Program-made: the position numbers and the translations under genes
Shown here: in pieces, positions 1-64,000 of the stretch
Layout: every line of letters begins with the position of its first letter
Position numbering within the stretch: the first letter of the stretch is position 1
Notes under the pieces: generated by a model
The model's database searches: none
Told to the model about the DNA's origin: nothing
What the model saw: the letters and a program-made list of their open reading frames with translations, nothing else
From: Saccharopolyspora hordei
GTDB lineage: Bacteria; Actinomycetota; Actinomycetes; Mycobacteriales; Pseudonocardiaceae
Reading direction: 5' to 3'
NCBI RefSeq assembly: GCF_013410345.1
Contig: NZ_JACCFJ010000001.1
Coordinates: 2,269,001-2,333,000, forward strand
DNA length: 64,000 nucleotides

Positions 1-1
1 G

Positions 2-427
2 TACCCGGCGGTGTCGCTGCTCGGCCTCGGCGGGGCGTGGCTGGTCACCGTCGACCTGGCGCACGTGATGCTGTGGGGCTGCGTCGCGCTGCTGGCGGCC
101 GTGCTGCTGGCGGTCCGCAACGTCTACGGCGTGCTGTCGGTCCTGGTGACCGGTGGTGCGGTGTTCGCGGTGTCCTGGTTCGCCACCCCGGCCTGGCAGG
201 CCCTGTGCGGCGCGCTGCTGTGCTGGTTCCTGCTCTTCGGCGGCGTGCGGCCGATCGCCGAGCTGCGCCGCAAGCGGTCCCACGGCCGGGCGGCCAGCTC
301 CGACGCCGACCAGCTCGCCCGCCTCACCGGCGTGCCCGCCGGGTTGTGGCTGGCCTGCTGGTTCCTCATCGCCCTGGTGTGCCTGGTCTTCGGCGCCCGC
401 TGGCTGCTGCTCATGCCCCAGTTGTGA
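2..427 (+). CDS. M50-family metalloprotease-like membrane protein, C-terminal fragment
   Basis: The window opens inside this gene; the frame is open from base 2 with no start visible, so only the last 141 residues are present. The fragment is strongly hydrophobic with about four membrane segments (one near the start, one at about residues 20-55, one at 60-80 and one in the last 25 residues) and a basic loop between the third and fourth (ELRRKRSHGR). This looks like the C-terminal part of actinobacterial M50-like (site-2 protease type) integral membrane proteins, but the HExxH zinc motif would lie upstream and cannot be seen. The family call is therefore inference. The aldo/keto reductase gene follows 44 bases downstream on the same strand. 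Confidence 0.6.
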   Translation, partial: YPAVSLLGLGGAWLVTVDLAHVMLWGCVALLAAVLLAVRNVYGVLSVLVTGGAVFAVSWFATPAWQALCGALLCWFLLFGGVRPIAELRRKRSHGRAASSDADQLARLTGVPAGLWLACWFLIALVCLVFGARWLLLMPQL

Positions 428-471
428 CCCCGCTCCTTGCCAGCGGGCCGCGTTTCCCGCAGCATCACGGC

Positions 472-1374
472 GTGACGAGTGCTTCCGATGCCCTGGGTGG
501 CGTGTTCCCGCTGACCTCCGACCTCCGGGTCAGCCGAGTCGGTTTCGGTGCGATGCAGCTGGCCGGTCCGGGCGTGTTCGGCCCGCCCGCCGATCGCGAG
601 CAGGCGGTCCGGGTGCTGCGCCGAGCCGTGGAACTCGGCATCGACCACATCGACACCAGCGACTTCTACGGCCCGTGGGTGGTCAACGAGCTGATCGCGG
701 AGGCGCTGCGCCCCTACGGCGAGGGCCTCGTGCTGGCCACCAAGATCGGCGCCTACCGCGACCACGAGGGCGCGTGGCTGCCGCTGAACCACCCGGACGC
801 GCTGCGCGCCCAGGTGCACGACAACCTGCGCCGGCTGCACCTGGAGGCGCTGGACCTGGTCTACCTGCGGCACACGGTGGACCGCGGGATCCCGCTGGCC
901 GACCAGCTCGGCGCGCTGACCGAGCTGCGCGAGCAGGGGCTGGTGCGCGCCATCGGACTGTCCAACGTGTCCGTCGAGCAGTACGCCGAGGCGCGGCAGC
1001 ACGCCGAGATCGCCGCGGTGCAGAACCTCTACAACGTGGTCAACCGCACGTCCGCGGACCTGCTGGCCCGGACCGCCGCGGACGGTGTCGCGTTCGTCCC
1101 GTTCTTCCCGCTGGGGTCCGGTTTCGCGGACAGCCGGGCGCGGCAGGACGAGGTGCTGCGGGGCGTCGCCGAGCGCCACGGCGCGACCCCGGCCCAGGTC
1201 TCGCTGGCCTGGCTGCTGCGGCGGTCGGACAACGTCCTGCTCATCCCCGGCACGTCCTCGGTGGCGCACCTGGAGGAGAACACCGCGGCGGGCTCGATCG
1301 GGCTCTCCGAGGCCGACCTCAGCGCCCTGGACGCGCTCGTCGCCGACGGCGAGACCCTCGAAGAGGCGCACTGA
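472..1374 (+). CDS. aldo/keto reductase
   Basis: The 300-residue product is a cytosolic NAD(P)H-dependent oxidoreductase with a TIM-barrel fold, close to the usual family length. The catalytic tetrad is visible: Asp and Tyr in DHIDTSDFYG (about residues 57-66), Lys in LATKIG and His in YLRH. The C-terminal cofactor loop is seen in LIPGTSS followed by HLEEN. The substrate cannot be told from sequence. The open frame runs much further upstream, overlapping the previous gene; GTG at 472 is chosen because the conserved N-terminal barrel begins shortly after it, although no clear ribosome-binding site precedes it. An imperfect hairpin lies downstream at 1412-1440. Confidence 0.88.
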   Translation: MTSASDALGGVFPLTSDLRVSRVGFGAMQLAGPGVFGPPADREQAVRVLRRAVELGIDHIDTSDFYGPWVVNELIAEALRPYGEGLVLATKIGAYRDHEGAWLPLNHPDALRAQVHDNLRRLHLEALDLVYLRHTVDRGIPLADQLGALTELREQGLVRAIGLSNVSVEQYAEARQHAEIAAVQNLYNVVNRTSADLLARTAADGVAFVPFFPLGSGFADSRARQDEVLRGVAERHGATPAQVSLAWLLRRSDNVLLIPGTSSVAHLEENTAAGSIGLSEADLSALDALVADGETLEEAH

Positions 1375-1411
1375 GCCGCCACAACGCCTGACCGACGGCG
1401 GTTCCACGAAC

Positions 1412-1440
1412 GAGGGCCCGGTCAGCTGGTCGGGCCTCTC
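1412..1440 (+). terminator. imperfect hairpin after aldo/keto reductase gene
   Basis: GAGGGCCCG at 1412-1420 pairs with CGGGCCTCTC at 1431-1440 across a 10-base loop, with one bulge. There is no T-run. The position, 38 bases after a stop and 100 before the next gene, suits a terminator, but function is inferred. Confidence 0.35.
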
Positions 1441-1539
1441 GATCGATACGGAAGCAGCAGCACCGTTACGCCCTGCGGGAGAGGGTGGTGTCACCCAGTA
1501 GTCTGGTCGACACGCAACGGCGCGAGAGGCGAGGCGGAC

Positions 1540-2349
1540 GTGAACGAACCAGCGAACTGGGTCCCCGACGACGTCGACGAAGAAGTCCCCAGCGCAGCAC
1601 GGCTCTACGACTACCTGCTCGGCGGTGCGCACAACTTCGCCGCGGACCGCGCACTGGCCGAGAAGTTCCTGGCCGCGCTGCCCAGCGCGCGCGACGTCGC
1701 CCGGCTGAACCGGGCGTTCCTGCGCCGCGCGGTGGTCTTCATGGGACAGCAGGGGGTCCGGCAGTTCCTCGACGTCGGCTCGGGGATCCCGACGGTGGGC
1801 AACGTGCACGAGATCGCCCAGAGCGCCGACCCGGAAGCGCGCGTGGTCTACGTGGACTACGAGTCGGTCGCGGTGGCGCACAGCCAGCTGATGCTGGAGG
1901 ACAACGACCGCGCCACCATCGTGCAAGCCGACATGACCGACCCGGACTCCATCCTCAAGCACCCGGAGACCCTTCGGCTGCTGGACTTCGACGAACCGGT
2001 CGGGCTGATCATGGCCGGGGTGTTCCACTTCGTGCCGCACGAGGCCGACGCGCCGGCGATCATCGCCCGCTACCGCGACGCGCTCGCCCCCGGCAGCTAC
2101 CTGGCGCTGTCGCACTTCACCGCCGACATCAGCCCGGAGGAGATGGCCGGCGTGGTCGAGGTGATGCGGCGCAGCGCCGACCCGATCTACACCCGCACGC
2201 ACGCCGAGATCACCGAGCTGTTCGCCGGCTTCGAGCTGGTGGAACCGGGCGTGGTCGGCACCGCGCTGTGGCGGCCGGACCGGCCGGAGCAGGCCGCCGA
2301 CGAGCCGGGCGGCTCGCAGATCTACGCGGGGGTGGGGCGCAAGCCATGA
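1540..2349 (+). CDS. SAM-dependent methyltransferase, PF04672 family
   Basis: The 269-residue protein has the hallmarks of the actinobacterial SAM-dependent methyltransferase family PF04672 (formerly DUF574). These are the N-terminal signature PSAARLYDYLLGG followed by HNFAADR, then the AdoMet-binding glycine loop FLDVGSGIPT at about residues 80-89 and an acidic residue after the next strand (VVYVDYE). The C-terminal half ends in a methyltransferase-like beta sheet. The family is abundant in actinomycetes and its substrates are mostly unknown, so no reaction is assigned. GTG at 1540 is chosen because the family signature starts within 20 residues. The gene is followed by a short gap and the PAS-GGDEF-EAL gene on the same strand. 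Confidence 0.85.
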   Translation: MNEPANWVPDDVDEEVPSAARLYDYLLGGAHNFAADRALAEKFLAALPSARDVARLNRAFLRRAVVFMGQQGVRQFLDVGSGIPTVGNVHEIAQSADPEARVVYVDYESVAVAHSQLMLEDNDRATIVQADMTDPDSILKHPETLRLLDFDEPVGLIMAGVFHFVPHEADAPAIIARYRDALAPGSYLALSHFTADISPEEMAGVVEVMRRSADPIYTRTHAEITELFAGFELVEPGVVGTALWRPDRPEQAADEPGGSQIYAGVGRKP

Positions 2350-2439
2350 GTCGGTCGCGGGGGGCGCGGTCCGGTTCGACGATGGTGGTGGGAAGGTGTG
2401 ACCGGGGCGGACGCCCGCAGACGGTGCTGGACGGTTGAG

Positions 2440-4593
2440 ATGGACGAGGGAACGGCAGCCGAACCGCCGGGCGCACTGGTTCCGCAGCGGCGCGACGCCG
2501 AGTGGCGGGCCAACGTGGCCCGCCGGTGGGCCGCGCAGCTGAGCACCGCCTCCTACATCCCGCTCGCCCGTGCGACCGTCGAGCAGGTGCTCACCGAGCT
2601 GGTCGACCGGGTCGTCGCCGCGCTGGACGAACCGTCCGCTGTGGACGAGATCGGTCGCGAGGTCGGTGCCCGGCTGGTGGAGATGCACGCCACCGGCGAG
2701 AGCAGCCTGCCGCTGAGCTTGAACCTGCTGCGCGACGAGCTGGTGGGCCGGTTCGGCGACGACGAGGTGCACCGGATGCTGCGGCTGGTCGCCGCGATCG
2801 CGGCCGGCTACGCCGCGGCGGACCGGGAGAGCACGTTCGTGCAGCAGGAGACGCTGAAGAAGGCGCTGCTGCGGTCGAAGCTCAAGGCCGACCGGGAGCT
2901 GGCGGCCAGCGAGGCGCGGTTCAGCGAGGTCTTCACCACGACCCCGATCGGCATCGCGATCACCGACCTGGAGGGCAAGTTCGTCCAGGTCAACCCGGCG
3001 TGGGAGTACGTCCTGGGCTACCAGGAGAGCGCTCTGACGTCGATGACCATCCACGACCTGTTCCACCCCGAGGACGCCGAGTACCTCTCGGCGGCGTACC
3101 GCGAGCTCGCCGAGGGCGGCGGCGCCAAGCGCCTCAGCGACCGCAAGCGCCTGCTGCGCGCCAACGGCGAGGAAGCCTGGGCCTACCTGGCGGTGTCGGT
3201 GCTGCGCGGCTCGGACGGGGCGCCGGGGAACTTCGTGACGATGGTGGAGGACATCACCGAGCTGCACATGCTGCAGGCCCGGTTCCGGTACCAGGCGCTG
3301 CACGACGTGCTGACCGGGCTGCCGAACCGGCAGTACTTCTTCACCCGCCTGGAAGCCGCGTTGGTCAACTTCCCGCGCGAGTCCTGGATGACGCTCTACC
3401 ACCTGGGGCTGGACGGGTTCGAGGTGATCAACGACGGTCTCGGCTACGAGGTCGGCGACATCCTGATCAAGACGGTGGCGCGACGGCTGGAGCAGCTGGT
3501 CGAGGGCGAGGAGGCGCTGGTCGCGCGCTTCGGCGGCACCGAGTTCGCCATCCTGGTGTGGCAGCAGGAGAAGACGCCGGCGGTGCCCGAGGTCGTGCAG
3601 GGGATCAACGACCTGCTCGCCGAGCCCGTCTACATCGGCGGGCAGGGCATCGCGGCCTCGGCGAGCGTCGGCGTGGTGCAGCGGCGGGTGGCCGACGCGG
3701 AGGCCTCGCACATGCTGTGGGCCGCGGACGTCGCGCTGCGGCGCGCGGAAGCCGCGGGCAAGCGGCAGTGGGCGCTGTTCGACCCGGACCGCGCCCCGGA
3801 GGAGCAGATCGAGTCGAGGCTGGCCGCCGTGATGCCGGGCGGGCTGGAGCAGGGCGAGTTCGACGTGGTCTACCGCCCGCTCATGCGCCTCGACGGCAGT
3901 GGGCTGGTCGCGCTGGAGGCCGGGCTGCGCTGGGACACCGCCGAGGGCACGACGCTGGACCACGACGAGTGCCTGCGGCTGGCGGAGCGCTCCGGGGTGA
4001 CGCTGTCGCTGCGCGACTGGATGCTCAAGACGGCGTGGAAGCAGCTGCTGGAGTGGCACGCCGACGGACTCGAGGTGCAGTTGTCCCTGCCGTTGAGCCC
4101 GAACCAGGGGCAGGACCCCGACCTGGCGGCGATGGTGCACCGGATCCTGGACGCCGGTGACCTCGACCCGGGCCGGCTGCGGTTGTGCCTGCCCTTCGCC
4201 GCGATCAGCGGGGACAACGAGGAGAGCCGCGACAACGTGCGGTTCCTCAGCAACCGCGGCGTCAGGACGTCGCTGCACGGTTTCCAGGGGTCGCCGGAGG
4301 AGCTGCGGTTGCTGCGGGAACTCCCGGTGGACGCGGTGCGGTTGGCCGACGAGCTGGTCGCGATCGTCCGCGACGCGGAGGACCCGGACGTGCCGGAGGT
4401 GCAGGCGGTCCGGAACCTGGTCCCGCTGGTGCGGGCCTGCGGGGCCGAGCTGTGGGTCGGCGGCGTCCGTGACGAGCGGGAGGCCGAGACCTGGCGGGAG
4501 ATGGGCTGCGGCGTCGCCGCAGGCCCCCACTTCGGCGACCCCGTCCTCTCCTTCGACGTCCCGGACACCCTCCCCACCCCACGCGGCTCCTGA
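2440..4593 (+). CDS. PAS-GGDEF-EAL protein with degenerate catalytic motifs
   Basis: Domains in order: a helical N-terminal region (about residues 1-150), a PAS domain (about 157-277), a GGDEF domain (about 287-450) and an EAL domain (about 460-717). Intact proteins of this type make or break cyclic di-GMP. Here the GGDEF signature reads GGTEF (about residue 365), and the first metal-binding Asp of the usual DxDxFK region is replaced (GLDGFEVIND). In the EAL domain the signature reads EAGLRW, and the catalytic DDFG motif is replaced by HGFQ near residue 611. Both activities are probably lost, which would make it a c-di-GMP- or partner-binding regulator. ATG at 2440 is used; GTG at 2398, in frame, is an alternative with a poorly spaced GGAAGG. 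Confidence 0.85.
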   Translation: MDEGTAAEPPGALVPQRRDAEWRANVARRWAAQLSTASYIPLARATVEQVLTELVDRVVAALDEPSAVDEIGREVGARLVEMHATGESSLPLSLNLLRDELVGRFGDDEVHRMLRLVAAIAAGYAAADRESTFVQQETLKKALLRSKLKADRELAASEARFSEVFTTTPIGIAITDLEGKFVQVNPAWEYVLGYQESALTSMTIHDLFHPEDAEYLSAAYRELAEGGGAKRLSDRKRLLRANGEEAWAYLAVSVLRGSDGAPGNFVTMVEDITELHMLQARFRYQALHDVLTGLPNRQYFFTRLEAALVNFPRESWMTLYHLGLDGFEVINDGLGYEVGDILIKTVARRLEQLVEGEEALVARFGGTEFAILVWQQEKTPAVPEVVQGINDLLAEPVYIGGQGIAASASVGVVQRRVADAEASHMLWAADVALRRAEAAGKRQWALFDPDRAPEEQIESRLAAVMPGGLEQGEFDVVYRPLMRLDGSGLVALEAGLRWDTAEGTTLDHDECLRLAERSGVTLSLRDWMLKTAWKQLLEWHADGLEVQLSLPLSPNQGQDPDLAAMVHRILDAGDLDPGRLRLCLPFAAISGDNEESRDNVRFLSNRGVRTSLHGFQGSPEELRLLRELPVDAVRLADELVAIVRDAEDPDVPEVQAVRNLVPLVRACGAELWVGGVRDEREAETWREMGCGVAAGPHFGDPVLSFDVPDTLPTPRGS

Positions 4594-4821
4594 CCGAGGA
4601 GCGCCCCGCGGTACCGCCCGTTCCGCCTGGACCTGGCGTCGCTCCTCGGTGGCCGCCGTGACCGTGGCGCCGGACGGGTTCTGGCTGCTCGTCAGCCGTG
4701 GCATCACGGTGGACGAGACCCGGCGGAGAGCGGACACCGCGGGCGACCGGGACCTGACCGGCGCGGTGACCACCCTGCTCGCGGTGGTCGCTGGACGGCG
4801 TGCGGCCCCCGGAGCCGGAGG

Positions 4822-5178
4822 TCAGACGCCCAGGGCGGCGCGGACGATGGCCAGGGCCTCGTCGGCGGGGATGCCGAGGGCGTGCGTGGTCCGGGCGTAG
4901 GTGGCGGCTGCCTCGGCAGCGCGCGCCGCCGCCTGGTCGCCCGCGTCGGAGACGAACGTGCCCGCGCGGCCGCGGGTTTCGATGAGCCCGGCCTGCTCCA
5001 GCTCGCGGTAGGCCTTGGCGGCCGTGTTCACCGCGATGCCCAGGTCCGCGGCCAGCGCCCGGACGGTCGGGAGCTTGGTGCCCACCGGGAGCTCCCCGCT
5101 GCGGATCTGCTCGGCGATGCTCGACCGCACCTGCTCGAACGGCGGCACACCGGAACCGGTGTCAACGCTGATCCGCAT
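4822..5178 (-). CDS. GntR-family regulator, short YtrA-like type
   Basis: The 118-residue protein consists almost entirely of a GntR winged-helix domain: PPFEQVRSSIAEQIRSGEL begins the fold, KLPTVRALAADLGI is the recognition region, and YRELEQAGLIETRGRAGTFV is the wing. A short helical tail (about residues 80-118) replaces a ligand-binding domain, as in the YtrA subfamily, which usually represses ABC transporter or membrane stress operons. No such operon lies beside it; the gene stands alone between the GGDEF-EAL gene (convergent) and the STAS gene (same strand). ATG at 5178 starts the conserved fold directly. Confidence 0.82.
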   Translation of the reverse strand: MRISVDTGSGVPPFEQVRSSIAEQIRSGELPVGTKLPTVRALAADLGIAVNTAAKAYRELEQAGLIETRGRAGTFVSDAGDQAAARAAEAAATYARTTHALGIPADEALAIVRAALGV

Positions 5179-5320
5179 GGTCCATCGCTCCCGGGGTCGA
5201 CGTCGGTACCGTTCCAGTATCCGACCCGACCCCGGATGGACGGGACCAGGCCCGCGGGACGCACGCCCTTCCCAGCGTGGGGTGCTCGCCGGCGCGGGAT
5301 CCCCGACCGGACCACGCTGC

Positions 5321-5665
5321 TCACGGCCGCCAGGAGCGAGCGGAGGGGACGTCGGGAACGAGGGGGAGCACCTCGTCGAGGCGGGTGATCCGGAAGAGCC
5401 TGAGCAGTCGCTCCGCCGCGCACACCACGACCAGGTCGCCGTCGGCGGCGCGCATCCGCTTCCAGCCGCCGACCAGCACGCCGAGCGCCGTGCTGTCCAG
5501 GAAGTCGACCGGCGAGAGGTCCACGACGACCCGCACCGCACCGTCGTCGACCGCGTCGGCCAGCCGCGCCTCCAGCGCGGGCGAGGTGAAGACGTCGACC
5601 TCACCGCGGACGGTGATCAGCGTGACGCCGCCGGGCAGCTGTGCGCTGGTCACGCTGAACTCCAC
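5321..5665 (-). CDS. STAS-domain anti-sigma factor antagonist
   Basis: The 114-residue protein is a single STAS domain of the SpoIIAA/RsbV type. It shows the N-terminal beta strand (LPGGVTLITVRGEVD), the central VVVDLSPVDFLDST strand-loop, and the conserved serine in DSTALGVL that anti-sigma kinases phosphorylate. In such partner-switching systems the unphosphorylated protein binds the anti-sigma kinase and frees a sigma factor. No anti-sigma kinase or sigma factor gene is adjacent, so its partner must be encoded elsewhere. The length and start agree with the family. Confidence 0.85.
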   Translation of the reverse strand: MEFSVTSAQLPGGVTLITVRGEVDVFTSPALEARLADAVDDGAVRVVVDLSPVDFLDSTALGVLVGGWKRMRAADGDLVVVCAAERLLRLFRITRLDEVLPLVPDVPSARSWRP

Positions 5666-5722
5666 GCCGCCACCCTAGCGGTGGAGCCGGCGATCCGGCG
5701 CCGTTCCCGCGCGCTCGGTGGC

Positions 5723-7075
5723 ATGCTCGTCGGCGTGATCGGATCGTGGTGGAGGCGGGACGCGCAGGGGGGCCGGTCCGTCTCCGTGATGCCGGCCTGG
5801 TCGATCTGGGTCGGTGCGGTGGTGCTGCTGGGCGTGGCGGCGGTGTCGATGTGGACGCTGCTCGCCCTGTTCGGCGGCGGCAGCCCGCAGGACCAGATCC
5901 GCCTGGAGATCGTGAAGCTGGCGGGCGGCATCGTGGTCGGCACCGGTGGCGCGGCGGCGCTGCTGCTCGCCGCGCGGCGGCAACGCGCCCTCGAACTGCA
6001 GCTGGCCCAGAACGAGCGGGACCTGGCCCACAAGGAGCTCGTCGCCGCCGACGCCCGCCACGACGCCGCGGAACGCCGGATCACCGAGCTCTACGCCTCC
6101 GCCGCGGAGCAGCTGGGGTCGGACACGGCGCCGGTGCGGCTGGCGGCGCTGCACGCCCTCGAGCGGCTCGCGCAGGACAACCCCGGTCACCGGCAGACGG
6201 TCGTGGACCTGCTGTGCGCCTACCTGCGCATGCCCTTCGCCGGTCCCGGCGAGGTCGACCCGGAGCAGCAGGACGGGCACCGCCAGGAGACCCAGGTGCG
6301 GCTCACCGCACAACGGCTGCTCACCACGCACCTCCGCCCCGGCGCGGAGGCGACGTTCTGGGCGGACGTCGACCTCGACCTCACCCGGGCCACGCTGCTC
6401 GACTGGGACATGGCGGACTGCTGCGTCCGCGGCGCCTCGTTCGACGGCGCGGTGTTCCACGGCGACGCGTCCTTCCACCGCGCGGAGTTCCGCGGTGCGG
6501 TGTCGCTCCGCGGAGCCGTGCTCGTCGATGCGGCGTCCTTCGACGCAGCGCGGTTCCACGACGTCGCCCGGTTCGGCGGGACGAGGTGCCGCGGCGAGAT
6601 CTCCTTCCGCCACGCGGGTTTCGACGGTGCGGTCTCCTTCGACGGGGCCCGGTTCCACGGCCCGGCCTCGTTCGCCGAAGGCGAGCTCCGCGGTGAGACC
6701 TCCTTCCGCCACACGGCGTTCGACGCCACGGCGTCGTTCCGGGAGGCGACGTTCCACGACGTCGCCTTCGGGGCGGCGGAGTTCCTCGACACGGCTTCCT
6801 TCGACGGGACGCGCTTCCACGGCTCCACCTCGTTCGGCGGGACGCGGTTGCCGGGGAGGGCCTCGTTCCGCGAAGCCGAGTTCCACGACGCGGTGTGGTT
6901 CGGCCGCACCGAGCGGGGAGTGCCGGACCTCTCCGGCGCCCGGGTCCTCGTTCCCGACCAGCTGCCCGACCACGACCTGCTGCGGGGCCTGCCGGGGTGG
7001 CGACTGACCGTCGACGGCGCAACGCCCGACGAGGACCAGCGTCGTTGGCGGCGGTTCGAACCCGCCACCGACTAG
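5723..7075 (+). CDS. pentapeptide-repeat membrane protein
   Basis: The 450-residue protein has two N-terminal membrane segments (about residues 25-48 and 68-88), a coiled-coil-like helix rich in Glu, Ala and Arg (about 90-130), a helical linker, and a long run of pentapeptide repeats (about 230-400) of the form A-(S/R)-F-x-x, for example ASFDGAVFHG and ASFREATFHD. Such repeats fold into a right-handed square beta-helix. Actinomycetes encode many proteins of this layout and their function is unknown; DNA-mimic roles known for Qnr/MfpA should not be assumed because those lack the membrane anchor. ATG at 5723 is preferred; GTG 5735 and ATG 5789 are possible. The stop overlaps the convergent meaB stop by a few bases. 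Confidence 0.82.
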   Translation: MLVGVIGSWWRRDAQGGRSVSVMPAWSIWVGAVVLLGVAAVSMWTLLALFGGGSPQDQIRLEIVKLAGGIVVGTGGAAALLLAARRQRALELQLAQNERDLAHKELVAADARHDAAERRITELYASAAEQLGSDTAPVRLAALHALERLAQDNPGHRQTVVDLLCAYLRMPFAGPGEVDPEQQDGHRQETQVRLTAQRLLTTHLRPGAEATFWADVDLDLTRATLLDWDMADCCVRGASFDGAVFHGDASFHRAEFRGAVSLRGAVLVDAASFDAARFHDVARFGGTRCRGEISFRHAGFDGAVSFDGARFHGPASFAEGELRGETSFRHTAFDATASFREATFHDVAFGAAEFLDTASFDGTRFHGSTSFGGTRLPGRASFREAEFHDAVWFGRTERGVPDLSGARVLVPDQLPDHDLLRGLPGWRLTVDGATPDEDQRRWRRFEPATD

Positions 7076-8061
7076 GAGCCGTCCCGGAACGCCTCGAGCA
7101 ACCGCTCGGCGGCCCGGCTCGCGGGCAGTTCGCCCGCGCGCACCTGGGCCTCCACCTCGCCGAGGATCGCGCGGACCCCGGGGTGGTGGGTGAGCTCGGA
7201 CATCAGCTGGTCGCGCACCAGCGCCCAGGTCCACTCGACCTGCTGGCGGCTGCGCTTCTCCGCGAACTCGCCGGTCTCGGTCAGCACCTCGCGGTGCTTC
7301 TGGACCTGCTCCCACACCTCGTCCAGGCCGATGCCCTGCAGGCCGCTGCACGTCAGCACCGGCGGTGTCCAGCTGGCGCTGACCGGGGTGAGCAGGCGCA
7401 GGGCGCTGCGGAGCTCGCGGGCCGCCTTGCGGGCTTCGCCCGCGTGGTCGCCGTCGGCCTTGTTGACCGCGATGATGTCGGCCAGCTCCAGGACGCCCTT
7501 CTTGATGCCCTGCAGCTGGTCGCCGGTGCGGGCCAGGGACAGCAGCAGGAAGCAGTCGACCATGCCCGCCACGGTCACCTCGGACTGCCCGACCCCGACG
7601 GTCTCCACCAGCACCACGTCGAAGCCGGCGGCCTCCATGAGCACGATGGTCTCCCGCGTCGCGCGCGCGACACCGCCGAGCGTGCCCGCCGACGGCGACG
7701 GCCGCACGAACGCCGCCGGGTCGCTGGCCAGCTTGCCCATCCGCGTCTTGTCGCCGAGGATGCTGCCGCCGCTGCGGGTGGACGACGGGTCCACGGCCAG
7801 CACCGCCACCCGGTGCCCGGCACCGGTCAGCATCGACCCGAACGCCTCGATGAACGTCGACTTGCCCACGCCGGGAACACCGGTGATGCCGATCCGGTGC
7901 GCGCCACCGCTGTGCGGCAGCAGCTCGGTGAGCAGCTGCTGGGCCAGCTCGCGGTGGTCGGCGCGGGTGGATTCCACCAGCGTGATCGCCTGCGCCAGCT
8001 TGGTGCGGGAACCGGCGAGCACGCCCTTGGCGTAGTCCTGGACGTCGATCGTGCGCGGCAT
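7072..8061 (-). CDS. meaB: methylmalonyl-CoA mutase-associated GTPase MeaB
   Basis: This 329-residue G3E-family P-loop GTPase chaperones methylmalonyl-CoA mutase, gating delivery of adenosylcobalamin and removing damaged cofactor. The Walker A motif GVPGVGKST lies near residues 61-69, VLAVDPSS follows as the switch region, VETVGVGQSE carries the Walker B-like segment, and NKADGD is the guanine-specificity motif. Length is normal. It is the last gene of the mutA-mutB-meaB operon, starting one base after the mutB stop. ATG at 8061 is chosen because it begins just after mutB and the upstream open frame lies within mutB. Confidence 0.95.
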   Translation of the reverse strand: MPRTIDVQDYAKGVLAGSRTKLAQAITLVESTRADHRELAQQLLTELLPHSGGAHRIGITGVPGVGKSTFIEAFGSMLTGAGHRVAVLAVDPSSTRSGGSILGDKTRMGKLASDPAAFVRPSPSAGTLGGVARATRETIVLMEAAGFDVVLVETVGVGQSEVTVAGMVDCFLLLSLARTGDQLQGIKKGVLELADIIAVNKADGDHAGEARKAARELRSALRLLTPVSASWTPPVLTCSGLQGIGLDEVWEQVQKHREVLTETGEFAEKRSRQQVEWTWALVRDQLMSELTHHPGVRAILGEVEAQVRAGELPASRAAERLLEAFRDGS

Positions 8062-8062
8062 G

Positions 8063-10267
8063 TCAGTGGCCGAGCCGGTCGCGGAGTTCGTCGAGCAGGC
8101 CCAGCGCCGCCTGGGCGATGACCGTGCCGGGCGGGAAGATCGCCGAGGCCCCGGCCTGCCGCAGCGCGTCGAAGTCGGCGGGCGGGATGACGCCACCGAC
8201 GACGATCATGATGTCGTCGCGGCCGATCGCGGCGAGCTCGTCGCGCAGCGCGGGCACCAGGGTCAGGTGCCCGGCGGCGAGGCTGGAGACGCCGACGACG
8301 TGCACGTCGGACTCGGCGGCCTGGCGGGCCACCTCGGCCGGGGTCTGGAACAGCGGCCCCACGTCCACGTCGAAGCCCAGGTCGGCGAAGGCGGTGGCGA
8401 TCACCTTCTGGCCGCGGTCGTGGCCGTCCTGGCCCATCTTGGCGACCAGGATGCGCGGACGGCGGCCCTCGGCCTCGGCGAACTCCTCCACGCGCCGGCG
8501 CGCGGTCTCCAGCTGCTCCGACGGGCCCGACTCGTCCCGGTACACGCCGGTGATCGTACGGATCTGCCCGGAGTGGCGCCCGAACACCTTCTCCAGCGCG
8601 TCCGAGATCTCCCCGACGGTCGCCTTCGCCCGCGCCGCGTCCACGGCCAGCGTGAGCAGGTTGTGCGCCAGGTCGTGGGGGCGCTCGTCGGACATCGCGG
8701 CCTCGGCCGCCGCGGTCAGGCGGCGCAGCGCGTCCTCGCAGGCCTGGCTGTCGCGCTCCTCCCGCAGCCGCCGCAGCTTCTCCAGCTGCTGGGCGCGGAC
8801 CCCGGCGTTGTCGACCTTGAGCACGTCGACCTGCTCGTCACCGTCGTAGCGGTACTTGTTGACGCCGATCAGCGGCTGGCGACCGGAGTCGATGCGCGCC
8901 TGGGTGCGGGCGGCGGCCTCCTCGATGCGCAGCTTCGGGATGCCCGCGTCGATGGCCTGCGCCATGCCGCCGGCGTCCTCGACCTCGGTGAGGTGCGCCC
9001 ACGCGCGCTCGGCGAGGTCCTGGGTGAGCCGCTCCAGGTAGTAGCTGCCGCCCCACGGGTCGATCACCCGCGTGGTGCCGGACTCCTGCTGCAGCACCAG
9101 CTGCGTGTTGCGGGCGATGCGCGCGGAGAAGTCGGTGGGCAGCGCCAGCGCCTCGTCGAGCGCGTTGGTGTGCAGCGACTGGGTGTGGCCCTGGGTGGCG
9201 GCCATCGCCTCCACGCAGGTGCGCACCACGTTGTTGTAGACGTCCTGGGCGGTCAGCGACCAGCCGGAGGTCTGCGAGTGGGTCCGCAGCGACAGCGACT
9301 TCGGGTTCTGCGGCTCGAACCGCTTGACCAGCTTCGCCCACAGCAGGCGCGCCGCGCGCAGCTTCGCGACCTCCATCGCGAAGTTCATCCCGATGCCCCA
9401 GAAGAACGACAACCGGGGCGCGAAGGCGTCGATGTCCAGCCCGGCCTGCCGCCCGGCCCGCAGGTACTCCACCCCGTCCGCGAGCGTGTAGGCCAGCTCC
9501 AGGTCCGCGGTCGCCCCGGCCTCCTGGATGTGGTAGCCGGAGATCGAGATGGAGTTGAACTTCGGCATCCGCTGCGAGGTGTAGGCGAAGATGTCGGAGA
9601 TGATCCGCATCGACGGCTGCGGCGGGTAGATGTAGGTGTTGCGGACCATGAACTCCTTGAGGATGTCGTTCTGGATGGTCCCGGCCAGCTTCTCCGGCGC
9701 CACACCCTGTTCCTCGGCGGCGACGATGTAGAGCGCCATCACCGGCAGCACCGCGCCGTTCATGGTCATCGACACGCTCATGCGGTCCAGCGGGATGCCG
9801 TCGAAGAGCTGCCGCATGTCCAGGATCGAGTCGATGGCCACCCCGGCCATGCCCACGTCGCCCGCCACGCGCGGGTGGTCGGAGTCGTAGCCGCGGTGGG
9901 TCGCCAGGTCGAAGGCCACCGACAGGCCCTTCTGCCCGGCGGCGAGGTTGCGGCGGTAGAAGGCGTTGGACTCCTCGGCGGTGGAGAACCCGGCGTACTG
10001 CCGGATGGTCCACGGCTGGTTGACGTACATCGTCGGGTAGGGCCCGCGCAGGAACGGGGCCAGCCCGGGGTAGGTGTGCAGGAAGTCCAGGCCCGCGGTG
10101 TCGTCGGCGGTGTAGAGCGGTTTGACGCCGATGCCCTCGGGCGCCTCCCACACCAGCGCGTCGGCCTCCTTGCCGGTGGCGGCGAGCAGTTCCTCCTGCC
10201 ACCGCTGGGGATCGGCGGCCGGAGGGCTGTCCAGCGGGACGTCGGCGAAGTTCGGGATCTGCGTCAT
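8063..10267 (-). CDS. mutB: methylmalonyl-CoA mutase large (alpha) subunit
   Basis: The 734-residue catalytic subunit isomerises (R)-methylmalonyl-CoA and succinyl-CoA using adenosylcobalamin, linking propionate, odd-chain and branched-chain metabolism to the TCA cycle and supplying polyketide extender units. The N-terminal two thirds form the substrate barrel (for example [20 protein letters not shown]). The C-terminal B12-binding domain shows DGHDRG around residues 611-616, supplying the cobalt-ligating His, followed by GVSSLAAGH and VVGGVIP. The start ATG overlaps the mutA stop as ATGA, so translation is probably coupled. Length and motifs match the family. Confidence 0.96.
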
Positions 10268-12114
10268 CGTCGGACTCCCAACTGCTCGTGGACGTCGGTG
10301 AGGACGGCCAGCGCGTCGCACCCGGCGTGGACGTACCCGTCCACGCCCCCGGTCCCGCTCGGCTTCCCGGCCAGCAGCACCTGCCGCGCTCCAGCCCGCT
10401 TCAGCGCCTCCGCGGTCTCCGCCGCGCGGTCGGCGTAGACCTCGTCGCTGGAGCACAAGCACACCACCGGCGCGCCGTCGTAGGCGGCGAGCACGTCCGC
10501 TGTGGACTCGGTGGCCCCCGCGTCGGTGCACGCGACGCCGCCCGCGGCGAAGAGGTTCCGCGCGAACGACGCGCGCGCGTTGTGGGCGGCCAGCGAGCCG
10601 AGCGTCGCGAGGAACACCGTGGGCCGTGTCGGCTGCGCGTCGGCCGCGTCCCGCAGCCGCTCGAAGTCCTCGGCGTAGCGGTGCACGGGCAGGCCGCCGC
10701 CGGGCTGTTCCGGGGCGGGCTCGCGCTCCAGCACCGGTTCGTCCAGGTCCGGGAACTCGCTGACCCCGGTGATGGCGTCCCGGCGGTGCGCGATCGCGGT
10801 GCGGCGCTGCTCCCAGGTCGCGGCGAGCGCGTCGGCGACCAGCCCGGACCCCAGCGCGGCGGGGAGGCCGCCGGCAGCCTCGATCCGCTGGAACCAGGCC
10901 CAGGCGGCCTTCGCCAGCTCGTCGGTCAGCGACTCGACGTAGTAGGAGCCGCCCGCCGGGTCGATCACCTGCGCCAGGTGCGACTCCTCCAGCAGCAGCG
11001 ACTGGGTGTTGCGGGCGATGCGCCGGGCGAAGGAGTCCGGCAGCCCGATCGCGGCGTCGAACGGCAGCGTGGTCACCGCCTGCGCGCCCCCGATGCCCGC
11101 GGCGAAGGACGCGATCGTGGTGCGCAGCATGTTCACCCACGGGTCGCGCTTGGTGAGCATCGCCGGGGAGGTCACGGCGTGCTGCCGCTGGCCGCGGGCG
11201 CGTTCCGCGACGCCGCAGGTGCGGGTCACCTGCTCCCACAGGCGGCGCGCGGCGCGCAGCTTGGCGATGGTGAGGAACTGGTCGGCGGTGGCGGCGTAGC
11301 GGAACTCGACCAGCCGTGCGGCGGTCTCGACGTCGATGCCGGCCTCGGTGAGCCACCGCAGGTAGGTGGTGGCGGCGGCGAGCGAGCAGCCGAGCTCCTG
11401 GGCGTCCGAGCCGCCCGCCTCGTGGTACGGCAACCCGTCCACGACCAGCGCCCCGAGCTCCGGCAGCCCTGCGCAGCGCTCGGCGAGGGCGACCGCCTCC
11501 TCCTCGTCCCCGGCCTGCCCGGTGCGGGCCTGCCAGCCCAGCGGGTCGGCGCCGAGGGTGCCGCGCAGCGCGTGGGGGCGCACGCCCTGCTCCTCGGCGA
11601 GTGCGAAGAGGGCGTCCGCGGCGGCGGTGGTCTCGGCCCCGGCGTCCAGCGCCACGCCGATCATGTCCAGGTGGACGCCGTCCAGCGCGTCCGCGAGGTC
11701 GTCGACGGCCAGCCCGCCGCGGCCCAGCCGCAGCCACAGCGACGACACGCCGTTGTGGAGGTCGGCCAAGACCTCCCGGTTGGTCTCGGCGGCGTCGGGG
11801 TTGTCGTGGCGTTGCCGCACGTCCCAGCCCTCGGCGACGCTGCCCTGCGGGCGGCTGCCGCGCACGAACGGCGCCAGCCCGGGCACGCCCGTCTCGCCCG
11901 CGGGCTCGGTGTAGAGGGGGCGCACGGTGATGCCGTCGTAGGTGGTGGTGGCCAGCACGTCCTCGACCGGTCCGGCCGGGTCGTCGCCGACCAGGCCCGA
12001 GCGTTGCAGGACCTTCGCGACCTGGGCTTGCCACTGCTCGTGGGTCGGTTCCGGGAAATCGGCGGCCAAGGCCAGCTCCGGTCCGACGCCGCTCGACTTC
12101 GAGTGCGCCACCAT
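10264..12114 (-). CDS. mutA: methylmalonyl-CoA mutase small (beta) subunit
   Basis: This 616-residue protein is the non-catalytic partner in the heterodimeric mutase. It resembles MutB over the barrel but is more divergent ([17 protein letters not shown] near the start). In its C-terminal B12-like domain the DxHxxG motif is absent ([18 protein letters not shown]), as is usual for this subunit. It is the first gene of the operon. ATG at 12114 is favoured over GTG at 12120: a TACCAT -10-like hexamer (minus strand, 12123-12128) lies eight bases before the ATG and TTGGAC lies 15 bases further up, which would give a leaderless message. There is no Shine-Dalgarno sequence at either start. Confidence 0.93.
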
Positions 12115-12199
12115 GGCCACTGATGGTAGGCCGGTACCCGGGTGTCCAACCCGATCAGCTCTGTGACACCTGTCGCAACCCCCGCCTCGACCGCACCCC

Positions 12200-12248
12200 T
12201 TGTCGGGTCCAGCGCCACAGCGCCCCCGATTTTGGCGGGACCCGACAA
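12200..12248. promoter_or_regulatory. perfect 11-bp inverted repeat upstream of mutA
   Basis: TTGTCGGGTCC (12200-12210) and GGACCCGACAA (12238-12248) are exact inverted copies separated by 27 bases. They sit in the 320-base gap between mutA (minus) and the lipoprotein gene (plus), about 90-135 bases upstream of mutA. Two well-spaced arms suggest a paired operator or an RNA hairpin. No terminator T-run is present. The regulator is unknown. The remainder of this gap shows only the putative mutA promoter at 12123-12149. Confidence 0.5.
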
Positions 12249-12434
12249 TTGCGCGATCACCGCCCGTGCCCCAGGCGCAGGTGCCCGAGCGCGACGACGA
12301 GACCGCCTTCCTCGAACCGGTGCGGCGGCGACCGGTGGCACCTGCCGGACCCCTCGGACGGTGGCCGGGACGGTCGCGACGACCCGGGACGGGGTCGTGA
12401 CTGAGGGTGCCGGCGGGAATGGTGTGATGGGCCG

Positions 12435-12875
12435 ATGCGCGCTGTCCTGGTGGTGGTGTTCCTCGTCTGTGCGCTCGTGACCAGCGGTTGCGGCGGTGGT
12501 CGCGACTCCCGTGACGCTCCGCCGCCGGTGGAGGAGGCCTTGGCGTTCAGCGGCGTCGTCGTGCCGCCGGGGGCGGAGGTGCTCGGCGTCGACGCCGAGC
12601 ACGGGCAGGACTCGATCTACCGGCTCGCGGTCGCGGTCGACGACGGGGCGGTGGAGCAGCTGCTGGGCGGCTCGCAGTTCCGCACGCCGTTGCAGCCGGG
12701 GCGCGTGGTCGGCTACGAGCCCGTGCCGCAGGCACCGGTCGGGGCCGAGTTCGCGTCCGCCTCGGACGAGCTCCCGCCCGGCCCGGGTCGCCCGGAGACG
12801 GTGTTCCGCGAGGTGCTGGTGGACACCTCACCTCCCGACCGGGCCGTCGTCCACGTCTGGGCCTTCACGACCTGA
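12435..12875 (+). CDS. putative lipoprotein, function unknown
   Basis: The 146-residue protein begins with a short basic-hydrophobic signal (MRAVLVVVFLVCALVTSGC) whose lipobox-like TSGC would place the lipidated Cys at residue 19, followed by a glycine-rich linker. The mature part is acidic to neutral, contains segments such as PPGAEVLGVDAEHGQDSIYRL, and matches no family I recognise. It probably sits on the outer face of the membrane. It is monocistronic; a long palindrome (12882-12945) follows seven bases after the stop and separates it from a convergent small gene. Confidence 0.65.
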   Translation: MRAVLVVVFLVCALVTSGCGGGRDSRDAPPPVEEALAFSGVVVPPGAEVLGVDAEHGQDSIYRLAVAVDDGAVEQLLGGSQFRTPLQPGRVVGYEPVPQAPVGAEFASASDELPPGPGRPETVFREVLVDTSPPDRAVVHVWAFTT

Positions 12876-12881
12876 GCGCCG

Positions 12882-12945
12882 CCCCCCGGGGTCGTGAGTG
12901 CGCGGACCGGCTGGAGCCGGTCTTCGCGCTCACGACCCCGGGGGG
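12882..12945. repeat. TCGTGAG palindromic repeat, copy 1 (64 bp)
   Basis: Near-perfect palindrome: a left arm from CCCCCCGGGGTCGTGAG and a right arm ending CTCACGACCCCGGGGGG pair over about 31 bases with three mismatches and a two-base loop. It belongs to the family also present at 23223-23730 and 52721-52764. It lies between the lipoprotein stop and a convergent gene, and it encodes the last few residues and stop of that gene. A role as bidirectional terminator is likely from position; whether it is also mobile is unknown. Confidence 0.75.
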
Positions 12946-13136
12946 CCCTGGCCGCAGAGGTGGTAGACCCAGCCCGCCTCGGGCGTGTAGTGCAGCTCGT
13001 AGTGGGTCTCGATCTTGGGCCCGTCGTGCAGGTGGATGTGCCGCAGCAGCCGGCCCGCGACGGCTTCCGAGTCACGGAGGTCCTGCATCCGCCCGTCCAG
13101 CGGCCCGCCGACGAACCGCACGTTCCGGCTCGACAT
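12930..13136 (-). CDS. small hypothetical protein (68 aa)
   Basis: A 68-residue soluble protein starting MSSRNVRFVGGPLDGR. It contains HIHLHDGPKIETHYELHY and ends GWVYHLCGQGPPGS. The opening VGGPLDG and the closing strand GWVYHL recall small actinobacterial proteins of unknown function. ATG at 13136 is supported by a strong GGAGGAGGG ribosome-binding site; the open frame extends upstream to 13229 but without such a site. The last residues (PPGS) and stop lie inside palindromic repeat copy 1, so insertion of the repeat may have set the present C-terminus. Confidence 0.65.
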   Translation of the reverse strand: MSSRNVRFVGGPLDGRMQDLRDSEAVAGRLLRHIHLHDGPKIETHYELHYTPEAGWVYHLCGQGPPGS

Positions 13137-13235
13137 GGCACCCTCCTCCCGCGTTCTCACCAACGGCCCCCATCGTCCCCGATCCCCACCCCGCTGCACC
13201 AGCGCGCGAACCGGTGGGAAGCCGTGCACCCGGAG

Positions 13236-14771
13236 TCAGCGCAGCTCACCGCCGACAGCGGAGCCCCGGCTCCCGCCTGGCGCCCCGCCGTCCTCGTCCC
13301 AGCGGAGGGCGAACCACAGCTCCATCCGGGTCTCCGGATCGGCGAGGTCCACGCCGAGCGCGCGTTCCACCTGCCCGATGCGGTGCCGGACGCTGTTGCG
13401 GTGCACGCCGAGCGCGGTCGCCGTGCGTTCCCAGCTGCCGTGGTGCGCCAGCCAGGTGCGCAGCGTGTCGACGAGCCCCCGCCGGTCCGGCCCCAGCGCG
13501 CGCAGCGGGGCCAGCAGCTCGGCCGCGAACGCGCTCGCCGCCTCCGGGCGCACCACTGTGGACAGTCCAGCGCGCTCCGCCACCACCGGGCGGCCCAGGG
13601 ACCGGGCGCGGTCCAGCAGGGCCTCGACCTCGGGCCCCGCGCGGGGCACCGCGTCGGCGCGCAACCGCCGGCTCACCACCGGCAACCACCCCCGCTCCCG
13701 CACCGCGGACAGGACCTCCGGGGCGGGGCAGCAGTCGGTGATCGCGGTGAAGCCGCCGCCGGCGAGCTGGACCAGCGGCGTGCGCAGCCGGGTGCACAAC
13801 CAGTCGTGGTCGGCGAGGTCGTCGGCCGCGCGCCGGCGCGTCGGCGTGCCCGCGACCACCCGGTACTCCTCGCCGGTCAGCAGCCGGGGGAGCACCTCCT
13901 CCGGCGGCGCGCTGCCCAGCAGCAGCGCGGTGGTGGCCGCGCTCAGCGGGGCGTCCCGCGCCCGGCCGGCCAGCCCCAGCAGTCCGGCGCCGACCGCGAC
14001 GATGGACCGCTCGGTGGCGTCGAAGCGCTCGCGGCGGCCGAGGACGAGCAGCTGTGAGGCCGTCGCCTGCGGCGACACGGGTTGCGCGAGCAGCGCGGTC
14101 CCGTCGGCGAGTTCGGTGGTGGCGCTGCGGATCCCCCGCCCCGCGCGCAGCCTCGCCAGCAGTTCCGGCAGCTCGGCGGGCCACCGGGCGGGCGCACCGT
14201 GCTCGGCCACCGCCTCGTCGTGCCGCCCGGCGAGCACCACCCACGCGCCCAGCTGCCGCCCGAGCGCGCGCACCAGCGGGCGCAACCCGTCGGCCGCGGC
14301 CTTGATGAGCGCTTCGCGCGCCACCGCCACCCGTCGCTGCTCGCGTTGGGCGGCGTCGGCCAGTGCGAGCGCGACCGCCCGGCTGATCGCCAGGAACGGC
14401 GTCCGGGGCGGCACCACCAGCAGCGGCAGCCCGTGCCGCACGCACGCCTCGCGCAGGGCCTCGGGCAGCGCGTCGTGCATGGGTGGCGTGACGCCGAACC
14501 CGAGCGCGGTGATCCCGGCGTCCAGCAGTCCCCGGACGTAGTCGTCGACGTCCGCTCGCGCGTCGGCGAGGTTGACGCCCGCGGTGAGCAGCAGCTCGCC
14601 GCCCAGCAGGTACGGGCCGGGGTTGCGCAGCTCGCTGACGTGCGCCCAGCGCACCGGCCGGTCCAGCGCGCCGGCGCGGAGGCTGTCGGCGACGACGTCG
14701 AGGTGCAGCGCGTCGTCGTCGACGACCGCGCGCAGCGGGATGGCGGTGGAGGCCGTGGTCACAACGTCCAC
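13236..14771 (-). CDS. PucR-family transcriptional regulator
   Basis: The 511-residue protein has the PucR layout: an N-terminal sensory domain (about residues 15-130, with VSELRNPGPYLLGGELLLTAG), a long GGDEF-related middle region, and a C-terminal helix-turn-helix (about 445-500, with LVDTLRTWLAHHGSWERTAT then LGVHRNSVRHRIGQVE). PucR proteins are often activators of purine or amino-compound catabolism genes. It is divergent from the sodium symporter and TPP-enzyme genes, with a 17-bp palindrome in the shared promoter region, so it probably controls them and itself. GTG at 14771 opens the conserved domain. Confidence 0.88.
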   Translation of the reverse strand: MDVVTTASTAIPLRAVVDDDALHLDVVADSLRAGALDRPVRWAHVSELRNPGPYLLGGELLLTAGVNLADARADVDDYVRGLLDAGITALGFGVTPPMHDALPEALREACVRHGLPLLVVPPRTPFLAISRAVALALADAAQREQRRVAVAREALIKAAADGLRPLVRALGRQLGAWVVLAGRHDEAVAEHGAPARWPAELPELLARLRAGRGIRSATTELADGTALLAQPVSPQATASQLLVLGRRERFDATERSIVAVGAGLLGLAGRARDAPLSAATTALLLGSAPPEEVLPRLLTGEEYRVVAGTPTRRRAADDLADHDWLCTRLRTPLVQLAGGGFTAITDCCPAPEVLSAVRERGWLPVVSRRLRADAVPRAGPEVEALLDRARSLGRPVVAERAGLSTVVRPEAASAFAAELLAPLRALGPDRRGLVDTLRTWLAHHGSWERTATALGVHRNSVRHRIGQVERALGVDLADPETRMELWFALRWDEDGGAPGGSRGSAVGGELR

Positions 14772-14785
14772 AGACTACGCCGAAC

Positions 14786-14802
14786 TGGGACGGATCGTCC
14801 CA
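14786..14802. promoter_or_regulatory. palindromic operator candidate, pucR/symporter intergenic region
   Basis: TGGGACG-GAT-CGTCCCA is a perfect 7-bp dyad with a 3-base centre, 15 bases upstream of the PucR-type regulator start and about 110 bases upstream of the symporter start. A further half-site-like GTCGTCCC follows at 14804-14811. Position between divergent genes supports a regulator-binding site; binding by the PucR protein is inferred. Confidence 0.55.
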
Positions 14803-14912
14803 TGTCGTCCCCTGGTGACCCGCGCCTACGGTGTCCGGCACGGCGGTGGCCCAGATCACCGCCGCCGGGGCGCAGCCCCGACGTCCACCAGCACCTGCAC
14901 GAGGAGGCCGTC

Positions 14913-16361
14913 GTGGTCGGGGACTACGCGGTGATCGCGCTCTACGTCGCTGCGATGATCGGCATCGGCTGGGTCGGCATGCGCCTGGCCCGCACCAAGA
15001 GCGACTTCCTGGTCGCCGGGCGGCGGCTCGGCTGGTTCATGTACTCCGGGACGATGTCGGCGATCGTGCTCGGCGGCGCGTCCACCATCGGCGGTGTCGG
15101 GCTCGGGTACACGCACGGCGTCTCGGGTGCCTGGCTGGTGCTGACCATCGGCCTGGGCATCCTCGCGCTGCACGCGTTCTTCGCCCGGCGGCTGGTGAAG
15201 CTGCGGGTCTACACCGTCTCGGAGATGCTCGACCTGCGCTACGGCGGCTCGTCGACGGTGATCGCGGGCGTGGTGATGTGGGGCTACACGCTCATGCTCA
15301 CGGTCACCTCCACGTTGTCCTTCGCCACCGTCTTCCACGTGCTCCTCGGCGTCCCGAGCGCGGTCGGGATCGCCATCGGCGGTTCGATCGTGGTGCTGTA
15401 CTCGGTGCTCGGCGGCATGTGGTCGATCACGCTCACCGACATCGCGCAGTTCGTCATCAAGACCATCGGCGTCCTGCTGGTGTTGCTGCCGATGTCGCTG
15501 GTCGCGGCGGGCGGCCCCGACGGCCTCGCGGAGCGGGTGCCGCCGGACTTCCTCGACCCCACCAGCATCGGCGGCGCCACGATCGTCACCTACGTGCTGA
15601 CCTACGGCTTCGGGCTGCTCATCGGCCAGGACATCTGGCAGCGGGTGTTCACCGCGCGCAGCCCGCGGGTGGCGACCGGCGGCGGGTTGCTCTCCGGCGC
15701 GTACTGCCTGGTCTACGGCGTCGCGGGAGCGCTGATCGGCACCGCCGCCAAGGTGCTGTACCCGGACCTGGGCAACGCCGACGACGCGTTCGCCACCATC
15801 GTGGCGGAGCTGCTGCCGACCGGCGTGCGCGGCCTGGTGCTGGCCGCCGCGCTGTCGGCGCTGATGTCGACCTCCAGCGGTGCGCTCATCGCCTGCTCGA
15901 CCGTGACCACCACGGACGTGCTGACCCGGCTGCGCGGGGCGTCCACGGACGTCCGCACCAACCGGATCACCACGCTCGTGCTCGGCGTGGTGGCGATCGG
16001 CGTCGCGATGGCCGTCGACGACGTCGTCGCCGCGCTCACCGTCGCCTACAACATCCTGGTCGGCGGGCTGCTCGTGGCGATCCTCGGCGGGCTGGTGTGG
16101 AAGCGCGGCACCCGCGCCGGGGCACTGGCCTCGATGGTGGTGGGCTCGGTGGTGGTGCTCGTGTCGATGGCGGTGCACGGCCTGCTGGCGAACGAGCCGA
16201 TCTACTACGGTCTCGGCGCGAGCCTGGTCTGCTACGTCGTGGTCAGCCTGCTCACCCCGCGCACCGACCCGGAGGTGCTGGCGGCCTGGGACCAGCGCAC
16301 CAGCGGTGCCGGGCCGGTCCCGGAGACCGCACTGGAGGACACCGTGGGAGGTGGGCGATGA
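14913..16361 (+). CDS. sodium:solute symporter (SSS family)
   Basis: The 482-residue integral membrane protein has about 13 hydrophobic segments, beginning GDYAVIALYVAAMIGIGWVG. Family features include the early conserved KSDFLVAGRRLGW, the GTMSAIVLGGAS sodium-site region, GGMWSITLTDIAQF and LSALMSTSSGALIA. SSS carriers import organic solutes with sodium. The substrate is unknown, but coupling (ATGA) to a 2-oxo-acid-type TPP enzyme and the PucR regulator suggests a nitrogenous or keto-acid nutrient. GTG at 14913 is chosen because GAGGAGG lies five bases upstream; the very long open frame further upstream is antisense to pucR. Confidence 0.9.
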   Translation: MVGDYAVIALYVAAMIGIGWVGMRLARTKSDFLVAGRRLGWFMYSGTMSAIVLGGASTIGGVGLGYTHGVSGAWLVLTIGLGILALHAFFARRLVKLRVYTVSEMLDLRYGGSSTVIAGVVMWGYTLMLTVTSTLSFATVFHVLLGVPSAVGIAIGGSIVVLYSVLGGMWSITLTDIAQFVIKTIGVLLVLLPMSLVAAGGPDGLAERVPPDFLDPTSIGGATIVTYVLTYGFGLLIGQDIWQRVFTARSPRVATGGGLLSGAYCLVYGVAGALIGTAAKVLYPDLGNADDAFATIVAELLPTGVRGLVLAAALSALMSTSSGALIACSTVTTTDVLTRLRGASTDVRTNRITTLVLGVVAIGVAMAVDDVVAALTVAYNILVGGLLVAILGGLVWKRGTRAGALASMVVGSVVVLVSMAVHGLLANEPIYYGLGASLVCYVVVSLLTPRTDPEVLAAWDQRTSGAGPVPETALEDTVGGGR

Positions 16362-18007
16362 CCGACGGCAGGACCGGTGGCGACCTGGTGGTCGAGACGC
16401 TGCGCGCGCTCGGCGCCGAGACCGTGTTCGGCCTGCCCGGCCAGCACGCGCTCGGGCTGTTCGACGCGCTGCGCCGCGCCCCCGACCTGCGGCTGGTCAG
16501 CTCCCGGGTGGAGAACAACCTGGCCTTCGCGGCCGACGGCCACGCCCGCGCGCGGCTGGCCGCCGACCCGGCGGGCCCGGTGCCGGTGACGCCGGTGGTC
16601 GTCTCGACCGGTCCGGGCGCGCTGCTCACCCTCGCGTCGCTGCAGGAGTCGCGGGCCGCGTCGGTGCCGGTGCTGGGCATCTCCAGCCAGGTGCCGGTGG
16701 CCGGACTGGGCGGTGGGCGGCACGGCTACCTGCACGAACTGCCCGACCAGCAGGCCAGCTTCCGGGACGTGGTGAAGTCGGTGCACGTGGTGCGCACGGC
16801 CAGCCAGGTCCCCGGCGCGCTGCGCGCGGCGTGGGAGTCCGCGGCGACCGTCCCCTACGGTCCGGTGTGGGTGGAGATCCCGCAGGACGTGCTGCTCGCC
16901 CCGGCCGAGCTCCCGCCGATCACCTCGGCCACCGCCCGGCCGGCGCCGCTGGAGCCGCTGCCGGAGCTGGTCGACGAGGCGGCGCGGCTGCTGGCCGGCG
17001 CGGAGAACCCGGTGGTCCTGGCCGGGGGAGGCGCGGCGCGCGCCGGGGCCGAACCGGAGCTGCTGGAGCTGGCCGAGGCGCTGCGGGCACCGGTGCTGAG
17101 CACCTTCGGCGGGAAGGGCGTCTTCCCGTGGGAGCACCCGCTGTCCGGCCAGTCGTGGCTGGAGGACTGGCACAGCACGGAGTTCCTGGCCGCCGCGGAC
17201 GTGCTGCTCGTGCTCGGGTCCGGCCTCGGCGAGCTGACCAGCAACTACCACCGGTTCGCCCCGCGCGGTCGCGTGGTCCAGGTGGAGGCGGACGCGGGCA
17301 AGCTGGAGTCGAACCACCCGGCCCTGGGCCTGCACGCGGACGTCAAGCTCCTGCTGTCGGCGCTGCTGGAGCGGCTCCCGCGCCGCGAACCGGACGGTCG
17401 CGCCGAACGCGCGGTCGCGGACCTGCTGGCCCGGGTGCGCGCCCGGCTGGCGGCGCAGGACCTGGAGCTGGAGCAGCGCGTCCTGACGGAGGTGCGCGCC
17501 GCGGTGCCCGAGGGCACGCCGAGCTTCTGGGACATGACGATGCTCGGCTACTGGGCCTGGTCGGCGTGGAACACCGACGGCGCCCCGATGCACTCCGCGC
17601 AGGGCGCCGGTGGCCTCGGCTTCGGCCTGCCCGCGGCGCTCGGCGCGGCGGCGACCGGCCGCCCCGCCCTGGCGGTGTCGGGCGACGGGGGAGCGATGTA
17701 CGGCATCGCCGAGCTGGCCACCGCGGTCCAGCACGACCTCGACGTGACGTGGCTGGTGGTCGACGACGGCGGCTACGGCATCCTCCGCGAGTACCTCACC
17801 GACGCCTTCGGCGAGACCACGGCCACCGAGCTGGCCCGGCCCGACTTCGTGGCCCTGGCCTCGGCGTTCGGCGTCCCGGCGGTGCGCACGGACCCGGACC
17901 GCCTCCGCGCCGACCTCGCCGGGGCCCTCCGCACCCCGGGCCCGAGCGTCGTCGTCCTCCCGCAACGCCTCCGCCTCTTCGCCCCCACCCACCTCGACCA
18001 GGGCTGA
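16358..18007 (+). CDS. thiamine pyrophosphate-dependent enzyme, acetolactate synthase/decarboxylase type
   Basis: The 549-residue protein has the three-domain TPP-enzyme fold. The catalytic Glu is E52 (SSRVENNLAFAADGHAR), the central Rossmann-like domain spans about 190-330, and the TPP/Mg motif starts GDG at 442-444 and ends DDGGYG in place of the commoner NN. A HGYLHELPDQ loop near residue 125 is unusual and may be substrate-related. It may decarboxylate or ligate a 2-oxo acid; guanidino-oxo acid decarboxylase is one candidate, but I cannot settle it. Translation is coupled to the symporter by an ATGA overlap. The stop lies nine bases from the convergent qatC-like gene. Confidence 0.85.
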   Translation: MTDGRTGGDLVVETLRALGAETVFGLPGQHALGLFDALRRAPDLRLVSSRVENNLAFAADGHARARLAADPAGPVPVTPVVVSTGPGALLTLASLQESRAASVPVLGISSQVPVAGLGGGRHGYLHELPDQQASFRDVVKSVHVVRTASQVPGALRAAWESAATVPYGPVWVEIPQDVLLAPAELPPITSATARPAPLEPLPELVDEAARLLAGAENPVVLAGGGAARAGAEPELLELAEALRAPVLSTFGGKGVFPWEHPLSGQSWLEDWHSTEFLAAADVLLVLGSGLGELTSNYHRFAPRGRVVQVEADAGKLESNHPALGLHADVKLLLSALLERLPRREPDGRAERAVADLLARVRARLAAQDLELEQRVLTEVRAAVPEGTPSFWDMTMLGYWAWSAWNTDGAPMHSAQGAGGLGFGLPAALGAAATGRPALAVSGDGGAMYGIAELATAVQHDLDVTWLVVDDGGYGILREYLTDAFGETTATELARPDFVALASAFGVPAVRTDPDRLRADLAGALRTPGPSVVVLPQRLRLFAPTHLDQG

Positions 18008-18016
18008 CCAGGGCGG

Positions 18017-19237
18017 TCACAGCGACGCCAGCATGGTGCGGTACTCGATGCGCCCCCGTTCCAGGACGGGCAGCAGCGAACGTGCGCTGAGCCCAGGCGG
18101 CAGCGGCATGTCGGCGACGATGTCGCGCTCGCCGAATTCGTGGTTCAACCACCACTCCAAGGCGCGCACGTTCTCGTGCTGTCGAACCCGTTCCGGTGGT
18201 TCCTTGTAGCGCGTGCGGTCACCACCGGAGCTCGCGTGCAGGCCGGACCTCCGGAGCAGGCAGGGAACGCAGGCACCGCAATGCTCGTCCCTGCCGCCGG
18301 TGTTGGCGGGGTGGCTCCCGCAGCTGTAGGTCTCCTCTGCCAGCTCCTCGGCAGAGAGGCCGGACTGGAGGGCGAGCTCGCACACCTCGCCCTTCGTCAT
18401 GGACCACAGCGGGTTCTCCACGGTCAGGTCCTGCTCGCCGAGGCAGGCGATCAGCTCGTTCAGCAGGTGCAGCGTGTAGGGGTGCACCGAGCGCGTGGAG
18501 CAGCTGCCGAGGCGACTCGGAGTCAGCGGGGGATTCACCGCGAGTTGACCGTTCTCGGGAATGCAGACCCGGGACGCGCCGCGTGCGGTCGCGGCCCAGA
18601 TCGCCGTCGCCACGTAGAGGAACCCGCGGGAACGACTGGACCACTCCTGCACTTCCTGCACTCTCTGGCTCGTCGTGACGTACCGGGTCCCGTCGCCACC
18701 GGACATCTTCTCGAGGCGGCGCCGTTGCAACTCGTACAGGTGGAAGTCCTGGTACGTGACGAACAACAACGGCTCTCGCTCGCGTGATCGCTTCGACCCG
18801 TACGCCGTGGAGTCGAGTCCGCCGGAGAAGAGCACCACCTCCGAGACGGGCTCGTCGAAGAGCCCCATCTGCACCTCGAAGGACTCGTTCGTCTGCCTGA
18901 AGTCGAGCCGCCAGCGGTCGCCGGTCAACACGGTCAACAGTTCGAGCACGATGCGCCCGGCCCGGTCGCGCCACGGAGCGGGGTCGATCAGCTCGACCTC
19001 GAGGTCGATCGTGCGCGTCCACCTGTCCGGCGCCTTGCGGCGATCACACCGCTTGTCCGCGACGAACACCATCCGTGCGATGTGCAGCAGGTCCGTCGAC
19101 CACGGTGGCGGCAGCACGCCGAATTGAACGGCCCGCTGCAGCGTCTCCTCCGTTTCTTGCACGTCGTCGCTGGTGACCGGCACGGTGCCGCAGTCGGCGT
19201 CGACGAACCGGTACGAACCTCGGAGCTTCGGTGTCAT
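18017..19237 (-). CDS. qatC: QatC-like QueC-family protein, candidate antiphage component
   Basis: The 406-residue protein has an N-terminal region of about 130 residues typical of QatC (STDLLHIARMVFVADKRC, then RWTRTIDLEVELIDP and VLTGDRWRLDFRQ). A QueC-type domain follows, with the ATP pyrophosphatase loop SGGLDS at residues 138-143 and a C-terminal Cys cluster (CGSH then HCGACVPCLLR, about residues 300-330) that should bind zinc. QueC makes 7-cyano-7-deazaguanine; QatC is the QueC-like member of the four-gene Qat antiphage system. Here only the qatB-like gene accompanies it (ATGA overlap); no QatA ATPase or QatD TatD nuclease lies alongside. Defence function is inferred from family. Confidence 0.8.
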   Translation of the reverse strand: MTPKLRGSYRFVDADCGTVPVTSDDVQETEETLQRAVQFGVLPPPWSTDLLHIARMVFVADKRCDRRKAPDRWTRTIDLEVELIDPAPWRDRAGRIVLELLTVLTGDRWRLDFRQTNESFEVQMGLFDEPVSEVVLFSGGLDSTAYGSKRSREREPLLFVTYQDFHLYELQRRRLEKMSGGDGTRYVTTSQRVQEVQEWSSRSRGFLYVATAIWAATARGASRVCIPENGQLAVNPPLTPSRLGSCSTRSVHPYTLHLLNELIACLGEQDLTVENPLWSMTKGEVCELALQSGLSAEELAEETYSCGSHPANTGGRDEHCGACVPCLLRRSGLHASSGGDRTRYKEPPERVRQHENVRALEWWLNHEFGERDIVADMPLPPGLSARSLLPVLERGRIEYRTMLASL

Positions 19238-19977
19238 GCGGCCTCTCCCGACGCTGGTCGCTCTTCGAGCAGGCTTGTGACGGTGTCCGGCAGCAAGTCG
19301 CGCGCGACGTCGAAGATGGATCGACCACGCCGGCCCGGCTCCTCTCGCTCCGCGCACGGGCTGGGGAGGAGTTCGACGATCTCTTCAGACAGCGCTTCAC
19401 GGAGCTGGCCGAACGGGTCGAGCAGCGTCACGCCGGGTACGACCGCGTTCAAAGCTGGTTCGACGACGACCGCCTCGATGAACGCGATCACGAGCTCTTC
19501 GAAGAAGAGCCGGTGGAGCAGGCAGAACAGGTCGTCGCTGAGGGTGACCCGTCCCGACTGCGAGAACGTCACGTCGTCGTGCCCATCGAGCAGCTCGTGC
19601 GCTACCCGCTCGGCCGCTCTCCGGACGGCAGAGCCCGTCGCGGTGCCCGGCGGCCCGGCGATGAGGTCGACGAGCTGTTGGTGAGCGAGGGCACCTCGAT
19701 CGTCGTCCGCCGTTCCGTCCGGCTCCACCAGTTCGACGCCCCGCTCTGCAACTCGCTCGAGCGCCTCCACCAGTGCGGTTCCGGCCTCACGCACCGTGGC
19801 TCGCAGAGCCGGGGCGCCGGTTCCCTCGGTCCGCAGCGCACGGAGACAGCTGCGTGCGACTTCCCGAAGCTCGGGAGAACCACCGTCTGGTTCTCCGGGG
19901 AGAACGTCCTTGATCTCCTTGTGCACCCTCTGCCAATGTCCGCCGCTCGGCCCCGGCCATCGGGTCGAAGTCCCCAT
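19234..19977 (-). CDS. qatB: QatB-like protein, candidate antiphage component
   Basis: The 247-residue protein starts MGTSTRWPGPSGGHW. The MGTS(x)nGPS opening is, as far as I recall, the recognisable mark of QatB proteins; the rest is helical with no catalytic motif (FCLLHRLFFEELVIAFIEAV near residue 170). ATG at 19977 is preferred over an upstream in-frame ATG at 20010 because it gives the conserved N-terminus and follows a GGGGTGGGG run. The Gly at position 2 is notable because QueC-like enzymes of some defence systems are reported to modify an N-terminal Gly of a partner. The stop overlaps the qatC start, so the two are translated together. Confidence 0.7.
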   Translation of the reverse strand: MGTSTRWPGPSGGHWQRVHKEIKDVLPGEPDGGSPELREVARSCLRALRTEGTGAPALRATVREAGTALVEALERVAERGVELVEPDGTADDDRGALAHQQLVDLIAGPPGTATGSAVRRAAERVAHELLDGHDDVTFSQSGRVTLSDDLFCLLHRLFFEELVIAFIEAVVVEPALNAVVPGVTLLDPFGQLREALSEEIVELLPSPCAEREEPGRRGRSIFDVARDLLPDTVTSLLEERPASGEAA

Positions 19978-20209
19978 CCCCACCCCAGCGCAGTCATGAC
20001 CCCCGTACATCGACGTTACGAATCCCCTTCGTGCCTGATCAATCGCGCTGCGTGATCATCGCTCGCACGGCTCAGTGGCTGCAGCGGGAGCGGGGTCGTC
20101 TGGAGCAGTGCGGTCCGCGCGGGCGGGGGCTGGTCGCGGTGCGGGTGGAGGTGGTATCGGCCACCCCGGGTCGATCCGGTCGGAGCTGTCCAGGGACGAT
20201 GGGAGGACG

Positions 20210-22720
20210 ATGAAGCTCACCGACCACCTCCCCGCAGCCGACACGCCCGACCCCGACGCGCTGCTCGACGCGTTCGTGACCTGGACCACCGACCAGGGCA
20301 TCGAGCTGTACCCAGCGCAGGAAGAGGCGCTGATGGAGGTGGTGACCGGGTCGAACGTCATCCTGAGCACCCCGACCGGCTCGGGGAAGAGCCTGGTGGC
20401 GACCGGGGCGCACTTCACCGCGCTGGCCGAGGGCAAGCGCAGCTTCTACACCGCGCCGATCAAGGCCCTGGTGTCGGAGAAGTTCTTCTCCCTGGTCGAC
20501 GTCTTCGGCGCGGAGAACGTCGGCATGATGACCGGCGACAGCAGCGTCAGCGCGGACGCGCCGATCATCTGCTGCACCGCCGAGATCCTGGCCAACATCG
20601 CGCTGCGCGACGGCGACCGCGCCGACGTCGACCAGGTGGTGATGGACGAGTTCCACTTCTACTCCGAGCCGGACCGCGGCTGGGCCTGGCAGGTGCCGCT
20701 GCTGGAGCTGCCGCGCACCCAGTTCGTGCTCATGTCCGCCACCCTCGGCGACGTCACCTTCTTCCAGGAGGACCTCACCCGGCGCACCGGCCGGGAGACC
20801 GCGGTGGTCACCTCCGCCGAGCGCCCGATCCCGCTGACCTTCCGCTACGCCAAGACGCCGCTGCACGAGACCATCGAGGAACTGCTCGCCGGTCAGCAGG
20901 CGCCGATCTACGTCGTGTACTTCAACCAGGCGTCCGCGCTGGAGCAGGCGCAGGCGCTGATGAGCGTCAAGGTCGCCTCCCGCGAGCAGCGCGACCAGAT
21001 CGCCGAGGCGATCGGCGACTTCCGGTTCACCGCCGGGTTCGGCAAGACGCTGTCCCGGCTGGTGCGGCACGGCATCGGCGTGCACCACGCCGGGATGCTG
21101 CCGAAGTACCGGCGGCTGGTCGAGCAGCTGGCGCAGGCCGGGCTGCTCAAGGTGATCTGCGGGACCGACACGCTCGGCGTGGGCATCAACGTGCCCATCC
21201 GCACCGTGCTGCTCACCGGCCTGACCAAGTTCGACGGGGTGCGCACCCGGCACCTCAAGGCGCGCGAGTTCCACCAGATCGCCGGTCGTGCGGGGCGCGC
21301 GGGCTACGACACCGCCGGCTACGTGGTGGTGCAGGCCCCGGAGCACGAGATCGAGAACGAGCGGGCGCTGGCCAAGGCCGGTGACGACCCGAAGAAGAAG
21401 CGCAAGGTGGTGCGCAAGAAGGCGCCCGAGGGCTTCGTGTCGTGGAGCGAGAAGACCTTCGAGAAGCTGGTGGCCGCAGAGCCGGAGCCGCTGCGCTCCA
21501 GCTTCACGGTCAACCACGCGATGCTGCTCAACGTCATCAACCGCCCTGGCGACGCGTTCGCGGCGATGCGCCACCTGCTGGAGGACAACCACGAGGACCG
21601 GGCGACGCAGCGCCGCCACATCCTGCGGGCCATCGCGATCTACCGGGCGCTGCGGGCCGCCGACGTGGTGGAGCAGCTGGACGAGCCCGACGAGCTGGGC
21701 CGCCGGGTGCGGTTGACCGTGGACCTGCAGTTCGACTTCGCGCTCAACCAACCGCTCGCGCCGTTCGCGCTGGCCGCCATCGAACTGCTCGACCCCGAAT
21801 CGCCCAGCTACGCGCTGGACGTGCTGTCGGTCATCGAGTCCATCTTGGACGATCCGCGGCAGGTGCTGTCGCAGCAGCAGTTCAAGGCGCGCGGGGAGGC
21901 CGTCGCGCAGATGAAGGCCGACGGCATCGAGTACGACGAGCGGATGGAGCTGCTGGAGGAGATCACCCACCCCAAGCCGCTCGCCGAGATGCTGGAAGCC
22001 GCCTACGAGACCTACCGCAAGGGGCACCCGTGGGTCGGTGAGCACGAGCTGTCGCCGAAGTCGGTGGCCCGCGACATGTACGAGCGGGCGATGAACTTCG
22101 TCGAGTACATCGGCTACTACGGGCTGGCCCGCTCCGAAGGCCTGGTGCTGCGCTACCTCGCCGACGTCTACAAGGCGCTGCGGCACACCGTGCCCGACGA
22201 CGCCAAGACCGAGGAGCTCACCGACATCATCGAGTGGCTGGGCGAGCTGGTGCGCCAGGTCGACTCCAGCCTGCTCGACGAGTGGGAGAAGCTGCGCCAC
22301 CCGGGTGCCGAGCCGGCGGCCGCCGAACCGGTCGACGAGGGGCCCGAGCGGATCACCGCGAACAAGCGGGCCTTCCGCGTGCAGGTGCGCAACGCGCTGT
22401 TCCGCCGCGTGGAGCTGGCCTCGCGCCGCCGCTACGACGAGCTCGGCGAGCTGGACGCGGACAGCGGGTGGGACGCCGACGCGTGGGCGGACGCGCTGGA
22501 GGAGTACTTCGAGGAGCACGACGAGATCGGCACCGGACCGGACGCGCGCGGCCCGGCGCTGCTGATGATCACCGAGGAGGCCGACCGCTGGCTGGTGCGG
22601 CAGGTCTTCGACGACCCGGCCGGCGACCACGACTGGGGCATCAGCGCGGAGGTCGACCTCGCCGCCTCCGACGAGGCCGGGACGGCGGTCCTGCGGATCA
22701 CCGACGTCAACCAGCTCTGA
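20210..22720 (+). CDS. Ski2-like DEAD/DEAH-box helicase with DUF3516-type C-terminus
   Basis: The 836-residue superfamily-2 helicase has motif I TPTGSGKS (about residues 52-59), motif II DEFH (about 146), motif III SAT (about 178), and a helicase C lobe with VHHAGMLPKYR, GTDTLGVGINVP and the motif VI segment QIAGRAGRAGYD. A long C-terminal part of about 400 residues, with a lysine-rich insert (KKKRKVVRKK), matches the actinobacterial DUF3516 extension. It most likely remodels RNA, but its pathway is not established. ATG at 20210 follows GGGAGGA. It is transcribed away from the qatBC-like pair; whether it belongs with them is unclear, since such helicases are also common elsewhere in actinobacterial genomes. 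Confidence 0.92.
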   Translation: MKLTDHLPAADTPDPDALLDAFVTWTTDQGIELYPAQEEALMEVVTGSNVILSTPTGSGKSLVATGAHFTALAEGKRSFYTAPIKALVSEKFFSLVDVFGAENVGMMTGDSSVSADAPIICCTAEILANIALRDGDRADVDQVVMDEFHFYSEPDRGWAWQVPLLELPRTQFVLMSATLGDVTFFQEDLTRRTGRETAVVTSAERPIPLTFRYAKTPLHETIEELLAGQQAPIYVVYFNQASALEQAQALMSVKVASREQRDQIAEAIGDFRFTAGFGKTLSRLVRHGIGVHHAGMLPKYRRLVEQLAQAGLLKVICGTDTLGVGINVPIRTVLLTGLTKFDGVRTRHLKAREFHQIAGRAGRAGYDTAGYVVVQAPEHEIENERALAKAGDDPKKKRKVVRKKAPEGFVSWSEKTFEKLVAAEPEPLRSSFTVNHAMLLNVINRPGDAFAAMRHLLEDNHEDRATQRRHILRAIAIYRALRAADVVEQLDEPDELGRRVRLTVDLQFDFALNQPLAPFALAAIELLDPESPSYALDVLSVIESILDDPRQVLSQQQFKARGEAVAQMKADGIEYDERMELLEEITHPKPLAEMLEAAYETYRKGHPWVGEHELSPKSVARDMYERAMNFVEYIGYYGLARSEGLVLRYLADVYKALRHTVPDDAKTEELTDIIEWLGELVRQVDSSLLDEWEKLRHPGAEPAAAEPVDEGPERITANKRAFRVQVRNALFRRVELASRRRYDELGELDADSGWDADAWADALEEYFEEHDEIGTGPDARGPALLMITEEADRWLVRQVFDDPAGDHDWGISAEVDLAASDEAGTAVLRITDVNQL

Positions 22721-22795
22721 TCCCGCGGGCGGTGGCGTGATCCGGGCCACTGGCCTACCATCCAGGCGACCCGCCCTCGACGGGAGGAGCCCGCG

Positions 22796-23209
22796 ATGCC
22801 GCAGACCGTCCTTGTCGGAGTGGACGGATCAGAGGAGTCGGTCCGGGCGTTGCGCTGGGCCGCCAAGCACGTCAGCGATGTCGGCGGCATCGTGCACGCG
22901 GCCATGATCTGGCACCAGCCCGTGCAGTTCGGGTACCGGCTGCCGACCCCGGACAAGGAGCTGGAGCAGCGGGCGCGCACGCTGCTGGACGGCGCGGTGG
23001 AGAGGATCAAGTCCGAGTTCCCGAAGGTGGACCTGCGCGCGCGACTCATCCGCGGTCACGTGGTCAACGAGATGGTCGCCCTGTCCAAGCAGGCGGACCT
23101 GCTGGTGGTGGGAAACAAGGGCCACGGCGCGTTCGCCGGCATGATGGTCGGCTCGGTGGCGCTCAAGCTCGTGCACCACGCAGCCTGCCCGGTCGTCGTC
23201 GTCCGCTGA
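22796..23209 (+). CDS. universal stress protein (UspA family)
   Basis: The 137-residue single-domain Usp begins VLVGVDGSEESVRALRWA. Its C-terminal nucleotide loop GNKGHGAFAGMMVGSV matches the G-2x-G-9x-G-S pattern of ATP-binding members. It probably acts in dormancy or stress adaptation in the cytosol. GGGAGGAG precedes the ATG. The gene is followed directly by the cluster of palindromic repeats; copy 2 starts 14 bases after the stop and may terminate it. Confidence 0.92.
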   Translation: MPQTVLVGVDGSEESVRALRWAAKHVSDVGGIVHAAMIWHQPVQFGYRLPTPDKELEQRARTLLDGAVERIKSEFPKVDLRARLIRGHVVNEMVALSKQADLLVVGNKGHGAFAGMMVGSVALKLVHHAACPVVVVR

Positions 23210-23222
23210 CGACCGCACGGCC

Positions 23223-23266
23223 TCGTGAGCGCCGAAGCCGCCTGCAGCCGGTCCTCGCACTCACGA
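23223..23266. repeat. TCGTGAG palindromic repeat, copy 2
   Basis: The 44-bp element starts TCGTGAGCGC and ends GCACTCACGA; the outer arms pair perfectly except at one position and the inner GCCG/CGG segments pair partly. With copy 3 it forms a 136-bp block (23223-23358) that is repeated at 23506-23641, offset 283 bases. Confidence 0.75.
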
Positions 23267-23314
23267 CCTGGCGCCGGTCCGCGGGGACGCTGTCCTTCTG
23301 CCCGCCTCGGTGGG

Positions 23315-23358
23315 TCGTGAGTGCTGAAGCCGCCTGCAGCCGGTCCCCGCACTCACGA
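23315..23358. repeat. TCGTGAG palindromic repeat, copy 3
   Basis: The 44-bp element starts TCGTGAGTGC and ends GCACTCACGA, with perfect 10-bp outer arms. The 83 bases at 23276-23358, this copy plus upstream spacer, recur at 23559-23641 with a single mismatch. Confidence 0.75.
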
Positions 23359-23392
23359 CCTGACGCTGCACCACCCGATCGACTGAGAGGTG

Positions 23393-23433
23393 AAAGGGTC
23401 CTGCCCACCCGGTTGGCGGGGATGCCCGTCATC
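23393..23433. repeat. second repeat family, degraded copy
   Basis: ACCCGGTTGGCGGGGATGCC followed by CGTCAT resembles the right half of the hairpin at 25660-25706 (ACCCGGTTGGAGGGACGTGC then CCGTCAC). The left arm has decayed. Together they suggest a second dispersed hairpin family in this accessory stretch. Confidence 0.4.
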
Positions 23434-23505
23434 TCGAACGACCTCATCCGATCGGACCGGTGGGCGCGGTCTCGTGCACGCGCCCCCGGTTCCGCCTGCC
23501 CGGGG

Positions 23506-23549
23506 TCGTGAGTGCTGAAGCCGCCTGGAGCCGGTCCTCGCACTCACGA
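23506..23549. repeat. TCGTGAG palindromic repeat, copy 4
   Basis: The 44-bp element starts TCGTGAGTGC and ends GCACTCACGA. It is the counterpart of copy 2 in the duplicated 136-bp block, differing at a few positions. Confidence 0.75.
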
Positions 23550-23597
23550 GCCGACGGCGGTCCGCGGGGACGGTGTCCTTCTGCCCGCCTCGGTGGG

Positions 23598-23641
23598 TCG
23601 TGAGTGCTGAAGCCGCCTGCAGCCGGTCCCCGCACTCACGA
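23598..23641. repeat. TCGTGAG palindromic repeat, copy 5
   Basis: The 44-bp element is identical to copy 3 over its whole length; it is the second element of the duplicated block. Confidence 0.75.
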
Positions 23642-23686
23642 GCTGGTGGTGCGCGTGGTGCTGCGTCCGCTGGCTCCCGAGCTGGG

Positions 23687-23730
23687 TCGTGAGTGCTCAC
23701 GCCGCTCCTAGCCGGTTTCGCCGCTCACGA
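23687..23730. repeat. TCGTGAG palindromic repeat, copy 6 (diverged)
   Basis: The 44-bp element starts TCGTGAGTGC and ends CCGCTCACGA. Outer arms are kept but the centre differs (TCACGCCGCTCCTAGCCGG), making it the most diverged of the cluster. Confidence 0.65.
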
Positions 23731-23889
23731 GCCGATCCGCGCGGTGACCTCGGGCTCGGGGCCTCGCGCCTGGGTGTGTGCGAGGTGGCTCACTCGACTG
23801 GCCGAGCGGTGAACTGGGCCGTGCCTCTCACGAGTGTTGGGGGTGGCGCGGCTGCCCCCAGCCGCTCCGAGGCACGGCAGGGAGGACGC

Positions 23890-24510
23890 ATGGGTGCAGC
23901 GATCCGGACCTTGGTCATGACCGCAGTGGTGCTCGCCGCTTTCCCGGCTGTGACGCCCGCTCCGGTGGCGCCGACGGACCCCGAGGCGTGCGCGGACGGG
24001 TGCGACGCGCCGAGCCCGGCGCGCGCGGCCGACGACCGTCCCGAACCGCACGGGCCGGCCACCGGGTTCGGTGGCGGCCTTCCCACGGCCGTCCCCGCTG
24101 CCGGCTGGCGCGCCGCCGTGCTCCCGGGAGCACGGCACGACGCTGGCCCCGGCCAGCAGGCTCCGTGCCAACCCGGCCTCGGGGAGCTGGTCCGGTGGCA
24201 GCAGCCGGGTGCACCTGGAGACGACCCGGGTCGGCGGTGCGCTCCCCGCCCGGAGAACGGCTGCCGACCCGCTGCAGGTCCGCACCGCCCGCCCGGGTCG
24301 GAACTGGTCGACCAGGACACCGGAGCGGGGAGGGGAGCGGTGGACCGACCGGAGTGCGTCCCACACCGGCCGGGTGGCCGAACCGCGCAGCTCCCCGTCC
24401 GCGCTCGCGAGGAGGTGCGGCCGCAGCCCGAGCAGCCGCGCGGAGACCGTGACGAGCCAGTTCCTCGACGACACCGGTTGCCGGGCAGCGGCCTGGGCAT
24501 CGGCCTGTGA
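23890..24510 (+). CDS. putative secreted protein, doubtful in its second half
   Basis: ATG at 23890 follows GGGAGGA and opens a typical signal peptide (MGAAIRTLVMTAVVLAAFPA) with cleavage plausible near residues 22-28, then a Pro/Ala-rich stretch with two Cys. Third-position GC is high for the first 80 or so codons and drops afterwards, while the +1-shifted frame from about 24128 to 24526 keeps better codon bias. The gene may therefore be frameshifted around 24090-24130 or may end earlier. No family is recognised. It lies between the repeat cluster and a broken regulator gene, in a region that looks decayed. Confidence 0.35.
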   Translation: MGAAIRTLVMTAVVLAAFPAVTPAPVAPTDPEACADGCDAPSPARAADDRPEPHGPATGFGGGLPTAVPAAGWRAAVLPGARHDAGPGQQAPCQPGLGELVRWQQPGAPGDDPGRRCAPRPENGCRPAAGPHRPPGSELVDQDTGAGRGAVDRPECVPHRPGGRTAQLPVRAREEVRPQPEQPRGDRDEPVPRRHRLPGSGLGIGL

Positions 24511-24561
24511 ACGACCGCTGGAGTGAGGCTCGCACGCGCGACCGGTCGCTGACGTGGGAGT

Positions 24562-24597
24562 GGCCGGGCGGGGCGAGGGGGCATCGCCCGCCCGGCC
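24562..24597. terminator. GC-rich hairpin
   Basis: GGCCGGGCGG(G)GCGA pairs with TCGCCCGCCCGGCC across a 7-base loop, with one bulge. It lies after the putative secreted-protein gene and could end its transcript; there is no T-run. Confidence 0.4.
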
Positions 24598-24768
24598 GGG
24601 AAGACCCGGTGCTGGGTGTCGGGGAGGGAGTCGGCCAGCGCCGGGCCGGGGCCACCAACGCTGCACGGGTCAGGAATCCGTTGCGGCACTCCGGGGTTCG
24701 CCGGCTCCGGTGGGTGCGGTGTGAACACCCGGTGCGCGCGTGCCCGGTCCACGTCGGACGGTTCCGCG

Positions 24769-25355
24769 ATGACCGAGGCGTGTGCACGGGCCGTGCACGA
24801 GGTCGGCCGCCTGACGTTGACCGAGGATGGGCTGCAGAACTGGGTCGATGTGCGGCTGGAGCGGCAGGACCGGCTGAACGCAGGCGGCGGGTTGGTGCTC
24901 CACACCGTGATCGCTGAGGAAGCGCGGCACCGTGTTGTCGGTTCGAGGGCCGTGATGGCTGAGCAGCTGCGCCAGCTCGTCGAGATCGCCCAGCGCCCGT
25001 CGGTGCACATCCGGGTGCTGCCGTTCGACTCCGGTGCGCACGAGGGGATCCACGGCCCGATCTTGGTGTTGCGGTTCCCGGACCCCACCCAGAGCGACGT
25101 GCTCACAGCGACACGGCGCTCGGCGGGCACGTCATCGACGATCTCCGCGAGGTGGCCGAACTGGCGCGGCTCTTCGCCTCGGTGCAGGCACGGGCGCTCT
25201 CCGAGGATCGTTCTTCAGAGCTGCTGAGCAGCCTCGCGCGCGAACACGAGCGACGCGCGGAGGAGTGGTGCGATGCGCCCCGAACCCGTGTGGAAGAAGG
25301 CGAGCCGGTCCGGTCAGGCGAACGCTCGTGTCGAAGCAGAGAGGGACGTGCCTGA
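24769..25355 (+). pseudogene. broken DUF5753 helix-turn-helix regulator
   Basis: The frame from 24769 encodes a clear DUF5753 ligand-binding domain: ARAVHEVGRLTLTEDGL, then VRLERQDRL, MAEQLRQLVEIAQRPSVHIR and VLPFDSGAHEGIHGPILVLR. Near 25098-25106 the homologous sequence jumps to another frame, which continues SDTALGGHVIDDLREVAELA and RLFASVQARALSEDR to a stop at 25355. The N-terminal XRE helix-turn-helix, normally about 70-80 residues before this domain, is missing; nothing like it is seen upstream in any frame. Truncation plus frameshift indicate a pseudogene of the WhiJ-like regulator family that is usually paired with DUF397 genes, as here. Confidence 0.7.
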
Positions 25356-25638
25356 CTCGGCTCTCGTCCGTGATGCGAAGTCGGGCGGGTCGCGCCGGTC
25401 CTCAGCGTCTCCTCCGGTGCTTTCGAGGGCTTCGTCCGTTCCGTCGAGCACGACGATCCAGTGGCGCACGAGCAGCCGCAGCGCGCAAGGCTCGGAGTGC
25501 GTCGAGGTCGGCAGGACCACGGGGTTCACCGCGGTCCGTGACTCGACGGCGCCGACGGGGCCGGCGCTGGTGCTCGCGCCGAGCGCCTTCGCGAGCTTCC
25601 TCGGCTCCGTCAAGGCCGGGCGCTTCGACCGGAGCTGA
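25273..25638 (+). CDS. tandem DUF397 protein with an internal frame disturbance
   Basis: ATG at 25273 follows GCGGAGGAG and the frame stays open for 121 residues. Residues 6-40 (VWKKASRSGQ to LVRDAKSGG) are the start of a DUF397 domain, and residues 60-121 (WRTSSRSAQGSECVEVG to SFLGSVKAGRFDRS) are a complete second one. Between about 25393 and 25455 the conserved ending of the first domain (APVLSVSSGAFEGFVRSVEH) is in the -1 frame, so the reading frame leaves and then re-enters. DUF397 proteins partner WhiJ/DUF5753 regulators, sometimes as toxin-antitoxin-like pairs. The gene overlaps the end of the broken regulator. Confidence 0.5.
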   Translation: MRPEPVWKKASRSGQANARVEAERDVPDSALVRDAKSGGSRRSSASPPVLSRASSVPSSTTIQWRTSSRSAQGSECVEVGRTTGFTAVRDSTAPTGPALVLAPSAFASFLGSVKAGRFDRS

Positions 25639-25659
25639 GCCCGTTGGATCAGGCGGTGA

Positions 25660-25706
25660 GTGACGGGCACTTCCCGCCAACCCGGTTGGAGGGACGTGCC
25701 CGTCAC
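25660..25706. terminator. bidirectional terminator hairpin between DUF397 gene and fhs
   Basis: GTGACGGGCACTTCCC (25660-25675) pairs with GGGACGTGCCCGTCAC (25691-25706) with one mismatch and a 15-base loop. It lies between two convergent stops (25638 and 25721), so it can serve both genes. It is related to the degraded element at 23393-23433. Confidence 0.6.
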
Positions 25707-25720
25707 CTCGTGAGGACCGC

Positions 25721-27418
25721 TCAGCTGAGGCCGGTGATCTGGCCCCGGTCGTCGATGTCGATGGATTCCGCCGCTGGGTGGGAGCCCAGGCCCGGCATCG
25801 TGCGCATATCGCCGCAGATCGGGTAGATGAAGCCCGCGCCGACCGAGGCGCGGACCTCCCGGACCGGGAGGGTCCAGCCCGTGGGGGCGCCCAGGAGGGT
25901 GGGGTCGGAGCTCAGCGACAGGTGGGTCTTGGCGATGCAGACCGGCAAGGTGCCGTAGCCGTTGGCCTCGTAGTCGGCCAGTGCGCGGGCCGCCGCCGGC
26001 TGGTAGGAGACGCCCGCCGCGCCGTAGACCTTGGTGGCGATCGTCTCGATCTTCGAGCGCAGGTCCGCCGAATCCGGGTACAGCAGCTGGAAGTCGTTCG
26101 GTTCCTCGGCCGCCGCCACCACCGCTTCGGCGAGCTCCACCGCGCCCTTGCCGCCTTCCAGGAAGTGGTTGCTGACCGTCACCCGCGCGCCCTCGGCCTC
26201 GGCCACCTCGCGGATCGCGTCGTGCTCGCTGGGGTGGTCGGTGGGGAAGGCGTTGATCGCCACCACCGGCGGCACCCCGTGCAGGCGGATGTTGTCGATC
26301 TGCTTGCGCAAGTTGTCCGCACCGGCGAGCACGTCGTCCGGGTTCTCCTCCAGCATCGCGGCCGGCAGCGGCTTGCCCGCCACCACCTCGTACCGCCCGG
26401 AGTGCGCCTTCAGCGCGCGCACCGTCGCCACCAGCACCGCCGCGTCGGGGCGCAGCCCGGAGGTGCGGCACTTGATGTTGAAGAACCGCTCGGCGCCCAT
26501 GTCCGCGCCGAAACCCGCTTCCGTCACCAGGTAGTCCGCGCCGCGGCTGGCGATCCGGTCGGCCACCACCGAGGAGTTGCCGTGCGCGATGTTGCCGAAC
26601 GGCCCCGCGTGCACCAGGACCGGTGTGTTCTCGGTGGTCTGCATGAGGTTTGGCTTGATCGCCTCGCGCATGATCACCGCCATCGCCCCCGCCGCGCGCA
26701 GCTGCTCGGCGGTGACGGGCTCGCCGTCGTGGGTGTAGCCGACCACGATCCGCCCCAGCCGGCGCCGCAGGTCCTGCAACGACGTGGACAGCGCCAGCAC
26801 CGCCATCACCTCGCTGGCCGCGGTGATGTCGAAGCCGGTCTGCCGCGGGGTGCCGTCCGCCCGGCCGCCCAAGCCGGTGACGATGGTGCGCAGGTCCCGG
26901 TCGTTGACGTCCAGCACCCGCCGCCAGGTGATCCGGTGCGGGTCGATGCCCAGCGCGTTGCCCTTGTGCAGGTGGTTGTCCAGCATCGCGGCCAGCAGGT
27001 TGTGCGCCGAGGTGACCGCGTGCATGTCGCCGGTGAGGTGCAGGTTCAGCGCCTCCATCGGCACCACCTGGCTGTACCCGCCGCCGGCCGCACCGCCCTT
27101 GATGCCGAACGTCGGGCCCATCGACGGCTGCCGGATCGCGATGGCGGACCGCTTGCCGAGGTGCCGCATCGCCTGGCCCAGCCCGACGGTCGTGGTCGTC
27201 TTGCCCTCGCCCAGCGGGGTCGGGGTGATCGCCGAGACCACGACGTAGCGCGCGGTCGGCCGCTCGGGCAGCTCCTCCAGCGCGTCCAGGGAGATCTTCG
27301 CGACGGTGCGCCCGTACGGTTCGAGCAGGTGCGCCCCGAGGCCCAGCTGCGCCGCGACGTCCTCGAGCGGCTTGAGCGCGGTGGCGCGGGAGATGTCGAG
27401 GTCGGAGGGGATCGTCAT
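25721..27418 (-). CDS. fhs: formate--tetrahydrofolate ligase
   Basis: This 565-residue cytosolic enzyme makes 10-formyl-THF from formate, THF and ATP. The N-terminal ATP-binding signature TPTPLGEGKTTTT is at residues 65-77, followed by RQPSMGPTFGIKGGAAGGGY and the downstream folate-binding region containing EAGFGADMGAERFFNIKCR. Length is normal. It is the last gene of the minus-strand one-carbon operon and its ATG overlaps the preceding metF-like stop by four bases (ATGA). In this context it would interconvert the C1 units released by demethylation. Confidence 0.95.
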   Translation of the reverse strand: MTIPSDLDISRATALKPLEDVAAQLGLGAHLLEPYGRTVAKISLDALEELPERPTARYVVVSAITPTPLGEGKTTTTVGLGQAMRHLGKRSAIAIRQPSMGPTFGIKGGAAGGGYSQVVPMEALNLHLTGDMHAVTSAHNLLAAMLDNHLHKGNALGIDPHRITWRRVLDVNDRDLRTIVTGLGGRADGTPRQTGFDITAASEVMAVLALSTSLQDLRRRLGRIVVGYTHDGEPVTAEQLRAAGAMAVIMREAIKPNLMQTTENTPVLVHAGPFGNIAHGNSSVVADRIASRGADYLVTEAGFGADMGAERFFNIKCRTSGLRPDAAVLVATVRALKAHSGRYEVVAGKPLPAAMLEENPDDVLAGADNLRKQIDNIRLHGVPPVVAINAFPTDHPSEHDAIREVAEAEGARVTVSNHFLEGGKGAVELAEAVVAAAEEPNDFQLLYPDSADLRSKIETIATKVYGAAGVSYQPAAARALADYEANGYGTLPVCIAKTHLSLSSDPTLLGAPTGWTLPVREVRASVGAGFIYPICGDMRTMPGLGSHPAAESIDIDDRGQITGLS

Positions 27419-28257
27419 GCGGGTACCTCCCGGAGTCGGGCGATGAGGTCGTGGCGCCACTGCACCGTCTTCGCGATCTCGTTGAAGGTGAAGAAGTGCC
27501 AGCCCGCGATGCCGTAGGAGGGGTCGGCGAGGTGGGGGGAGAGCTCGTCGAACAACTCCTCGGGCGTGTAGCGGGTGAGCAGCTTCGGCACCACGCCGTG
27601 CTGCTTGCGCAGGAAGCGCATCGACTCGCCGAGGCCGATCTTCAGCGAGATCCGGAGCAGCCGGTGCGCGTCCACGACCCCCGGCACCCCGATGTGGATC
27701 GGCAGGTCCACCCCGCGGGCGCGGACCGCCCGCACCCAGCCGGCCACGGTCTGCGGGTCGTAGCAGATCTGCGAGACGACGTAGTCGGAGTAGCGGGACT
27801 TCTCGGCCATGGCCCGCACGGTCGAGGCGTCGCTGATGAACGCGTGCCGCTCGGGGTAGCCGGTGATGCCCACCCGCGCCGGGCGGCGACCGAGCTCGTC
27901 CATCGCGCGCAGCAGCGCCAGCGCGTCCGGGAACTCCCCGAGCGGTTCGGTCCGGTCGCCGGCCACCACGAACACCTCGGTGATGCCGAGACCTTCGACG
28001 CGGTCCAGCAGCTCGGTCAGGTGCCCGCGCCCGCCGACCATCCGGGCCGCCAGGTGCGGCACCACGTGCAGGCCGCGCTCCTGCAACTGGGCGGCGAGGT
28101 CCAGTGTGGACTCCAGGCCCTTGGTCGAGGAGGCCGTGACGGTGACGGTCGTCCCCGCGGGAAGCAGTTCCGCCTGCGCGAGGGCGCCCCGGAGCGGCAG
28201 CACCTCGAACCGGGCGTGGTTCAGGGACTGCTCCAGCAGCCCGGCGTTGGTCGTCAT
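27415..28257 (-). CDS. methylenetetrahydrofolate reductase-family protein
   Basis: This 280-residue single-domain TIM-barrel flavoprotein is of the MetF type (TVTVTASSTKGLESTLDLAA; VVPHLAARMVGG; VFVVAGD; FISDASTVRAM). It would oxidise or reduce 5,10-methylene-THF and 5-methyl-THF. It sits between the GcvT/DmdA-like gene and fhs in a one-carbon operon rather than beside methionine genes. A DmdA-like protein would yield 5-methyl-THF, so this copy may work in the oxidative direction; that is inference. The ribosome-binding site is not strong. The stop is coupled to fhs. Confidence 0.82.
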   Translation of the reverse strand: MTTNAGLLEQSLNHARFEVLPLRGALAQAELLPAGTTVTVTASSTKGLESTLDLAAQLQERGLHVVPHLAARMVGGRGHLTELLDRVEGLGITEVFVVAGDRTEPLGEFPDALALLRAMDELGRRPARVGITGYPERHAFISDASTVRAMAEKSRYSDYVVSQICYDPQTVAGWVRAVRARGVDLPIHIGVPGVVDAHRLLRISLKIGLGESMRFLRKQHGVVPKLLTRYTPEELFDELSPHLADPSYGIAGWHFFTFNEIAKTVQWRHDLIARLREVPA

Positions 28258-28332
28258 GGCACCTCACCGCCCCGCCGTCGGTGGGCGGTCGTGCTCCGGA
28301 CCGCTGCTGCGCACGCCATGTCGATCAGCTCC

Positions 28333-29526
28333 CTACGCCGTGCGGACCAGGGCCTTGGGGATGTCCTTGGTCGGGTCGAGGAACGGCTTCTCCACCACGA
28401 CGGCCTCCTGCGGGCCGTGCTGGGTGTGCACCACCAGCTCGGTGCCCAGCTCCTGGTAGGCGATCGGCACCATCGCGTAGCCGATGTTGCGCTCCAGGCG
28501 CGGCGAGTAGCAGGCCGAGGTGACCTCGCCGATGCGCAGGCCGTGCGGGTCGTGCACGTCGAAGACGTCGACCATCTGGCCGTCGTTGAACGACCCCACG
28601 CTCGGCCCGCCGATCTCCACGCCGACCAGCTTGCGGCTGACGCCCTCGGCCTTGATGCGCTGCAGCGCGGCTTTGCCGATGAAGTCCGCCTCCTGCTCCA
28701 GGTCGACCATCCAGGTCTTCTCGAACCCGTAGCCCACCTCGAACGGGTTGGTGTCGTAGGTGATGTCGCAGCCCCACGACAGGATCCCGGCCTCGATGCG
28801 GCGGATGTGGCACGGTCCGATCACCCGCATGCCGTGCGGTTCACCCGCCTGCCAGACCGCGTCCCACAGCGTGACGCCGTCGCGGCTGGCGTTGTGCAGG
28901 TAGATCTCGTAGCCGAGCTCGGCGGTGTAGCCGGTGCGCGAGACCACCACCCGCATGCCGTCCAGCTCGCGCTCCACCGCGTAGTAGTAGGGCACGTCGA
29001 GGATCGACTCGCCGAACAGGTCCACCATGACGTCCCGCGACTTCGGTCCCTGGACCTGCACCGGCCCCACGTCGGCCTCGCGGATCCGCACGTCCATCCC
29101 GGAGTTCCGCGCCAGGCCCTGGGCCCACAGCAGCACGTCGCTGTCGGCCAGCGACAACCAGAAGTGGTTCTCGCCGAGCCGCAGCAGCACCGGGTCGTTG
29201 ATGATGCCGCCGTCCTCGTTGGTGATGAACACGTACTTGCACTGCCCGACCTTGCACTTGGTGAGGTCGCGCGGCACGAGCATGTTGGTGAACTCGAACG
29301 CGTCGGGTCCGGTGATCTCCACCTGCCGCTCGACGCCGACGTCCCACAGCGTCACGCCTTCCAGCAGCGCCCAGTACTCGGCGACGGGGTCACCGTAGTG
29401 CCGCGGGTGGTAGGTGTGGTTGTACACGCTGTACAGGCCGACGCCGTGCCGCCGCGAGGCGTAGAAGAACGGCGACTTGCGGATCCTGGGGTAGAGCAGG
29501 ACGCCGGGGTTCGGGTTGATGCTCAT
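28333..29526 (-). CDS. DmdA/GcvT-like THF-dependent demethylase (aminomethyltransferase family)
   Basis: The 397-residue protein has the GcvT folate-binding fold. Its N-terminal half (SPFF, then YSVYNH; LWDVGVERQVEITGPDA; PRDLTKCKVGQCKYV; DEGG-like EDGGIINDPV; SLADSDVLLWAQGLA; VQGPKSRDVM) follows the layout I recall for dimethylsulfoniopropionate demethylase DmdA more closely than that of housekeeping GcvT. Actinobacterial relatives usually sit in betaine/dimethylglycine loci, as here, so the methyl donor may be an N-methyl rather than a sulfonium compound. ATG at 29526 follows GAAGGAG; the frame extends further up without a good site. It lies between the dehydrogenase and metF-like genes. 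Confidence 0.8.
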   Translation of the reverse strand: MSINPNPGVLLYPRIRKSPFFYASRRHGVGLYSVYNHTYHPRHYGDPVAEYWALLEGVTLWDVGVERQVEITGPDAFEFTNMLVPRDLTKCKVGQCKYVFITNEDGGIINDPVLLRLGENHFWLSLADSDVLLWAQGLARNSGMDVRIREADVGPVQVQGPKSRDVMVDLFGESILDVPYYYAVERELDGMRVVVSRTGYTAELGYEIYLHNASRDGVTLWDAVWQAGEPHGMRVIGPCHIRRIEAGILSWGCDITYDTNPFEVGYGFEKTWMVDLEQEADFIGKAALQRIKAEGVSRKLVGVEIGGPSVGSFNDGQMVDVFDVHDPHGLRIGEVTSACYSPRLERNIGYAMVPIAYQELGTELVVHTQHGPQEAVVVEKPFLDPTKDIPKALVRTA

Positions 29527-29627
29527 GTCTGGCTCCTTCGAGGGGTCCGGGCGGTGGGTAGGCGGAGCCCGCACCGCGGGTCGACCTCCGCGGGCGGGCG
29601 TGTGCAGTTCGCTGGGACGCGCGGCGA

Positions 29628-32102
29628 TCAGCAGCGCATCCGGGTCATCTCGGGGTCGAACACGGGGTCGGCGGCGACCGTCGCCGGGTGCCGCCGGTCG
29701 AAGTAGGACACCTGCACGGAGGTGCCCGGGTGGGCCAGTTCGGCGGGCAGCCAGGCGTGGGCCAGGCTCGCGCCGACGCTGTGGCCGTAGCCGGCGCTCG
29801 TGGTGAACCCGACGGGCACGCCGTCAGCGAACACCGGCTCGGAGCCCATCACCACGGTGCCGTCGTCGATCGTCAGGCAGCACAACCGCCGCAGCGGGTC
29901 GCGCTCGCGGCGCCGCAGCAGCGCGTCCCGGCCGATGAAGTCGCCCTTGCCGGTCTTGACGGCGAAGCCGAGTCCCGCCTCGTCGGGATCGTGCTCGCTC
30001 CACATGTCCACCCCCCAGGCCCGGTAGCCCTTCTCCAGGCGCAGCCCGTTGAACGCGCCGCGCCCGCCGGGGAAGACGCCGTGCTCGGCACCCGCCTCGG
30101 CCAGCAGGTCCCACAGCCGCCGGCCGAAGTCGGCGGAGGTGTACAGCTCCCACCCCAGTTCGCCCACATAGGACAGTCGCAGCGCGACCACCGGCACCTC
30201 GCGGACGAACAACCGCTGGGCGCGGAAGAACCGGAACGCCTCGTTGGAGACGTCGCGGTCGGCCAGCGCGGCGAGCACGTCACGGGCGCGCGGGCCCCAC
30301 AGGCCGATGCAGCAGGTGCCGCCGGTGATGTCGCGGACCTGCACGGTCTCGTCGGCGTGCGCGCGCAGCCACGCGATGTCGCGCGGGCCGTTGCAGCCGA
30401 CCTGGAAGGTGTCCCGGTCCAGCCGGGCCACCGTGATGTCGGAGCGGATCCCCGCGTTGGGTTCGAGCACCAGCGTGTAGGTCACGTAGCCCGGCGGCCG
30501 GTCGAGCTGGTTGGTGGTCAGCCGCTGCAGCACCTCGAGCGCGCCACGTCCGGTGACTTCCGCCCTCGCCAGCGAGGTCATGTCGTACATCGCGACCCGC
30601 TCCCGGGTGGCCTGGTGCTCGGCGCCCACGATCGGTGACCAGTAGCGCCCTGCCCACGGGCCAGGCTGCACGATCTCCCGGCCCTCGACCAGGGACTTGT
30701 TGCTCTCGTACCAGTGCGGCCGCTCCCAGCCGTTCGCCTCCAGGAACACCGCGCCGAGTTCGCGCTGCCGGTCGTGGAACGGGCTGGTGCGCAGCGGGCG
30801 CGGGTGCTCCGGCGGCTGCTGCGGGTGGATGACGTCGTAGACCTCGCGGAAGCTCTGCGCCCCGCGCTCGGCCACGTAGGACGGACTGTGCGCGAAGGCC
30901 TCGAAGCGGTGCAGGTCGGCCTGCCGCACGTCGATCTCGGGCACCTGCCCGGTCAGCCACTGCGCCATCACCTTGCCGACGCCGCCGGCGTGGGTGATCC
31001 ACACCGCCTCGGCGACCCAGAAGTTCTCGACCTCCCGGGACGGGCCGAGCACCGGCATGCCGTCCGAGGTGAACAGGAACAGCCCGTTCATCCCCTCGGC
31101 GACCTCGGTGCGGCGCAGCGCGGGCAGCAGCGCGCGGGCGTCCTCCCACGGCCCGGCGAAGTCCTCCGGGGTGAAGGTCAGCACCGACGCCATGCCCTTC
31201 CAGCCGCCGCCCTCGGACGGTGCCTCGGCGCCGTCGCCGGGGGCCGCGGTGGGCAGGATCTCGTCGCTGGCCACCGGCATCGGGCGGTGCTGGTAGGAGC
31301 CGATGCCGTAGCGGTCGTGGACCTGCCGGAAGTACATGGACCGGTCCTGGTGCCGCAGGATGGGTTGGGCGACCTCCTCGCGACCGGGCACCAGGCCCGG
31401 CACCGACCCGGTCACCGCGTACTGGTGGGCCAGCGGTTGCACCGGGATGGACACCCCGGCCATCCGCCCGACCTTCGGGCCCCAGATCCCGGCGCAGCAC
31501 AGCACGGTCCCCACCGCGACGTCCCCGCGGGTGGTGCGCACGGCGCAGACCTTGCCGCCCCGGACGTCGAAGCCGATCACCTCGGTGCCGCCGACGAACC
31601 GCACGCCGAGCCGCGTCGCCGCGCGCGCCATGGCCTCGGCGGCGCGCACCGGTTTGGCGATGCCGTCGGTGGGCACGTGCAGCCCGCCGTGGATGCGCGT
31701 CGCGTCGATCTGCGGGATCCGCTCCCGGACCTGCTGCGGGTCGAGGAGTTCGGCGCCGCGGATGCCCCAGGCGGTGGCCAGGCCGAGCTTGCGCTTGAGG
31801 TCGTCCCAGCGCTCCGGCGTCGTGGCCACCTCGATCCCGCCGACCTGGTGGAAGCAGGGGCGCCCGTCGAGCTCCAGCCCGGCGTAGGTCTCGACGGTGC
31901 TGGCGGCGAGCCGGCTCAGCGTCTCGGAGGCGTTGGTCTGGAAGACCAGTCCGGGCGCGTGGGAACTGGAGCCGCCGGTGGCGAACAGCGGACCTTGCTC
32001 GACCACGAGCACGTCGGTGACCCCGAGGCGCGCGAGGTGGTAGGCGGTGCTGCATCCCACGATGCCGGCGCCGATGAGGAGTACTTGGGCGGTGGAATCC
32101 AT
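29628..32102 (-). CDS. dimethylglycine/sarcosine dehydrogenase-like FAD and GcvT two-domain protein
   Basis: The 824-residue flavoprotein has an N-terminal FAD-dependent amine dehydrogenase domain (dinucleotide motif GAGIVG at 11-16; SSSHAPGLV with His48 at the position where DMGDH-type enzymes attach FAD covalently) and a C-terminal GcvT folate-binding domain (about 430-824, with YDMTSLARAEVTG, LSYVGELGWELY and GLRLEKGYRAWGVDM). It should oxidatively remove an N-methyl group from dimethylglycine or sarcosine and pass it to THF. It is the first gene of the minus-strand operon, with direct repeats just upstream of the start. Confidence 0.88.
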   Translation of the reverse strand: MDSTAQVLLIGAGIVGCSTAYHLARLGVTDVLVVEQGPLFATGGSSSHAPGLVFQTNASETLSRLAASTVETYAGLELDGRPCFHQVGGIEVATTPERWDDLKRKLGLATAWGIRGAELLDPQQVRERIPQIDATRIHGGLHVPTDGIAKPVRAAEAMARAATRLGVRFVGGTEVIGFDVRGGKVCAVRTTRGDVAVGTVLCCAGIWGPKVGRMAGVSIPVQPLAHQYAVTGSVPGLVPGREEVAQPILRHQDRSMYFRQVHDRYGIGSYQHRPMPVASDEILPTAAPGDGAEAPSEGGGWKGMASVLTFTPEDFAGPWEDARALLPALRRTEVAEGMNGLFLFTSDGMPVLGPSREVENFWVAEAVWITHAGGVGKVMAQWLTGQVPEIDVRQADLHRFEAFAHSPSYVAERGAQSFREVYDVIHPQQPPEHPRPLRTSPFHDRQRELGAVFLEANGWERPHWYESNKSLVEGREIVQPGPWAGRYWSPIVGAEHQATRERVAMYDMTSLARAEVTGRGALEVLQRLTTNQLDRPPGYVTYTLVLEPNAGIRSDITVARLDRDTFQVGCNGPRDIAWLRAHADETVQVRDITGGTCCIGLWGPRARDVLAALADRDVSNEAFRFFRAQRLFVREVPVVALRLSYVGELGWELYTSADFGRRLWDLLAEAGAEHGVFPGGRGAFNGLRLEKGYRAWGVDMWSEHDPDEAGLGFAVKTGKGDFIGRDALLRRRERDPLRRLCCLTIDDGTVVMGSEPVFADGVPVGFTTSAGYGHSVGASLAHAWLPAELAHPGTSVQVSYFDRRHPATVAADPVFDPEMTRMRC

Positions 32103-32116
32103 AGCTGCCGCCTTGT

Positions 32117-32150
32117 TGCGTCTACGACAACCCCCTGCGTCTACCGCAAC
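32117..32150. promoter_or_regulatory. direct repeat upstream of the dehydrogenase operon
   Basis: TGCGTCTACGACAAC (32117-32131) and TGCGTCTACCGCAAC (32136-32150) are 15-base direct repeats differing at two positions and spaced 19 bases start to start, 15-48 bases upstream of the first codon. The first copy plus its preceding GT also forms an imperfect dyad (GTTGCG...CGACAAC). This is a likely operator over the operon promoter; the regulator could be the adjacent GntR-type or the nearby IclR-type protein. Nothing else is seen in the rest of the gap up to 32348. Confidence 0.5.
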
Positions 32151-32348
32151 CGTGCGCTTCGGAGGGCTGGCGCGTCAAGGACACTTCCGAGTCAATTTGG
32201 CTCTGGATCTTCCGAGGTCGCGGGCGCTCCGGGAGCGGTCGCCCGGCGCGGTGATCGACGTGCGCGGAGGGCCCGATCCCGTTACCCCGGAAGGGAAAGC
32301 GACGCGGCGCGGTGGCGGTCAGCGCCGTGGTCCGCGGGCGGTGCGGGC

Positions 32349-33005
32349 TCAGATGGCGCGCCTGATGGACTTCTCGAAGTGGTCGACGTGGGCCACCGCG
32401 ATGCGGTCGGCCCGGTCGGCGTCCGCGGCGATGATCGCCTTGAGCAGTGCCGCGTGCTCGCCGACGTGCTCGGAGACGTCCGGCAGGCGGTCGAAGAACA
32501 GGTGCCAGATCCGCAGCGCCAGGTTGTAGTACTGGCCGAGTGTGCCCTCCAGGTACCGGTTGTGGGTGCAGCGGTAGATCGCGCGGTGCACCCGGGCGTC
32601 GACGTCCATGATCTCCGCCCGGTCGTCGCCGAGCTCCTCGGTCAGCACCCGCAGCTCGTCCAGTTCGGACCGCTCGGCGTCGGTGGCCCGCTCGGCGGCG
32701 CGGCGCGCGGCGTGGCCCTCCAGCCGGTGGCGCACGTCGGCGATCAGCGCGTGGTCGGTGATGTCGATCTCGGTGACGAAGGTGCCGCGGCGCGGGTAGA
32801 TCACCACCAGCGACTCGGCCTCGAGCCGCTTGACGGCTTCGCGGAACGCGGTGCGGCCGATGCCGAGCTCGGTGGTCAACGGCTCCTCGGGCACGGGGGA
32901 GCCGGGCCGCATCTGCAGGGTCAGGATCCGGTCGCGCAAGGCCAGGTAGGCGCGCTCGGCGTGCGACGGCTGTCCGCCGGATCGGGAATTGACGGCTGCG
33001 GGCAC
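32349..33005 (-). CDS. GntR-family (FadR/FCD-type) regulator
   Basis: The 218-residue protein has an N-terminal winged helix (about residues 15-80: AERAYLALRDRILTLQM; LGIGRTAFREAVKRLEAESL; YPRRGTFV) and a C-terminal FCD ligand-binding domain, with the metal-ligand pattern seen in DVDARVHRAIYRC and HVGEHAALLKAI. It probably senses an intermediate of the methylated-amine pathway. It is divergent from soxB, and a perfect 16-bp palindrome lies between. GTG at 33005 is preferred over GTG at 33026 because the latter overlaps the palindrome and because TAGGCT, a -10-like hexamer, lies just upstream of 33005, suggesting a leaderless message. Confidence 0.85.
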   Translation of the reverse strand: MPAAVNSRSGGQPSHAERAYLALRDRILTLQMRPGSPVPEEPLTTELGIGRTAFREAVKRLEAESLVVIYPRRGTFVTEIDITDHALIADVRHRLEGHAARRAAERATDAERSELDELRVLTEELGDDRAEIMDVDARVHRAIYRCTHNRYLEGTLGQYYNLALRIWHLFFDRLPDVSEHVGEHAALLKAIIAADADRADRIAVAHVDHFEKSIRRAI

Positions 33006-33025
33006 GTCTCGTAGCCTACTCGACA

Positions 33026-33041
33026 CACTGATATATCAGTG
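33026..33041. promoter_or_regulatory. perfect 16-bp palindrome, GntR operator candidate
   Basis: CACTGATATATCAGTG is its own reverse complement and is strikingly AT-rich for this genome. It lies in the 95-base gap between the GntR-family gene and soxB and would overlap the promoter of at least the regulator. GntR proteins bind short palindromes of this kind, so autoregulation and control of soxBDAG are likely. Confidence 0.7.
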
Positions 33042-33100
33042 GTCCGACCACCTCGACTCCGCTGTTCCTCCTGGTCAATCCCGTCGCGTTGGAGGCCACC

Positions 33101-34321
33101 GTGGTTGCCACCCGCTTGCCCGACCCGCCGCCGAGGCTGTGGCGCAACCCCGAACCGAAGCGGCACTACGACGTGGTGATCGTCGGGTCCGGTGGTCACG
33201 GCCTGGCGACGGCCTACTACCTCGCCCGCAACCACGGGATCCGGGACGTCGCGGTGCTCGAGCGCGGCTGGCTCGCCGGCGGCAACATGGCCCGAAACAC
33301 CACGATCATCCGCTCCAACTACCTCTTCGACGAGAGCGCCGCGCTCTACGACCACGCGCTGGAGCTGTGGGAGCAGCTGCCCGCCGAACTGGACCACGAC
33401 TTCCTGCTCAGCCAGCGCGGGGTGCTCAACCTGGCGCACACCGAGCAGGAGGTGCGCGACTCGCGGCGGCGGGTGTTCGCCAACCGGCTCAACGGGGTCG
33501 ACGCCGAGTGGGTCGAGCCCGCCGAGATCGCCGAGCTGTGCCCGATCATCGACCTCTCCCCGGACGTGCGGTACCCGGTGCTGGGCGCGACGTACCAGCG
33601 CCGCGGTGGGATCGCCAAGCACGACCACGTGGCCTGGGCGCTGGCCCGCAAGGCCGACGAGATGGGCGTGGACCTCGTCCAGGGCTGCGAGGTGACCGGG
33701 TTCCAGCTCGACGGCGACCGGGTCACCGGGGTGCACACCTCGCGCGGCCCGATCGGCGCGGGGCGCGTCGCGCTCGCCGCGGCCGGCCGCACCACGCTGC
33801 TCACCGACCAGCTCGGGCTGCGCCTGCCGCTGCAGAGCCACCCGCTGCAAGCGCTGGTGTCCGAGCTGCTGGAGCCGGTCCACCCGTGCGTGGTCATGTC
33901 CAACCACGTGCACGTCTACTGCAGCCAGGCGCACAAGGGCGAGCTGGTGCTGGGCGCGGGCATCGACAGCTACAACGGTTACGGCCAACGGGGTTCGGTG
34001 CACGTCATCGAGCGGCAGATGGCCGCGGCCCTGGAGCTGTTCCCGATCTTCGCGCGGGCGCACGTGATCCGGACCTGGGCGGGCACCGTGGACGTCACCC
34101 CGGACGCCTCGCCGATCATCGGCCCGACGCCGTACCAGGACCTCTACGTCAACTGCGGGTGGGGGACCGGCGGGTTCAAGGCCACCCCGGCCGTCGGCTG
34201 GGTCTACGCGCACACCATCGCCACCGGACGACCGCACCCGCTCGCCGAGCCCTACGGGCTCGAGCGGTTCACCACCGGAGCGCTCATCGACGAGCACGGC
34301 GCCGCTGCCGTCGCCCACTAG
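33101..34321 (+). CDS. soxB: sarcosine oxidase beta subunit
   Basis: The 406-residue FAD/FMN-carrying subunit of heterotetrameric sarcosine oxidase converts sarcosine to glycine, passing the methyl group to THF as methylene-THF. The dinucleotide motif VGSGGHG is at 28-34, and [11 protein letters not shown] follows as the typical region near the flavin. The C-terminus carries [14 protein letters not shown] and [17 protein letters not shown] at 33101 is chosen because GGAGG lies five bases upstream; a TTG at 33089 lies within that site. It is the first gene of soxBDAG. Confidence 0.93.
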
Positions 34322-34388
34322 CCGCGATCCCGGTGGAACCAGGTCTGCGATCTCCGACGGGATCGCGCGGGAGAGGAGGGAGTCAACG

Positions 34389-34646
34389 GTGTTGCTGATC
34401 CGCTGCCCCTGGTGCGGGGACCGGGACGAGACCGAGTTCCGCTACGGCGGTCAGGCCGACGTCGCCTTCCCCGACGACCCCGCCGCGCTCGACGACGCGG
34501 CGTGGGCGGAGTACCTGTTCGTCCGCGACAACCCGTGCGGGCCGTTCCGCGAGCGCTGGGTGCACACCGCCGGCTGCCGCCGCTGGTTCACCGTCGTCCG
34601 CGACACCCGGACCAACGAGATGCGTCCCGAGAAGGTGGTGCCATGA
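34389..34646 (+). CDS. soxD: sarcosine oxidase delta subunit
   Basis: The 85-residue zinc-binding subunit shows CPWCG (C6, C9) and HTAGC (H59, C63), matching the usual zinc ligands of SoxD. It closes the heterotetramer. It lies 67 bases after soxB, and its stop overlaps the soxA start (ATGA). Confidence 0.94.
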   Translation: MLLIRCPWCGDRDETEFRYGGQADVAFPDDPAALDDAAWAEYLFVRDNPCGPFRERWVHTAGCRRWFTVVRDTRTNEMRPEKVVP

Positions 34647-37492
34647 CACGCCCCGCTGGTCCTTCCCGGCTGCCCGCGGGAGGGCGCGTCGACCGCACCC
34701 GCGCGCTGCGGTTCACCGTGGACGGCATCCCGCTCACCGGCCACCCCGGCGACACGCTGGCCTCAGCGCTGCTGGCCAGCGGCCGGACCGAGGTCGGGCC
34801 GTCGATCTACCGGGACCGGCCGCGGGGCGTCCTGACCGCCGACGGCACCGAGCCCAACGCGCTGGTCCAGGTGCTCAGCGGTGGCCCGGAGCCGATGGTG
34901 CCCGCCACCACGCTGGAACTGCACGACGGCCTGCAGGTGGCGACCCTGTCCGGGGTCGGCTGGCTCAGCGCGGCACCGGACCCCACCGTCCACGACAAGA
35001 AGCACGTGCACGCCGACGTGGTCGTGGTCGGTGCGGGACCGGCCGGGATCGCCGCCGCGCTCGCGGCCGGGCGCAGCGGCGCGCGGGTGCTGCTGGTCGA
35101 GCAGGGGCGCGAGCTCGGCGGGTCGCTGCTGGACGGCGACGAGCGGATCGACGGCCGCAGCGCGGGGGAGTGGATCGCCCGCGCCGCGCGCGACCTCGTG
35201 GACGCGCCGGAGGTGCGGGTGCTCACCCGTGCCGCCGCGGTCGGCCTCTACGACCACGGCTACCTGCTCGTCGCGGAACGGCGCGAGCGCGGCCAACGGC
35301 TGTGGCACGTGCGGGCGAAGCAGGTCGTGCTGGCCACCGGGGCGCACGAGCGGCCGATGGTCTTCGCCGACAACGACCGGCCGGGCACCATGCTCGCCTC
35401 GGCGGTGCGCACCTACCTCAAGCGGTACGCGGTGCTGCCCGGACGGGACGCGGTCGTGGTCACCACGTCCGACAGCGCGTACGCGACCGCGGCCGACCTC
35501 GCCGCCGCCGGGGCGCGGGTCCGTGCGGTGGTCGACACCCGCCCGGAACCCCCGCAGCGGCTCCTCGACCTGGCGGACTCCCTCGGCGCGCAGGTCTTCA
35601 CCGGCTCGGCCGTCGCCGGGACGACCGGTGACCCGCGGGTGACGTCCGCGCGCATCACCGGGCTCGACGGCGCGGGCACCGCGACCGAGGTCGAGTGCGA
35701 CCTGCTGGCGGTGTGCGGCGGGTGGGACCCGGCGGTGCAGCTGTTCGCCCAGGCGGGCGGCAGCGTGCGCTGGGACCGGCTGGCGGCCGGGTTCGTGCCG
35801 GAGCAGGGGCCCGGGCTGCCCACGGTGGTCGGGGCGGCGCGCGGCACCTACGACCTCGCGGGCTGCCTCGCCCAGGGGCTGGCCGCCGGGGCTGCCGCGG
35901 CCACCGCCAGCGGGTTCCGGGTCGCGGCCCCACCGGTGCCGCCGGTGGCCGGGGACCGGCCGGTCGCCGCACCCCGCCCGGTGTGGCTGGTGCCGGACGG
36001 CTCCGGCGATCCCTCGGACTGGGACCGGCACTTCGTCGACCTGCAGCGCGACGCCACGGTCGCGGACGTCTGGCGGGCGGTCGGTGCCGGGATGCGCTCG
36101 GTCGAGCACGTCAAGCGCTACACCACCATCGGCACCGGCAGCGACCAGGGCGCGACCTCCTCGGTCAACTCCGTCGGCGTCCTCGCCGAGGCGCTCGGCG
36201 CGGAATCGCCCGGCGAGGTGGGCACCACGACCGCCCGGCCGCCGCACGCCCCGGTGTCGTTCGCGCTGCTGGCCGGCCGGGAGCGCGGCGTGCTGCACGA
36301 CCCGGTGCGCACCACGCCGATGCACTCCTGGCACGTCGCGCACGGCGCGGTGTTCGAGGACGTGGGGCAGTGGAAGCGGCCGCGGTACTACCCGCGCGAC
36401 GGCGAGGACATGGCCGCCGCGGTGCACCGCGAGTGCCTGGCGGCGCGCACCGGGGTGGCGGTGCAGGACGTCTCCACGCTCGGCCGGATCGAGATCGTCG
36501 GGCCGGACGCGCCGGAGTTCCTCAACCGCGTCTACACCAACGCCTTCGCCAAGCTCCCGGTCGGCAAGGCCCGCTACGGCGTCATGTGCACCGCCGACGG
36601 GATGGTCTTCGACGACGGGGTGTCGATGCGGCTGGCCGAGGACCGCTACCTGATGAGCACCACGACCGGCGGCGCGGCGACGGTGCTGGAGTGGCTGGAG
36701 GAGTGGCTGCAGACCGAGTGGCCGCACCTGGCGGTGCACTGCACGTCGGTGACCGAGCAGTGGGCGGCGGTGGCCCTGGTCGGGCCTGACTCGCGCGCGG
36801 TGCTGGCCCGGCTGGCCCCGGACCTGGACGTCTCGAACGAGGCGTTCGGCTTCCTGGAGTTCCGGGAGACCACGTTGGCCAACGGGATCTCGGCTCGGAT
36901 CAGCCGGATCTCGTTCTCCGGCGAGCTGGCCTACGAGATCAACGTCGAGTCCTGGTACGGCCTGGCGCTGTGGGAAGCGGTGTTCGAGGCGGGGCAGGAC
37001 TTCGGCATCACGCCCTACGGCACCGAGACCATGCACGTGCTGCGCGCGGAGAAGGGCTTCGTGATCGTCGGGCAGGACACCGACGGCACGGTGACGCCGC
37101 TGGACCTGGGCATGGACTGGGTGGTGTCGCGGCGCAAGGACTTCATCGGCAAGCGGTCCTTCACCCGCCCCGACACCGCCCGCGCGGACCGCAAGCAGCT
37201 GGTCGGGCTGCTCCCGGTGGACCCGGGGGAGCTGCTGCCGGAGGGTGCGCAGCTGGTCGAGCCGGACACCCCGCTGGAGCCGCCGGTGCCGATGCTCGGG
37301 CACGTCACCTCCAGCTACCGCAGCGCGGTCCTGGACCGCACCTTCGCGCTGGCGCTGGTCCGCGGTGGACGGGACCGCATCGGCGAGGTGCTGCACGCGC
37401 CGGTCGACGGCCGGACCATCCCGGTCGAGGTGACCGAGCCGGTGTTCTACGACGTGGAAGGAGCTCGCCGTGACGGTCGTCAGCCCGGCTGA
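34643..37492 (+). CDS. soxA: sarcosine oxidase alpha subunit
   Basis: The 949-residue protein has an N-terminal ferredoxin-like segment (FTVDGIPLTGHPGDTLASAL), an NAD-binding FAD-reductase domain with VVVVGAGPAG near residue 128, and a C-terminal GcvT folate domain (about 580-949, with HVLRAEKGFVIVGQDTDG and DWVVSRRKDFIGK). The last captures the C1 unit as 5,10-methylene-THF. Length is typical. It overlaps soxD by four bases and soxG by 23. Confidence 0.95.
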   Translation: MTRPAGPSRLPAGGRVDRTRALRFTVDGIPLTGHPGDTLASALLASGRTEVGPSIYRDRPRGVLTADGTEPNALVQVLSGGPEPMVPATTLELHDGLQVATLSGVGWLSAAPDPTVHDKKHVHADVVVVGAGPAGIAAALAAGRSGARVLLVEQGRELGGSLLDGDERIDGRSAGEWIARAARDLVDAPEVRVLTRAAAVGLYDHGYLLVAERRERGQRLWHVRAKQVVLATGAHERPMVFADNDRPGTMLASAVRTYLKRYAVLPGRDAVVVTTSDSAYATAADLAAAGARVRAVVDTRPEPPQRLLDLADSLGAQVFTGSAVAGTTGDPRVTSARITGLDGAGTATEVECDLLAVCGGWDPAVQLFAQAGGSVRWDRLAAGFVPEQGPGLPTVVGAARGTYDLAGCLAQGLAAGAAAATASGFRVAAPPVPPVAGDRPVAAPRPVWLVPDGSGDPSDWDRHFVDLQRDATVADVWRAVGAGMRSVEHVKRYTTIGTGSDQGATSSVNSVGVLAEALGAESPGEVGTTTARPPHAPVSFALLAGRERGVLHDPVRTTPMHSWHVAHGAVFEDVGQWKRPRYYPRDGEDMAAAVHRECLAARTGVAVQDVSTLGRIEIVGPDAPEFLNRVYTNAFAKLPVGKARYGVMCTADGMVFDDGVSMRLAEDRYLMSTTTGGAATVLEWLEEWLQTEWPHLAVHCTSVTEQWAAVALVGPDSRAVLARLAPDLDVSNEAFGFLEFRETTLANGISARISRISFSGELAYEINVESWYGLALWEAVFEAGQDFGITPYGTETMHVLRAEKGFVIVGQDTDGTVTPLDLGMDWVVSRRKDFIGKRSFTRPDTARADRKQLVGLLPVDPGELLPEGAQLVEPDTPLEPPVPMLGHVTSSYRSAVLDRTFALALVRGGRDRIGEVLHAPVDGRTIPVEVTEPVFYDVEGARRDGRQPG

Positions 37493-38090
37493 CCGGAAGG
37501 CCGACACCCGGTCGCTGCGCCGCAGTCCGCTCGCCGACCGGGCCGCGGAGCTGCGGGACCGCAGCGCGCGGGACGTCCAGCTGGCCGAGGAGCCGTTCCT
37601 GACCCAGGTGAACCTCCGGGTGCACCCGGGCAGCCCGGCGGTGGCCCGCATCGAGCACGCCCTGGACCTGGCGCTGCCGCACCACGAACCGAACACGGTC
37701 TCCGGCGACGAGACCGAGGCGGCGCTCTGGCTGGGACCCGACGAGTGGTTGCTGGTCGGCCCCGACGGCCGGGCGGCGTCCTTGGTCGCGGCCGTCACCG
37801 AGGCGCTCGCCGACTCGCTCGGGTCCTGTGTGGACGTCTCGGCGAACCGGACCACGGTGCGGCTGTCCGGGCCGCGGTCGCGGGACGTCCTGGAGAAGGT
37901 CTGCTCCCTGGACCTGCACCCGCGGTCGTTCGGCCCCGGCCGCTGCGCGCAGACGCTGGTGGGCAGGGCGCAGGTGGTCCTCTGGCAGGTGACCCGGGAA
38001 CCGGCCTACCGCCTGCTGGTCCGCGGCTCCTACGCCGCTTACCTCGCCGACCTCCTCCTCGACGCCGCCGACGAGTTCACCACCGAGTGA
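37470..38090 (+). CDS. soxG: sarcosine oxidase gamma subunit
   Basis: The 206-residue subunit shows RRSPLADRAAEL, LGPDEWLLVGP, DVSANRTTVRLSGPRSRDVL and YRLLVRGSYAAYLADLLLDA, all features of SoxG. GTG at 37470 lies inside the end of soxA and follows GGAAGGAG. It is the last gene of soxBDAG, with a strong hairpin ten bases after the stop. Confidence 0.92.
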   Translation: MTVVSPADRKADTRSLRRSPLADRAAELRDRSARDVQLAEEPFLTQVNLRVHPGSPAVARIEHALDLALPHHEPNTVSGDETEAALWLGPDEWLLVGPDGRAASLVAAVTEALADSLGSCVDVSANRTTVRLSGPRSRDVLEKVCSLDLHPRSFGPGRCAQTLVGRAQVVLWQVTREPAYRLLVRGSYAAYLADLLLDAADEFTTE

Positions 38091-38100
38091 TCTCCGCGAG

Positions 38101-38147
38101 GTGCAGGGCACCTCCCACCACCTGGGTCGGCGGGAGGCGCCCTGCAC
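38101..38147. terminator. bidirectional terminator hairpin after soxG
   Basis: GTGCAGGGCACCTCCC (38101-38116) pairs with GGGAGGCGCCCTGCAC (38132-38147) with one mismatch and a 15-base loop, between convergent stops at 38090 and 38189. Confidence 0.7.
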
Positions 38148-38188
38148 GCTTCACCCGATCCGGTGGTTTGGTCCGGGACGGGCCGGTC

Positions 38189-39415
38189 TCACCGAGCTGC
38201 TGCGGGGGCGGGGGTGGGTCGGGAGAGGGCGGCGGTGAGGCGGCGCCGGTGGGTGGCGAACTGCTTCGGGCTGTTCATCGCCAGCACCGCGACCTGGCGG
38301 CCGCCGCGGTGGTAGGTCGCCACGAAGCGACGGGACGCCAGCGACCCGTCCACGACGGTGATCCGGTCCTTCGGCCCCGCGTAGCCCGCGAACTGCAGCG
38401 TCGACCCGTACTGCCGGGACCAGAAGTGCGGGACCCCGGTGCAGGTCGCCACGGTGCGGCCGGCCAGCAGGTTGCGCACCGCCACCGGTGGCTGGTCCAC
38501 CGCCGTGGTCCAGTGCGGGCTGCGCACCGTGCGCGAGCGGTGCACCGGTTGGTAGCGGGCGAGGTCGCCGACCGCCACCACGGTCGGCAGCGCCGTGACG
38601 CACCCGGCGTCGGTGACCACGCCGTCGCGGAGCTTCAGCCCGGAACCGCGCAGCCAGCGCGTGGCGGGTTCGGTGCCGGTCTCGACGACGACCACGTCCG
38701 CCGGGACCACCCGCCCGTCGGCCAGTTCGACACCGGTCACCCGGTCTTCGGCCAGCACGCGCGTCACGGGCGTGCCGCACCGCACCCGCACCCCGTTGTC
38801 CTCGTGCTGCGCGAAGAACAGCGGCGCCAGCTCGATGCCCAGGGTCCGCGCCAGCGGCAGGTGCTGCGCGTCGACCAGCGTCACCTCGGCGCCCCGCTCC
38901 CGGCAGGTGGAGGCGACCTCGGTGCCGATCAGCCCGGCGCCGACCACCACCACGCGCGCTCCCGCGCGGACCGCCTCGCGCAGGGCGAGCGCGCCGTCGA
39001 GGGTGCGCACCTGGTGGCAGCCGGGGGCGTCCGCACCGGGCAGTCCCAGCGGTTCCGAGCCGGTGGCGAGCACGACGCCGTCCGCGCGGACCTCGCTGCC
39101 GTCGGCGAGCACCACCGTGCCGCGCCGCGGGTCGAGCCGGACCGCCGGGGTGCCCAACCGCCAGTCCGCGTCGAGGTCGGCCTCCTCCTGCTCGCTGCCC
39201 AGCGCCAGCTCGTCCGGTTGCACCGTCCCCGCCAGCAGTTCCTTGGACAGCGGCGGCCGGTCGTACGGTCGGTGCGCTTCCGCGCCGATGACCAGCAGTC
39301 GTCCGTCGAAGCCCTGTTCGCGCAGTTCCTGCGCGGCGCGCCAGCCCGCCACCGAGGCCCCGACGACGGCGACCGTCCTCAACTCGCGATCACGGCCGGT
39401 GTGGCCACGAGGCAT
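38189..39415 (-). CDS. NAD(P)/FAD-dependent ferredoxin reductase-like protein
   Basis: The 408-residue protein belongs to the ferredoxin reductase component family of oxygenase systems. It has FAD motif GASVAGWRAAQELR near residue 20, RPPLSKELL, ATGSEPLGLPGAD, NAD motif GAGLIGTEVAS and C-terminal VAVGDLARY. It would pass electrons from NAD(P)H to a ferredoxin serving a Rieske or P450 oxygenase. Betaine demethylation often uses a Rieske system, so a role in the same C1 locus is plausible, but no ferredoxin or oxygenase is in the window. ATG at 39415 is used; an earlier start at 39442 is possible. It is divergent from the IclR regulator. Confidence 0.85.
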   Translation of the reverse strand: MPRGHTGRDRELRTVAVVGASVAGWRAAQELREQGFDGRLLVIGAEAHRPYDRPPLSKELLAGTVQPDELALGSEQEEADLDADWRLGTPAVRLDPRRGTVVLADGSEVRADGVVLATGSEPLGLPGADAPGCHQVRTLDGALALREAVRAGARVVVVGAGLIGTEVASTCRERGAEVTLVDAQHLPLARTLGIELAPLFFAQHEDNGVRVRCGTPVTRVLAEDRVTGVELADGRVVPADVVVVETGTEPATRWLRGSGLKLRDGVVTDAGCVTALPTVVAVGDLARYQPVHRSRTVRSPHWTTAVDQPPVAVRNLLAGRTVATCTGVPHFWSRQYGSTLQFAGYAGPKDRITVVDGSLASRRFVATYHRGGRQVAVLAMNSPKQFATHRRRLTAALSRPTPAPAAAR

Positions 39416-39433
39416 GACAACAGCCCGACCTCC

Positions 39434-39532
39434 GTTGCACAATGAGGAACCAGACGTGGTATGTGCAACAAATCTGACTCTTTGGTTGCGACAACGTCAA
39501 GAGGGACAACGGATGGTTCTGGTATGTGCACC
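39434..39532. promoter_or_regulatory. repeat-rich operator region between reductase and IclR genes
   Basis: TGGTATGTGCAAC (39457-39469) and TGGTATGTGCACC (39520-39532) are direct repeats 63 bases apart, about six helical turns. GTTGCACA (39434-39441) is the inverse of TGTGCAAC inside the first repeat, and GTTGCGACAAC (39485-39495) is a further dyad. The arrangement suits cooperative binding by an IclR-family tetramer over both divergent promoters. Confidence 0.5.
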
Positions 39533-39553
39533 GCGAGCGGATACGGTTGACCG

Positions 39554-40342
39554 GTGGGTAGCGCAGCGGAATCACGCGGAAGGAGTTCTGGCGCTCTGGT
39601 GCAGTCCGTCGACCGGGCTGTGACCGTCTTGGAACTGCTGGCGCGCAACGGCGAAGCCGGCATCACCGAGATCGCCGGGGAGCTGGGAGTGCACAAGTCG
39701 ACGGCCTCTCGGCTGGTCAGCGTGCTCGAAGCGCGCGGCCTGGTGGAACAGCTGGGCGAGCGCGGCAAGTACGCCATCGGCTTCGGCGTCGTGCGCCTGG
39801 CCGGGGCGGCGACCGAGCGGATGGACCTGCCGAGGCTGGGCAGGCCGTTCTGCGAGTCGCTGGCCGCCGACCTGGGCGAGACGGTCAACATCGCGATCCG
39901 GGACCACGACGTCGCCATCAACATCAGCCAGGCGCGCGGCACCGCGGCGGTGACCGCGCACAACTGGGTCGGTCAGCGCACCCCGCTGCACGCCACCTCC
40001 AGCGGCAAGGTGCTGCTCGCGCACGCGCCGCGCGAGGACCAGGACGAGCTGCTGCTCCGGCCGCTGGAGCGGTACACCACCCGGACCGTCACCAGCGCTG
40101 CCCAGTTGCGCAAGGACTTCGAGCTGATCGTCCGCGACGGCTACGCGACGAGCTACGAGGAACTGGAGCTGGGGCTCAACGCCGCGGCGGTCGCCGTCTA
40201 CAACCAGGAGGGCGAGGTCATCGCGGCGCTGAGCGCCTCGGGCCCGTCCTACCGCTTCTCCCGCAAGCGCATGCGCGAGGTCGTCGGCGCGATGCGGATC
40301 GCCGCCAAGGAGCTCTCCTCCCAGCTCGGCTTCCTGGCCTGA
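39554..40342 (+). CDS. IclR-family transcriptional regulator
   Basis: The 262-residue protein has an N-terminal winged helix (about residues 15-75: VQSVDRAVTVLELLA; EIAGELGVHKSTASRLVSVL) and the IclR effector-binding domain (WVGQRTPLHATSSGKVLLA; SYEELELGLNAAAVAVYN; ALSASGPSYRFS). It probably controls the divergent ferredoxin reductase-like gene and perhaps other parts of the C1 locus. GTG at 39554 begins the protein. Its stop lies one base from the convergent antiporter stop. Confidence 0.9.
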   Translation: MGSAAESRGRSSGALVQSVDRAVTVLELLARNGEAGITEIAGELGVHKSTASRLVSVLEARGLVEQLGERGKYAIGFGVVRLAGAATERMDLPRLGRPFCESLAADLGETVNIAIRDHDVAINISQARGTAAVTAHNWVGQRTPLHATSSGKVLLAHAPREDQDELLLRPLERYTTRTVTSAAQLRKDFELIVRDGYATSYEELELGLNAAAVAVYNQEGEVIAALSASGPSYRFSRKRMREVVGAMRIAAKELSSQLGFLA

Positions 40343-40343
40343 G

Positions 40344-41906
40344 TCACTCCCGGGACAGCCACAGCTCCTCCAGGTCGAGCTGGTGCATGACGCGGCGCAG
40401 GACCTCGTCGTCGATGCGGCGGTCGTCGCGGAACTGGATGAAGACCGCCCGTTCCGCGGCCAGCATCTCGCCCCGCAGCCGCCGGTACGCCGCGGTGGGG
40501 CTCTCCCCGATCTCGTCGGAGGAGCGCCCCAGCCGCTCCCACGCCTGGTTGCTGCGCCGCGTCGCGGCGTCGCGCAGCAGCTCCACGACCTCGGGCGGCG
40601 GCGACGACTCCGCGGCGAGCTCGTCCAACCGCTGCCGCGCCGCGCGGGCGGCGTGGTGCTGGGCCTGCGCTTCGGCGAGGGCGTCGGTGTAGTCCTCGGT
40701 GCCGCGGACGCCGAGCTTGGTGATGAGCCAGGGCAGCGTGCTGCCGTGCAGCAGCAGCGTCGCCAGCGTCACGAAGAACGTCAGGAACAGCACCTCGGCG
40801 CGGTTCGGGAACGGCGCGCCGCTCAACGTCGTCGTCGGGATGGCGGACGCCGCCGCCAGCGACACCACGCCGCGCATGCCCGCCCACGACACCACCAGCT
40901 CGTGCCGCCAGTCCGGCCCGCGACCGCGCAGCAGCTCCGGCAGGTGCATGGTGAGGAACACCCACACCACCCGCGCGAGCACCACCCCACCGGTGAGCGC
41001 CAGGCCGGCGAGCAGCAGCGGTCCCCAGGGGACCGTCACGCTCGCCACGACGGTGCGCAGCTGCAGGCCGATCAGGGCGAACACCACCGCTTCCAGCAGC
41101 GTGTCCGCGGCGTTCCACACCGCCCGGTCCTGCAGCCGGGTGGCGGCGCCGCCCGAGGTCGCGTGGTGCCCCAGGTAGAGCCCGGCGACCACGACGGCCA
41201 GCACCCCGGAGGCGTGCACCTGCTCGGCGACCAGGTAGGCGAAGAACGGCACGAGCAGCCCGGTGGCGCTCTCCAGCAGTTCGTCGTGCAGCACCTGCCG
41301 GATCCGCCGCACCACCCAGCCGGTGGCGTAGCCGATCACCGCCCCGCCCACCGCGGCGAGGAGGAACATGCCGATCCCGGACAGCAGCGAGGCGCCGACG
41401 CCGACCGCGGCCGCCACCGCCACGCGGAAGGCGGTCAGCGCGGTCGCGTCGTTGACCAGGCTCTCGCCGCTGAGCACCGTCATGACCTGGCGCGGCAGCC
41501 CGATCCGGCGGCCGATCGCGATGGCCGCGACCGCGTCCGGCGGCGCCACCACCGCGCCGAGCACCAGCGCCGCGCTCAGCGGCAGGCCCGGCACCAGCCA
41601 CCACGCGAGGGTGCCGGCGACCGCCGTGGTGAACAGGACCAGGCCGAACGCCAGCAGCCCGATCGGGCGCAGGTTGGCCTTGATGCCGGTGGTGGAGCTG
41701 TTCAGCGCCGCGGAGTACAGCAGCGGCGGCAGGATGAGCAGCAGCACCACGTGCGGCTCGATCGTGTAGTCCGGCACGCCGGGGATCGACGACGCCAGCC
41801 CGACCACGACGAGCGCCAGCGGGGCGGGCACGCCCACGCGCCGGGCGACCGCGGTCACCGCCAGCGCCCCGGCGAGCAGGGCCATCAACGCGGGGAGTTC
41901 GTCCAT
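40344..41906 (-). CDS. CPA1-family Na+/H+ antiporter
   Basis: The 520-residue protein has about 12 membrane segments (residues 1-400). The conserved ion-path motif GESLVNDATA lies near residue 146, with VLGAVVAPPDAVAA before it and VVSWAGMRGVVSLAAA later. A cytosolic tail of about 120 charged residues ends in VIFQFRDDRRIDD-like sequence typical of actinobacterial NhaP proteins. It exchanges sodium or potassium for protons. A divergent UBP zinc-finger gene starts 85 bases away, a common pairing with this antiporter group. Confidence 0.92.
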   Translation of the reverse strand: MDELPALMALLAGALAVTAVARRVGVPAPLALVVVGLASSIPGVPDYTIEPHVVLLLILPPLLYSAALNSSTTGIKANLRPIGLLAFGLVLFTTAVAGTLAWWLVPGLPLSAALVLGAVVAPPDAVAAIAIGRRIGLPRQVMTVLSGESLVNDATALTAFRVAVAAAVGVGASLLSGIGMFLLAAVGGAVIGYATGWVVRRIRQVLHDELLESATGLLVPFFAYLVAEQVHASGVLAVVVAGLYLGHHATSGGAATRLQDRAVWNAADTLLEAVVFALIGLQLRTVVASVTVPWGPLLLAGLALTGGVVLARVVWVFLTMHLPELLRGRGPDWRHELVVSWAGMRGVVSLAAASAIPTTTLSGAPFPNRAEVLFLTFFVTLATLLLHGSTLPWLITKLGVRGTEDYTDALAEAQAQHHAARAARQRLDELAAESSPPPEVVELLRDAATRRSNQAWERLGRSSDEIGESPTAAYRRLRGEMLAAERAVFIQFRDDRRIDDEVLRRVMHQLDLEELWLSRE

Positions 41907-41991
41907 GCTCCCTCCGGTGTTGCTGCGAGGGCCGGGCGGTTACCGTCGACACGGATTCTCGCGCGCCCGCGCCGGAAAGGGGGACCGGACG

Positions 41992-42264
41992 ATGCCCGGA
42001 GCCTGTGCACACCTGCGTGAAGCGAGCGGCCAGGCGCCGACGCCGAGCTCCGAGAACGGGTGCGAGGACTGCCTGGCCCTGGGCTTGCACGTCTGGTCGC
42101 ACCTGCGGATCTGCACCGCGTGCGGCCACGTCGGCTGCTGCGACTCCAGCCCGCACCAGCACGCCACCGCGCACTTCCACGCCACGTCGCACCCGGTGGT
42201 CCGCTCGTTCGAACCGGGCGAGTCCTGGACCTGGTGCTACGTGGACGAGAAGCTGCAGCCCTGA
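41992..42264 (+). CDS. UBP-type zinc-finger protein
   Basis: The 90-residue protein is nearly all one UBP zinc finger: CAHLREA near the start, CEDCLALG, WSHLRICTACGHVGCCD, HQHATAHFHATSHPVVRSFEPG. Cys and His ligands for three zinc ions are present. Bacterial examples often sit beside, or are fused to, Na+/H+ antiporters or thioredoxin reductases; here it is divergent from the antiporter gene. ATG at 41992 follows AAAGGGGGA; the open frame extends upstream but without a site. Confidence 0.85.
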   Translation: MPGACAHLREASGQAPTPSSENGCEDCLALGLHVWSHLRICTACGHVGCCDSSPHQHATAHFHATSHPVVRSFEPGESWTWCYVDEKLQP

Positions 42265-42267
42265 GCG

Positions 42268-43767
42268 CTACAGCTCGTCGGCGACGTCGTCGGCGTTCTT
42301 GCCGCGCGCGAGGCGGCTGTTGTGCTGGCTGTAGACGAAGTAGAGGCCCAGGCCGATGACCATCCAGACGCCGAAGCGGATCCAGGTCCAGCCCTCCAGG
42401 TTGAGCATCAGGTACAGGCAGGCCGCCGCGGCCAGCGCCGGGATCACCGGGGACCACGGCACCCGGAACGCCCGCGGCAGGTCCGGGCGGGTCCGGCGCA
42501 GCACCAGCACGCCGACCGACACCAGCACGAACGCGAACAGCGTGCCGATGTTGGTCATCTCGGCGAGCACGTCGATCGGGGTCAGCGAGGCGATGGCCGC
42601 CACGATGACGCCGGTGATCAAGGTGACCCGGTAGGGCGTGCGGTACGTGCGGTGGACCTTGGCGAACCACACCGGCAGCAGCCCGTCACGGCTCATCGCG
42701 AAGCCGACGCGCGCCTGGCCGAGCATGAGGATGAGGATCACCGTGGTCAACCCGGCGATGGCGCCCAGCGAGACCAGGCCGACCGCCCACGGGGCGCCGA
42801 TAGCCTGGAACGCGGTCGCCATCGGCGCCGCGGTGTCCAGCTGGTCGTACTTGACGATGCCGGTCATCACCAGCGACACCAGCACGTACAGGACGGAGCA
42901 GATGACCAGCGACCCGATGATGCCGATCGGCATGTCCCGCTGCGGGCGCCGGGTCTCCTCCGCGCCGCTGGCGACGATGTCGAAGCCGATGTAGGCGAAG
43001 AACACCAGCGCGGCGCCGGCCACCAGGCCGCTGAGCCCGAACGAGCCGGTCTGCCCGAAGATCGCGCTGATCAGCGGCTGCTCCAGCGGGGCGCTGACGG
43101 CGCCGGGCTCCGGCGGCTGGTACGGCGGGATGAACGGGTCCCAGTTGGCGGCCTTGACGAAGAACGCGCCGAAGATGATGAAGAACAGCACCACGGCGAG
43201 CTTGATGGCCACGACCACGTTGGTCACCGCGGCGCTGAGCCGGATGCCGACCACCAGCACGACGGTGAGGATGAGCGCGATGATCGCGGCGGGCAGGTTC
43301 ACCACGCCGCCGGCGCCGGGCGCGGCGGTGAGCGCCTCGGGCAGCGCCAGGCCGACCGAGCCGAGCGCTTCGACGAAGTACTGCGACCAGCCCACCGACA
43401 CCGTGGACGCGCCGATGATGAACTCCAGCATCAGGTCCCAGCCGATGAGCCAGGCGAAGAACTCGCCCAGCGACGCGTAGGAGAACGTGTAGGCGGACCC
43501 GGCGACGGGCACCACCGAGGCGAACTCGGCGTAGCACAGCGCGGCCAGGCCGCAGGCGATGCCGGAGATGACGAACGAGATGGAGATCCCCGGCCCGGCG
43601 TCGGTGGCCGCGGCGACGCCGGTGAGCACGAAGATGCCGGTCCCGATGATCGCGCCGATGCCGATGCCCAACAGGTCCACTGCCCGCAGCACGCGCCGGA
43701 GCCGGAACTCCGGGGCCTCCGCGTCCCTGATGGACTGTTCGACGGACTTCACGCGCATGATCGACAT
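42268..43767 (-). CDS. APC-family amino acid permease
   Basis: The 499-residue transporter has about 12 membrane segments. The first contains GIGIGAIIGTGIFVLTGV, the signature of amino-acid/polyamine/cation permeases, and the sixth has AYIGFDIVASGAEE. A long periplasmic loop (PPYQPPEPGAVSAPLEQP) is present. It is close to the cationic amino acid transporter subgroup; the substrate is not settled. ATG at 43767 follows GGGAGG. Convergent with the UBP zinc-finger gene, three bases apart. Confidence 0.9.
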   Translation of the reverse strand: MSIMRVKSVEQSIRDAEAPEFRLRRVLRAVDLLGIGIGAIIGTGIFVLTGVAAATDAGPGISISFVISGIACGLAALCYAEFASVVPVAGSAYTFSYASLGEFFAWLIGWDLMLEFIIGASTVSVGWSQYFVEALGSVGLALPEALTAAPGAGGVVNLPAAIIALILTVVLVVGIRLSAAVTNVVVAIKLAVVLFFIIFGAFFVKAANWDPFIPPYQPPEPGAVSAPLEQPLISAIFGQTGSFGLSGLVAGAALVFFAYIGFDIVASGAEETRRPQRDMPIGIIGSLVICSVLYVLVSLVMTGIVKYDQLDTAAPMATAFQAIGAPWAVGLVSLGAIAGLTTVILILMLGQARVGFAMSRDGLLPVWFAKVHRTYRTPYRVTLITGVIVAAIASLTPIDVLAEMTNIGTLFAFVLVSVGVLVLRRTRPDLPRAFRVPWSPVIPALAAAACLYLMLNLEGWTWIRFGVWMVIGLGLYFVYSQHNSRLARGKNADDVADEL

Positions 43768-43997
43768 GGCTGGCCTCCCGCCCCGGACGTCTCGGTTCGC
43801 TCGCGCAGCGCGACCGCACCTGGAGACAGGATTGTGCGTCGGGTCACAGATGACAAGGCGACTCCGCTCATCGTGCACGAGCCGTGATCAGCAGCAGCGT
43901 GGCGGCGGTCGCCGACGCTGAACCGTTCGACCGGCCAGCGGCGGCGCGGACGGTCCGGCACCGTGGTGGGACGTCGCCGTCCCACGAGGAGGCCGCC

Positions 43998-44453
43998 ATG
44001 TCCCGCCCGCCCTTCCCGCCGTTCGACGAGCGCACCGCCGCGCAGAAGGTCCAGGCCGCCGAGGACGCCTGGAACACCCGCGACCCCGAGCGCGTCGCGG
44101 CTGCCTACACCGAGGACTCGGTGTGGCGCAACCGCGACCGGTTCCTGTCCGGGCGTGAGGAGGTCGTGGCGTTCCTGCGGCAGAAGTGGGCCCGCGAACT
44201 GGACTACGCGCTGCGCAAGGAGCTCTGGGCGTTCCGGCAGGACCGCATCGCGGTGCGCTTCCAGTACGAGTGCCACGACGAGTCGGGCCAGTGGTGGCGC
44301 AGCTACGGCAACGAGCTGTGGGAGTTCACCGCCGACGGGCTGATGAGCCGCCGCGAGGCGAGCATCGACGACGTCCCCATCACCCCCGCCGAGCGCCGGA
44401 TCTTCGGTCCGCGCCCGGAGTCGGAGCGGGGCGTGCCGCTCCCGGTGCGCTGA
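43998..44453 (+). CDS. DUF1348 (NTF2-like) family protein
   Basis: The 151-residue cone-shaped NTF2-like protein shows [57 protein letters not shown] and [20 protein letters not shown], matching the DUF1348/SnoaL-like family. Function is unknown; such proteins bind or isomerise small molecules. ATG at 43998 follows GAGGAGG. Confidence 0.87.
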
Positions 44454-44465
44454 CCGAGCCCCGGC

Positions 44466-44867
44466 TCAGCTCTCGCGGCTCGACCGGTCGGCGGTGCCCA
44501 GCGAGTTCAGCGCGTCGGCCGCCGAGGTCTTCGTCTCCTGGTCCACCGCGCTGCGGTCGGGTGCCGGTTGCAGCAGGGTCTGCGACGGCACGGCGACCGG
44601 TTCGAGGTCCGGGCGGGTGCGCTCGCGCGGGCGCGGGAGCCGCGGCCGGGACTGCGGTGGGACGGCAGGGGGCGGCGGGGGCTGGCTCGCGCTGATGTAC
44701 AGGCCTTCCAGCACCAGCACGATGATCCCGATCATCAGGGCGCCGAGCGCCAACCACAGGCCGGTCGGTTCGCCGCCGAACCACCAGAGCCCGCCCGCCG
44801 CGCCGCAGCCGGCGCCCGCCGCGATGGCCAACAGGTGGAACAACAGGTGGACGGCATAACCCCTCAC
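44466..44867 (-). CDS. small membrane protein with proline-rich tail
   Basis: The 133-residue protein has two membrane segments (about residues 5-30 and 38-62) separated by a short loop, then a Pro/Arg-rich cytosolic or external tail (QPPPPPAVPPQ, RPRLPRPRERTRP) ending in Ser/Asp-rich sequence. No family is recognised. GTG at 44867 is chosen because GGAGG lies nine bases upstream; the frame remains open to 44951. It is convergent with the DUF1348 gene. Confidence 0.55.
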   Translation of the reverse strand: MRGYAVHLLFHLLAIAAGAGCGAAGGLWWFGGEPTGLWLALGALMIGIIVLVLEGLYISASQPPPPPAVPPQSRPRLPRPRERTRPDLEPVAVPSQTLLQPAPDRSAVDQETKTSAADALNSLGTADRSSRES

Positions 44868-45257
44868 GACCCGAAACCTCCCCGTGCTCGATCGCGGTCC
44901 GTCCCCGGTGCGAACTGCGCTCGTCGGAATTGGGCGGCTGGTGCCGGACACGCACCTCGCTGCTGCTCGGTTGCCCGGTCGCGGGACAGGTCACACCGCA
45001 GATGCTGGGCGGACTCGCCGCGGAACCGATGGTAGCGCCGGATCTGCCCGTTCCGCCCGATCAAGTGATCCGCCCCGAATTCCACCTGTTCGGGCGATGG
45101 GGTCGGGGCGCGCCCGGCGGCCCTGACCAGCTCGACCTACGGTTGGGTGCACAGGGCCCCTGTCACCCGCACCGGTTGGGTTCTTGTCGGCGCGGTGGCG
45201 CCAGTCGCCGAAGCGAGGAGGGGTGGCCCGGTACTACGCAGTGGGGGGTGGGTGCCG
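44868..45257. other. intergenic region with no recognised gene
   Basis: A stretch of 390 bases. It contains a small near-perfect hairpin (GGGTGCACAGGG paired with CCCTGTCACCC, 45144-45167) and must hold the promoter of the small gene at 45258. Frames here are open but show no consistent codon bias or recognisable protein. Confidence 0.4.
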
Positions 45258-45554
45258 GTGATCAACTCGCTGGCCGGATTCGCGTGGGCCGCGACGATCG
45301 GGATCGGGGCGATCCTCGGCTCGCCGATGCTGATGTCCTGGTTCGAGCACCGGATGCTCGGTTCGCGCACGGCCGCCCGGGGCGAGCGCCGCCGACAGGC
45401 CGGTGCGTCGCTGCGGGACCTGCGGTGGCGCCAGGTCATCTCGGTGCCGCGCCGGACGCCCGTCGGCGGTCCTGGCGCGATGCGCAGACCGGGTCTGCGG
45501 CGGTCCTTCGACCGGCCTACACCGGCTCGACGCCCGGCGAAGCCACGCAGCTGA
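45258..45554 (+). CDS. small single-pass membrane protein, uncertain
   Basis: GTG at 45258, after a GGGGGGTGG run, opens a 98-residue frame with one membrane segment (INSLAGFAWAATIGIGAILG) followed by a short HRMLGSRTAARGERRRQAG basic stretch and a disordered Arg/Pro-rich tail. Codon bias is good in the first two thirds. It overlaps the 3' end of the convergent DUF952-DUF985 gene by 38 bases, which weakens the case for its full length. Confidence 0.4.
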   Translation: MINSLAGFAWAATIGIGAILGSPMLMSWFEHRMLGSRTAARGERRRQAGASLRDLRWRQVISVPRRTPVGGPGAMRRPGLRRSFDRPTPARRPAKPRS

Positions 45555-46263
45555 CCAGCGTCTCCACCGTCGCGGCGGCCCGCGCGAGGTACCAGGTCCC
45601 GGCCGGCACCACCAGCTGCGGCGACTGCCCGGCGCCGACGCCCAGCACCCGCTGCTCCGGTTCGGCCGCCGGTTCCGGTCCGTCACCGGCGCACACCAGG
45701 GTCAGCGGTCCACCCCGGTGCCACAGCCAGAGCACGTCGGAGTCCACCGTCCGCCACACCGACTGCTGCGCGGGCGGGAGCAGGTAGTAGGACGCGGTCG
45801 CCGCGGGCCGTCCGTTGCCGTTCGAGCTGGTCCAGGTGCGCCGGAACCAGCCGCCCGACGGGTGCGGCAGCAGGTCGAACTCCTCGGCGGTGCGGTTGCG
45901 GGTCTCCAGCGACACGAACGCGCCCGACGCGTCCCGCCGCGCGTAGCGGACACCGATCACCGCGCCGCGCTCCAGCGGACCGTAGACGTGCGGGAACAGC
46001 TGGTCGGCGGAGACGCCTCCGGGCGGTGTGGGGTGGGGTGCTTCCCAGCGCACCGGCGCGGACAGCTTCGCCGGGTCGAGCTCCAGCGCGACCACCGGCT
46101 CGGTCGCGGGGCGGAACAGCGTGTTGGCGACGGCGAGCGCGGTGCGCACGTCCGGCGAGCAGTGCACGAAGCCGTCCGTCCGGAGGCTCTCGGCGTGGAT
46201 GGGCGAGCCGCGGTCGGCGTGGAAGGTGCTCAGCGGCAGTAGGTGCAGCAGCGTCGAACTCAC
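45517..46263 (-). CDS. DUF952-DUF985 fusion protein
   Basis: The 248-residue protein joins two small domains. Residues 1-110 (LLHLLPLSTFHADRGSPIHA, DGFVHCSPDVRTALAVAN, FPHVYGPLERGAVIGV) match DUF952. Residues 125-248 (LLPHPSGGWFRRTW, ASYYLLPPAQQSVWRTVDSD, WLWHRGGPLTLVCAGDG, QLVVPAGTWYLARA) match the cupin-fold DUF985 family. Both are normally separate proteins of unknown function. The gene is divergent from a 2-hydroxyacid dehydrogenase gene 58 bases away. Confidence 0.75.
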   Translation of the reverse strand: MSSTLLHLLPLSTFHADRGSPIHAESLRTDGFVHCSPDVRTALAVANTLFRPATEPVVALELDPAKLSAPVRWEAPHPTPPGGVSADQLFPHVYGPLERGAVIGVRYARRDASGAFVSLETRNRTAEEFDLLPHPSGGWFRRTWTSSNGNGRPAATASYYLLPPAQQSVWRTVDSDVLWLWHRGGPLTLVCAGDGPEPAAEPEQRVLGVGAGQSPQLVVPAGTWYLARAAATVETLVSCVASPGVEPV

Positions 46264-46321
46264 CCCGACAGTCTCTCGCGGGAACGGGGTGGAACGCGAT
46301 CAGGCGCCTAGGATCAGGTGC

Positions 46322-47287
46322 GTGGTGCGGATCGCGGTGCTGGACGACTACCAGGGCGTCGCTGCCGAGTACGCGGACTGGGACTCGCTGCCCGCGCAGG
46401 TCGAGTTCTTCCACGAGCACATCGCCGACCCCGACGAGCTGGTGCGCAGGCTGGCGCCGTTCGAGGTGGTCGCGGCGATGCGCGAGCGCACCGCCTTCCC
46501 GCGCGAGGTGCTCGCCGCGCTGCCGCGCCTGCGGCTGCTGGTCACCACCGGGATGCGCAACGCCGCGATCGACATGGTGGCGGCGCGGGAGCTGGGCGTG
46601 GTCGTCTCCGGCACCGGCGGCGGTGGGTCGGACCGCGCGTGGGCGCCGACCGCCGAGCTGACCTGGGGGCTGATCTTCGCGCTGCTGCGCGGGATCCCGG
46701 AGCACGACCGGCGCATCCGGGAGGGCGGCTGGCAGCAGGGCGTCGGCCTCGAGGTGGCCGGGCGGACGCTGGGCGTGCTCGGGCTGGGCCGGTTGGGCAC
46801 GCAGGTCGCCACCGTCGGGCGGGCGTTCGGCATGGACGTGATCGCCTGGAGCCACCACCTCACCGACGAGGCCGCGGCGGCGGTCGGCGCGCGGCGGGTG
46901 GAGAAGGAGGAGCTGTTCGCCACCTCCGACGTGCTCACCGTCCACACCGTGCTCAGCGAGCGGACCCGCGGTCTGGTCGGGGCGGCCGAGCTGGCGCTGA
47001 TGAAGCCGACGGCGTACCTGGTCAACACCTCGCGCGGGCCGGTGGTCGACGAGGCGGCGCTGCAGGCCGCGCTGCGCGCGGGCCGGCTGGCCGGGGCGGG
47101 CGTCGACGTGTTCTCCCGCGAGCCGCTGCCGCCGGACGACCCGTGGCGCACCACGCCGCGCACGGTGCTCACCCCGCACGTCGGCTACGTGACCGACGGC
47201 GTCTACCGGGCCTTCTACACCGACACCGTGGAGAGCGTCGCCGCCTGGCTGCGGGGTGCGCCGGTCCGGGTGCTCAACGCGGGGTGA
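46322..47287 (+). CDS. D-2-hydroxyacid dehydrogenase family protein
   Basis: The 321-residue NAD-dependent oxidoreductase has the dinucleotide motif GLGRLG near residue 155 and the catalytic Arg in VNTSRGPVVDE, Glu in AGVDVFSREPLP and His in LTPHVGY. It reduces 2-keto acids or oxidises D-2-hydroxy acids; the substrate is unknown. GTG at 46322 is used; the adjacent GTG at 46325 is equally possible. Confidence 0.88.
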   Translation: MVRIAVLDDYQGVAAEYADWDSLPAQVEFFHEHIADPDELVRRLAPFEVVAAMRERTAFPREVLAALPRLRLLVTTGMRNAAIDMVAARELGVVVSGTGGGGSDRAWAPTAELTWGLIFALLRGIPEHDRRIREGGWQQGVGLEVAGRTLGVLGLGRLGTQVATVGRAFGMDVIAWSHHLTDEAAAAVGARRVEKEELFATSDVLTVHTVLSERTRGLVGAAELALMKPTAYLVNTSRGPVVDEAALQAALRAGRLAGAGVDVFSREPLPPDDPWRTTPRTVLTPHVGYVTDGVYRAFYTDTVESVAAWLRGAPVRVLNAG

Positions 47288-47451
47288 TCGGACGCGGACG
47301 GCACCGCCGTTCGGAGCATTCGGGGACTGAGACGGCTTCCGTCTGGATGGGAACTCGGTCTTGACGACCGGGGAGACGCAGATCACAGTCATACCAACCA
47401 GTCGGTCTGACCAAGATCAACAATCCGCCGTCCAGCCGAGGGAGAAGCCCC

Positions 47452-48795
47452 ATGACTGCCGGTGCACCTGACGGACGAGCCCCAGGAACGCCGAAGAAGC
47501 TGCTGGTCGCAGCGCTGATCGCCAGTTCCATCGAGTGGTACGACTTCTTCATCTACGCCACCGCTGCGGCGCTGGTCTTCGGCCGCCAGTTCTTCCCCGA
47601 GGCCACCCCGCTGATCGGCGTGCTGCTGTCCTTCGCCACCTTCTGGGCCGGCTTCATCGCCCGGCCCATCGGCGGCCTGGTCTTCGGCCACCTCGGCGAC
47701 AAGATCGGCCGCAAGCCCGCCGTGGTGACCTGCCTGGTCATGATGGGCACGGCGACCTTCCTCATCGGCGTGCTGCCCGGCGCGGCGACGATCGGCGTGG
47801 CCGCCCCGGTCCTGCTGGTGGCGCTGCGGTTCCTGCAGGGCATCGCGGTCGGCGGGCAGTGGGGCGGGATCGTGCTGCTGCTGACCGAGAACTCCGGGGG
47901 ACGCAAGCGCGGCATGGCCGGCACCTTCGGCCAGATGGGCGTCCCACTGGGCGTGATCATGGGCAACGTCGTGTTCCTCGCGGTCGGTGCCGTGCTGAGC
48001 CCGGAGGCGTTCCAGGCCTGGGGCTGGCGGGTGCCGTTCCTGGCCAGCGCGGCGCTGGCGCCGGTGGTGCTGTTCATCCAGCTCAAGATCGAGGACACCC
48101 CGGTGTTCCGCGAACTCCAGGCCCGCAAGGAGCAGCAGGAGCAGCAGGTGGTGCGGGCCCCGCTGATGGAGGTGCTGCGCACCCACAAGCGCACGGTGCT
48201 GCTCGGCGCCGGACTGCTGTTCGCCACCAACTCGATCTTCTACATCAGCATCTCCGGGCTGCTCGACTACGGCACCCGTGAGCTCGGCATGCAGCGCCAG
48301 ACGTTGCTGACGATCTCGCTGGTGTCCTCAGTGGTCGGTGTCGTCGTGATCTTCCTCAGCGGTGCGCTGTCGGACCGCTGGGGCCGCCGCCCGCTGATCC
48401 TCGTCGGCGCCGGTCTGCTCGCGCTGTGGGCGTTCCCGTTCTTCTGGCTGGTGGACACCGCGACGGTGCTCGGCGTGGCGGTCGCGGCCGCGGTCGGCAG
48501 CGTCGGGTCCAGCCTCACCTACGGCCCGCTGGCGGCCTACCTCAGCGAGCTGTTCGAACCGCGGGTGCGCTACTCCGGTGCGTCGCTGGCCTACCAGCTG
48601 GCGGCGATCCTGGTCAGCGGCGGCACGCCGTTCATCATGACGGCCCTGCTGGCCGCGACCGGGACCTCGGCCTCGGTCTCCGGGTACCTGCTGCTGATGG
48701 GCCTGTGCACGCTGGTCTCGGCGTGGCTGCTCCGCGAGACCCGGCCTCGGTCCACAGTGGAGGTCCGGGCCCGCGAAGCCGCCGAGGCGCCGTAG
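47452..48795 (+). CDS. MFS transporter, metabolite:H+ symporter (MHS) type
   Basis: The 447-residue protein has 12 membrane segments. The opening ASSIEWYDFFIYATAAALVF and the loop motif GHLGDKIGRKPAVV, then FLQGIAVGGQWGG, identify the MHS group (ProP, KgtP, ShiA type), which imports organic acids or betaine with protons. Import of betaine-like compounds would fit the C1 locus but cannot be shown. ATG at 47452 follows GGGAGAAG. It is convergent with the alcohol dehydrogenase gene. Confidence 0.9.
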   Translation: MTAGAPDGRAPGTPKKLLVAALIASSIEWYDFFIYATAAALVFGRQFFPEATPLIGVLLSFATFWAGFIARPIGGLVFGHLGDKIGRKPAVVTCLVMMGTATFLIGVLPGAATIGVAAPVLLVALRFLQGIAVGGQWGGIVLLLTENSGGRKRGMAGTFGQMGVPLGVIMGNVVFLAVGAVLSPEAFQAWGWRVPFLASAALAPVVLFIQLKIEDTPVFRELQARKEQQEQQVVRAPLMEVLRTHKRTVLLGAGLLFATNSIFYISISGLLDYGTRELGMQRQTLLTISLVSSVVGVVVIFLSGALSDRWGRRPLILVGAGLLALWAFPFFWLVDTATVLGVAVAAAVGSVGSSLTYGPLAAYLSELFEPRVRYSGASLAYQLAAILVSGGTPFIMTALLAATGTSASVSGYLLLMGLCTLVSAWLLRETRPRSTVEVRAREAAEAP

Positions 48796-48798
48796 GGG

Positions 48799-49887
48799 TC
48801 AGTCGAAGACGATGAGGCTGCGGGCGCCTCGGCCGGCGCGCATCTCGTCGAAGGCGGCGCTGACGTCGGACAGCGCGATCCGCTGGGAGACGAGGGCGTC
48901 CAGGTCGAGGCGTCCCGCGCGGTAGTGCTCCAGCAGGACCGGGACGTCCACCGCCGGGTCGGTGTCGCCGTACATGCAGCCGCGCAGCGTCCGGGCGGAG
49001 TGGGCGACCTCCAGGGCGCTGAGGCTCAGCTGGTCGTCGGCGGCGCCGAGGCCGACCACGGTGGCCTGGCCGCCGCGGCGGGTCGCCGACCAGGCGGCCC
49101 GGATGGTCTCGGCGCGACCGACGCACTCGAAGGCGTGGTCGGCGCCGCGCCCCTCGGTGAGCTTGCGGATCCGCTTGCTCAGGTCCGGCGAGGGCTCCAG
49201 CACCTCGGTCGCCCCGAGCCGCTGGGCCAGCTCGGCCTTCTCCGGCGCGGGGTCCACCGCCACGATCGTGCTCGCCCCCGCGATCCGGGCGGCTTGCACC
49301 GCGCACAGCCCGATCCCGCCGAGACCGAAGACCACGACGCTCTCCCCGGGCCGCACCCGGGCGGCGTTGAGCACCGCACCGACCCCGGTGAGCACCGCGC
49401 AGCCCAGCAGCGCGGCCTGCTCCAGCGGGACGTCACCGGCGAGCCGCACGCACGCGTTCGCGCTGACCACCGTCTCGGTGGCGAAGGCCGCGGTGCCCAG
49501 GCCCGGGTGCACGTCGGTGCCGTCGGACAGCGTCGCGTACGGGGCGGCCATCGCCTCGCCCGCGCGCGGGCACAGGTACGGCTGCCCGTGCGCGCAGAAC
49601 CAGCACTCGCGGCACGGCGGCGTCCAGTTGAGCACCACCGGGTCGCCCGGAGCCAAGCCGGTCACCCCGGGGCCCACCGACACCACGCGCCCGGCTCCCT
49701 CGTGGCCGAGCACCGCGGGCATCGGGTGCGCGAGCACGCCGGTGGCCAGCGACAGGTCGGAGTGGCAGACACCGGTCGCCGCCAACCGCACGCGCACCTG
49801 GCCGGGGCCGGGCTCGGGCAGGTCGATCTCCTCGACCCGCAGCGCGCCCCCGGTCTCCCGCACGACCGCCGCCAACACCGCCGACAT
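48799..49887 (-). CDS. zinc-dependent alcohol dehydrogenase
   Basis: The 362-residue medium-chain dehydrogenase has catalytic zinc ligands C41 and H62-E63 (GVCHSD; GHEGAGRV), structural zinc Cys at 92, 95, 98 and 106 (CRECWFCAHGQPYLC), and the NAD motif VFGLGGIGL. The class-III-like pattern covers both alcohol and thiol-adduct (formaldehyde) dehydrogenases. Formaldehyde is produced by methyl oxidation, so a detoxifying role is possible but the C1 locus is 10 kb away. ATG at 49887 follows AGAGGTGG. Confidence 0.9.
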   Translation of the reverse strand: MSAVLAAVVRETGGALRVEEIDLPEPGPGQVRVRLAATGVCHSDLSLATGVLAHPMPAVLGHEGAGRVVSVGPGVTGLAPGDPVVLNWTPPCRECWFCAHGQPYLCPRAGEAMAAPYATLSDGTDVHPGLGTAAFATETVVSANACVRLAGDVPLEQAALLGCAVLTGVGAVLNAARVRPGESVVVFGLGGIGLCAVQAARIAGASTIVAVDPAPEKAELAQRLGATEVLEPSPDLSKRIRKLTEGRGADHAFECVGRAETIRAAWSATRRGGQATVVGLGAADDQLSLSALEVAHSARTLRGCMYGDTDPAVDVPVLLEHYRAGRLDLDALVSQRIALSDVSAAFDEMRAGRGARSLIVFD

Positions 49888-49997
49888 CCGCCACCTCTTT
49901 CCCGCAGGGCCTCCGTGACGGCCCAACGCGGCCCCCGCGCCCGGGTTGTGGCTGCGGTCGCAAGTGTGACCACCACCGCAGGCGCGGGGGCCGGCGG

Positions 49998-51044
49998 TCA
50001 GACGTCGTTGGCGAGCTGCTTGACCCGCTCGATGAGCCTGGCCCGCTCCGCCGCGTCCCCGGCGATCGGCGTGACGTTCAGCGTGGTCACACCCGACTCC
50101 TTCAGCGCGGCCAGCCGTTCCTTGACGTGGCTCTCCGGGCCGATCAGCGAGGTCTTCTCCAGCAGGTCGCGCGGCACCGCCGCGGCCGCCTCGTCCTTCT
50201 TGCCGCTGAGGTAGAGGTCCTGGATCTGCTCGGCCTCGGCCTCGTAGCCGTAGCGGCGGGCCAGGTTGTTGTAGAAGTTCTTGCCCTTGGCGCCCATGCC
50301 GCCGACGTAGAGCGCGACGTGCGGCCGGACGAAGTCCACCAGGTCCTCCAGGCCCTCGCCGATGGCCAGCGGCGCCTGGGCCACCACGTCCAGCGGCGGC
50401 AGCGACGCGTCGCGCTTGGCCTTGCCCGCGGCCAGCGGCTCGCCCCAGACCTCGCCCGCCTTCTCCGGCAGGTAGAAGATCGGCTCCCACGCCTCGGCGA
50501 TCTCGGCGACCATCTCGACGTTCTTCGGGCCGATCGCGGCGATCATGATCGGGATCCGGTCGCGCACCGGGTGGTTGATCAGCTTCAGCGGCTTGCCCAG
50601 GCCGGTGCCCTGCTCGGCGGGCAGCGGGATGCTGTAGTGCTTGCCGCTGTGCTGCACCTTCTCCCGGCGCCAGACCTGGCGGCAGATCTCCACGATCTCG
50701 CGGGTGCGGCCCAGCGGGGCGTGGTAGGGCACGCCGTGGAAGCCCTCGATGACCTGCGGACCGGACGCCCCGATGCCCAGCGTGAAGCGGCCGTCGGAGA
50801 CGTAGTCCAGCCCCGCCGCGGTCATCGCCGTCAAGGTGGGCGTGCGGGTGTAGATCTGCAGGATGCCGGAGGCGATCTCCACGCGTTCGGTGCGGGCCGC
50901 GATGTAGCCCATCTGGCTGACCGCGTCGAACGAGTACGCCTCCGGGACGTAGACGATGTCCAGCCCGGCCTTCTCGTAGGTGGCCAGGTCGTCGACGGTT
51001 TCCTTGAAGCCCCCGCTGTAGTTCAGCGGCATCCCGATGCGCAT
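49998..51044 (-). CDS. LLM-class F420-dependent oxidoreductase
   Basis: The 348-residue TIM-barrel enzyme of the luciferase-like monooxygenase class shows MRIGMPLNYSGGF, VYVPEAYSFDAVSQMGYIAA, TERVEIASGILQIYTRTPT and LGIGASGPQVIEGFHGVPY, typical of F420-using actinobacterial members. The reaction is unknown. ATG at 51044 follows GGAAGGGACGG. Same strand as the alcohol dehydrogenase but 110 bases upstream of it. Confidence 0.9.
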   Translation of the reverse strand: MRIGMPLNYSGGFKETVDDLATYEKAGLDIVYVPEAYSFDAVSQMGYIAARTERVEIASGILQIYTRTPTLTAMTAAGLDYVSDGRFTLGIGASGPQVIEGFHGVPYHAPLGRTREIVEICRQVWRREKVQHSGKHYSIPLPAEQGTGLGKPLKLINHPVRDRIPIMIAAIGPKNVEMVAEIAEAWEPIFYLPEKAGEVWGEPLAAGKAKRDASLPPLDVVAQAPLAIGEGLEDLVDFVRPHVALYVGGMGAKGKNFYNNLARRYGYEAEAEQIQDLYLSGKKDEAAAAVPRDLLEKTSLIGPESHVKERLAALKESGVTTLNVTPIAGDAAERARLIERVKQLANDV

Positions 51045-51279
51045 CGGCCGTCCCTTCCGGTTCGCGGCAGCGGCGCTGTCCAGTCGGCCACGCCGCCGAG
51101 GTCGCCCAGAGGTTACCGCCGGGTACGGGCGAGCGGGAACGAGCTCGCGCGGGCGCGCGTGTGACCGGGGTCTCAGCCGTGGGTGGCCCTGGCGGGCGGG
51201 GTGCGCGTGCGGACCCCGACAATGGGGACATGTCCGCCACCGCACCCGCTCGCAGTCCGCGCGCACTGGTGGGCAGAGC

Positions 51280-52245
51280 ATGAAGCTCGCTCTGCTGGAC
51301 ATCGGGTCCACCGCTGCGCGCCTGGAGATCGTCGACCTCGACCGGTCGCGGATGCCGCGGGCCGACTGGAGCGTCAAGGCCCGCACCCGGCTCGCCGAGC
51401 ACACCGGCGCCGACGGGGTGGTCGACGACCGCGGTGTGGAGCGCGCGGTGCGGGCGGTGCGGCACTGCGTGCGCGCGGCCGCGGACCAGCGGCCGGACGC
51501 GCTGGTCGCCTTCGGCACCTCGGCGGTGCGCGACGCGGCGAACGGGGAGCGGCTGCGCGCGGAGCTCAGCGACGCGGCCGGGGTGCGGATCGGCGTGCTC
51601 AGCCCGCGCGACGAAGCCGCCGTCACCTACCACGCGGCGCGGCGCTGGCACGGGCGCCGCGGTGCGCCGATGACCACGGTGGACATCGGCGGCGGCACCA
51701 TCGACGTGGCCACCGGGCGCGACCTGGAGCCCTCCGAGGTGGTGTCGCTGCCCCTCGGCGCCGCCCGGCTGACCAGGCAGTACCTGCCGGACGACCCGCC
51801 GCGCCCGGACCAGGTCGAGGAGCTGGTCGCGGCCGTGCGCCGCACCCTCCGGCGCTCGCTGAGCCACTTCGCCGAGGCCGACCTGGGGCACCCGGTGGCG
51901 CTGTCGAAGGTGCTGCGGCAGCTGGCGGTGCTCACCGAGAGCGCGCCCGGCAGCCTCGCCCGCCACCCCGACCGCCTCTCGCGCGCCAAGCTGCGTCCGT
52001 GGATCCCGCGACTGGCCGAACTGGACCAGGCGCAGCGGGCGGCGCTGCCCGGCGTGTCCCGCAGCCGGGCCCGCCGCATCCTCGCCGGGGCGATCGCGGC
52101 GGAGCACATCCTCGGCACCATCGGCGTGGACGAGCTGGAGATCTGCCCGTGGGGCCTGCGGGAAGGCCTGGTCTTCCGGTTCGCCGAGGCCCGGGAGTGC
52201 ACCGGCGGTGACGTCCGCGAGCTCATGACGACGCTGTTCCGTTGA
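51280..52245 (+). CDS. Ppx/GppA phosphatase family protein
   Basis: The 321-residue protein has the actin-like ASKHA fold: phosphate loop 1 LLDIGSTAARLEI at the N-terminus, AFGTSAVRDA, and phosphate loop 2 TVDIGGGTIDVATG near residue 135. It may hydrolyse polyphosphate or (p)ppGpp. It is the single-domain form usual in actinobacteria, without the C-terminal HD domain. ATG at 51280. Confidence 0.9.
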   Translation: MKLALLDIGSTAARLEIVDLDRSRMPRADWSVKARTRLAEHTGADGVVDDRGVERAVRAVRHCVRAAADQRPDALVAFGTSAVRDAANGERLRAELSDAAGVRIGVLSPRDEAAVTYHAARRWHGRRGAPMTTVDIGGGTIDVATGRDLEPSEVVSLPLGAARLTRQYLPDDPPRPDQVEELVAAVRRTLRRSLSHFAEADLGHPVALSKVLRQLAVLTESAPGSLARHPDRLSRAKLRPWIPRLAELDQAQRAALPGVSRSRARRILAGAIAAEHILGTIGVDELEICPWGLREGLVFRFAEARECTGGDVRELMTTLFR

Positions 52246-52323
52246 TCGACGGCGAGCGCGGAACCCCGCGGTACCGGTAGCGTCGGCCACGGTCATGACC
52301 GACTCGTTCGAGGGGGACCTGAC

Positions 52324-52716
52324 GTGGCAGTTCTGCTGCAGCTGTTGACCACCATGGTCGCGGTGTGGATCACCACCGCGCTGCCGGGGATCGAACTGGG
52401 CGGGGAGGACACCGCGGCGAAGGTGCTCACCCTGCTCGCGGTGTCGGTCCTGTTCGGCATGGTCAACCTGGTGCTCAAGCCCATCGCGAAGACCCTGGGC
52501 TGCCTGCTGTACGTGCTGACGCTCGGGCTGTTCGGCCTGGTCGTCAACGCGCTGCTGTTCTGGCTGACCAGCTACCTGGCGGGGGAGCTGGGCCTGCCCT
52601 TCCACGTCGACGGCTTCTGGCCGGCGTTCTGGGGCGCGCTGGTCGTCACCATCGTCAGCAGCGCGCTGGCCGGCATCGTCCGCCGCGCCCAGCACCGGGA
52701 GGACGAGGTCCGCTGA
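52324..52716 (+). CDS. phage holin family (PF04020-type) membrane protein
   Basis: The 130-residue protein has four membrane segments and the family landmarks GMVNLVLKPIAKTL, LTLGLFGLVVNALLFWLTSYLA and FWPAFWGALVVTIVSSALAG. Despite the family name these are chromosomal proteins of unknown function. GTG at 52324 follows GAGGGGGA. Palindromic repeat copy 7 starts five bases after the stop. Confidence 0.85.
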   Translation: MAVLLQLLTTMVAVWITTALPGIELGGEDTAAKVLTLLAVSVLFGMVNLVLKPIAKTLGCLLYVLTLGLFGLVVNALLFWLTSYLAGELGLPFHVDGFWPAFWGALVVTIVSSALAGIVRRAQHREDEVR

Positions 52717-52720
52717 GCCC

Positions 52721-52764
52721 TCGTGAGCGCGGGAGCCGGCTGCAACCGGCTCCCGCGCTCACGA
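52721..52764. repeat. TCGTGAG palindromic repeat, copy 7 (perfect)
   Basis: TCGTGAGCGCGGGAGCCGG pairs perfectly over 19 bases with CCGGCTCCCGCGCTCACGA around a six-base loop (CTGCAA). It lies exactly between convergent stops (52716 and 52772), the best terminator-like member of the family. Confidence 0.8.
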
Positions 52765-52771
52765 CCGGGCG

Positions 52772-53974
52772 TCAGCGGTCCCGGGCCCCGATGCGGGCGG
52801 CGATGTCCTCGCCGATGAGCAGCGACGCCGTGGCCGCGGGGGAGGGGGCGTTGAGGACGTGCACCCAGTGCTCGTCCTCGACCACCAGGAAGTCGTCCAC
52901 CAGCGTGCCGTCCGGGGTGATCGCCTGCGCCCGGACCCCGGCTTCGGCGCGCAGCAGGTCGCGGCTGCGCAGGTCCGGCACCAACTGGCGGGCCGCCCGC
53001 ACGAACAGCGGCTTCAGCACCGAGCGCGCGATCTCCGCCGCCCCGGTGCGCCAGTACTCCTTCGCCAGCACCCGCAGCCCGGGGTCGCGCACCAGGCGCC
53101 GCAGGTGCTCGCCCGACCAGGTCGCCCAGTCGTAGCCCTCGCGGGCCAGCGCGGGCACCGCGTTCGGGCCGACGTGCAGGCTGCCGTCGACCATCCGCGT
53201 CAGGTGCACCCCGAGGAACGGGAACGCCGGGTCCGGCACCGGGTACACCAGCGCGTTGACCAGGTCCCGCCGGAAGGACGTGGTCTCGTAGTACTCGCCG
53301 CGGAACGGCAGGATCCGGGCGGGCGGGGTGGCGCCGGCGAGTTCGGCGACCACGTCGCTGTGCAGGCCGGCGCAGTTCACCGCGCGCCGGGTGCGGACCT
53401 CGCCGCGGTCGGTGGCCAGCACCAGCTCCGCGCCGTCGCGGTGCACGCCGACGAGCTCGGTGCTGGGACGCAGGTCGGCGCCGCGCTCGGCGAGCAGCTC
53501 GGCGAGCGTGCGGCACACCGCGGGGAAGTCGGTGATCCCGGCGTCGGGCACCAGCAGCGCCCGCAAGCCCCGCACGTTCGGCTCCCGCTCGCGCAGCCGC
53601 GCGCTGTCCAGCTCCTCGACCCGCACGCCGTTGGCGGTACCGCGGCGGGCGAGCTCGGCGAGCCGGGGCAGCTGGTCCTCGGCGGTGGCGACCACGACCT
53701 TCCCAGTGCGCTGCACGGGGATCCCGTGCTCGGCGCAGAACCGGTACATCGCCTCACCGCCGGCGCGCGCGAACCGCGCCTTGGCGCTGCCCGGCGCGTA
53801 GTACAGTCCACTGTGGATGACGCCGGAGTTGTGGCCGGTCTGGTGGGCGCCCCAGTGGCGCTCCTTGTCGAGCACGGCGATCCGGCACCGCGGGTCGGCC
53901 TGGCTGAGCGCGTGCGCGGTGGCCAGCCCGACGATGCCGCCGCCGATGATCGTCACGTCGTGGGTCGCGGTCAT
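52772..53974 (-). CDS. lhgO: L-2-hydroxyglutarate oxidase
   Basis: The 400-residue FAD enzyme has dinucleotide motif GGGIVGLATA at 12-21, HQTGHNSGVIHSGLYYAPGS, YRFCAEHGIPVQRTGK, and FLGVHLTRMVDGSLHVGPNA, all typical of LhgO/YgaF. It oxidises L-2-hydroxyglutarate to 2-oxoglutarate, feeding electrons to the membrane chain. ATG at 53974 follows GAGGATGG; upstream in-frame starts at 53983 and 54037 are less likely. Divergent from the peptidase gene. Confidence 0.92.
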   Translation of the reverse strand: MTATHDVTIIGGGIVGLATAHALSQADPRCRIAVLDKERHWGAHQTGHNSGVIHSGLYYAPGSAKARFARAGGEAMYRFCAEHGIPVQRTGKVVVATAEDQLPRLAELARRGTANGVRVEELDSARLREREPNVRGLRALLVPDAGITDFPAVCRTLAELLAERGADLRPSTELVGVHRDGAELVLATDRGEVRTRRAVNCAGLHSDVVAELAGATPPARILPFRGEYYETTSFRRDLVNALVYPVPDPAFPFLGVHLTRMVDGSLHVGPNAVPALAREGYDWATWSGEHLRRLVRDPGLRVLAKEYWRTGAAEIARSVLKPLFVRAARQLVPDLRSRDLLRAEAGVRAQAITPDGTLVDDFLVVEDEHWVHVLNAPSPAATASLLIGEDIAARIGARDR

Positions 53975-54102
53975 GTCCGCCATCCTCATCACCCGGCCAG
54001 CCGATTCCAACCCCCGCCGGACGGGCGAACGCGTCACAGCGCCCTCCCGTCGCTCGGTAGGTTCGAGGGCGTCCCCCGGCGCCGAGGAGGAAGAGGACCA
54101 CC

Positions 54103-54822
54103 GTGGAACTGCTGCTGCTGTCCAGCTCGACGAAGCACGGCACCGGCTTCCTGGAGCACGCGCTGCCCGCGGTGGCCGAGCTGCTGGCCGGCCGGGAGCG
54201 CCTGCTGTTCGTGCCGTTCGCCAAGCAGGACCACGACGCCTACGCCGCGACCGTGCAGGCCGCGGTCGAACCGCTGGGCATCACCGTCGAGGGCCTCCAC
54301 CGCGCCGCCGACCCGGTGGCCGCGGTCCGCGAGGCCCAGGCGGTGTTCGTCGGAGGCGGCAACACCTTCCGGCTGCTCGCCGCGCTGCACCGGCTCGGGA
54401 TCGTCGCGCCGCTGCGCGAGGCGGTGCGCGGCGGCACGCCCTACCTGGGCGCCAGCGCGGGCACCAACATGGCCTGTCCGACCCTGCGCACCAGCAACGA
54501 CATGCCGATCGTGCAGCCGCCGTCGTTCGAGGCGATCGGCCTGGTGCCGTTCCAGGTCAACCCGCACTACCTCGACCCCGACCCGGGCAGCACGCACATG
54601 GGCGAGACCCGCGAGCAGCGGATCGTCGAGTTCCTGGAGGACAACGACGTGCCGGTGCTGGGCATCCGGGAGGGCGGGTGGCTGCGCGTCCGCGGCGAGC
54701 ACGCCGAGCTCGGCGGCAGCGCCGGGGCGCGCCTGTTCGCCCGCGGCAGCGAACCCCGCGAGCTGCCGCCGGGGGCCGACGTCACGTTCCTGCTGCGCAC
54801 CGAGCCGCGCTTCGACGTCTGA
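54103..54822 (+). CDS. pepE: peptidase E (S51 family dipeptidase)
   Basis: The 239-residue cytosolic Asp-specific dipeptidase has the nucleophile Ser118 in GASAGTN, VFVGGGNTFRLL before it, and QVNPHYLDPDPGSTHMGETR containing the catalytic His. Length matches PepE. GTG at 54103 follows GAGGAGGAAGAGGA. Confidence 0.92.
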   Translation: MELLLLSSSTKHGTGFLEHALPAVAELLAGRERLLFVPFAKQDHDAYAATVQAAVEPLGITVEGLHRAADPVAAVREAQAVFVGGGNTFRLLAALHRLGIVAPLREAVRGGTPYLGASAGTNMACPTLRTSNDMPIVQPPSFEAIGLVPFQVNPHYLDPDPGSTHMGETREQRIVEFLEDNDVPVLGIREGGWLRVRGEHAELGGSAGARLFARGSEPRELPPGADVTFLLRTEPRFDV

Positions 54823-55029
54823 CGCCACGGATCCCTGGTCCCGCAGCAGGATTCGCGTAGCCGTTCGATCACCCTGTGCTATGGTGCAGGCATCCTGCCG
54901 AGGGTTGCGGGAGCGGGACGCCGCCAATCGGCGCTTCGCCCTGGGCCGGGTGGTGGAACCCTGCTGGGTTGCAGCGCGGACACACCCCTGCGGGTGCGCA
55001 CTGGGTCGGTTCGACGGTTGCGGAGCACT

Positions 55030-57096
55030 GTGGCGCGGACGAGCAGTTCCGGGAGCGAGTACAAGACGATCCGGGCCCGCCTGACGCGCGTCGGCCTGGT
55101 GCCGAGCATCATCCTGCTGGTGTTGTGGCTCGGGTTCTCGTCGTTGACGATCTACGACGGCTACTACGCCATGGCGGTCGCCAACGGGGTCCAGGAGGTG
55201 TCGCTCCCCGCCAGTGAGAGCTTGGTGGAGCTGCAGCAGGAACGCCGGCTCGAGCTGGAGCGGCTCAGCAGCCCCGGTGCCGACCCGGGCGCCGTGGCCG
55301 CGCAGCGGGCCCGCACCGACCGGGCGCTCGCGCGGACCCGGCCGAACTTCGACCGTCTGTCCGACTCGCCGGGCCCCATCGCCGACCAGGTCCGCAAGCT
55401 GGACTCGCTGCTGGACGAGCTGCCGGAGCGGCGAGCCGGGATGGACTCCGGCGCGGTGTCGCGGGACGAGGCCTTCGACTACTACAACGAGCTGCTGGAC
55501 TCCTGGGCCGACCTGTTCGACACGCAGGCGCGGATCGTCCCGGACGTGACGGTCAGCCACGCCGGGTTGGCCGGCAGCGAGGTGGTCCGCGCGGCGGACG
55601 AGATGTCGCAGGCCGCGTCGCTGGGCAGCGCGGCGCTGGCCAGCGGCCAGTTCGGCGACACCGACCACGTGGCGTTCGCGCACCTCGTCGGCTCGTACCA
55701 CGCGCGGCTCGACACGAACCTGGCCGCCATGGAGCCGAAGGGCGCGGCCAAGCTCCGCAAGCTCACCGCGAGCGAGGAGTGGCGCCGGCTGGCGGAGTAC
55801 GAGGACCAGCTCATCGAGCACCCGGGCGCGCCCGGGGTGGACCCGGCCGCGTGGCAGGAGGTCACCGCGGAGGTGTCCGAGTCCCTGGTCCAGGTCGCCG
55901 TGCAGCAGGCCCGCGAAGGCGTGGCGCTCGGCCTGGACACCGGTCACCAGCGGTTCCTCGAGGTGCTGGCGCTGAGCCTGGGCGGGCTGGTGGCCGTGGG
56001 CATCGGCATCGTGCTGGCGGCCCGCGCTGCCCGCAGCCTGGTGGACCGCACCCTGGTGTCCCGGCTGGCGAGCCTGCGCGACGACACGCTGCGGCTGGCC
56101 CACGAGCGGCTGCCGGACATCATGTCCCGGCTGGAGCGCGGTGAGCAGGTCGACGTGGAGGCCGAGCTCGCGCCGCTGGACTACGGCATCGACGAGATCG
56201 GCCAGGTCGCCGACGCGTTCAACACCGCGCACCACACCGCGGTCGCGGCCGCGGTGCAGGAGAACCACGCCAAGGCGGGGTTCAACAAGGTCTTCCTCGG
56301 CATCGCGCACCGCAACCAGGGCCTGGTCCACCGGCAGCTGAAGGTGCTCGACCGGATGGAGCGCAGCGAGGAGCACCCGGAGCGGCTGGCGAGCCTGTTC
56401 GAGCTCGACCACCTGGCCACCCGCGCTCGCCGCAACGCCGAGAACCTGGTGGTGCTGGCCGGGGTGCAGCCGGGCCGGAAGTGGCGCAAGCCGGTGCGGC
56501 TGGCCGACGTGGTGCGCTCGGCGGTCGCCGAGACCGAGCACTTCGACCGCATCCGGGTGCACCGGACGCCGGACCTGTCGGTGGTCGGTGCCGCGGTGGG
56601 CGACGTGGTCCACCTGCTGGCCGAGCTGATGGACAACGCCACCTCGTTCTCCGCGCCGGACTCGCAGGTGCACGTCTACTGCGGCGACACCCCGCGCGGC
56701 GTGCTGCTGCGGATCGAGGACCAGGGCATGGGCATGCGCCCGGCCGAGCGCGACGAGGCCAACGTGCTGCTGGCCAGCAAGCCGAAGTTCGAGGACATCA
56801 CGCTGCGCGGCGACTCCCGCCTCGGCCTGTTCGTGGTGGCCGTGCTGGCGTCCCGCCGCGGCATCAAGGTCGAGCTGCGGGAGGGGGCGTCGGGGGAGGG
56901 CACCGTGGCGCTGGTCCGGCTGCCCACCAACCTCGTGGCGCACGAGCGGTTGTTCGCGGACCGCTCCGAGGACCCGGACCTGCTGCGGCTGCCGTCGACG
57001 AGCTCCGCGTCCAGCACGTCCGGGTCCGGTGCCGACCAGACCAGCTCGATCCAGCGGAGGTGGCGGCGAGCGCGGGGCGTCGACCGCGCCGACTGA
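55030..57096 (+). CDS. CvnA-like sensor histidine kinase with NIT domain
   Basis: The 688-residue membrane kinase has one membrane segment (about residues 22-41), an extracellular NIT-type helical domain (about 45-300), a second segment (about 308-333), a HAMP-like linker, a helix FLGIAHRNQGLVHRQL, and a GHKL ATPase domain with N-box ELMDNATSFSAP (about 531) and EDQGMGM. This is the layout of CvnA in actinobacterial conservons, normally followed by roadblock (cvnB), DUF742 (cvnC) and GTPase (cvnD) genes; none follows here. GTG at 55030 is chosen for GGAG four bases upstream; GTG at 54994 is the alternative. A -10-like TATGGT lies at about 54887. Confidence 0.85.
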   Translation: MARTSSSGSEYKTIRARLTRVGLVPSIILLVLWLGFSSLTIYDGYYAMAVANGVQEVSLPASESLVELQQERRLELERLSSPGADPGAVAAQRARTDRALARTRPNFDRLSDSPGPIADQVRKLDSLLDELPERRAGMDSGAVSRDEAFDYYNELLDSWADLFDTQARIVPDVTVSHAGLAGSEVVRAADEMSQAASLGSAALASGQFGDTDHVAFAHLVGSYHARLDTNLAAMEPKGAAKLRKLTASEEWRRLAEYEDQLIEHPGAPGVDPAAWQEVTAEVSESLVQVAVQQAREGVALGLDTGHQRFLEVLALSLGGLVAVGIGIVLAARAARSLVDRTLVSRLASLRDDTLRLAHERLPDIMSRLERGEQVDVEAELAPLDYGIDEIGQVADAFNTAHHTAVAAAVQENHAKAGFNKVFLGIAHRNQGLVHRQLKVLDRMERSEEHPERLASLFELDHLATRARRNAENLVVLAGVQPGRKWRKPVRLADVVRSAVAETEHFDRIRVHRTPDLSVVGAAVGDVVHLLAELMDNATSFSAPDSQVHVYCGDTPRGVLLRIEDQGMGMRPAERDEANVLLASKPKFEDITLRGDSRLGLFVVAVLASRRGIKVELREGASGEGTVALVRLPTNLVAHERLFADRSEDPDLLRLPSTSSASSTSGSGADQTSSIQRRWRRARGVDRAD

Positions 57097-57110
57097 GCCT
57101 CCACGGTGGA

Positions 57111-57743
57111 CTACGGAGTCAGCGCTGCGATCGCCCGTCTCAGGACGTCCTGCTCGTCGTCAGGCAGCCGGCGCGCGGCGTGCAGCATGTGCAGGGCGGT
57201 CCGCAACCGCGTGCGGTCGTCCTCGGTGCCGAGGTCACCGAGGCGCGCGGGCAGGACCACGGCGAGCGCCGTGAGGTCGCGGCGGTCGCAGAACCGCGCG
57301 ATGAGTTCGTCGAGCAGGTCGTCGGCCGGGGTGTCGTGCTGAAGCCCTTCGGCGATGGCGTACCGGGTCCAGTCCGCGTACGGGCCCGGTGGGACGTCGG
57401 CAGCGGCAGCGGCGGCCCGGATGACGTGCTCGTGTGCTCGCTCGAGCTGGCCCAGGTCCCGGTAGCACCTGGCCAGGTTCAGGTGCAGCGAGGCGAAGAA
57501 GCCGCTCACCCGCTCGTCGGCGACCCGCTCCGCGCGGGCCAGGCTCTCCCGGTTCCAGTGCAGCGCGTCCTCCGGTGATGGCTGGTGCCGGGCGAGGTGG
57601 TGGGCGGCGATGGCGGCCTCGTAGTCGTCGGTGGCACGCTCCCAGGCGCGCTGGAAGTGCTCGCGCGCGTCGTCGTCCCGGCCTTCGGCCTCGGCCTGCA
57701 CGCCCAGCGCGCACAGTCGCACGACGGGGTTCTCGGTATCCAC
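57111..57743 (-). CDS. TPR-like helical protein, function unknown
   Basis: The 210-residue soluble protein is made of paired helices (AEGRDDDAREHFQRAWERA; EAAIAAHHLARH; HWNRESLARAERVA; SLHLNLARCYRDLGQLERAH) resembling tetratricopeptide repeats. It probably acts in protein binding. GTG at 57743 follows AAAGGAG. It lies just downstream of the MerR-clamp gene on the same strand (22-base gap), so the two may be co-transcribed. Confidence 0.75.
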   Translation of the reverse strand: MDTENPVVRLCALGVQAEAEGRDDDAREHFQRAWERATDDYEAAIAAHHLARHQPSPEDALHWNRESLARAERVADERVSGFFASLHLNLARCYRDLGQLERAHEHVIRAAAAAADVPPGPYADWTRYAIAEGLQHDTPADDLLDELIARFCDRRDLTALAVVLPARLGDLGTEDDRTRLRTALHMLHAARRLPDDEQDVLRRAIAALTP

Positions 57744-57765
57744 TGTGGAAACTCCTTTCGTGCGG

Positions 57766-58815
57766 TCAGGCGCCGGGGCGCACCGGCATGACGAGCGTGG
57801 TGAAGCTGCCCTGGTCGGCGGAGCGCACCACGACGGGCAGGTCCGGTGCGGCGACCTCCAGCAGCACGTCGGGACCGACGCCGGCCTCCAGCGCCGGGAC
57901 GAGCACCGTCGGCCTGACGGAGACGGTCAACTCAGCTCCACTGTGGACTGCGGGCAGCCGGGACTCGGCGCCGCCGCGGTCGGTGACCACCAGCTGGTCC
58001 CCGGCGGTGCGCAGCGCGACCGGGCCTTCGGTGTCGAGCAGCGCGGTGCGCAACGCGCTGCGGTCGGTGACGACCCGGTTCTGCGGGCTCGGCAGGTCGT
58101 CCAGGATCAGCCGGTAGTCGGGGAAGGTCTCCTCCGAGGTCGTCAGGGGCCGCGTCTGGTCGTCGCTGCGCAGCCGTGCCCCGCTGTCGTCGACCTCGAT
58201 CTCGACCTCGGCGAGCGGCAGCGCCCACGAGGCGGCGTCGGTGAGCTCGGCGGCGTCGACCGCCAGGCGGGTCGCGCCGCCCTCGGCGGACACCGGTCGC
58301 AGCGTCCGGACCGCCAGCCGGTAGCGGTCGGTGGCCACCAGCCGCACCTCGTGGTCGTCGAGCTCGACGAGGACGCACCCCAGCACGGGGTACTTCCGCT
58401 GGACGGTGGGCGCCGCGATCGACGGCGCGACCTGCCGCACGGCGCTGGCCAGTTCCGCCCCGCCGACACGGACGCGCTGGCCGCCGGGCAGGGACCGCAG
58501 CACCTCCGCGATCGCGGACCGGGTGGCCGCTGCCGCGTCCTGCGCCCGCCGGGCGTGGGCGGTGAGCACGGCACGCGCCTGTTCGGCGGGCCCGTCGAGC
58601 ACCACGCCGACCTCGGCCAGCGGCACCCCGGCCGTTCGCAGCCGCCGCAGCAGGACCGCGCGCGACACCTGGGTGGGGGAGTAGTAGCGGTACCCGGTCG
58701 CCTCGTCGACGTGCGCGGGCGGCAGCACGCCGCAGTCGTCGTAGAACCGCAGCGCGCTCGGCGTCAACCCGGTCTGCCGCGCGAAGGAACCGATGCTCAG
58801 CGAGGTGTCGTCCAT
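57766..58815 (-). CDS. MerR-family regulator fused to a sliding-clamp (DnaN)-like domain
   Basis: The 349-residue protein begins with a MerR winged helix (SIGSFARQTGLTPSALRFYD; EATGYRYYSPTQVSRAVLLR; LRTAGVPLAEV; residues 1-75) and a dimer helix (to about 120). The remaining 225 residues resemble domains of the bacterial replication clamp: YPVLGCVLVEL, VRLVATDRYRLAVRTL, FPDYRLIL, LVVTDRGG. MerR-clamp fusions are recorded in actinobacteria but their ligand and role are unclear. The gene has a model MerR promoter (58829-58851) with a 19-base spacer and would be read as a leaderless message from ATG 58815. Confidence 0.85.
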   Translation of the reverse strand: MDDTSLSIGSFARQTGLTPSALRFYDDCGVLPPAHVDEATGYRYYSPTQVSRAVLLRRLRTAGVPLAEVGVVLDGPAEQARAVLTAHARRAQDAAAATRSAIAEVLRSLPGGQRVRVGGAELASAVRQVAPSIAAPTVQRKYPVLGCVLVELDDHEVRLVATDRYRLAVRTLRPVSAEGGATRLAVDAAELTDAASWALPLAEVEIEVDDSGARLRSDDQTRPLTTSEETFPDYRLILDDLPSPQNRVVTDRSALRTALLDTEGPVALRTAGDQLVVTDRGGAESRLPAVHSGAELTVSVRPTVLVPALEAGVGPDVLLEVAAPDLPVVVRSADQGSFTTLVMPVRPGA

Positions 58816-58828
58816 GGGCAGGATCCTG

Positions 58829-58851
58829 GACCTTCGAGCAGCTCGAAGGTC
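58829..58851 (-). promoter_or_regulatory. MerR-type promoter operator
   Basis: GACCTTCGAG and CTCGAAGGTC are perfect 10-base arms around CAG. On the minus strand TTGACC is followed by exactly 19 bases and then CAGGAT, with the ATG seven bases further on. The over-long spacer filled by the dyad is the hallmark of MerR-activated promoters, so the regulator should control itself, and possibly the divergent ArsR-GNAT gene. Confidence 0.8.
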
Positions 58852-58890
58852 AAACGCCGCCGGCCGGGGTGCCTGGTGCACACTGGGCGG

Positions 58891-59691
58891 GTGCGCGCCG
58901 ACCCGATCCCGCTCCCCGAGGACGTGGCGGTGGACTGCGCCGAGCGGTACGCCTGCCTGGCCGACCCGGTGCGGGTGCGGCTGCTGCACGCGGTGGCCGC
59001 CGGACCGGCCACCGTCGACGAGCTGGCCGAGCTTGTGGGCGTCAGCCAGGACACCTGCGCCCACCACGTCCGCACGCTGGCCGACAACGGGTTCGTCGAG
59101 GTGGATGCGGCCGTCGTGACCGGTACCGCTCGCCGCGCCGGGCTGCCGCACCCGGCGGAGACCGTCCTGGGGCTGCTGGCCGTTCCGGACCGTTCGGACG
59201 ACGTGCCCGGTGACGTCGTGGTGCGCGCCCTGCGGGAGGAGGACTGGCCCGCGGTGCGCCGCACCTACGGTGAGGGCATCGCCACCGGCAACGCCACGTT
59301 CGAGACCGAGGTGCCGCCCCGCGAGGTCCTGGAGGCCACGTGGCTCGCGGACCACCGCTGGGTCGCCGAGGTCGACGGCGCGGTCGCCGGGTGGGCGGCC
59401 GCGACCCCGGTCTCGGCGCGCGAGTGCTACGCCGGTGTCGTCGAGACCTCGCTCTACGTCGGCGCGGACGTCCGCGGCCGGGGTGTGGGGAAGGCCCTGC
59501 TGCGCCGGCAGGTCGCGGCCGCCGACGCCGGTGGCCTGTGGACGCTGCAGACCTCGATCTTCCCGGAGAACCGGGCCAGCCTGCTGCTGCACCGCGCCGC
59601 GGGGTTCCGCGTGGTCGGCGTCCGCGAGCGCATCGGCCGGCACCACGGGGCGTGGCGGGACACCGTCCTGCTGGAGCGCCGCCGCCCCTGA
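58891..59691 (+). CDS. ArsR-type helix-turn-helix fused to GNAT (ArsN/PAT-like) acetyltransferase
   Basis: The 266-residue protein joins an ArsR-like winged helix (residues 1-105: ACLADPVRVRLLHAVAAGP; VDELAELVGVSQDTCAHHVR) to a GNAT domain (about 108-266: VVRALREEDWPAVRRTYGEG; NATFETEVPPREVL; VYVGADVRGRGVGKALL-type acetyl-CoA loop; GFRVVGVRERIGRHHGAWRD). The acetyltransferase resembles phosphinothricin/arsinothricin N-acetyltransferases (PAT, ArsN). Cys at about 16, 22 and 56 could bind As(III), similar to the three-Cys site of corynebacterial ArsR. GTG at 58891 is used; GTG 58876 is possible. Confidence 0.82.
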   Translation: MRADPIPLPEDVAVDCAERYACLADPVRVRLLHAVAAGPATVDELAELVGVSQDTCAHHVRTLADNGFVEVDAAVVTGTARRAGLPHPAETVLGLLAVPDRSDDVPGDVVVRALREEDWPAVRRTYGEGIATGNATFETEVPPREVLEATWLADHRWVAEVDGAVAGWAAATPVSARECYAGVVETSLYVGADVRGRGVGKALLRRQVAAADAGGLWTLQTSIFPENRASLLLHRAAGFRVVGVRERIGRHHGAWRDTVLLERRRP

Positions 59692-59740
59692 TCTGTCCGA
59701 AGTGGACCCCAGCGCGGGAGTGATCTGCGCCGGGATCACC

Positions 59741-59769
59741 TTGACACCCCGCCCGCGCGCTGGAACCGT
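59741..59769 (+). promoter_or_regulatory. promoter upstream of the cobalamin riboswitch
   Basis: TTGACA (59741-59746) is a perfect -35 hexamer; 17 bases later lies AACCGT, a weak -10. The riboswitch begins a few bases downstream. Confidence 0.5.
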
Positions 59770-59779
59770 CGATCAGGAG

Positions 59780-59936
59780 TCCACGCGACGGTGCGCAGGA
59801 AGCCGGTGAGAGTCCGGCACGGTCCCGCCACTGTGAACGGGGAGTCGCTCGTCACCCGCGCCACTGCCGCTCTGCGGTGGGAAGGCAGGCGAGCGGCGTC
59901 GATCCGTGAGTCAGGAGACTGACGCCGTCGTGCCGA
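59780..59936 (+). ncRNA. cobalamin (B12) riboswitch
   Basis: The conserved core is clear: GGAAGCCGGTGAGAGTCCGG (59798-59817), then CACGGTCCCGCCACTGTGAA, and the B12 box GTGAGTCAGGAGACTGACGC (59906-59925). ACGCGACGG near the 5' end pairs with CCGTCGTGC at the 3' end to close P1. Adenosylcobalamin-type riboswitches usually lower expression of downstream genes when B12 is plentiful. A leader ORF and a three-gene operon follow. Confidence 0.93.
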
Positions 59937-59975
59937 ACCGCACGGGGTCGCGGAGCCCCGGAGGAGGTCATCGAC

Positions 59976-60047
59976 GTGCCGCAGCGCGTTCCACTGCAGC
60001 CCGGCGGCCCGACGCCGCCCAGCACTGCGCAGCGCTCCACACCCTGA
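59976..60047 (+). CDS. 23-residue leader ORF after the riboswitch
   Basis: GTG at 59976 lies seven bases after a strong GGAGGAGG and opens a 23-codon frame (starting VPQRVPLQPGGPTPP) that ends at TGA 60045-60047. A hairpin-capable GGGGTC/GAGCCCC segment (59944-59959) lies between the riboswitch and this site. The site is the first after the aptamer, so the peptide or its translation may be part of the control mechanism; it could also be accidental. No family is recognised. Confidence 0.4.
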   Translation: MPQRVPLQPGGPTPPSTAQRSTP

Positions 60048-60132
60048 CGCCAGGGAACCAGGTCTGAGCCAACCAGCCCCTCGGTCGGTGCGGGTCCGCC
60101 GCGCCGACCGCTGACCCGTGTGGAGACCTCGC

Positions 60133-60975
60133 GTGCTTCCAGCCCCACTCCCCACGGCCCGGACCTCGCACTCGGCCCTGCGCGCAGTGGTCGAGCGGGT
60201 CCGCGCCACCGACCCGTCCCTGCCCGACGTGCGGGCCTCGGTCGTCTTCCTCACCGTCCAGGGTGCGCACCACGTCGGCCGGGGCTCCGGCTACGCCAAC
60301 ACCGTGCTCAGCGTGCGCATCGGCGGCGCGGTCGGCTCCTGCGCGGTGGAACCCGGCCAGGTCGATCCCGGTGCCGTGCACGACCTGGTCGGCCGCAGCG
60401 TCGCCGACCTGCTGGAGCACGAGGACCCGGCGGTCCGGGTCGCCGCGCTCGACGCCCACCTGGCCGACCGCGTCCCGCACGCCCAGCACCCGGCCGCCCG
60501 GACGGTGCGGATCCCGGCCGGGACCTCGCTGGAGAAGTCGATGGCCCGCGCCCGCGCCGTCGCCGAGCTCGTCCCGGTCGCCGACGGCGGCACCGTCGCG
60601 GTGATCGGCGTGGTGAACTCGCTGCTCGCCGCCCTGCGCGAGCGCGGCGCCCACCCCGTCCCGTGCGACCTCAAGGGCGGGCGCACCGAGTGGGGCGAGG
60701 AGGTGCTGCGCGACCACCGGGCCGCGATCGCCGGTGCCCAGGCGGTGCTGGCGTCCGGCATGGTGCTCGGCAACGGCACGTTCGACGAGATCGCCGCGCT
60801 GTGCGCCGAGCGCGGGCTGCCGCTGGTGCTGTTCGCGCAGACCGGTGCCGCCGTGCTCCGGGAGATGCTCGGCGCGCAGGTCCACGCGCTGTCCGCCGAG
60901 CCCTACCCGTTCTTCTGGCTGAGCGGGGAGAGCACGGACATCCACCACTACAGCGCGGCGGGTGAGCTGCCGTGA
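60133..60975 (+). CDS. DUF364/DUF4213-type Rossmann protein (putative heavy-metal chelation family)
   Basis: The 280-residue protein has an N-terminal DUF4213-like part (VQGAHHVGRGSGYANTVLSV, IGGAVGSCAVEPG) and a C-terminal Rossmann-like DUF364 domain (VAVIGVVNSLLAALRERGAH, GMVLGNGTFDEIAALCAERG, FAQTGAAVLREML). Pfam describes these domains as putative heavy-metal chelation; no reaction is proved. It is the first structural gene after the cobalamin riboswitch and overlaps the PLP-enzyme start (GTGA). GTG at 60133 is preferred because GGAG lies seven bases before it; GTG 60118 is in frame. Confidence 0.82.
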   Translation: MLPAPLPTARTSHSALRAVVERVRATDPSLPDVRASVVFLTVQGAHHVGRGSGYANTVLSVRIGGAVGSCAVEPGQVDPGAVHDLVGRSVADLLEHEDPAVRVAALDAHLADRVPHAQHPAARTVRIPAGTSLEKSMARARAVAELVPVADGGTVAVIGVVNSLLAALRERGAHPVPCDLKGGRTEWGEEVLRDHRAAIAGAQAVLASGMVLGNGTFDEIAALCAERGLPLVLFAQTGAAVLREMLGAQVHALSAEPYPFFWLSGESTDIHHYSAAGELP

Positions 60976-62063
60976 CCGCCACCGACCTCAGCGGCGGCCC
61001 GAAGTGCCGCTCGGTGCTGGACCTCATCGGCGGCACCCCGGTGCTGCGCATCGACACCCCGCTCCCCGGCGAGCACCCCGGTTTCTGGGCGAAGCTCGAG
61101 GGTTTCACCCCCGGCGGCATGAAGGCGCGGGCCGCGCTGTCGATGGTCCAGGGCGCCCGCAGCCGCGGTGAGCTGCAGCCCGGCGGCACGATCGTGGAGT
61201 CGACCAGCGGGACGCTCGGCATCGGCCTGGCCTGCGTCGGCGCGGCGCTGGGCCACCCGGTGGTCGTCGTGGCCGACCGCGAGCTGGACGACATGACGCG
61301 GGCGATGCTGCGCGCCCACGGCGCGCGGGTCGAGCTCGTCACGGAGCCGCACCCGGTCGGCGGCTGGCAGCGGGCCCGCAAGGAGCGGGTGACCGAGCTG
61401 CTCGCGCAGATCCCCGGTGCGTACTGGCCGGACCAGTACGGCAACCCGGACAACCCGGCCGGCTACTCGTCCCTGGGCCGCGAGCTGACCCGCCAGTTCG
61501 ACCACCTCGACGCGGTGGTGTGCAGCGTCGGCACCGGCGGGCACAGCGCCGGCATCGCCCCGGTGGTGCGGGAGCGCTGGCCGGACGTCAAGGTCGTGGG
61601 CGTCGACTCGGTCGGCTCCACGGTGTTCGGCCAGCCCGCCGGGCACCGGCTGATGCGCGGCCTGGGCAGCAGCATCCACCCGGGCAACGTCGCCTACAAC
61701 GTCTTCGACGAGGTGCACTGGATCGGCCCGGCCGAAGCGGCGGACGCGTGCCGCCGGCTGGCCGCCGGGGCGTTCGTGACCGGCGGCTGGAGCACCGGGG
61801 CGGTCGCGCTCGTCGCCGCGTGGACCGCGGCGGAACTGGGCTCCGACGCGGTGTGCGGGGTGTTCCCGGACGGGCCGCAGCGGTACTGGCAGACGATCTT
61901 CGACGACGACTACCTCGCCGAGCACGGGCTGGTGCCGCAGGCCCGACGACCGTCCGCTGTGGACTCGCCGGGCTGGACCAGGACCAGCGCGGTGGTGGAC
62001 CCCTGCCCGGCCCGCACCGGGACCGGGCAGGACTGCGAGGTGTGCGAGGAGGACGACCGATGA
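60972..62063 (+). CDS. cysteine synthase-like PLP-dependent enzyme
   Basis: The 363-residue fold-type II PLP enzyme has the Schiff-base Lys51 in GGMKARAA, the substrate loop ESTSGTLGIGLA and the phosphate-binding VGTGGHSAG. It carries out beta-replacement or a related reaction on an amino acid. The loop STSGTLG differs from the TSGNTG of true cysteine synthases. An unusual Cys/Asp/Glu-rich tail (DPCPARTGTGQDCEVCEEDD) could bind metal. Its stop overlaps the MFS start as ATGA. Operon context under a B12 riboswitch points to cobalt- or corrinoid-linked metabolism (inference). Confidence 0.85.
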   Translation: MTATDLSGGPKCRSVLDLIGGTPVLRIDTPLPGEHPGFWAKLEGFTPGGMKARAALSMVQGARSRGELQPGGTIVESTSGTLGIGLACVGAALGHPVVVVADRELDDMTRAMLRAHGARVELVTEPHPVGGWQRARKERVTELLAQIPGAYWPDQYGNPDNPAGYSSLGRELTRQFDHLDAVVCSVGTGGHSAGIAPVVRERWPDVKVVGVDSVGSTVFGQPAGHRLMRGLGSSIHPGNVAYNVFDEVHWIGPAEAADACRRLAAGAFVTGGWSTGAVALVAAWTAAELGSDAVCGVFPDGPQRYWQTIFDDDYLAEHGLVPQARRPSAVDSPGWTRTSAVVDPCPARTGTGQDCEVCEEDDR

Positions 62064-63319
62064 GCACGTTCCGGCGGATGTCGCGGGCCGCGCAGCTGCT
62101 GATGGTCAACCAGTTCGGCATCAACGTGGGCTTCTACATGCTGCTGCCGTTCCTGGCGACCCACATGAGCGAGGACCTCGGCTACGGCGCGGCGGTGATC
62201 GGCCTGCTGCTGGGCGTCCGGAACCTCAGCCAGCAAGGCATGTTCCTGGTCGGCGGGACAGCCGCGGACCGGCTCGGGTGCCGACCGATGATCATCACCG
62301 GGTGCGCGCTGCGGGTGGTCTCCTTCGGACTGTTCGGCGTGTTCACCTCGCTGCCCGGGCTGTTCACCGCCGCGGTGCTCACCGGCCTGGCGGGCGCGCT
62401 GTTCAACCCGGCGGTGCGCACCTACCTCATGCACGAGGCGGGGGAGGAGCGGGCCGAGGCGTTCGCGGTGTTCAACGTCTTCGCGCACGCCGGCACCCTC
62501 GTCGGGCCGCTGCTCGGGGCCGCGCTGCTCGCCGTCGACTTCCGGTTGATCGCGCTGGTGGCGTGCCTGGCGTTCGCGGTGCTGACCGTGGCCCAGATCG
62601 TCGTGCTGCCCCGGCGGGAGATCGAACCGCAGCGGGGCAGCGTGCTGGGGAGTTGGCGCGAGGTGGCCACCAACGGCCGCTTCCTGGTGTTCACGCTCGC
62701 GCTGTCGGCCTACTTCGGCCTGTACAACCAGCTGTACCTGATGATCCCGCTGGAGGCGCAACGGGTGTCCGGGTTGTCCGGGTCGGTGGCGGCGGTGTTC
62801 GTGGTGTCCACCACCATCGGCATCGCCGGCCAGGTGCGGATCACGCGCTGGTGCCGCGACCGGTGGACCCCGGGGCGGTCGGTGGCGCACGGCCTGGTGT
62901 GCATGGGCGCGTCCTTCGTCCCGGTGCTGCTGACCAGCCCGCTGCTGGCGGCGCCGCCGCCGGGCGCACCGGACTGGGCGCGGATCGCGCTGGTGTGCCT
63001 GCCGGTGCTGCTGACCACGGTGCTGTTCACGGTCGGCATGGCGATCACCAACCCGTTCGCGATGGAGCTGCTCCCGGTCGTGGGCAGCGAGCGGCTGGCG
63101 GGCACCTACTACGGGTTCTACTACCTGGTCTCCAGCCTGGTGGCGGCCGGGGTGAGCTGGGTGGTGGGCGCGTTGCTCGACGCCACGGGGGAGTCCCCGC
63201 TGCGCTGGGCCCCGTGGCTGGCCCTGCTCGCGGTGGGCGTCCTCGGCGGCCTCGGCGCGGCGGTCCTGGAACGACGGGGTCTGCTGCGGCGGCGGGAGGC
63301 GGCCGGAGCGCTCGGGTGA
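62060..63319 (+). CDS. MFS transporter in the riboswitch operon
   Basis: The 419-residue protein has 12 membrane segments. It opens LLMVNQFGINVGFYMLLPFLAT and carries the loop motif GGTAADRLGCRPMIITG, typical of drug-efflux-like MFS (DHA) proteins. Several metallophore operons use an MFS exporter of this size, so export of the product of the two upstream enzymes is plausible; import cannot be excluded. Start is ATGA-coupled to the PLP-enzyme gene. Last gene of the operon. Confidence 0.9.
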   Translation: MSTFRRMSRAAQLLMVNQFGINVGFYMLLPFLATHMSEDLGYGAAVIGLLLGVRNLSQQGMFLVGGTAADRLGCRPMIITGCALRVVSFGLFGVFTSLPGLFTAAVLTGLAGALFNPAVRTYLMHEAGEERAEAFAVFNVFAHAGTLVGPLLGAALLAVDFRLIALVACLAFAVLTVAQIVVLPRREIEPQRGSVLGSWREVATNGRFLVFTLALSAYFGLYNQLYLMIPLEAQRVSGLSGSVAAVFVVSTTIGIAGQVRITRWCRDRWTPGRSVAHGLVCMGASFVPVLLTSPLLAAPPPGAPDWARIALVCLPVLLTTVLFTVGMAITNPFAMELLPVVGSERLAGTYYGFYYLVSSLVAAGVSWVVGALLDATGESPLRWAPWLALLAVGVLGGLGAAVLERRGLLRRREAAGALG

Positions 63320-63634
63320 GGCGGGCTCGACCGTCCGCTGTGGACGCTGTGGCCGGAGGCCCCGCGGGCGGGCCCCGGCCGGTCGCCCACGACCCGGAGC
63401 CCAGCGCGGGTTGAGGCACAAAGTCCCCTGTCCGTGCTCGCCGCAGTGCCTACGGTGGGAAGCGCATCACCGTCCGGAGCAGCTGGGAAGCCCTTTCCAG
63501 TGTCGTCCGGTCTGGGACGGGAGCCACCGCGCGGTTCCGCGGAACCACCGCTCCCGGGGATGCAGGCGCCGCGTTCGCGCGGCGTGATCGACCGAATGCC
63601 CGTGATGGACGACTACCGGAACGAGGGTTTCACC
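63320..63634. other. intergenic region upstream of the Trp/Gly-rich peptide gene
   Basis: A 315-base stretch. CGTCCGCTGTGGACG at 63332-63346 has its inverse at 63899-63913, so the two copies flank the small gene. A GC-rich stem-like segment at about 63350-63382 could terminate the MFS transcript. The frame of the small gene stays open upstream to 63434, but without protein-like sequence. Confidence 0.45.
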
Positions 63635-63790
63635 ATGAAGATCAGCTCTGTGTTCAGCAACCGCTTCGGTCACGGCGGCGGCCGCTGGGGTGGCCACTGG
63701 GGCGGCCACTGGGGCGGCTGGAGCGGCGGCTGGGGCCGCTGGGGCGGTAACTGGGGCGGCTGGGGTGGTTGGGGCGGCTGGGGCTGCTGA
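63635..63790 (+). CDS. 51-residue Trp/Gly-rich peptide
   Basis: ATG at 63635, 6-11 bases after GAGGG, opens MKISSVFSNRFGHGGGR followed by a run of WGG-type units (WGGHWGGHWGGWSGGWGRWG and onwards) and a final Cys. There are 10 Trp, 22 Gly and 3 His in 51 residues. There is no signal peptide or membrane segment. The composition suggests a structural, aggregating or modified peptide; I recognise no family. In-frame ATGs upstream, including 63607 (MDDYRNEGFTMK), are alternatives. A strong hairpin follows at 63843-63890. Confidence 0.6.
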   Translation: MKISSVFSNRFGHGGGRWGGHWGGHWGGWSGGWGRWGGNWGGWGGWGGWGC

Positions 63791-63842
63791 TCACCCGGCT
63801 CGACCTTCCTCAGACCTGACCGCGACCGCCCGCACGGCTGTC

Positions 63843-63890
63843 GCACGACGTCGAGCTCCCGCCTGCACGCAGGCGGGAGCGTCGTCGTGC
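63843..63890. terminator. strong hairpin terminator
   Basis: GCTCCCGCCTGC (63855-63866) pairs perfectly with GCAGGCGGGAGC (63869-63880) around a two-base loop; outer GCACGACG and CGTCGTGC arms extend it. It lies between the peptide gene and the convergent partial gene at the window end. Confidence 0.75.
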
Positions 63891-63925
63891 CGCCCGGTCG
63901 TCCACAGCGGACGTCCCGTGCCGCT

Positions 63926-64000
63926 TCAGAACTCCAGCGCCGAGGCGAGCTCGCGCAGCGCGGGCACCGGGTCGTCGGACAGGCGGTCACCGAGCACCTG
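63926..64000 (-). CDS. C-terminus of an unidentified protein (partial)
   Basis: The minus frame ending at TGA (63926-63928) is open to the end of the window and gives 24 residues (QVLGDRLSDDPVPALRELAS then ALEF). Codon use is typical of the genome. Too short to identify; the N-terminal part lies beyond the window. Confidence 0.5.
   Translation of the reverse strand, partial: QVLGDRLSDDPVPALRELASALEF

Follow-up and report, generated by a model that had tools for sequence, protein, structure and literature searches.

The three genes that follow a cobalamin riboswitch in the window (the whole 64,000-nucleotide stretch of Saccharopolyspora hordei DNA that was analysed) probably encode the part of a cobalt metallophore, or 'cobaltophore', system that makes and exports the ligand, as judged from sequence. 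The original prediction had proposed a small cobalt- or corrinoid-scavenging molecule that would be synthesized and secreted under B12 shortage, in the manner of staphylopine. This proposal is largely supported by a partner importer with its own riboswitch, by sister operons of zinc (Zur) and copper type, and by the lack of three transporter families in many genomes that carry the operon. Bacterial cobalt uptake is generally attributed to ion transporters. To our knowledge, no cobalt-specific metallophore has been described, and a literature search for one returned no paper beyond a single unrelated review. More cautiously, we lean towards a wider reading in which this would be the first dedicated cobalt metallophore, and the DUF364/PLP-synthase core would belong to a family in which the regulator determines the metal (cobalamin riboswitch for cobalt, Zur for zinc, and a copper repressor for copper detoxification without an importer); the cysteine tail of the cobalt class may then be a metal-sensing brake.

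Table 1. Features of the operon region and the detached importer. Positions are those of the window, except for the importer, which is placed by genome (G000, that of the window) and contig.
Feature	Position	Strand	Basis
TTGACA, -35-like hexamer	59741..59746	+	sequence
Cobalamin riboswitch aptamer	59772..59943	+	Rfam RF00174, full length
Conserved expression-platform hairpin GGGGTCGCGGAGCCCC	59944..59959	+	conserved 25-nt element
Ribosome-binding site GGAGGAGGT	59960..59968	+	directly 3' of hairpin
Leader ORF, 23 codons, GTG start	59976..60047	+	positioned for ribosome-binding site 59960..59968
DUF364-family protein	60133..60975	+	PF04016, AlphaFold2, Foldseek
PLP-dependent synthase related to SbnA/CysK2 (beta-substituted alanine synthase)	60972..62063	+	PF00291, TIGR03945
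Class A-specific cysteine tail of PLP synthase (DPC...CxxC)	61998..62060	+	class A/B/C tail comparison
MFS transporter, predicted exporter	62060..63319	+	PF07690
Detached SBP_bac_5 ABC importer of the window's genome	G000:C1:3006236-3011050		own cobalamin riboswitch, same platform

The original description of three coupled genes was borne out, with ORFs for a DUF364-family protein, a PLP-dependent synthase and an MFS transporter each overlapping the next by 4 bases. For the first gene, a GTG start at 60133 was judged likelier than the in-frame GTG at 60118. Its product passed the PF04016 cut-off marginally (23.9 bits against 23), and an alignment profile searched against PDB sequences gave 3npg as the sole plausible match (E = 0.058). 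A Foldseek search of the PDB with an AlphaFold2 model (pLDDT 87.8) returned chains of 3l5o and 3npg, the two solved DUF364 proteins, as the top six matches (best E = 2.6e-10). Since the fold search matched these structures where the sequence profile had been weak, the DUF364 identity was considered settled; the Pfam score, together with an enolase-N-like plus Rossmann-like fold in the model, places the predicted protein in the family. The synthase matched PF00291 at 193.5 bits. Its best NCBIfam model was TIGR03945 (SbnA), at 251.4 bits under a cut-off of 349.95, which indicates a relative and not a member, and its best sequence matches in the PDB were ordinary cysteine synthases (2egu, 5.2e-45), with SbnA fifth (1.2e-40). 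The MFS protein matched PF07690 at 132.4 bits and fell far below the NCBIfam cut-offs for both CntE (NF047574, 19.9 against 235) and MdtH (149.8 against 469).

The aptamer matched RF00174 end to end (model positions 1-189, + strand) with 89.9 bits against a gathering score of 31.5 (E = 6.3e-21), confirming the B12 riboswitch that had been proposed, and was the only above-threshold Rfam match within the window. The TTGACA promoter proposed with it stood in part: the hexamer is present, but the promoter was not confirmed because no good -10 box was seen by eye 16-18 bases downstream. A strong ribosome-binding site after the aptamer and hairpin serves the leader ORF, not the DUF364 gene. Hairpin, ribosome-binding site and leader ORF, like the importer outside the window, were absent from the original prediction. 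The complement of the hairpin loop is only 4 nt (CCGC), in an L5-like stretch near 59824; an L5-L13 kissing loop between the hairpin loop and the aptamer is possible.

Related loci were collected from 89 synthase matches outside the window at E < 1e-110, 8 of which, together with 12 weaker matches, were left out. Class A comprised riboswitch-type trio loci (n = 14, including the window), class B a sister operon (n = 27), and class C a PLP synthase-MFS pair that lacks both DUF364 and the importer (n = 47); L015-L018 and L110 were placed outside these classes as 'other', L009/L050 and L014/L071 lie on the same contigs, and L053/L054 and L059/L061 are near-identical. Class A synthases formed their own clade (support 100/100, 12 rows in the tree). 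Class C synthases, 53-59% identical to that of the window, grouped apart from these (99/99), in a clade that also contains the unclassified L110. RF00174 preceded the trio in 13 of 13 class A loci in a scan from which L050 was left out. A later search, in which loci were classed by E-value with gene order unread (A-grade at or below 2.4e-89, B-grade at or above 6.4e-81), found it before 14 of 14 A-grade loci scanned, or 11 of 11 new ones, because L173, L177 and L193 repeat L008, L011 and L010. The trio therefore recurs beside B12 riboswitches in other genomes, an association whose absence had been named as evidence against the original prediction. No RF00174 match was found upstream of the 27 class B loci, 6 class B-grade loci, or the 13 class C loci scanned of 47.

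The hairpin and Shine-Dalgarno sequence together form a 25-nt element, which was exact in all but one of the 14 class A loci (the exception, L011, differs at a single base) and in 20/24 A-grade loci from the later search. By eye, class A leaders have a start codon at the position of the leader ORF; the peptide sequence is not conserved. The Cys-rich synthase tail noted originally also proved characteristic: DPC occurred in all 14 class A loci and was followed by CxxC in 13, and the combined tail was not found among the class B and class C tails inspected (14 of 26 and 14 of 47, respectively).

A nickel/peptide-type ABC importer of the SBP_bac_5 family follows the MFS gene in 9/14 class A and 26/27 class B loci, and in 0/47 of class C; DUF364 was found only in the two classes that also have an importer. 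The other five class A genomes, the window's included, encode an importer homologue (identity 69% or more) at another site, preceded by its own RF00174 match in every case (5/5). That of the window's genome comprises a PF00496 protein (232.7 bits), two BPD_transp_1 permeases and an ABC ATPase. Its aptamer and that of the trio are 87% identical over 171 columns, and the two riboswitches share the exact 25-nt element, which was not found after the other five riboswitches of this genome. Among the detached importers the element was exact in four of five, with the L140 version one base shorter. Going by PDB names, the ligands of SBP_bac_5 relatives also include peptides, agrocinopines and heme, which counts against a reading in terms of cobalt. 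What looked by eye like a remnant of the DUF364 start in the leader of the detached importer was withdrawn, its local score of 27 (shuffle mean 25) being reached by 92 of 300 shuffles.

In the system we propose, the product, its metal and the direction of transport are interpreted from features read in the sequence (the riboswitches, trio, importer, conservation, regulators of the paralogues and absence of transporters). An OFF-switch logic and a precedent for upstream ORFs are provided by other B12 riboswitches. With enough B12, the riboswitch would hold the leader ribosome-binding site shut; as B12 falls, the leader ORF would be translated, and then the trio, either because the two are coupled or because Rho termination is relieved. 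The synthase probably exchanges the phosphate of O-phospho-L-serine for an amino-acid nitrogen, to give an aminopolycarboxylate. DUF364 may catalyse a second biosynthetic step or act on the returned metal complex, and would thereby gain a testable role in metal acquisition. The MFS protein would export the ligand, the cobalt complex would re-enter through the SBP_bac_5 importer, and the cobalt would feed B12 synthesis. If so, metallophore operons would join the targets of cobalamin riboswitches.

The Cnt systems (staphylopine/pseudopaline) combine a small biosynthetic set with an MFS exporter and an SBP_bac_5 ABC importer, induced by metal shortage. The present system resembles them in its few predicted biosynthetic genes, predicted MFS exporter and SBP_bac_5 importer under the same control, but has DUF364 and an SbnA/CysK2-like synthase instead of their enzymes, is controlled by cobalamin riboswitches, and has an MFS protein far from CntE. 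No CntL-like nicotianamine synthase or CntM-like opine dehydrogenase was found among the trio, importer or class B proteins scanned; membership of the staphylopine group was rejected, as its defining enzymes are absent. SbnA acts in the staphyloferrin B pathway on O-phosphoserine and glutamate. The motifs ESTSG.LG, EPxxxGG and GSx[IV]FG, shared with SbnA by a class C synthase in alignment, are visible in the window's synthase, which differs from SbnA in its sub-threshold TIGR03945 score, its closer resemblance to ordinary cysteine synthases and the lack of an SbnB partner in its operon. A chemical model for the proposed product is [S,S]-EDDS of Amycolatopsis japonicum, described in print as a Zur-regulated, zinc-repressed aminopolycarboxylate zinc chelator; the comparison covers the chemistry of the compound, and the metal control differs.

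The window's genome has B12-synthesis genes (CobN, precorrin-8X methylmutase, cobaltochelatase and a CobG-like gene), and no match to CbiM (PF01891), CbtA (PF09490) or NicO (PF03824) was found anywhere in it. The CbiMNQO, CbtAB and NicO/NiCoT cobalt importers are often under cobalamin riboswitches; the system proposed here would play the same role with unrelated families, its ligand being exported and then taken back through an SBP_bac_5 ABC importer. If correct, this would explain the cobalt supply of the genome. All three families were absent from 14/24 class A genomes as against 3/21 genomes without class A (one-sided Fisher p = 0.0026, genomes not phylogenetically independent). The latter were the non-matching genomes of genera g1, g3 and g5 among those listed, and G777, G778 and G779 were dropped from the pooled test since the two samples share them. 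At least one family was present in the other 10/24 class A genomes, which counts against cobalt, and within the window's genus alone the difference was not significant (4/9 against 2/13, p = 0.15).

A zinc, or iron or manganese, metallophore is an unlikely alternative. Under it, B12 shortage would make the cell depend on MetE and class I ribonucleotide reductase, enzymes with other metal needs (MetE uses zinc), and the riboswitch would serve as a proxy for that demand. Both metE and nrdA of the window's genome are under cobalamin riboswitches, and class B carries Zur boxes (leave-one-out score of at least 19 in 26/27 loci). Class A itself has no Zur box (best score 9.0), and complementarity with cobalt transporters would not be expected. 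Moreover, three genomes, G302 and the near-identical pair G314 and G381, carry a separate Zur-box class B locus beside class A, so that a zinc version is already there, and the proxy was rejected as the main reading on this ground. Three of ten Zur-motif sites in five genomes precede znuA-like, L36-paralogue and COG0523/L28-L33-S14 genes, and IdeR- and RicR-like patterns upstream of class B did not outperform shuffled sequence.

Corrinoid salvage, with the product secreted to aid the capture of B12 or cobinamide and the resulting corrinoid complex imported by the SBP_bac_5 system, would fit the cobalamin regulation and the heme-binding proteins among SBP_bac_5 relatives, but appears distinctly improbable. 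Cobalt is better supported because a BtuF/BtuC-like pair in the window's genome (below NCBIfam cut-offs) follows another, weak cobalamin-riboswitch match (29 bits, below threshold); corrin-synthesis genes are present, and the zinc- and copper-type control of paralogous operons points to metal ions.

Still less probable is a role in sulfur metabolism, with a CysK2-type S-sulfocysteine or cysteine synthase and an amino-acid exporter aiding methionine synthesis by MetE at low B12. In mycobacteria, cysK2-Rv0849 is the counterpart of the class C pair, and the window's synthase is closest in sequence, among solved structures, to ordinary cysteine synthases. CysK2 is characterized in print as an O-phosphoserine-dependent S-sulfocysteine synthase, which counts for this reading and against cobalt. 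It leaves unexplained DUF364, the importer under a second riboswitch, the class B Zur box, and the finding that SbnA, a siderophore-pathway enzyme, is both the best NCBIfam match of the window's synthase and the nearest relative with a solved structure for a class C synthase. An ordinary cysteine synthase operon was rejected on account of the importer, DUF364 and the different regulators. A signalling or antibiotic molecule under B12 control by happenstance is very improbable: clusters for such molecules often contain MFS exporters and PLP enzymes, but metal-type control across three related classes and a dedicated importer argue against it.

With the riboswitch of class A, the Zur box of class B and the match of class C to a copper operon, one gene core seems to be under cobalt/B12, zinc or copper control, and a family of small chelators would be predicted, with the regulator revealing the metal of each. 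A Zur-like box in 2/47 class C loci counts against this scheme. Class C matches the mycobacterial lpqS-cysK2-Rv0849 genes, with homologous PLP synthase and MFS genes in the same order (the Rv0848 sequence was left out of the comparison), and differs from class A in having neither DUF364 nor importer. The mycobacterial genes are described in print as co-transcribed and copper/RicR-regulated. A copper-repressor half-site was found upstream of 0/47 class C loci as against 2/47 downstream controls, and gapped palindromes were not clearly more frequent there than downstream. With no copper box found, the case for copper control of class C comes from the literature. Copper-type families were modestly represented among 128 neighbouring genes (DUF305 7, E1-E2 ATPase 5 and HMA 3, among the best 25 of 100 families). 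On the cobaltophore reading, cysK2-Rv0849 could be re-read as a chelator-and-export pair. A small gene occupies the lpqS position upstream in 35/47 class C loci; LC[IV]xR*, a candidate leader peptide before class C, was rejected as such, and in L085 is the C-terminus of this small gene.

An Rfam scan gave a single over-threshold match in the window, and this match confirmed the cobalamin riboswitch of the original prediction as full-length. The three coupled genes predicted behind it were likewise found, as open reading frames of the Pfam families listed in the table with a 4-base overlap at each junction. Assignment of the first protein to DUF364 was marginal by sequence but firm by predicted fold. 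The six best PDB fold matches of its AlphaFold2 model (pLDDT 87.8) were chains of both solved DUF364 proteins, with 3l5o the best (E = 2.6 × 10−10).

Features of the operon, its surroundings and related loci (window positions unless another sequence is named)
Feature	Position	Strand	Remarks
Fusion of MerR-type DNA-binding and DNA polymerase III beta-clamp-like domains	57769-58815	−	
ArsR-type HTH and GNAT domain fusion	58891-59691	+	just 5′ of riboswitch; GNAT part resembles arsinothricin acetyltransferase ArsN1, score under cut-off
Cobalamin riboswitch	59772-59943		89.9 bits
Hairpin and ribosome-binding site	59944-59968	+	directly 3′ of aptamer
Leader ORF, 23 codons	59976-60047	+	positioned for that ribosome-binding site
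DUF364 family protein	60133-60975	+	PF04016, 23.9 bits against a cut-off of 23
PLP-dependent enzyme (synthase P0002)	60972-62063	+	PF00291
MFS transporter	62060-63319	+	PF07690
Short ORF, MKISSVFSNRF...	63635-63790	+	3′ of operon; mostly Gly/Trp/His repeats (WGGHWGGHWGG), last residue Cys
Detached SBP_bac_5 importer, window genome	C1:3006236-3011050	−	SBP_bac_5 protein, two permeases and ATPase behind a cobalamin riboswitch
Zur-type pattern match (L162), window genome	G000:C1:4661759-4661773		before FecCD-type permease and ABC ATPase
Small gene 5′ of class C genes (example)	L085:5341-5757		conserved C-terminus LC[IV]xR

To place the operon among its relatives, 80 + 12 loci were fetched from other genomes, and the 93 loci including the window were sorted by tblastn; five were set aside as other, two pairs lay on the same contig and two pairs were near-identical. 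Class A (14 loci) has the order DUF364-synthase-MFS. Class B (26 loci; L119 is counted with them but has neither the epimerase spacing nor the importer) typically comprises amino-acid ligase (ATP-grasp and LAL_C2), DUF364, synthase, MR/MLE epimerase, MFS, methyltransferase and importer, as named from the Pfam families of one example, L012. Class C (47 loci) is a synthase-MFS pair. In the synthase tree, class A (12 rows) formed one clade with support 100/100, class C together with the unclassified L110 formed a separate clade (99/99), and class B was not a single clade.

Recurrence of the riboswitch before the trio in other genomes, the check proposed originally, was borne out in all 13 class A loci scanned. 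The Rfam scan detected none in the 27 class B loci or in the 13 of 47 class C loci scanned. A later search of 390 genomes, covering the whole DUF364 family, served as a further test and returned 24 class A-grade matches (grade set by E-value). Fourteen were from genomes taken as new to the analysis, all with a riboswitch; three of them proved to repeat L008, L010 and L011, leaving 11 new loci (riboswitch 11/11). Six class B-grade loci of this search had no cobalamin riboswitch.

Class B operons carried a TGAMAAYGRTTATCR box 5′ of the first gene, with a leave-one-out score of at least 19 in 26 of 27 loci. Class A scored 9.0 or less, and random windows gave a 95th percentile of 6.8 and a maximum of 30.6, the latter perhaps a true box. 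Two of the 47 class C loci scored above 22. Across five genomes the TGAMAAYGRTTATCR-type pattern (at most one mismatch) occurred at 10 sites, against none for the reversed control. As judged by sequence, three sites were those of class B operons; of another three, one preceded a znuA-like gene, one an L36 paralogue and one a COG0523-like gene that diverges from paralogues of L28/L33/S14; two preceded FecCD-type ABC genes, and two had no recognised target. These findings identify the class B box as a Zur box. The operons bearing it (L012-L014, L019, L059-L076, L078, L126-L128; Streptomyces and relatives) are candidate zincophore operons. The open-licence literature searched yielded no description of the class B operon, and no account of a Zur-linked metallophore with ATP-grasp and cysteine synthase in Streptomyces. 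The genes behind L162, the sole such pattern match in the window genome with one mismatch allowed, may encode a zinc or metallophore uptake system.

The window genome (5.78 Mb, one contig) contained seven cobalamin-riboswitch matches, six above cut-off. Targets besides the trio were cobN (with CobG-like and precorrin-8X methylmutase genes in opposite orientation in the region), a cobaltochelatase, metE, class I nrdA, a BtuF/BtuC-like pair (behind a 29-bit match, under cut-off) and the detached importer, which is homologous to the importer 3′ of the MFS gene in relatives. The trio and importer aptamers were 87% identical over 171 columns, and metE and nrdA made a similar pair (86% over 200 columns). 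An exact 25-nt hairpin-plus-ribosome-binding-site element was common to the trio and importer riboswitches and missing after the other five; it was also exact in 20 of the 24 class A-grade loci. Trio and importer thus look like a single operon broken in two, with the riboswitch duplicated. A remnant of the DUF364 start in the detached-importer leader was also tested for and was unsupported.

An SBP_bac_5 homologue lay 3′ of the MFS gene in 9/14 class A, 26/27 class B and 0/47 class C loci. The class A genomes lacking an adjoining importer (the window genome, S. kobensis, Saccharopolyspora sp. NFXS83, G314 and G381) had a homologue elsewhere (at least 69% identity) with its own cobalamin riboswitch in 5/5 cases. 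DUF364 was detected in none of the 47 class C loci at E = 10−4. Since DUF364 and importer co-occur and are both missing from class C, we suggest that DUF364 may serve uptake-type systems, either by completing ligand synthesis or by acting on the complex that is taken back up. A structural study of DUF364 describes a pocket between the domains and, in gene neighbourhoods, metal ABC transporters; it proposes a chelator-related enzyme role (PMC2954201). For a DUF364 gene of Serratia, regulation by a putative 5′ RNA element is reported (PMC4046660).

The ribosome-binding site abuts the hairpin, and the trio switch therefore likely acts at translation. In L140, L143 and L144 the leader ORF stop lay, by eye, only a few bases 5′ of the importer SBP start, the pattern expected under translational coupling. 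In Mycobacterium tuberculosis, B12 riboswitches are described as OFF switches of translation that come with uORFs, and one of these uORFs is essential for the downstream gene (PMC11260477).

The best NCBIfam match of P0002 was the SbnA model, below cut-off; among solved structures, ordinary cysteine synthases were nearest and SbnA fifth. For a class C relative the nearest was SbnA, of the staphyloferrin B pathway. The expected reaction is a beta-replacement, probably on O-phosphoserine; with an amino acid as nucleophile, it would give an EDDS-like aminopolycarboxylate. The recorded activity of CysK2, an O-phosphoserine-dependent S-sulfocysteine synthase (PMC9048740, PMC12910592), counts against an amino nucleophile unless the substrates differ. 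Class A synthases had a C-terminal DPC...CxxC tail (13/14), which may act as a metal-responsive brake; none of the 14 tails inspected in class B, or of the 14 in class C, showed it.

A genome-wide family search found no CbiM, CbtA or NicO in the window genome, which has cobaltochelatase and corrin-synthesis genes. All three families were missing in 8/13 class A genomes vs 1/10 without class A (p = 0.017), and in a second sample, with three class A genomes in common with the first, in 8/14 vs 2/11 (p = 0.058). Pooled with repeats dropped, and ignoring phylogeny, the counts were 14/24 vs 3/21 (p = 0.0026). The window's genus alone, again ignoring phylogeny, gave 4/9 vs 2/13 (p = 0.15), which counts against complementarity. 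In genus g3, CbtA was missing in the class A genome G184 and present in its three tested congeners without class A.

Class-specific regulators, the riboswitch-bearing importer and the missing cobalt-transporter families largely support the original proposal of a cobalt- or corrinoid-scavenging small molecule. Most probably the operon encodes a cobalt metallophore system under B12 control, with product and metal predicted. In the open-licence literature we found no account of a cobalamin riboswitch with DUF364 or with a metallophore, nor of a cobaltophore, and the relevant passages of a general siderophore review do not contain the idea of a B12-riboswitch cobalt metallophore in actinobacteria.

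In its synthase-MFS gene order, class C corresponds to the lpqS-cysK2-Rv0849 operon of mycobacteria. That operon is reported as co-transcribed and RicR/copper-responsive (PMC10956863, PMC10470581); no copper box was found upstream of class C loci. The small LC[IV]xR gene, present 5′ of class C genes in 35/47 loci (downstream control, 8), sits where lpqS does.

By eye, a gene resembling the window MerR/beta-clamp fusion lay upstream of the trio in L008. A divergent GNAT acetyltransferase gene with a common signature, also seen by eye (Pfam check for L055 only), lay upstream of the operon in L051, L052, L055, L056 and L058 (class A) and L013 (class B), and is possibly an extra tailoring or resistance enzyme.
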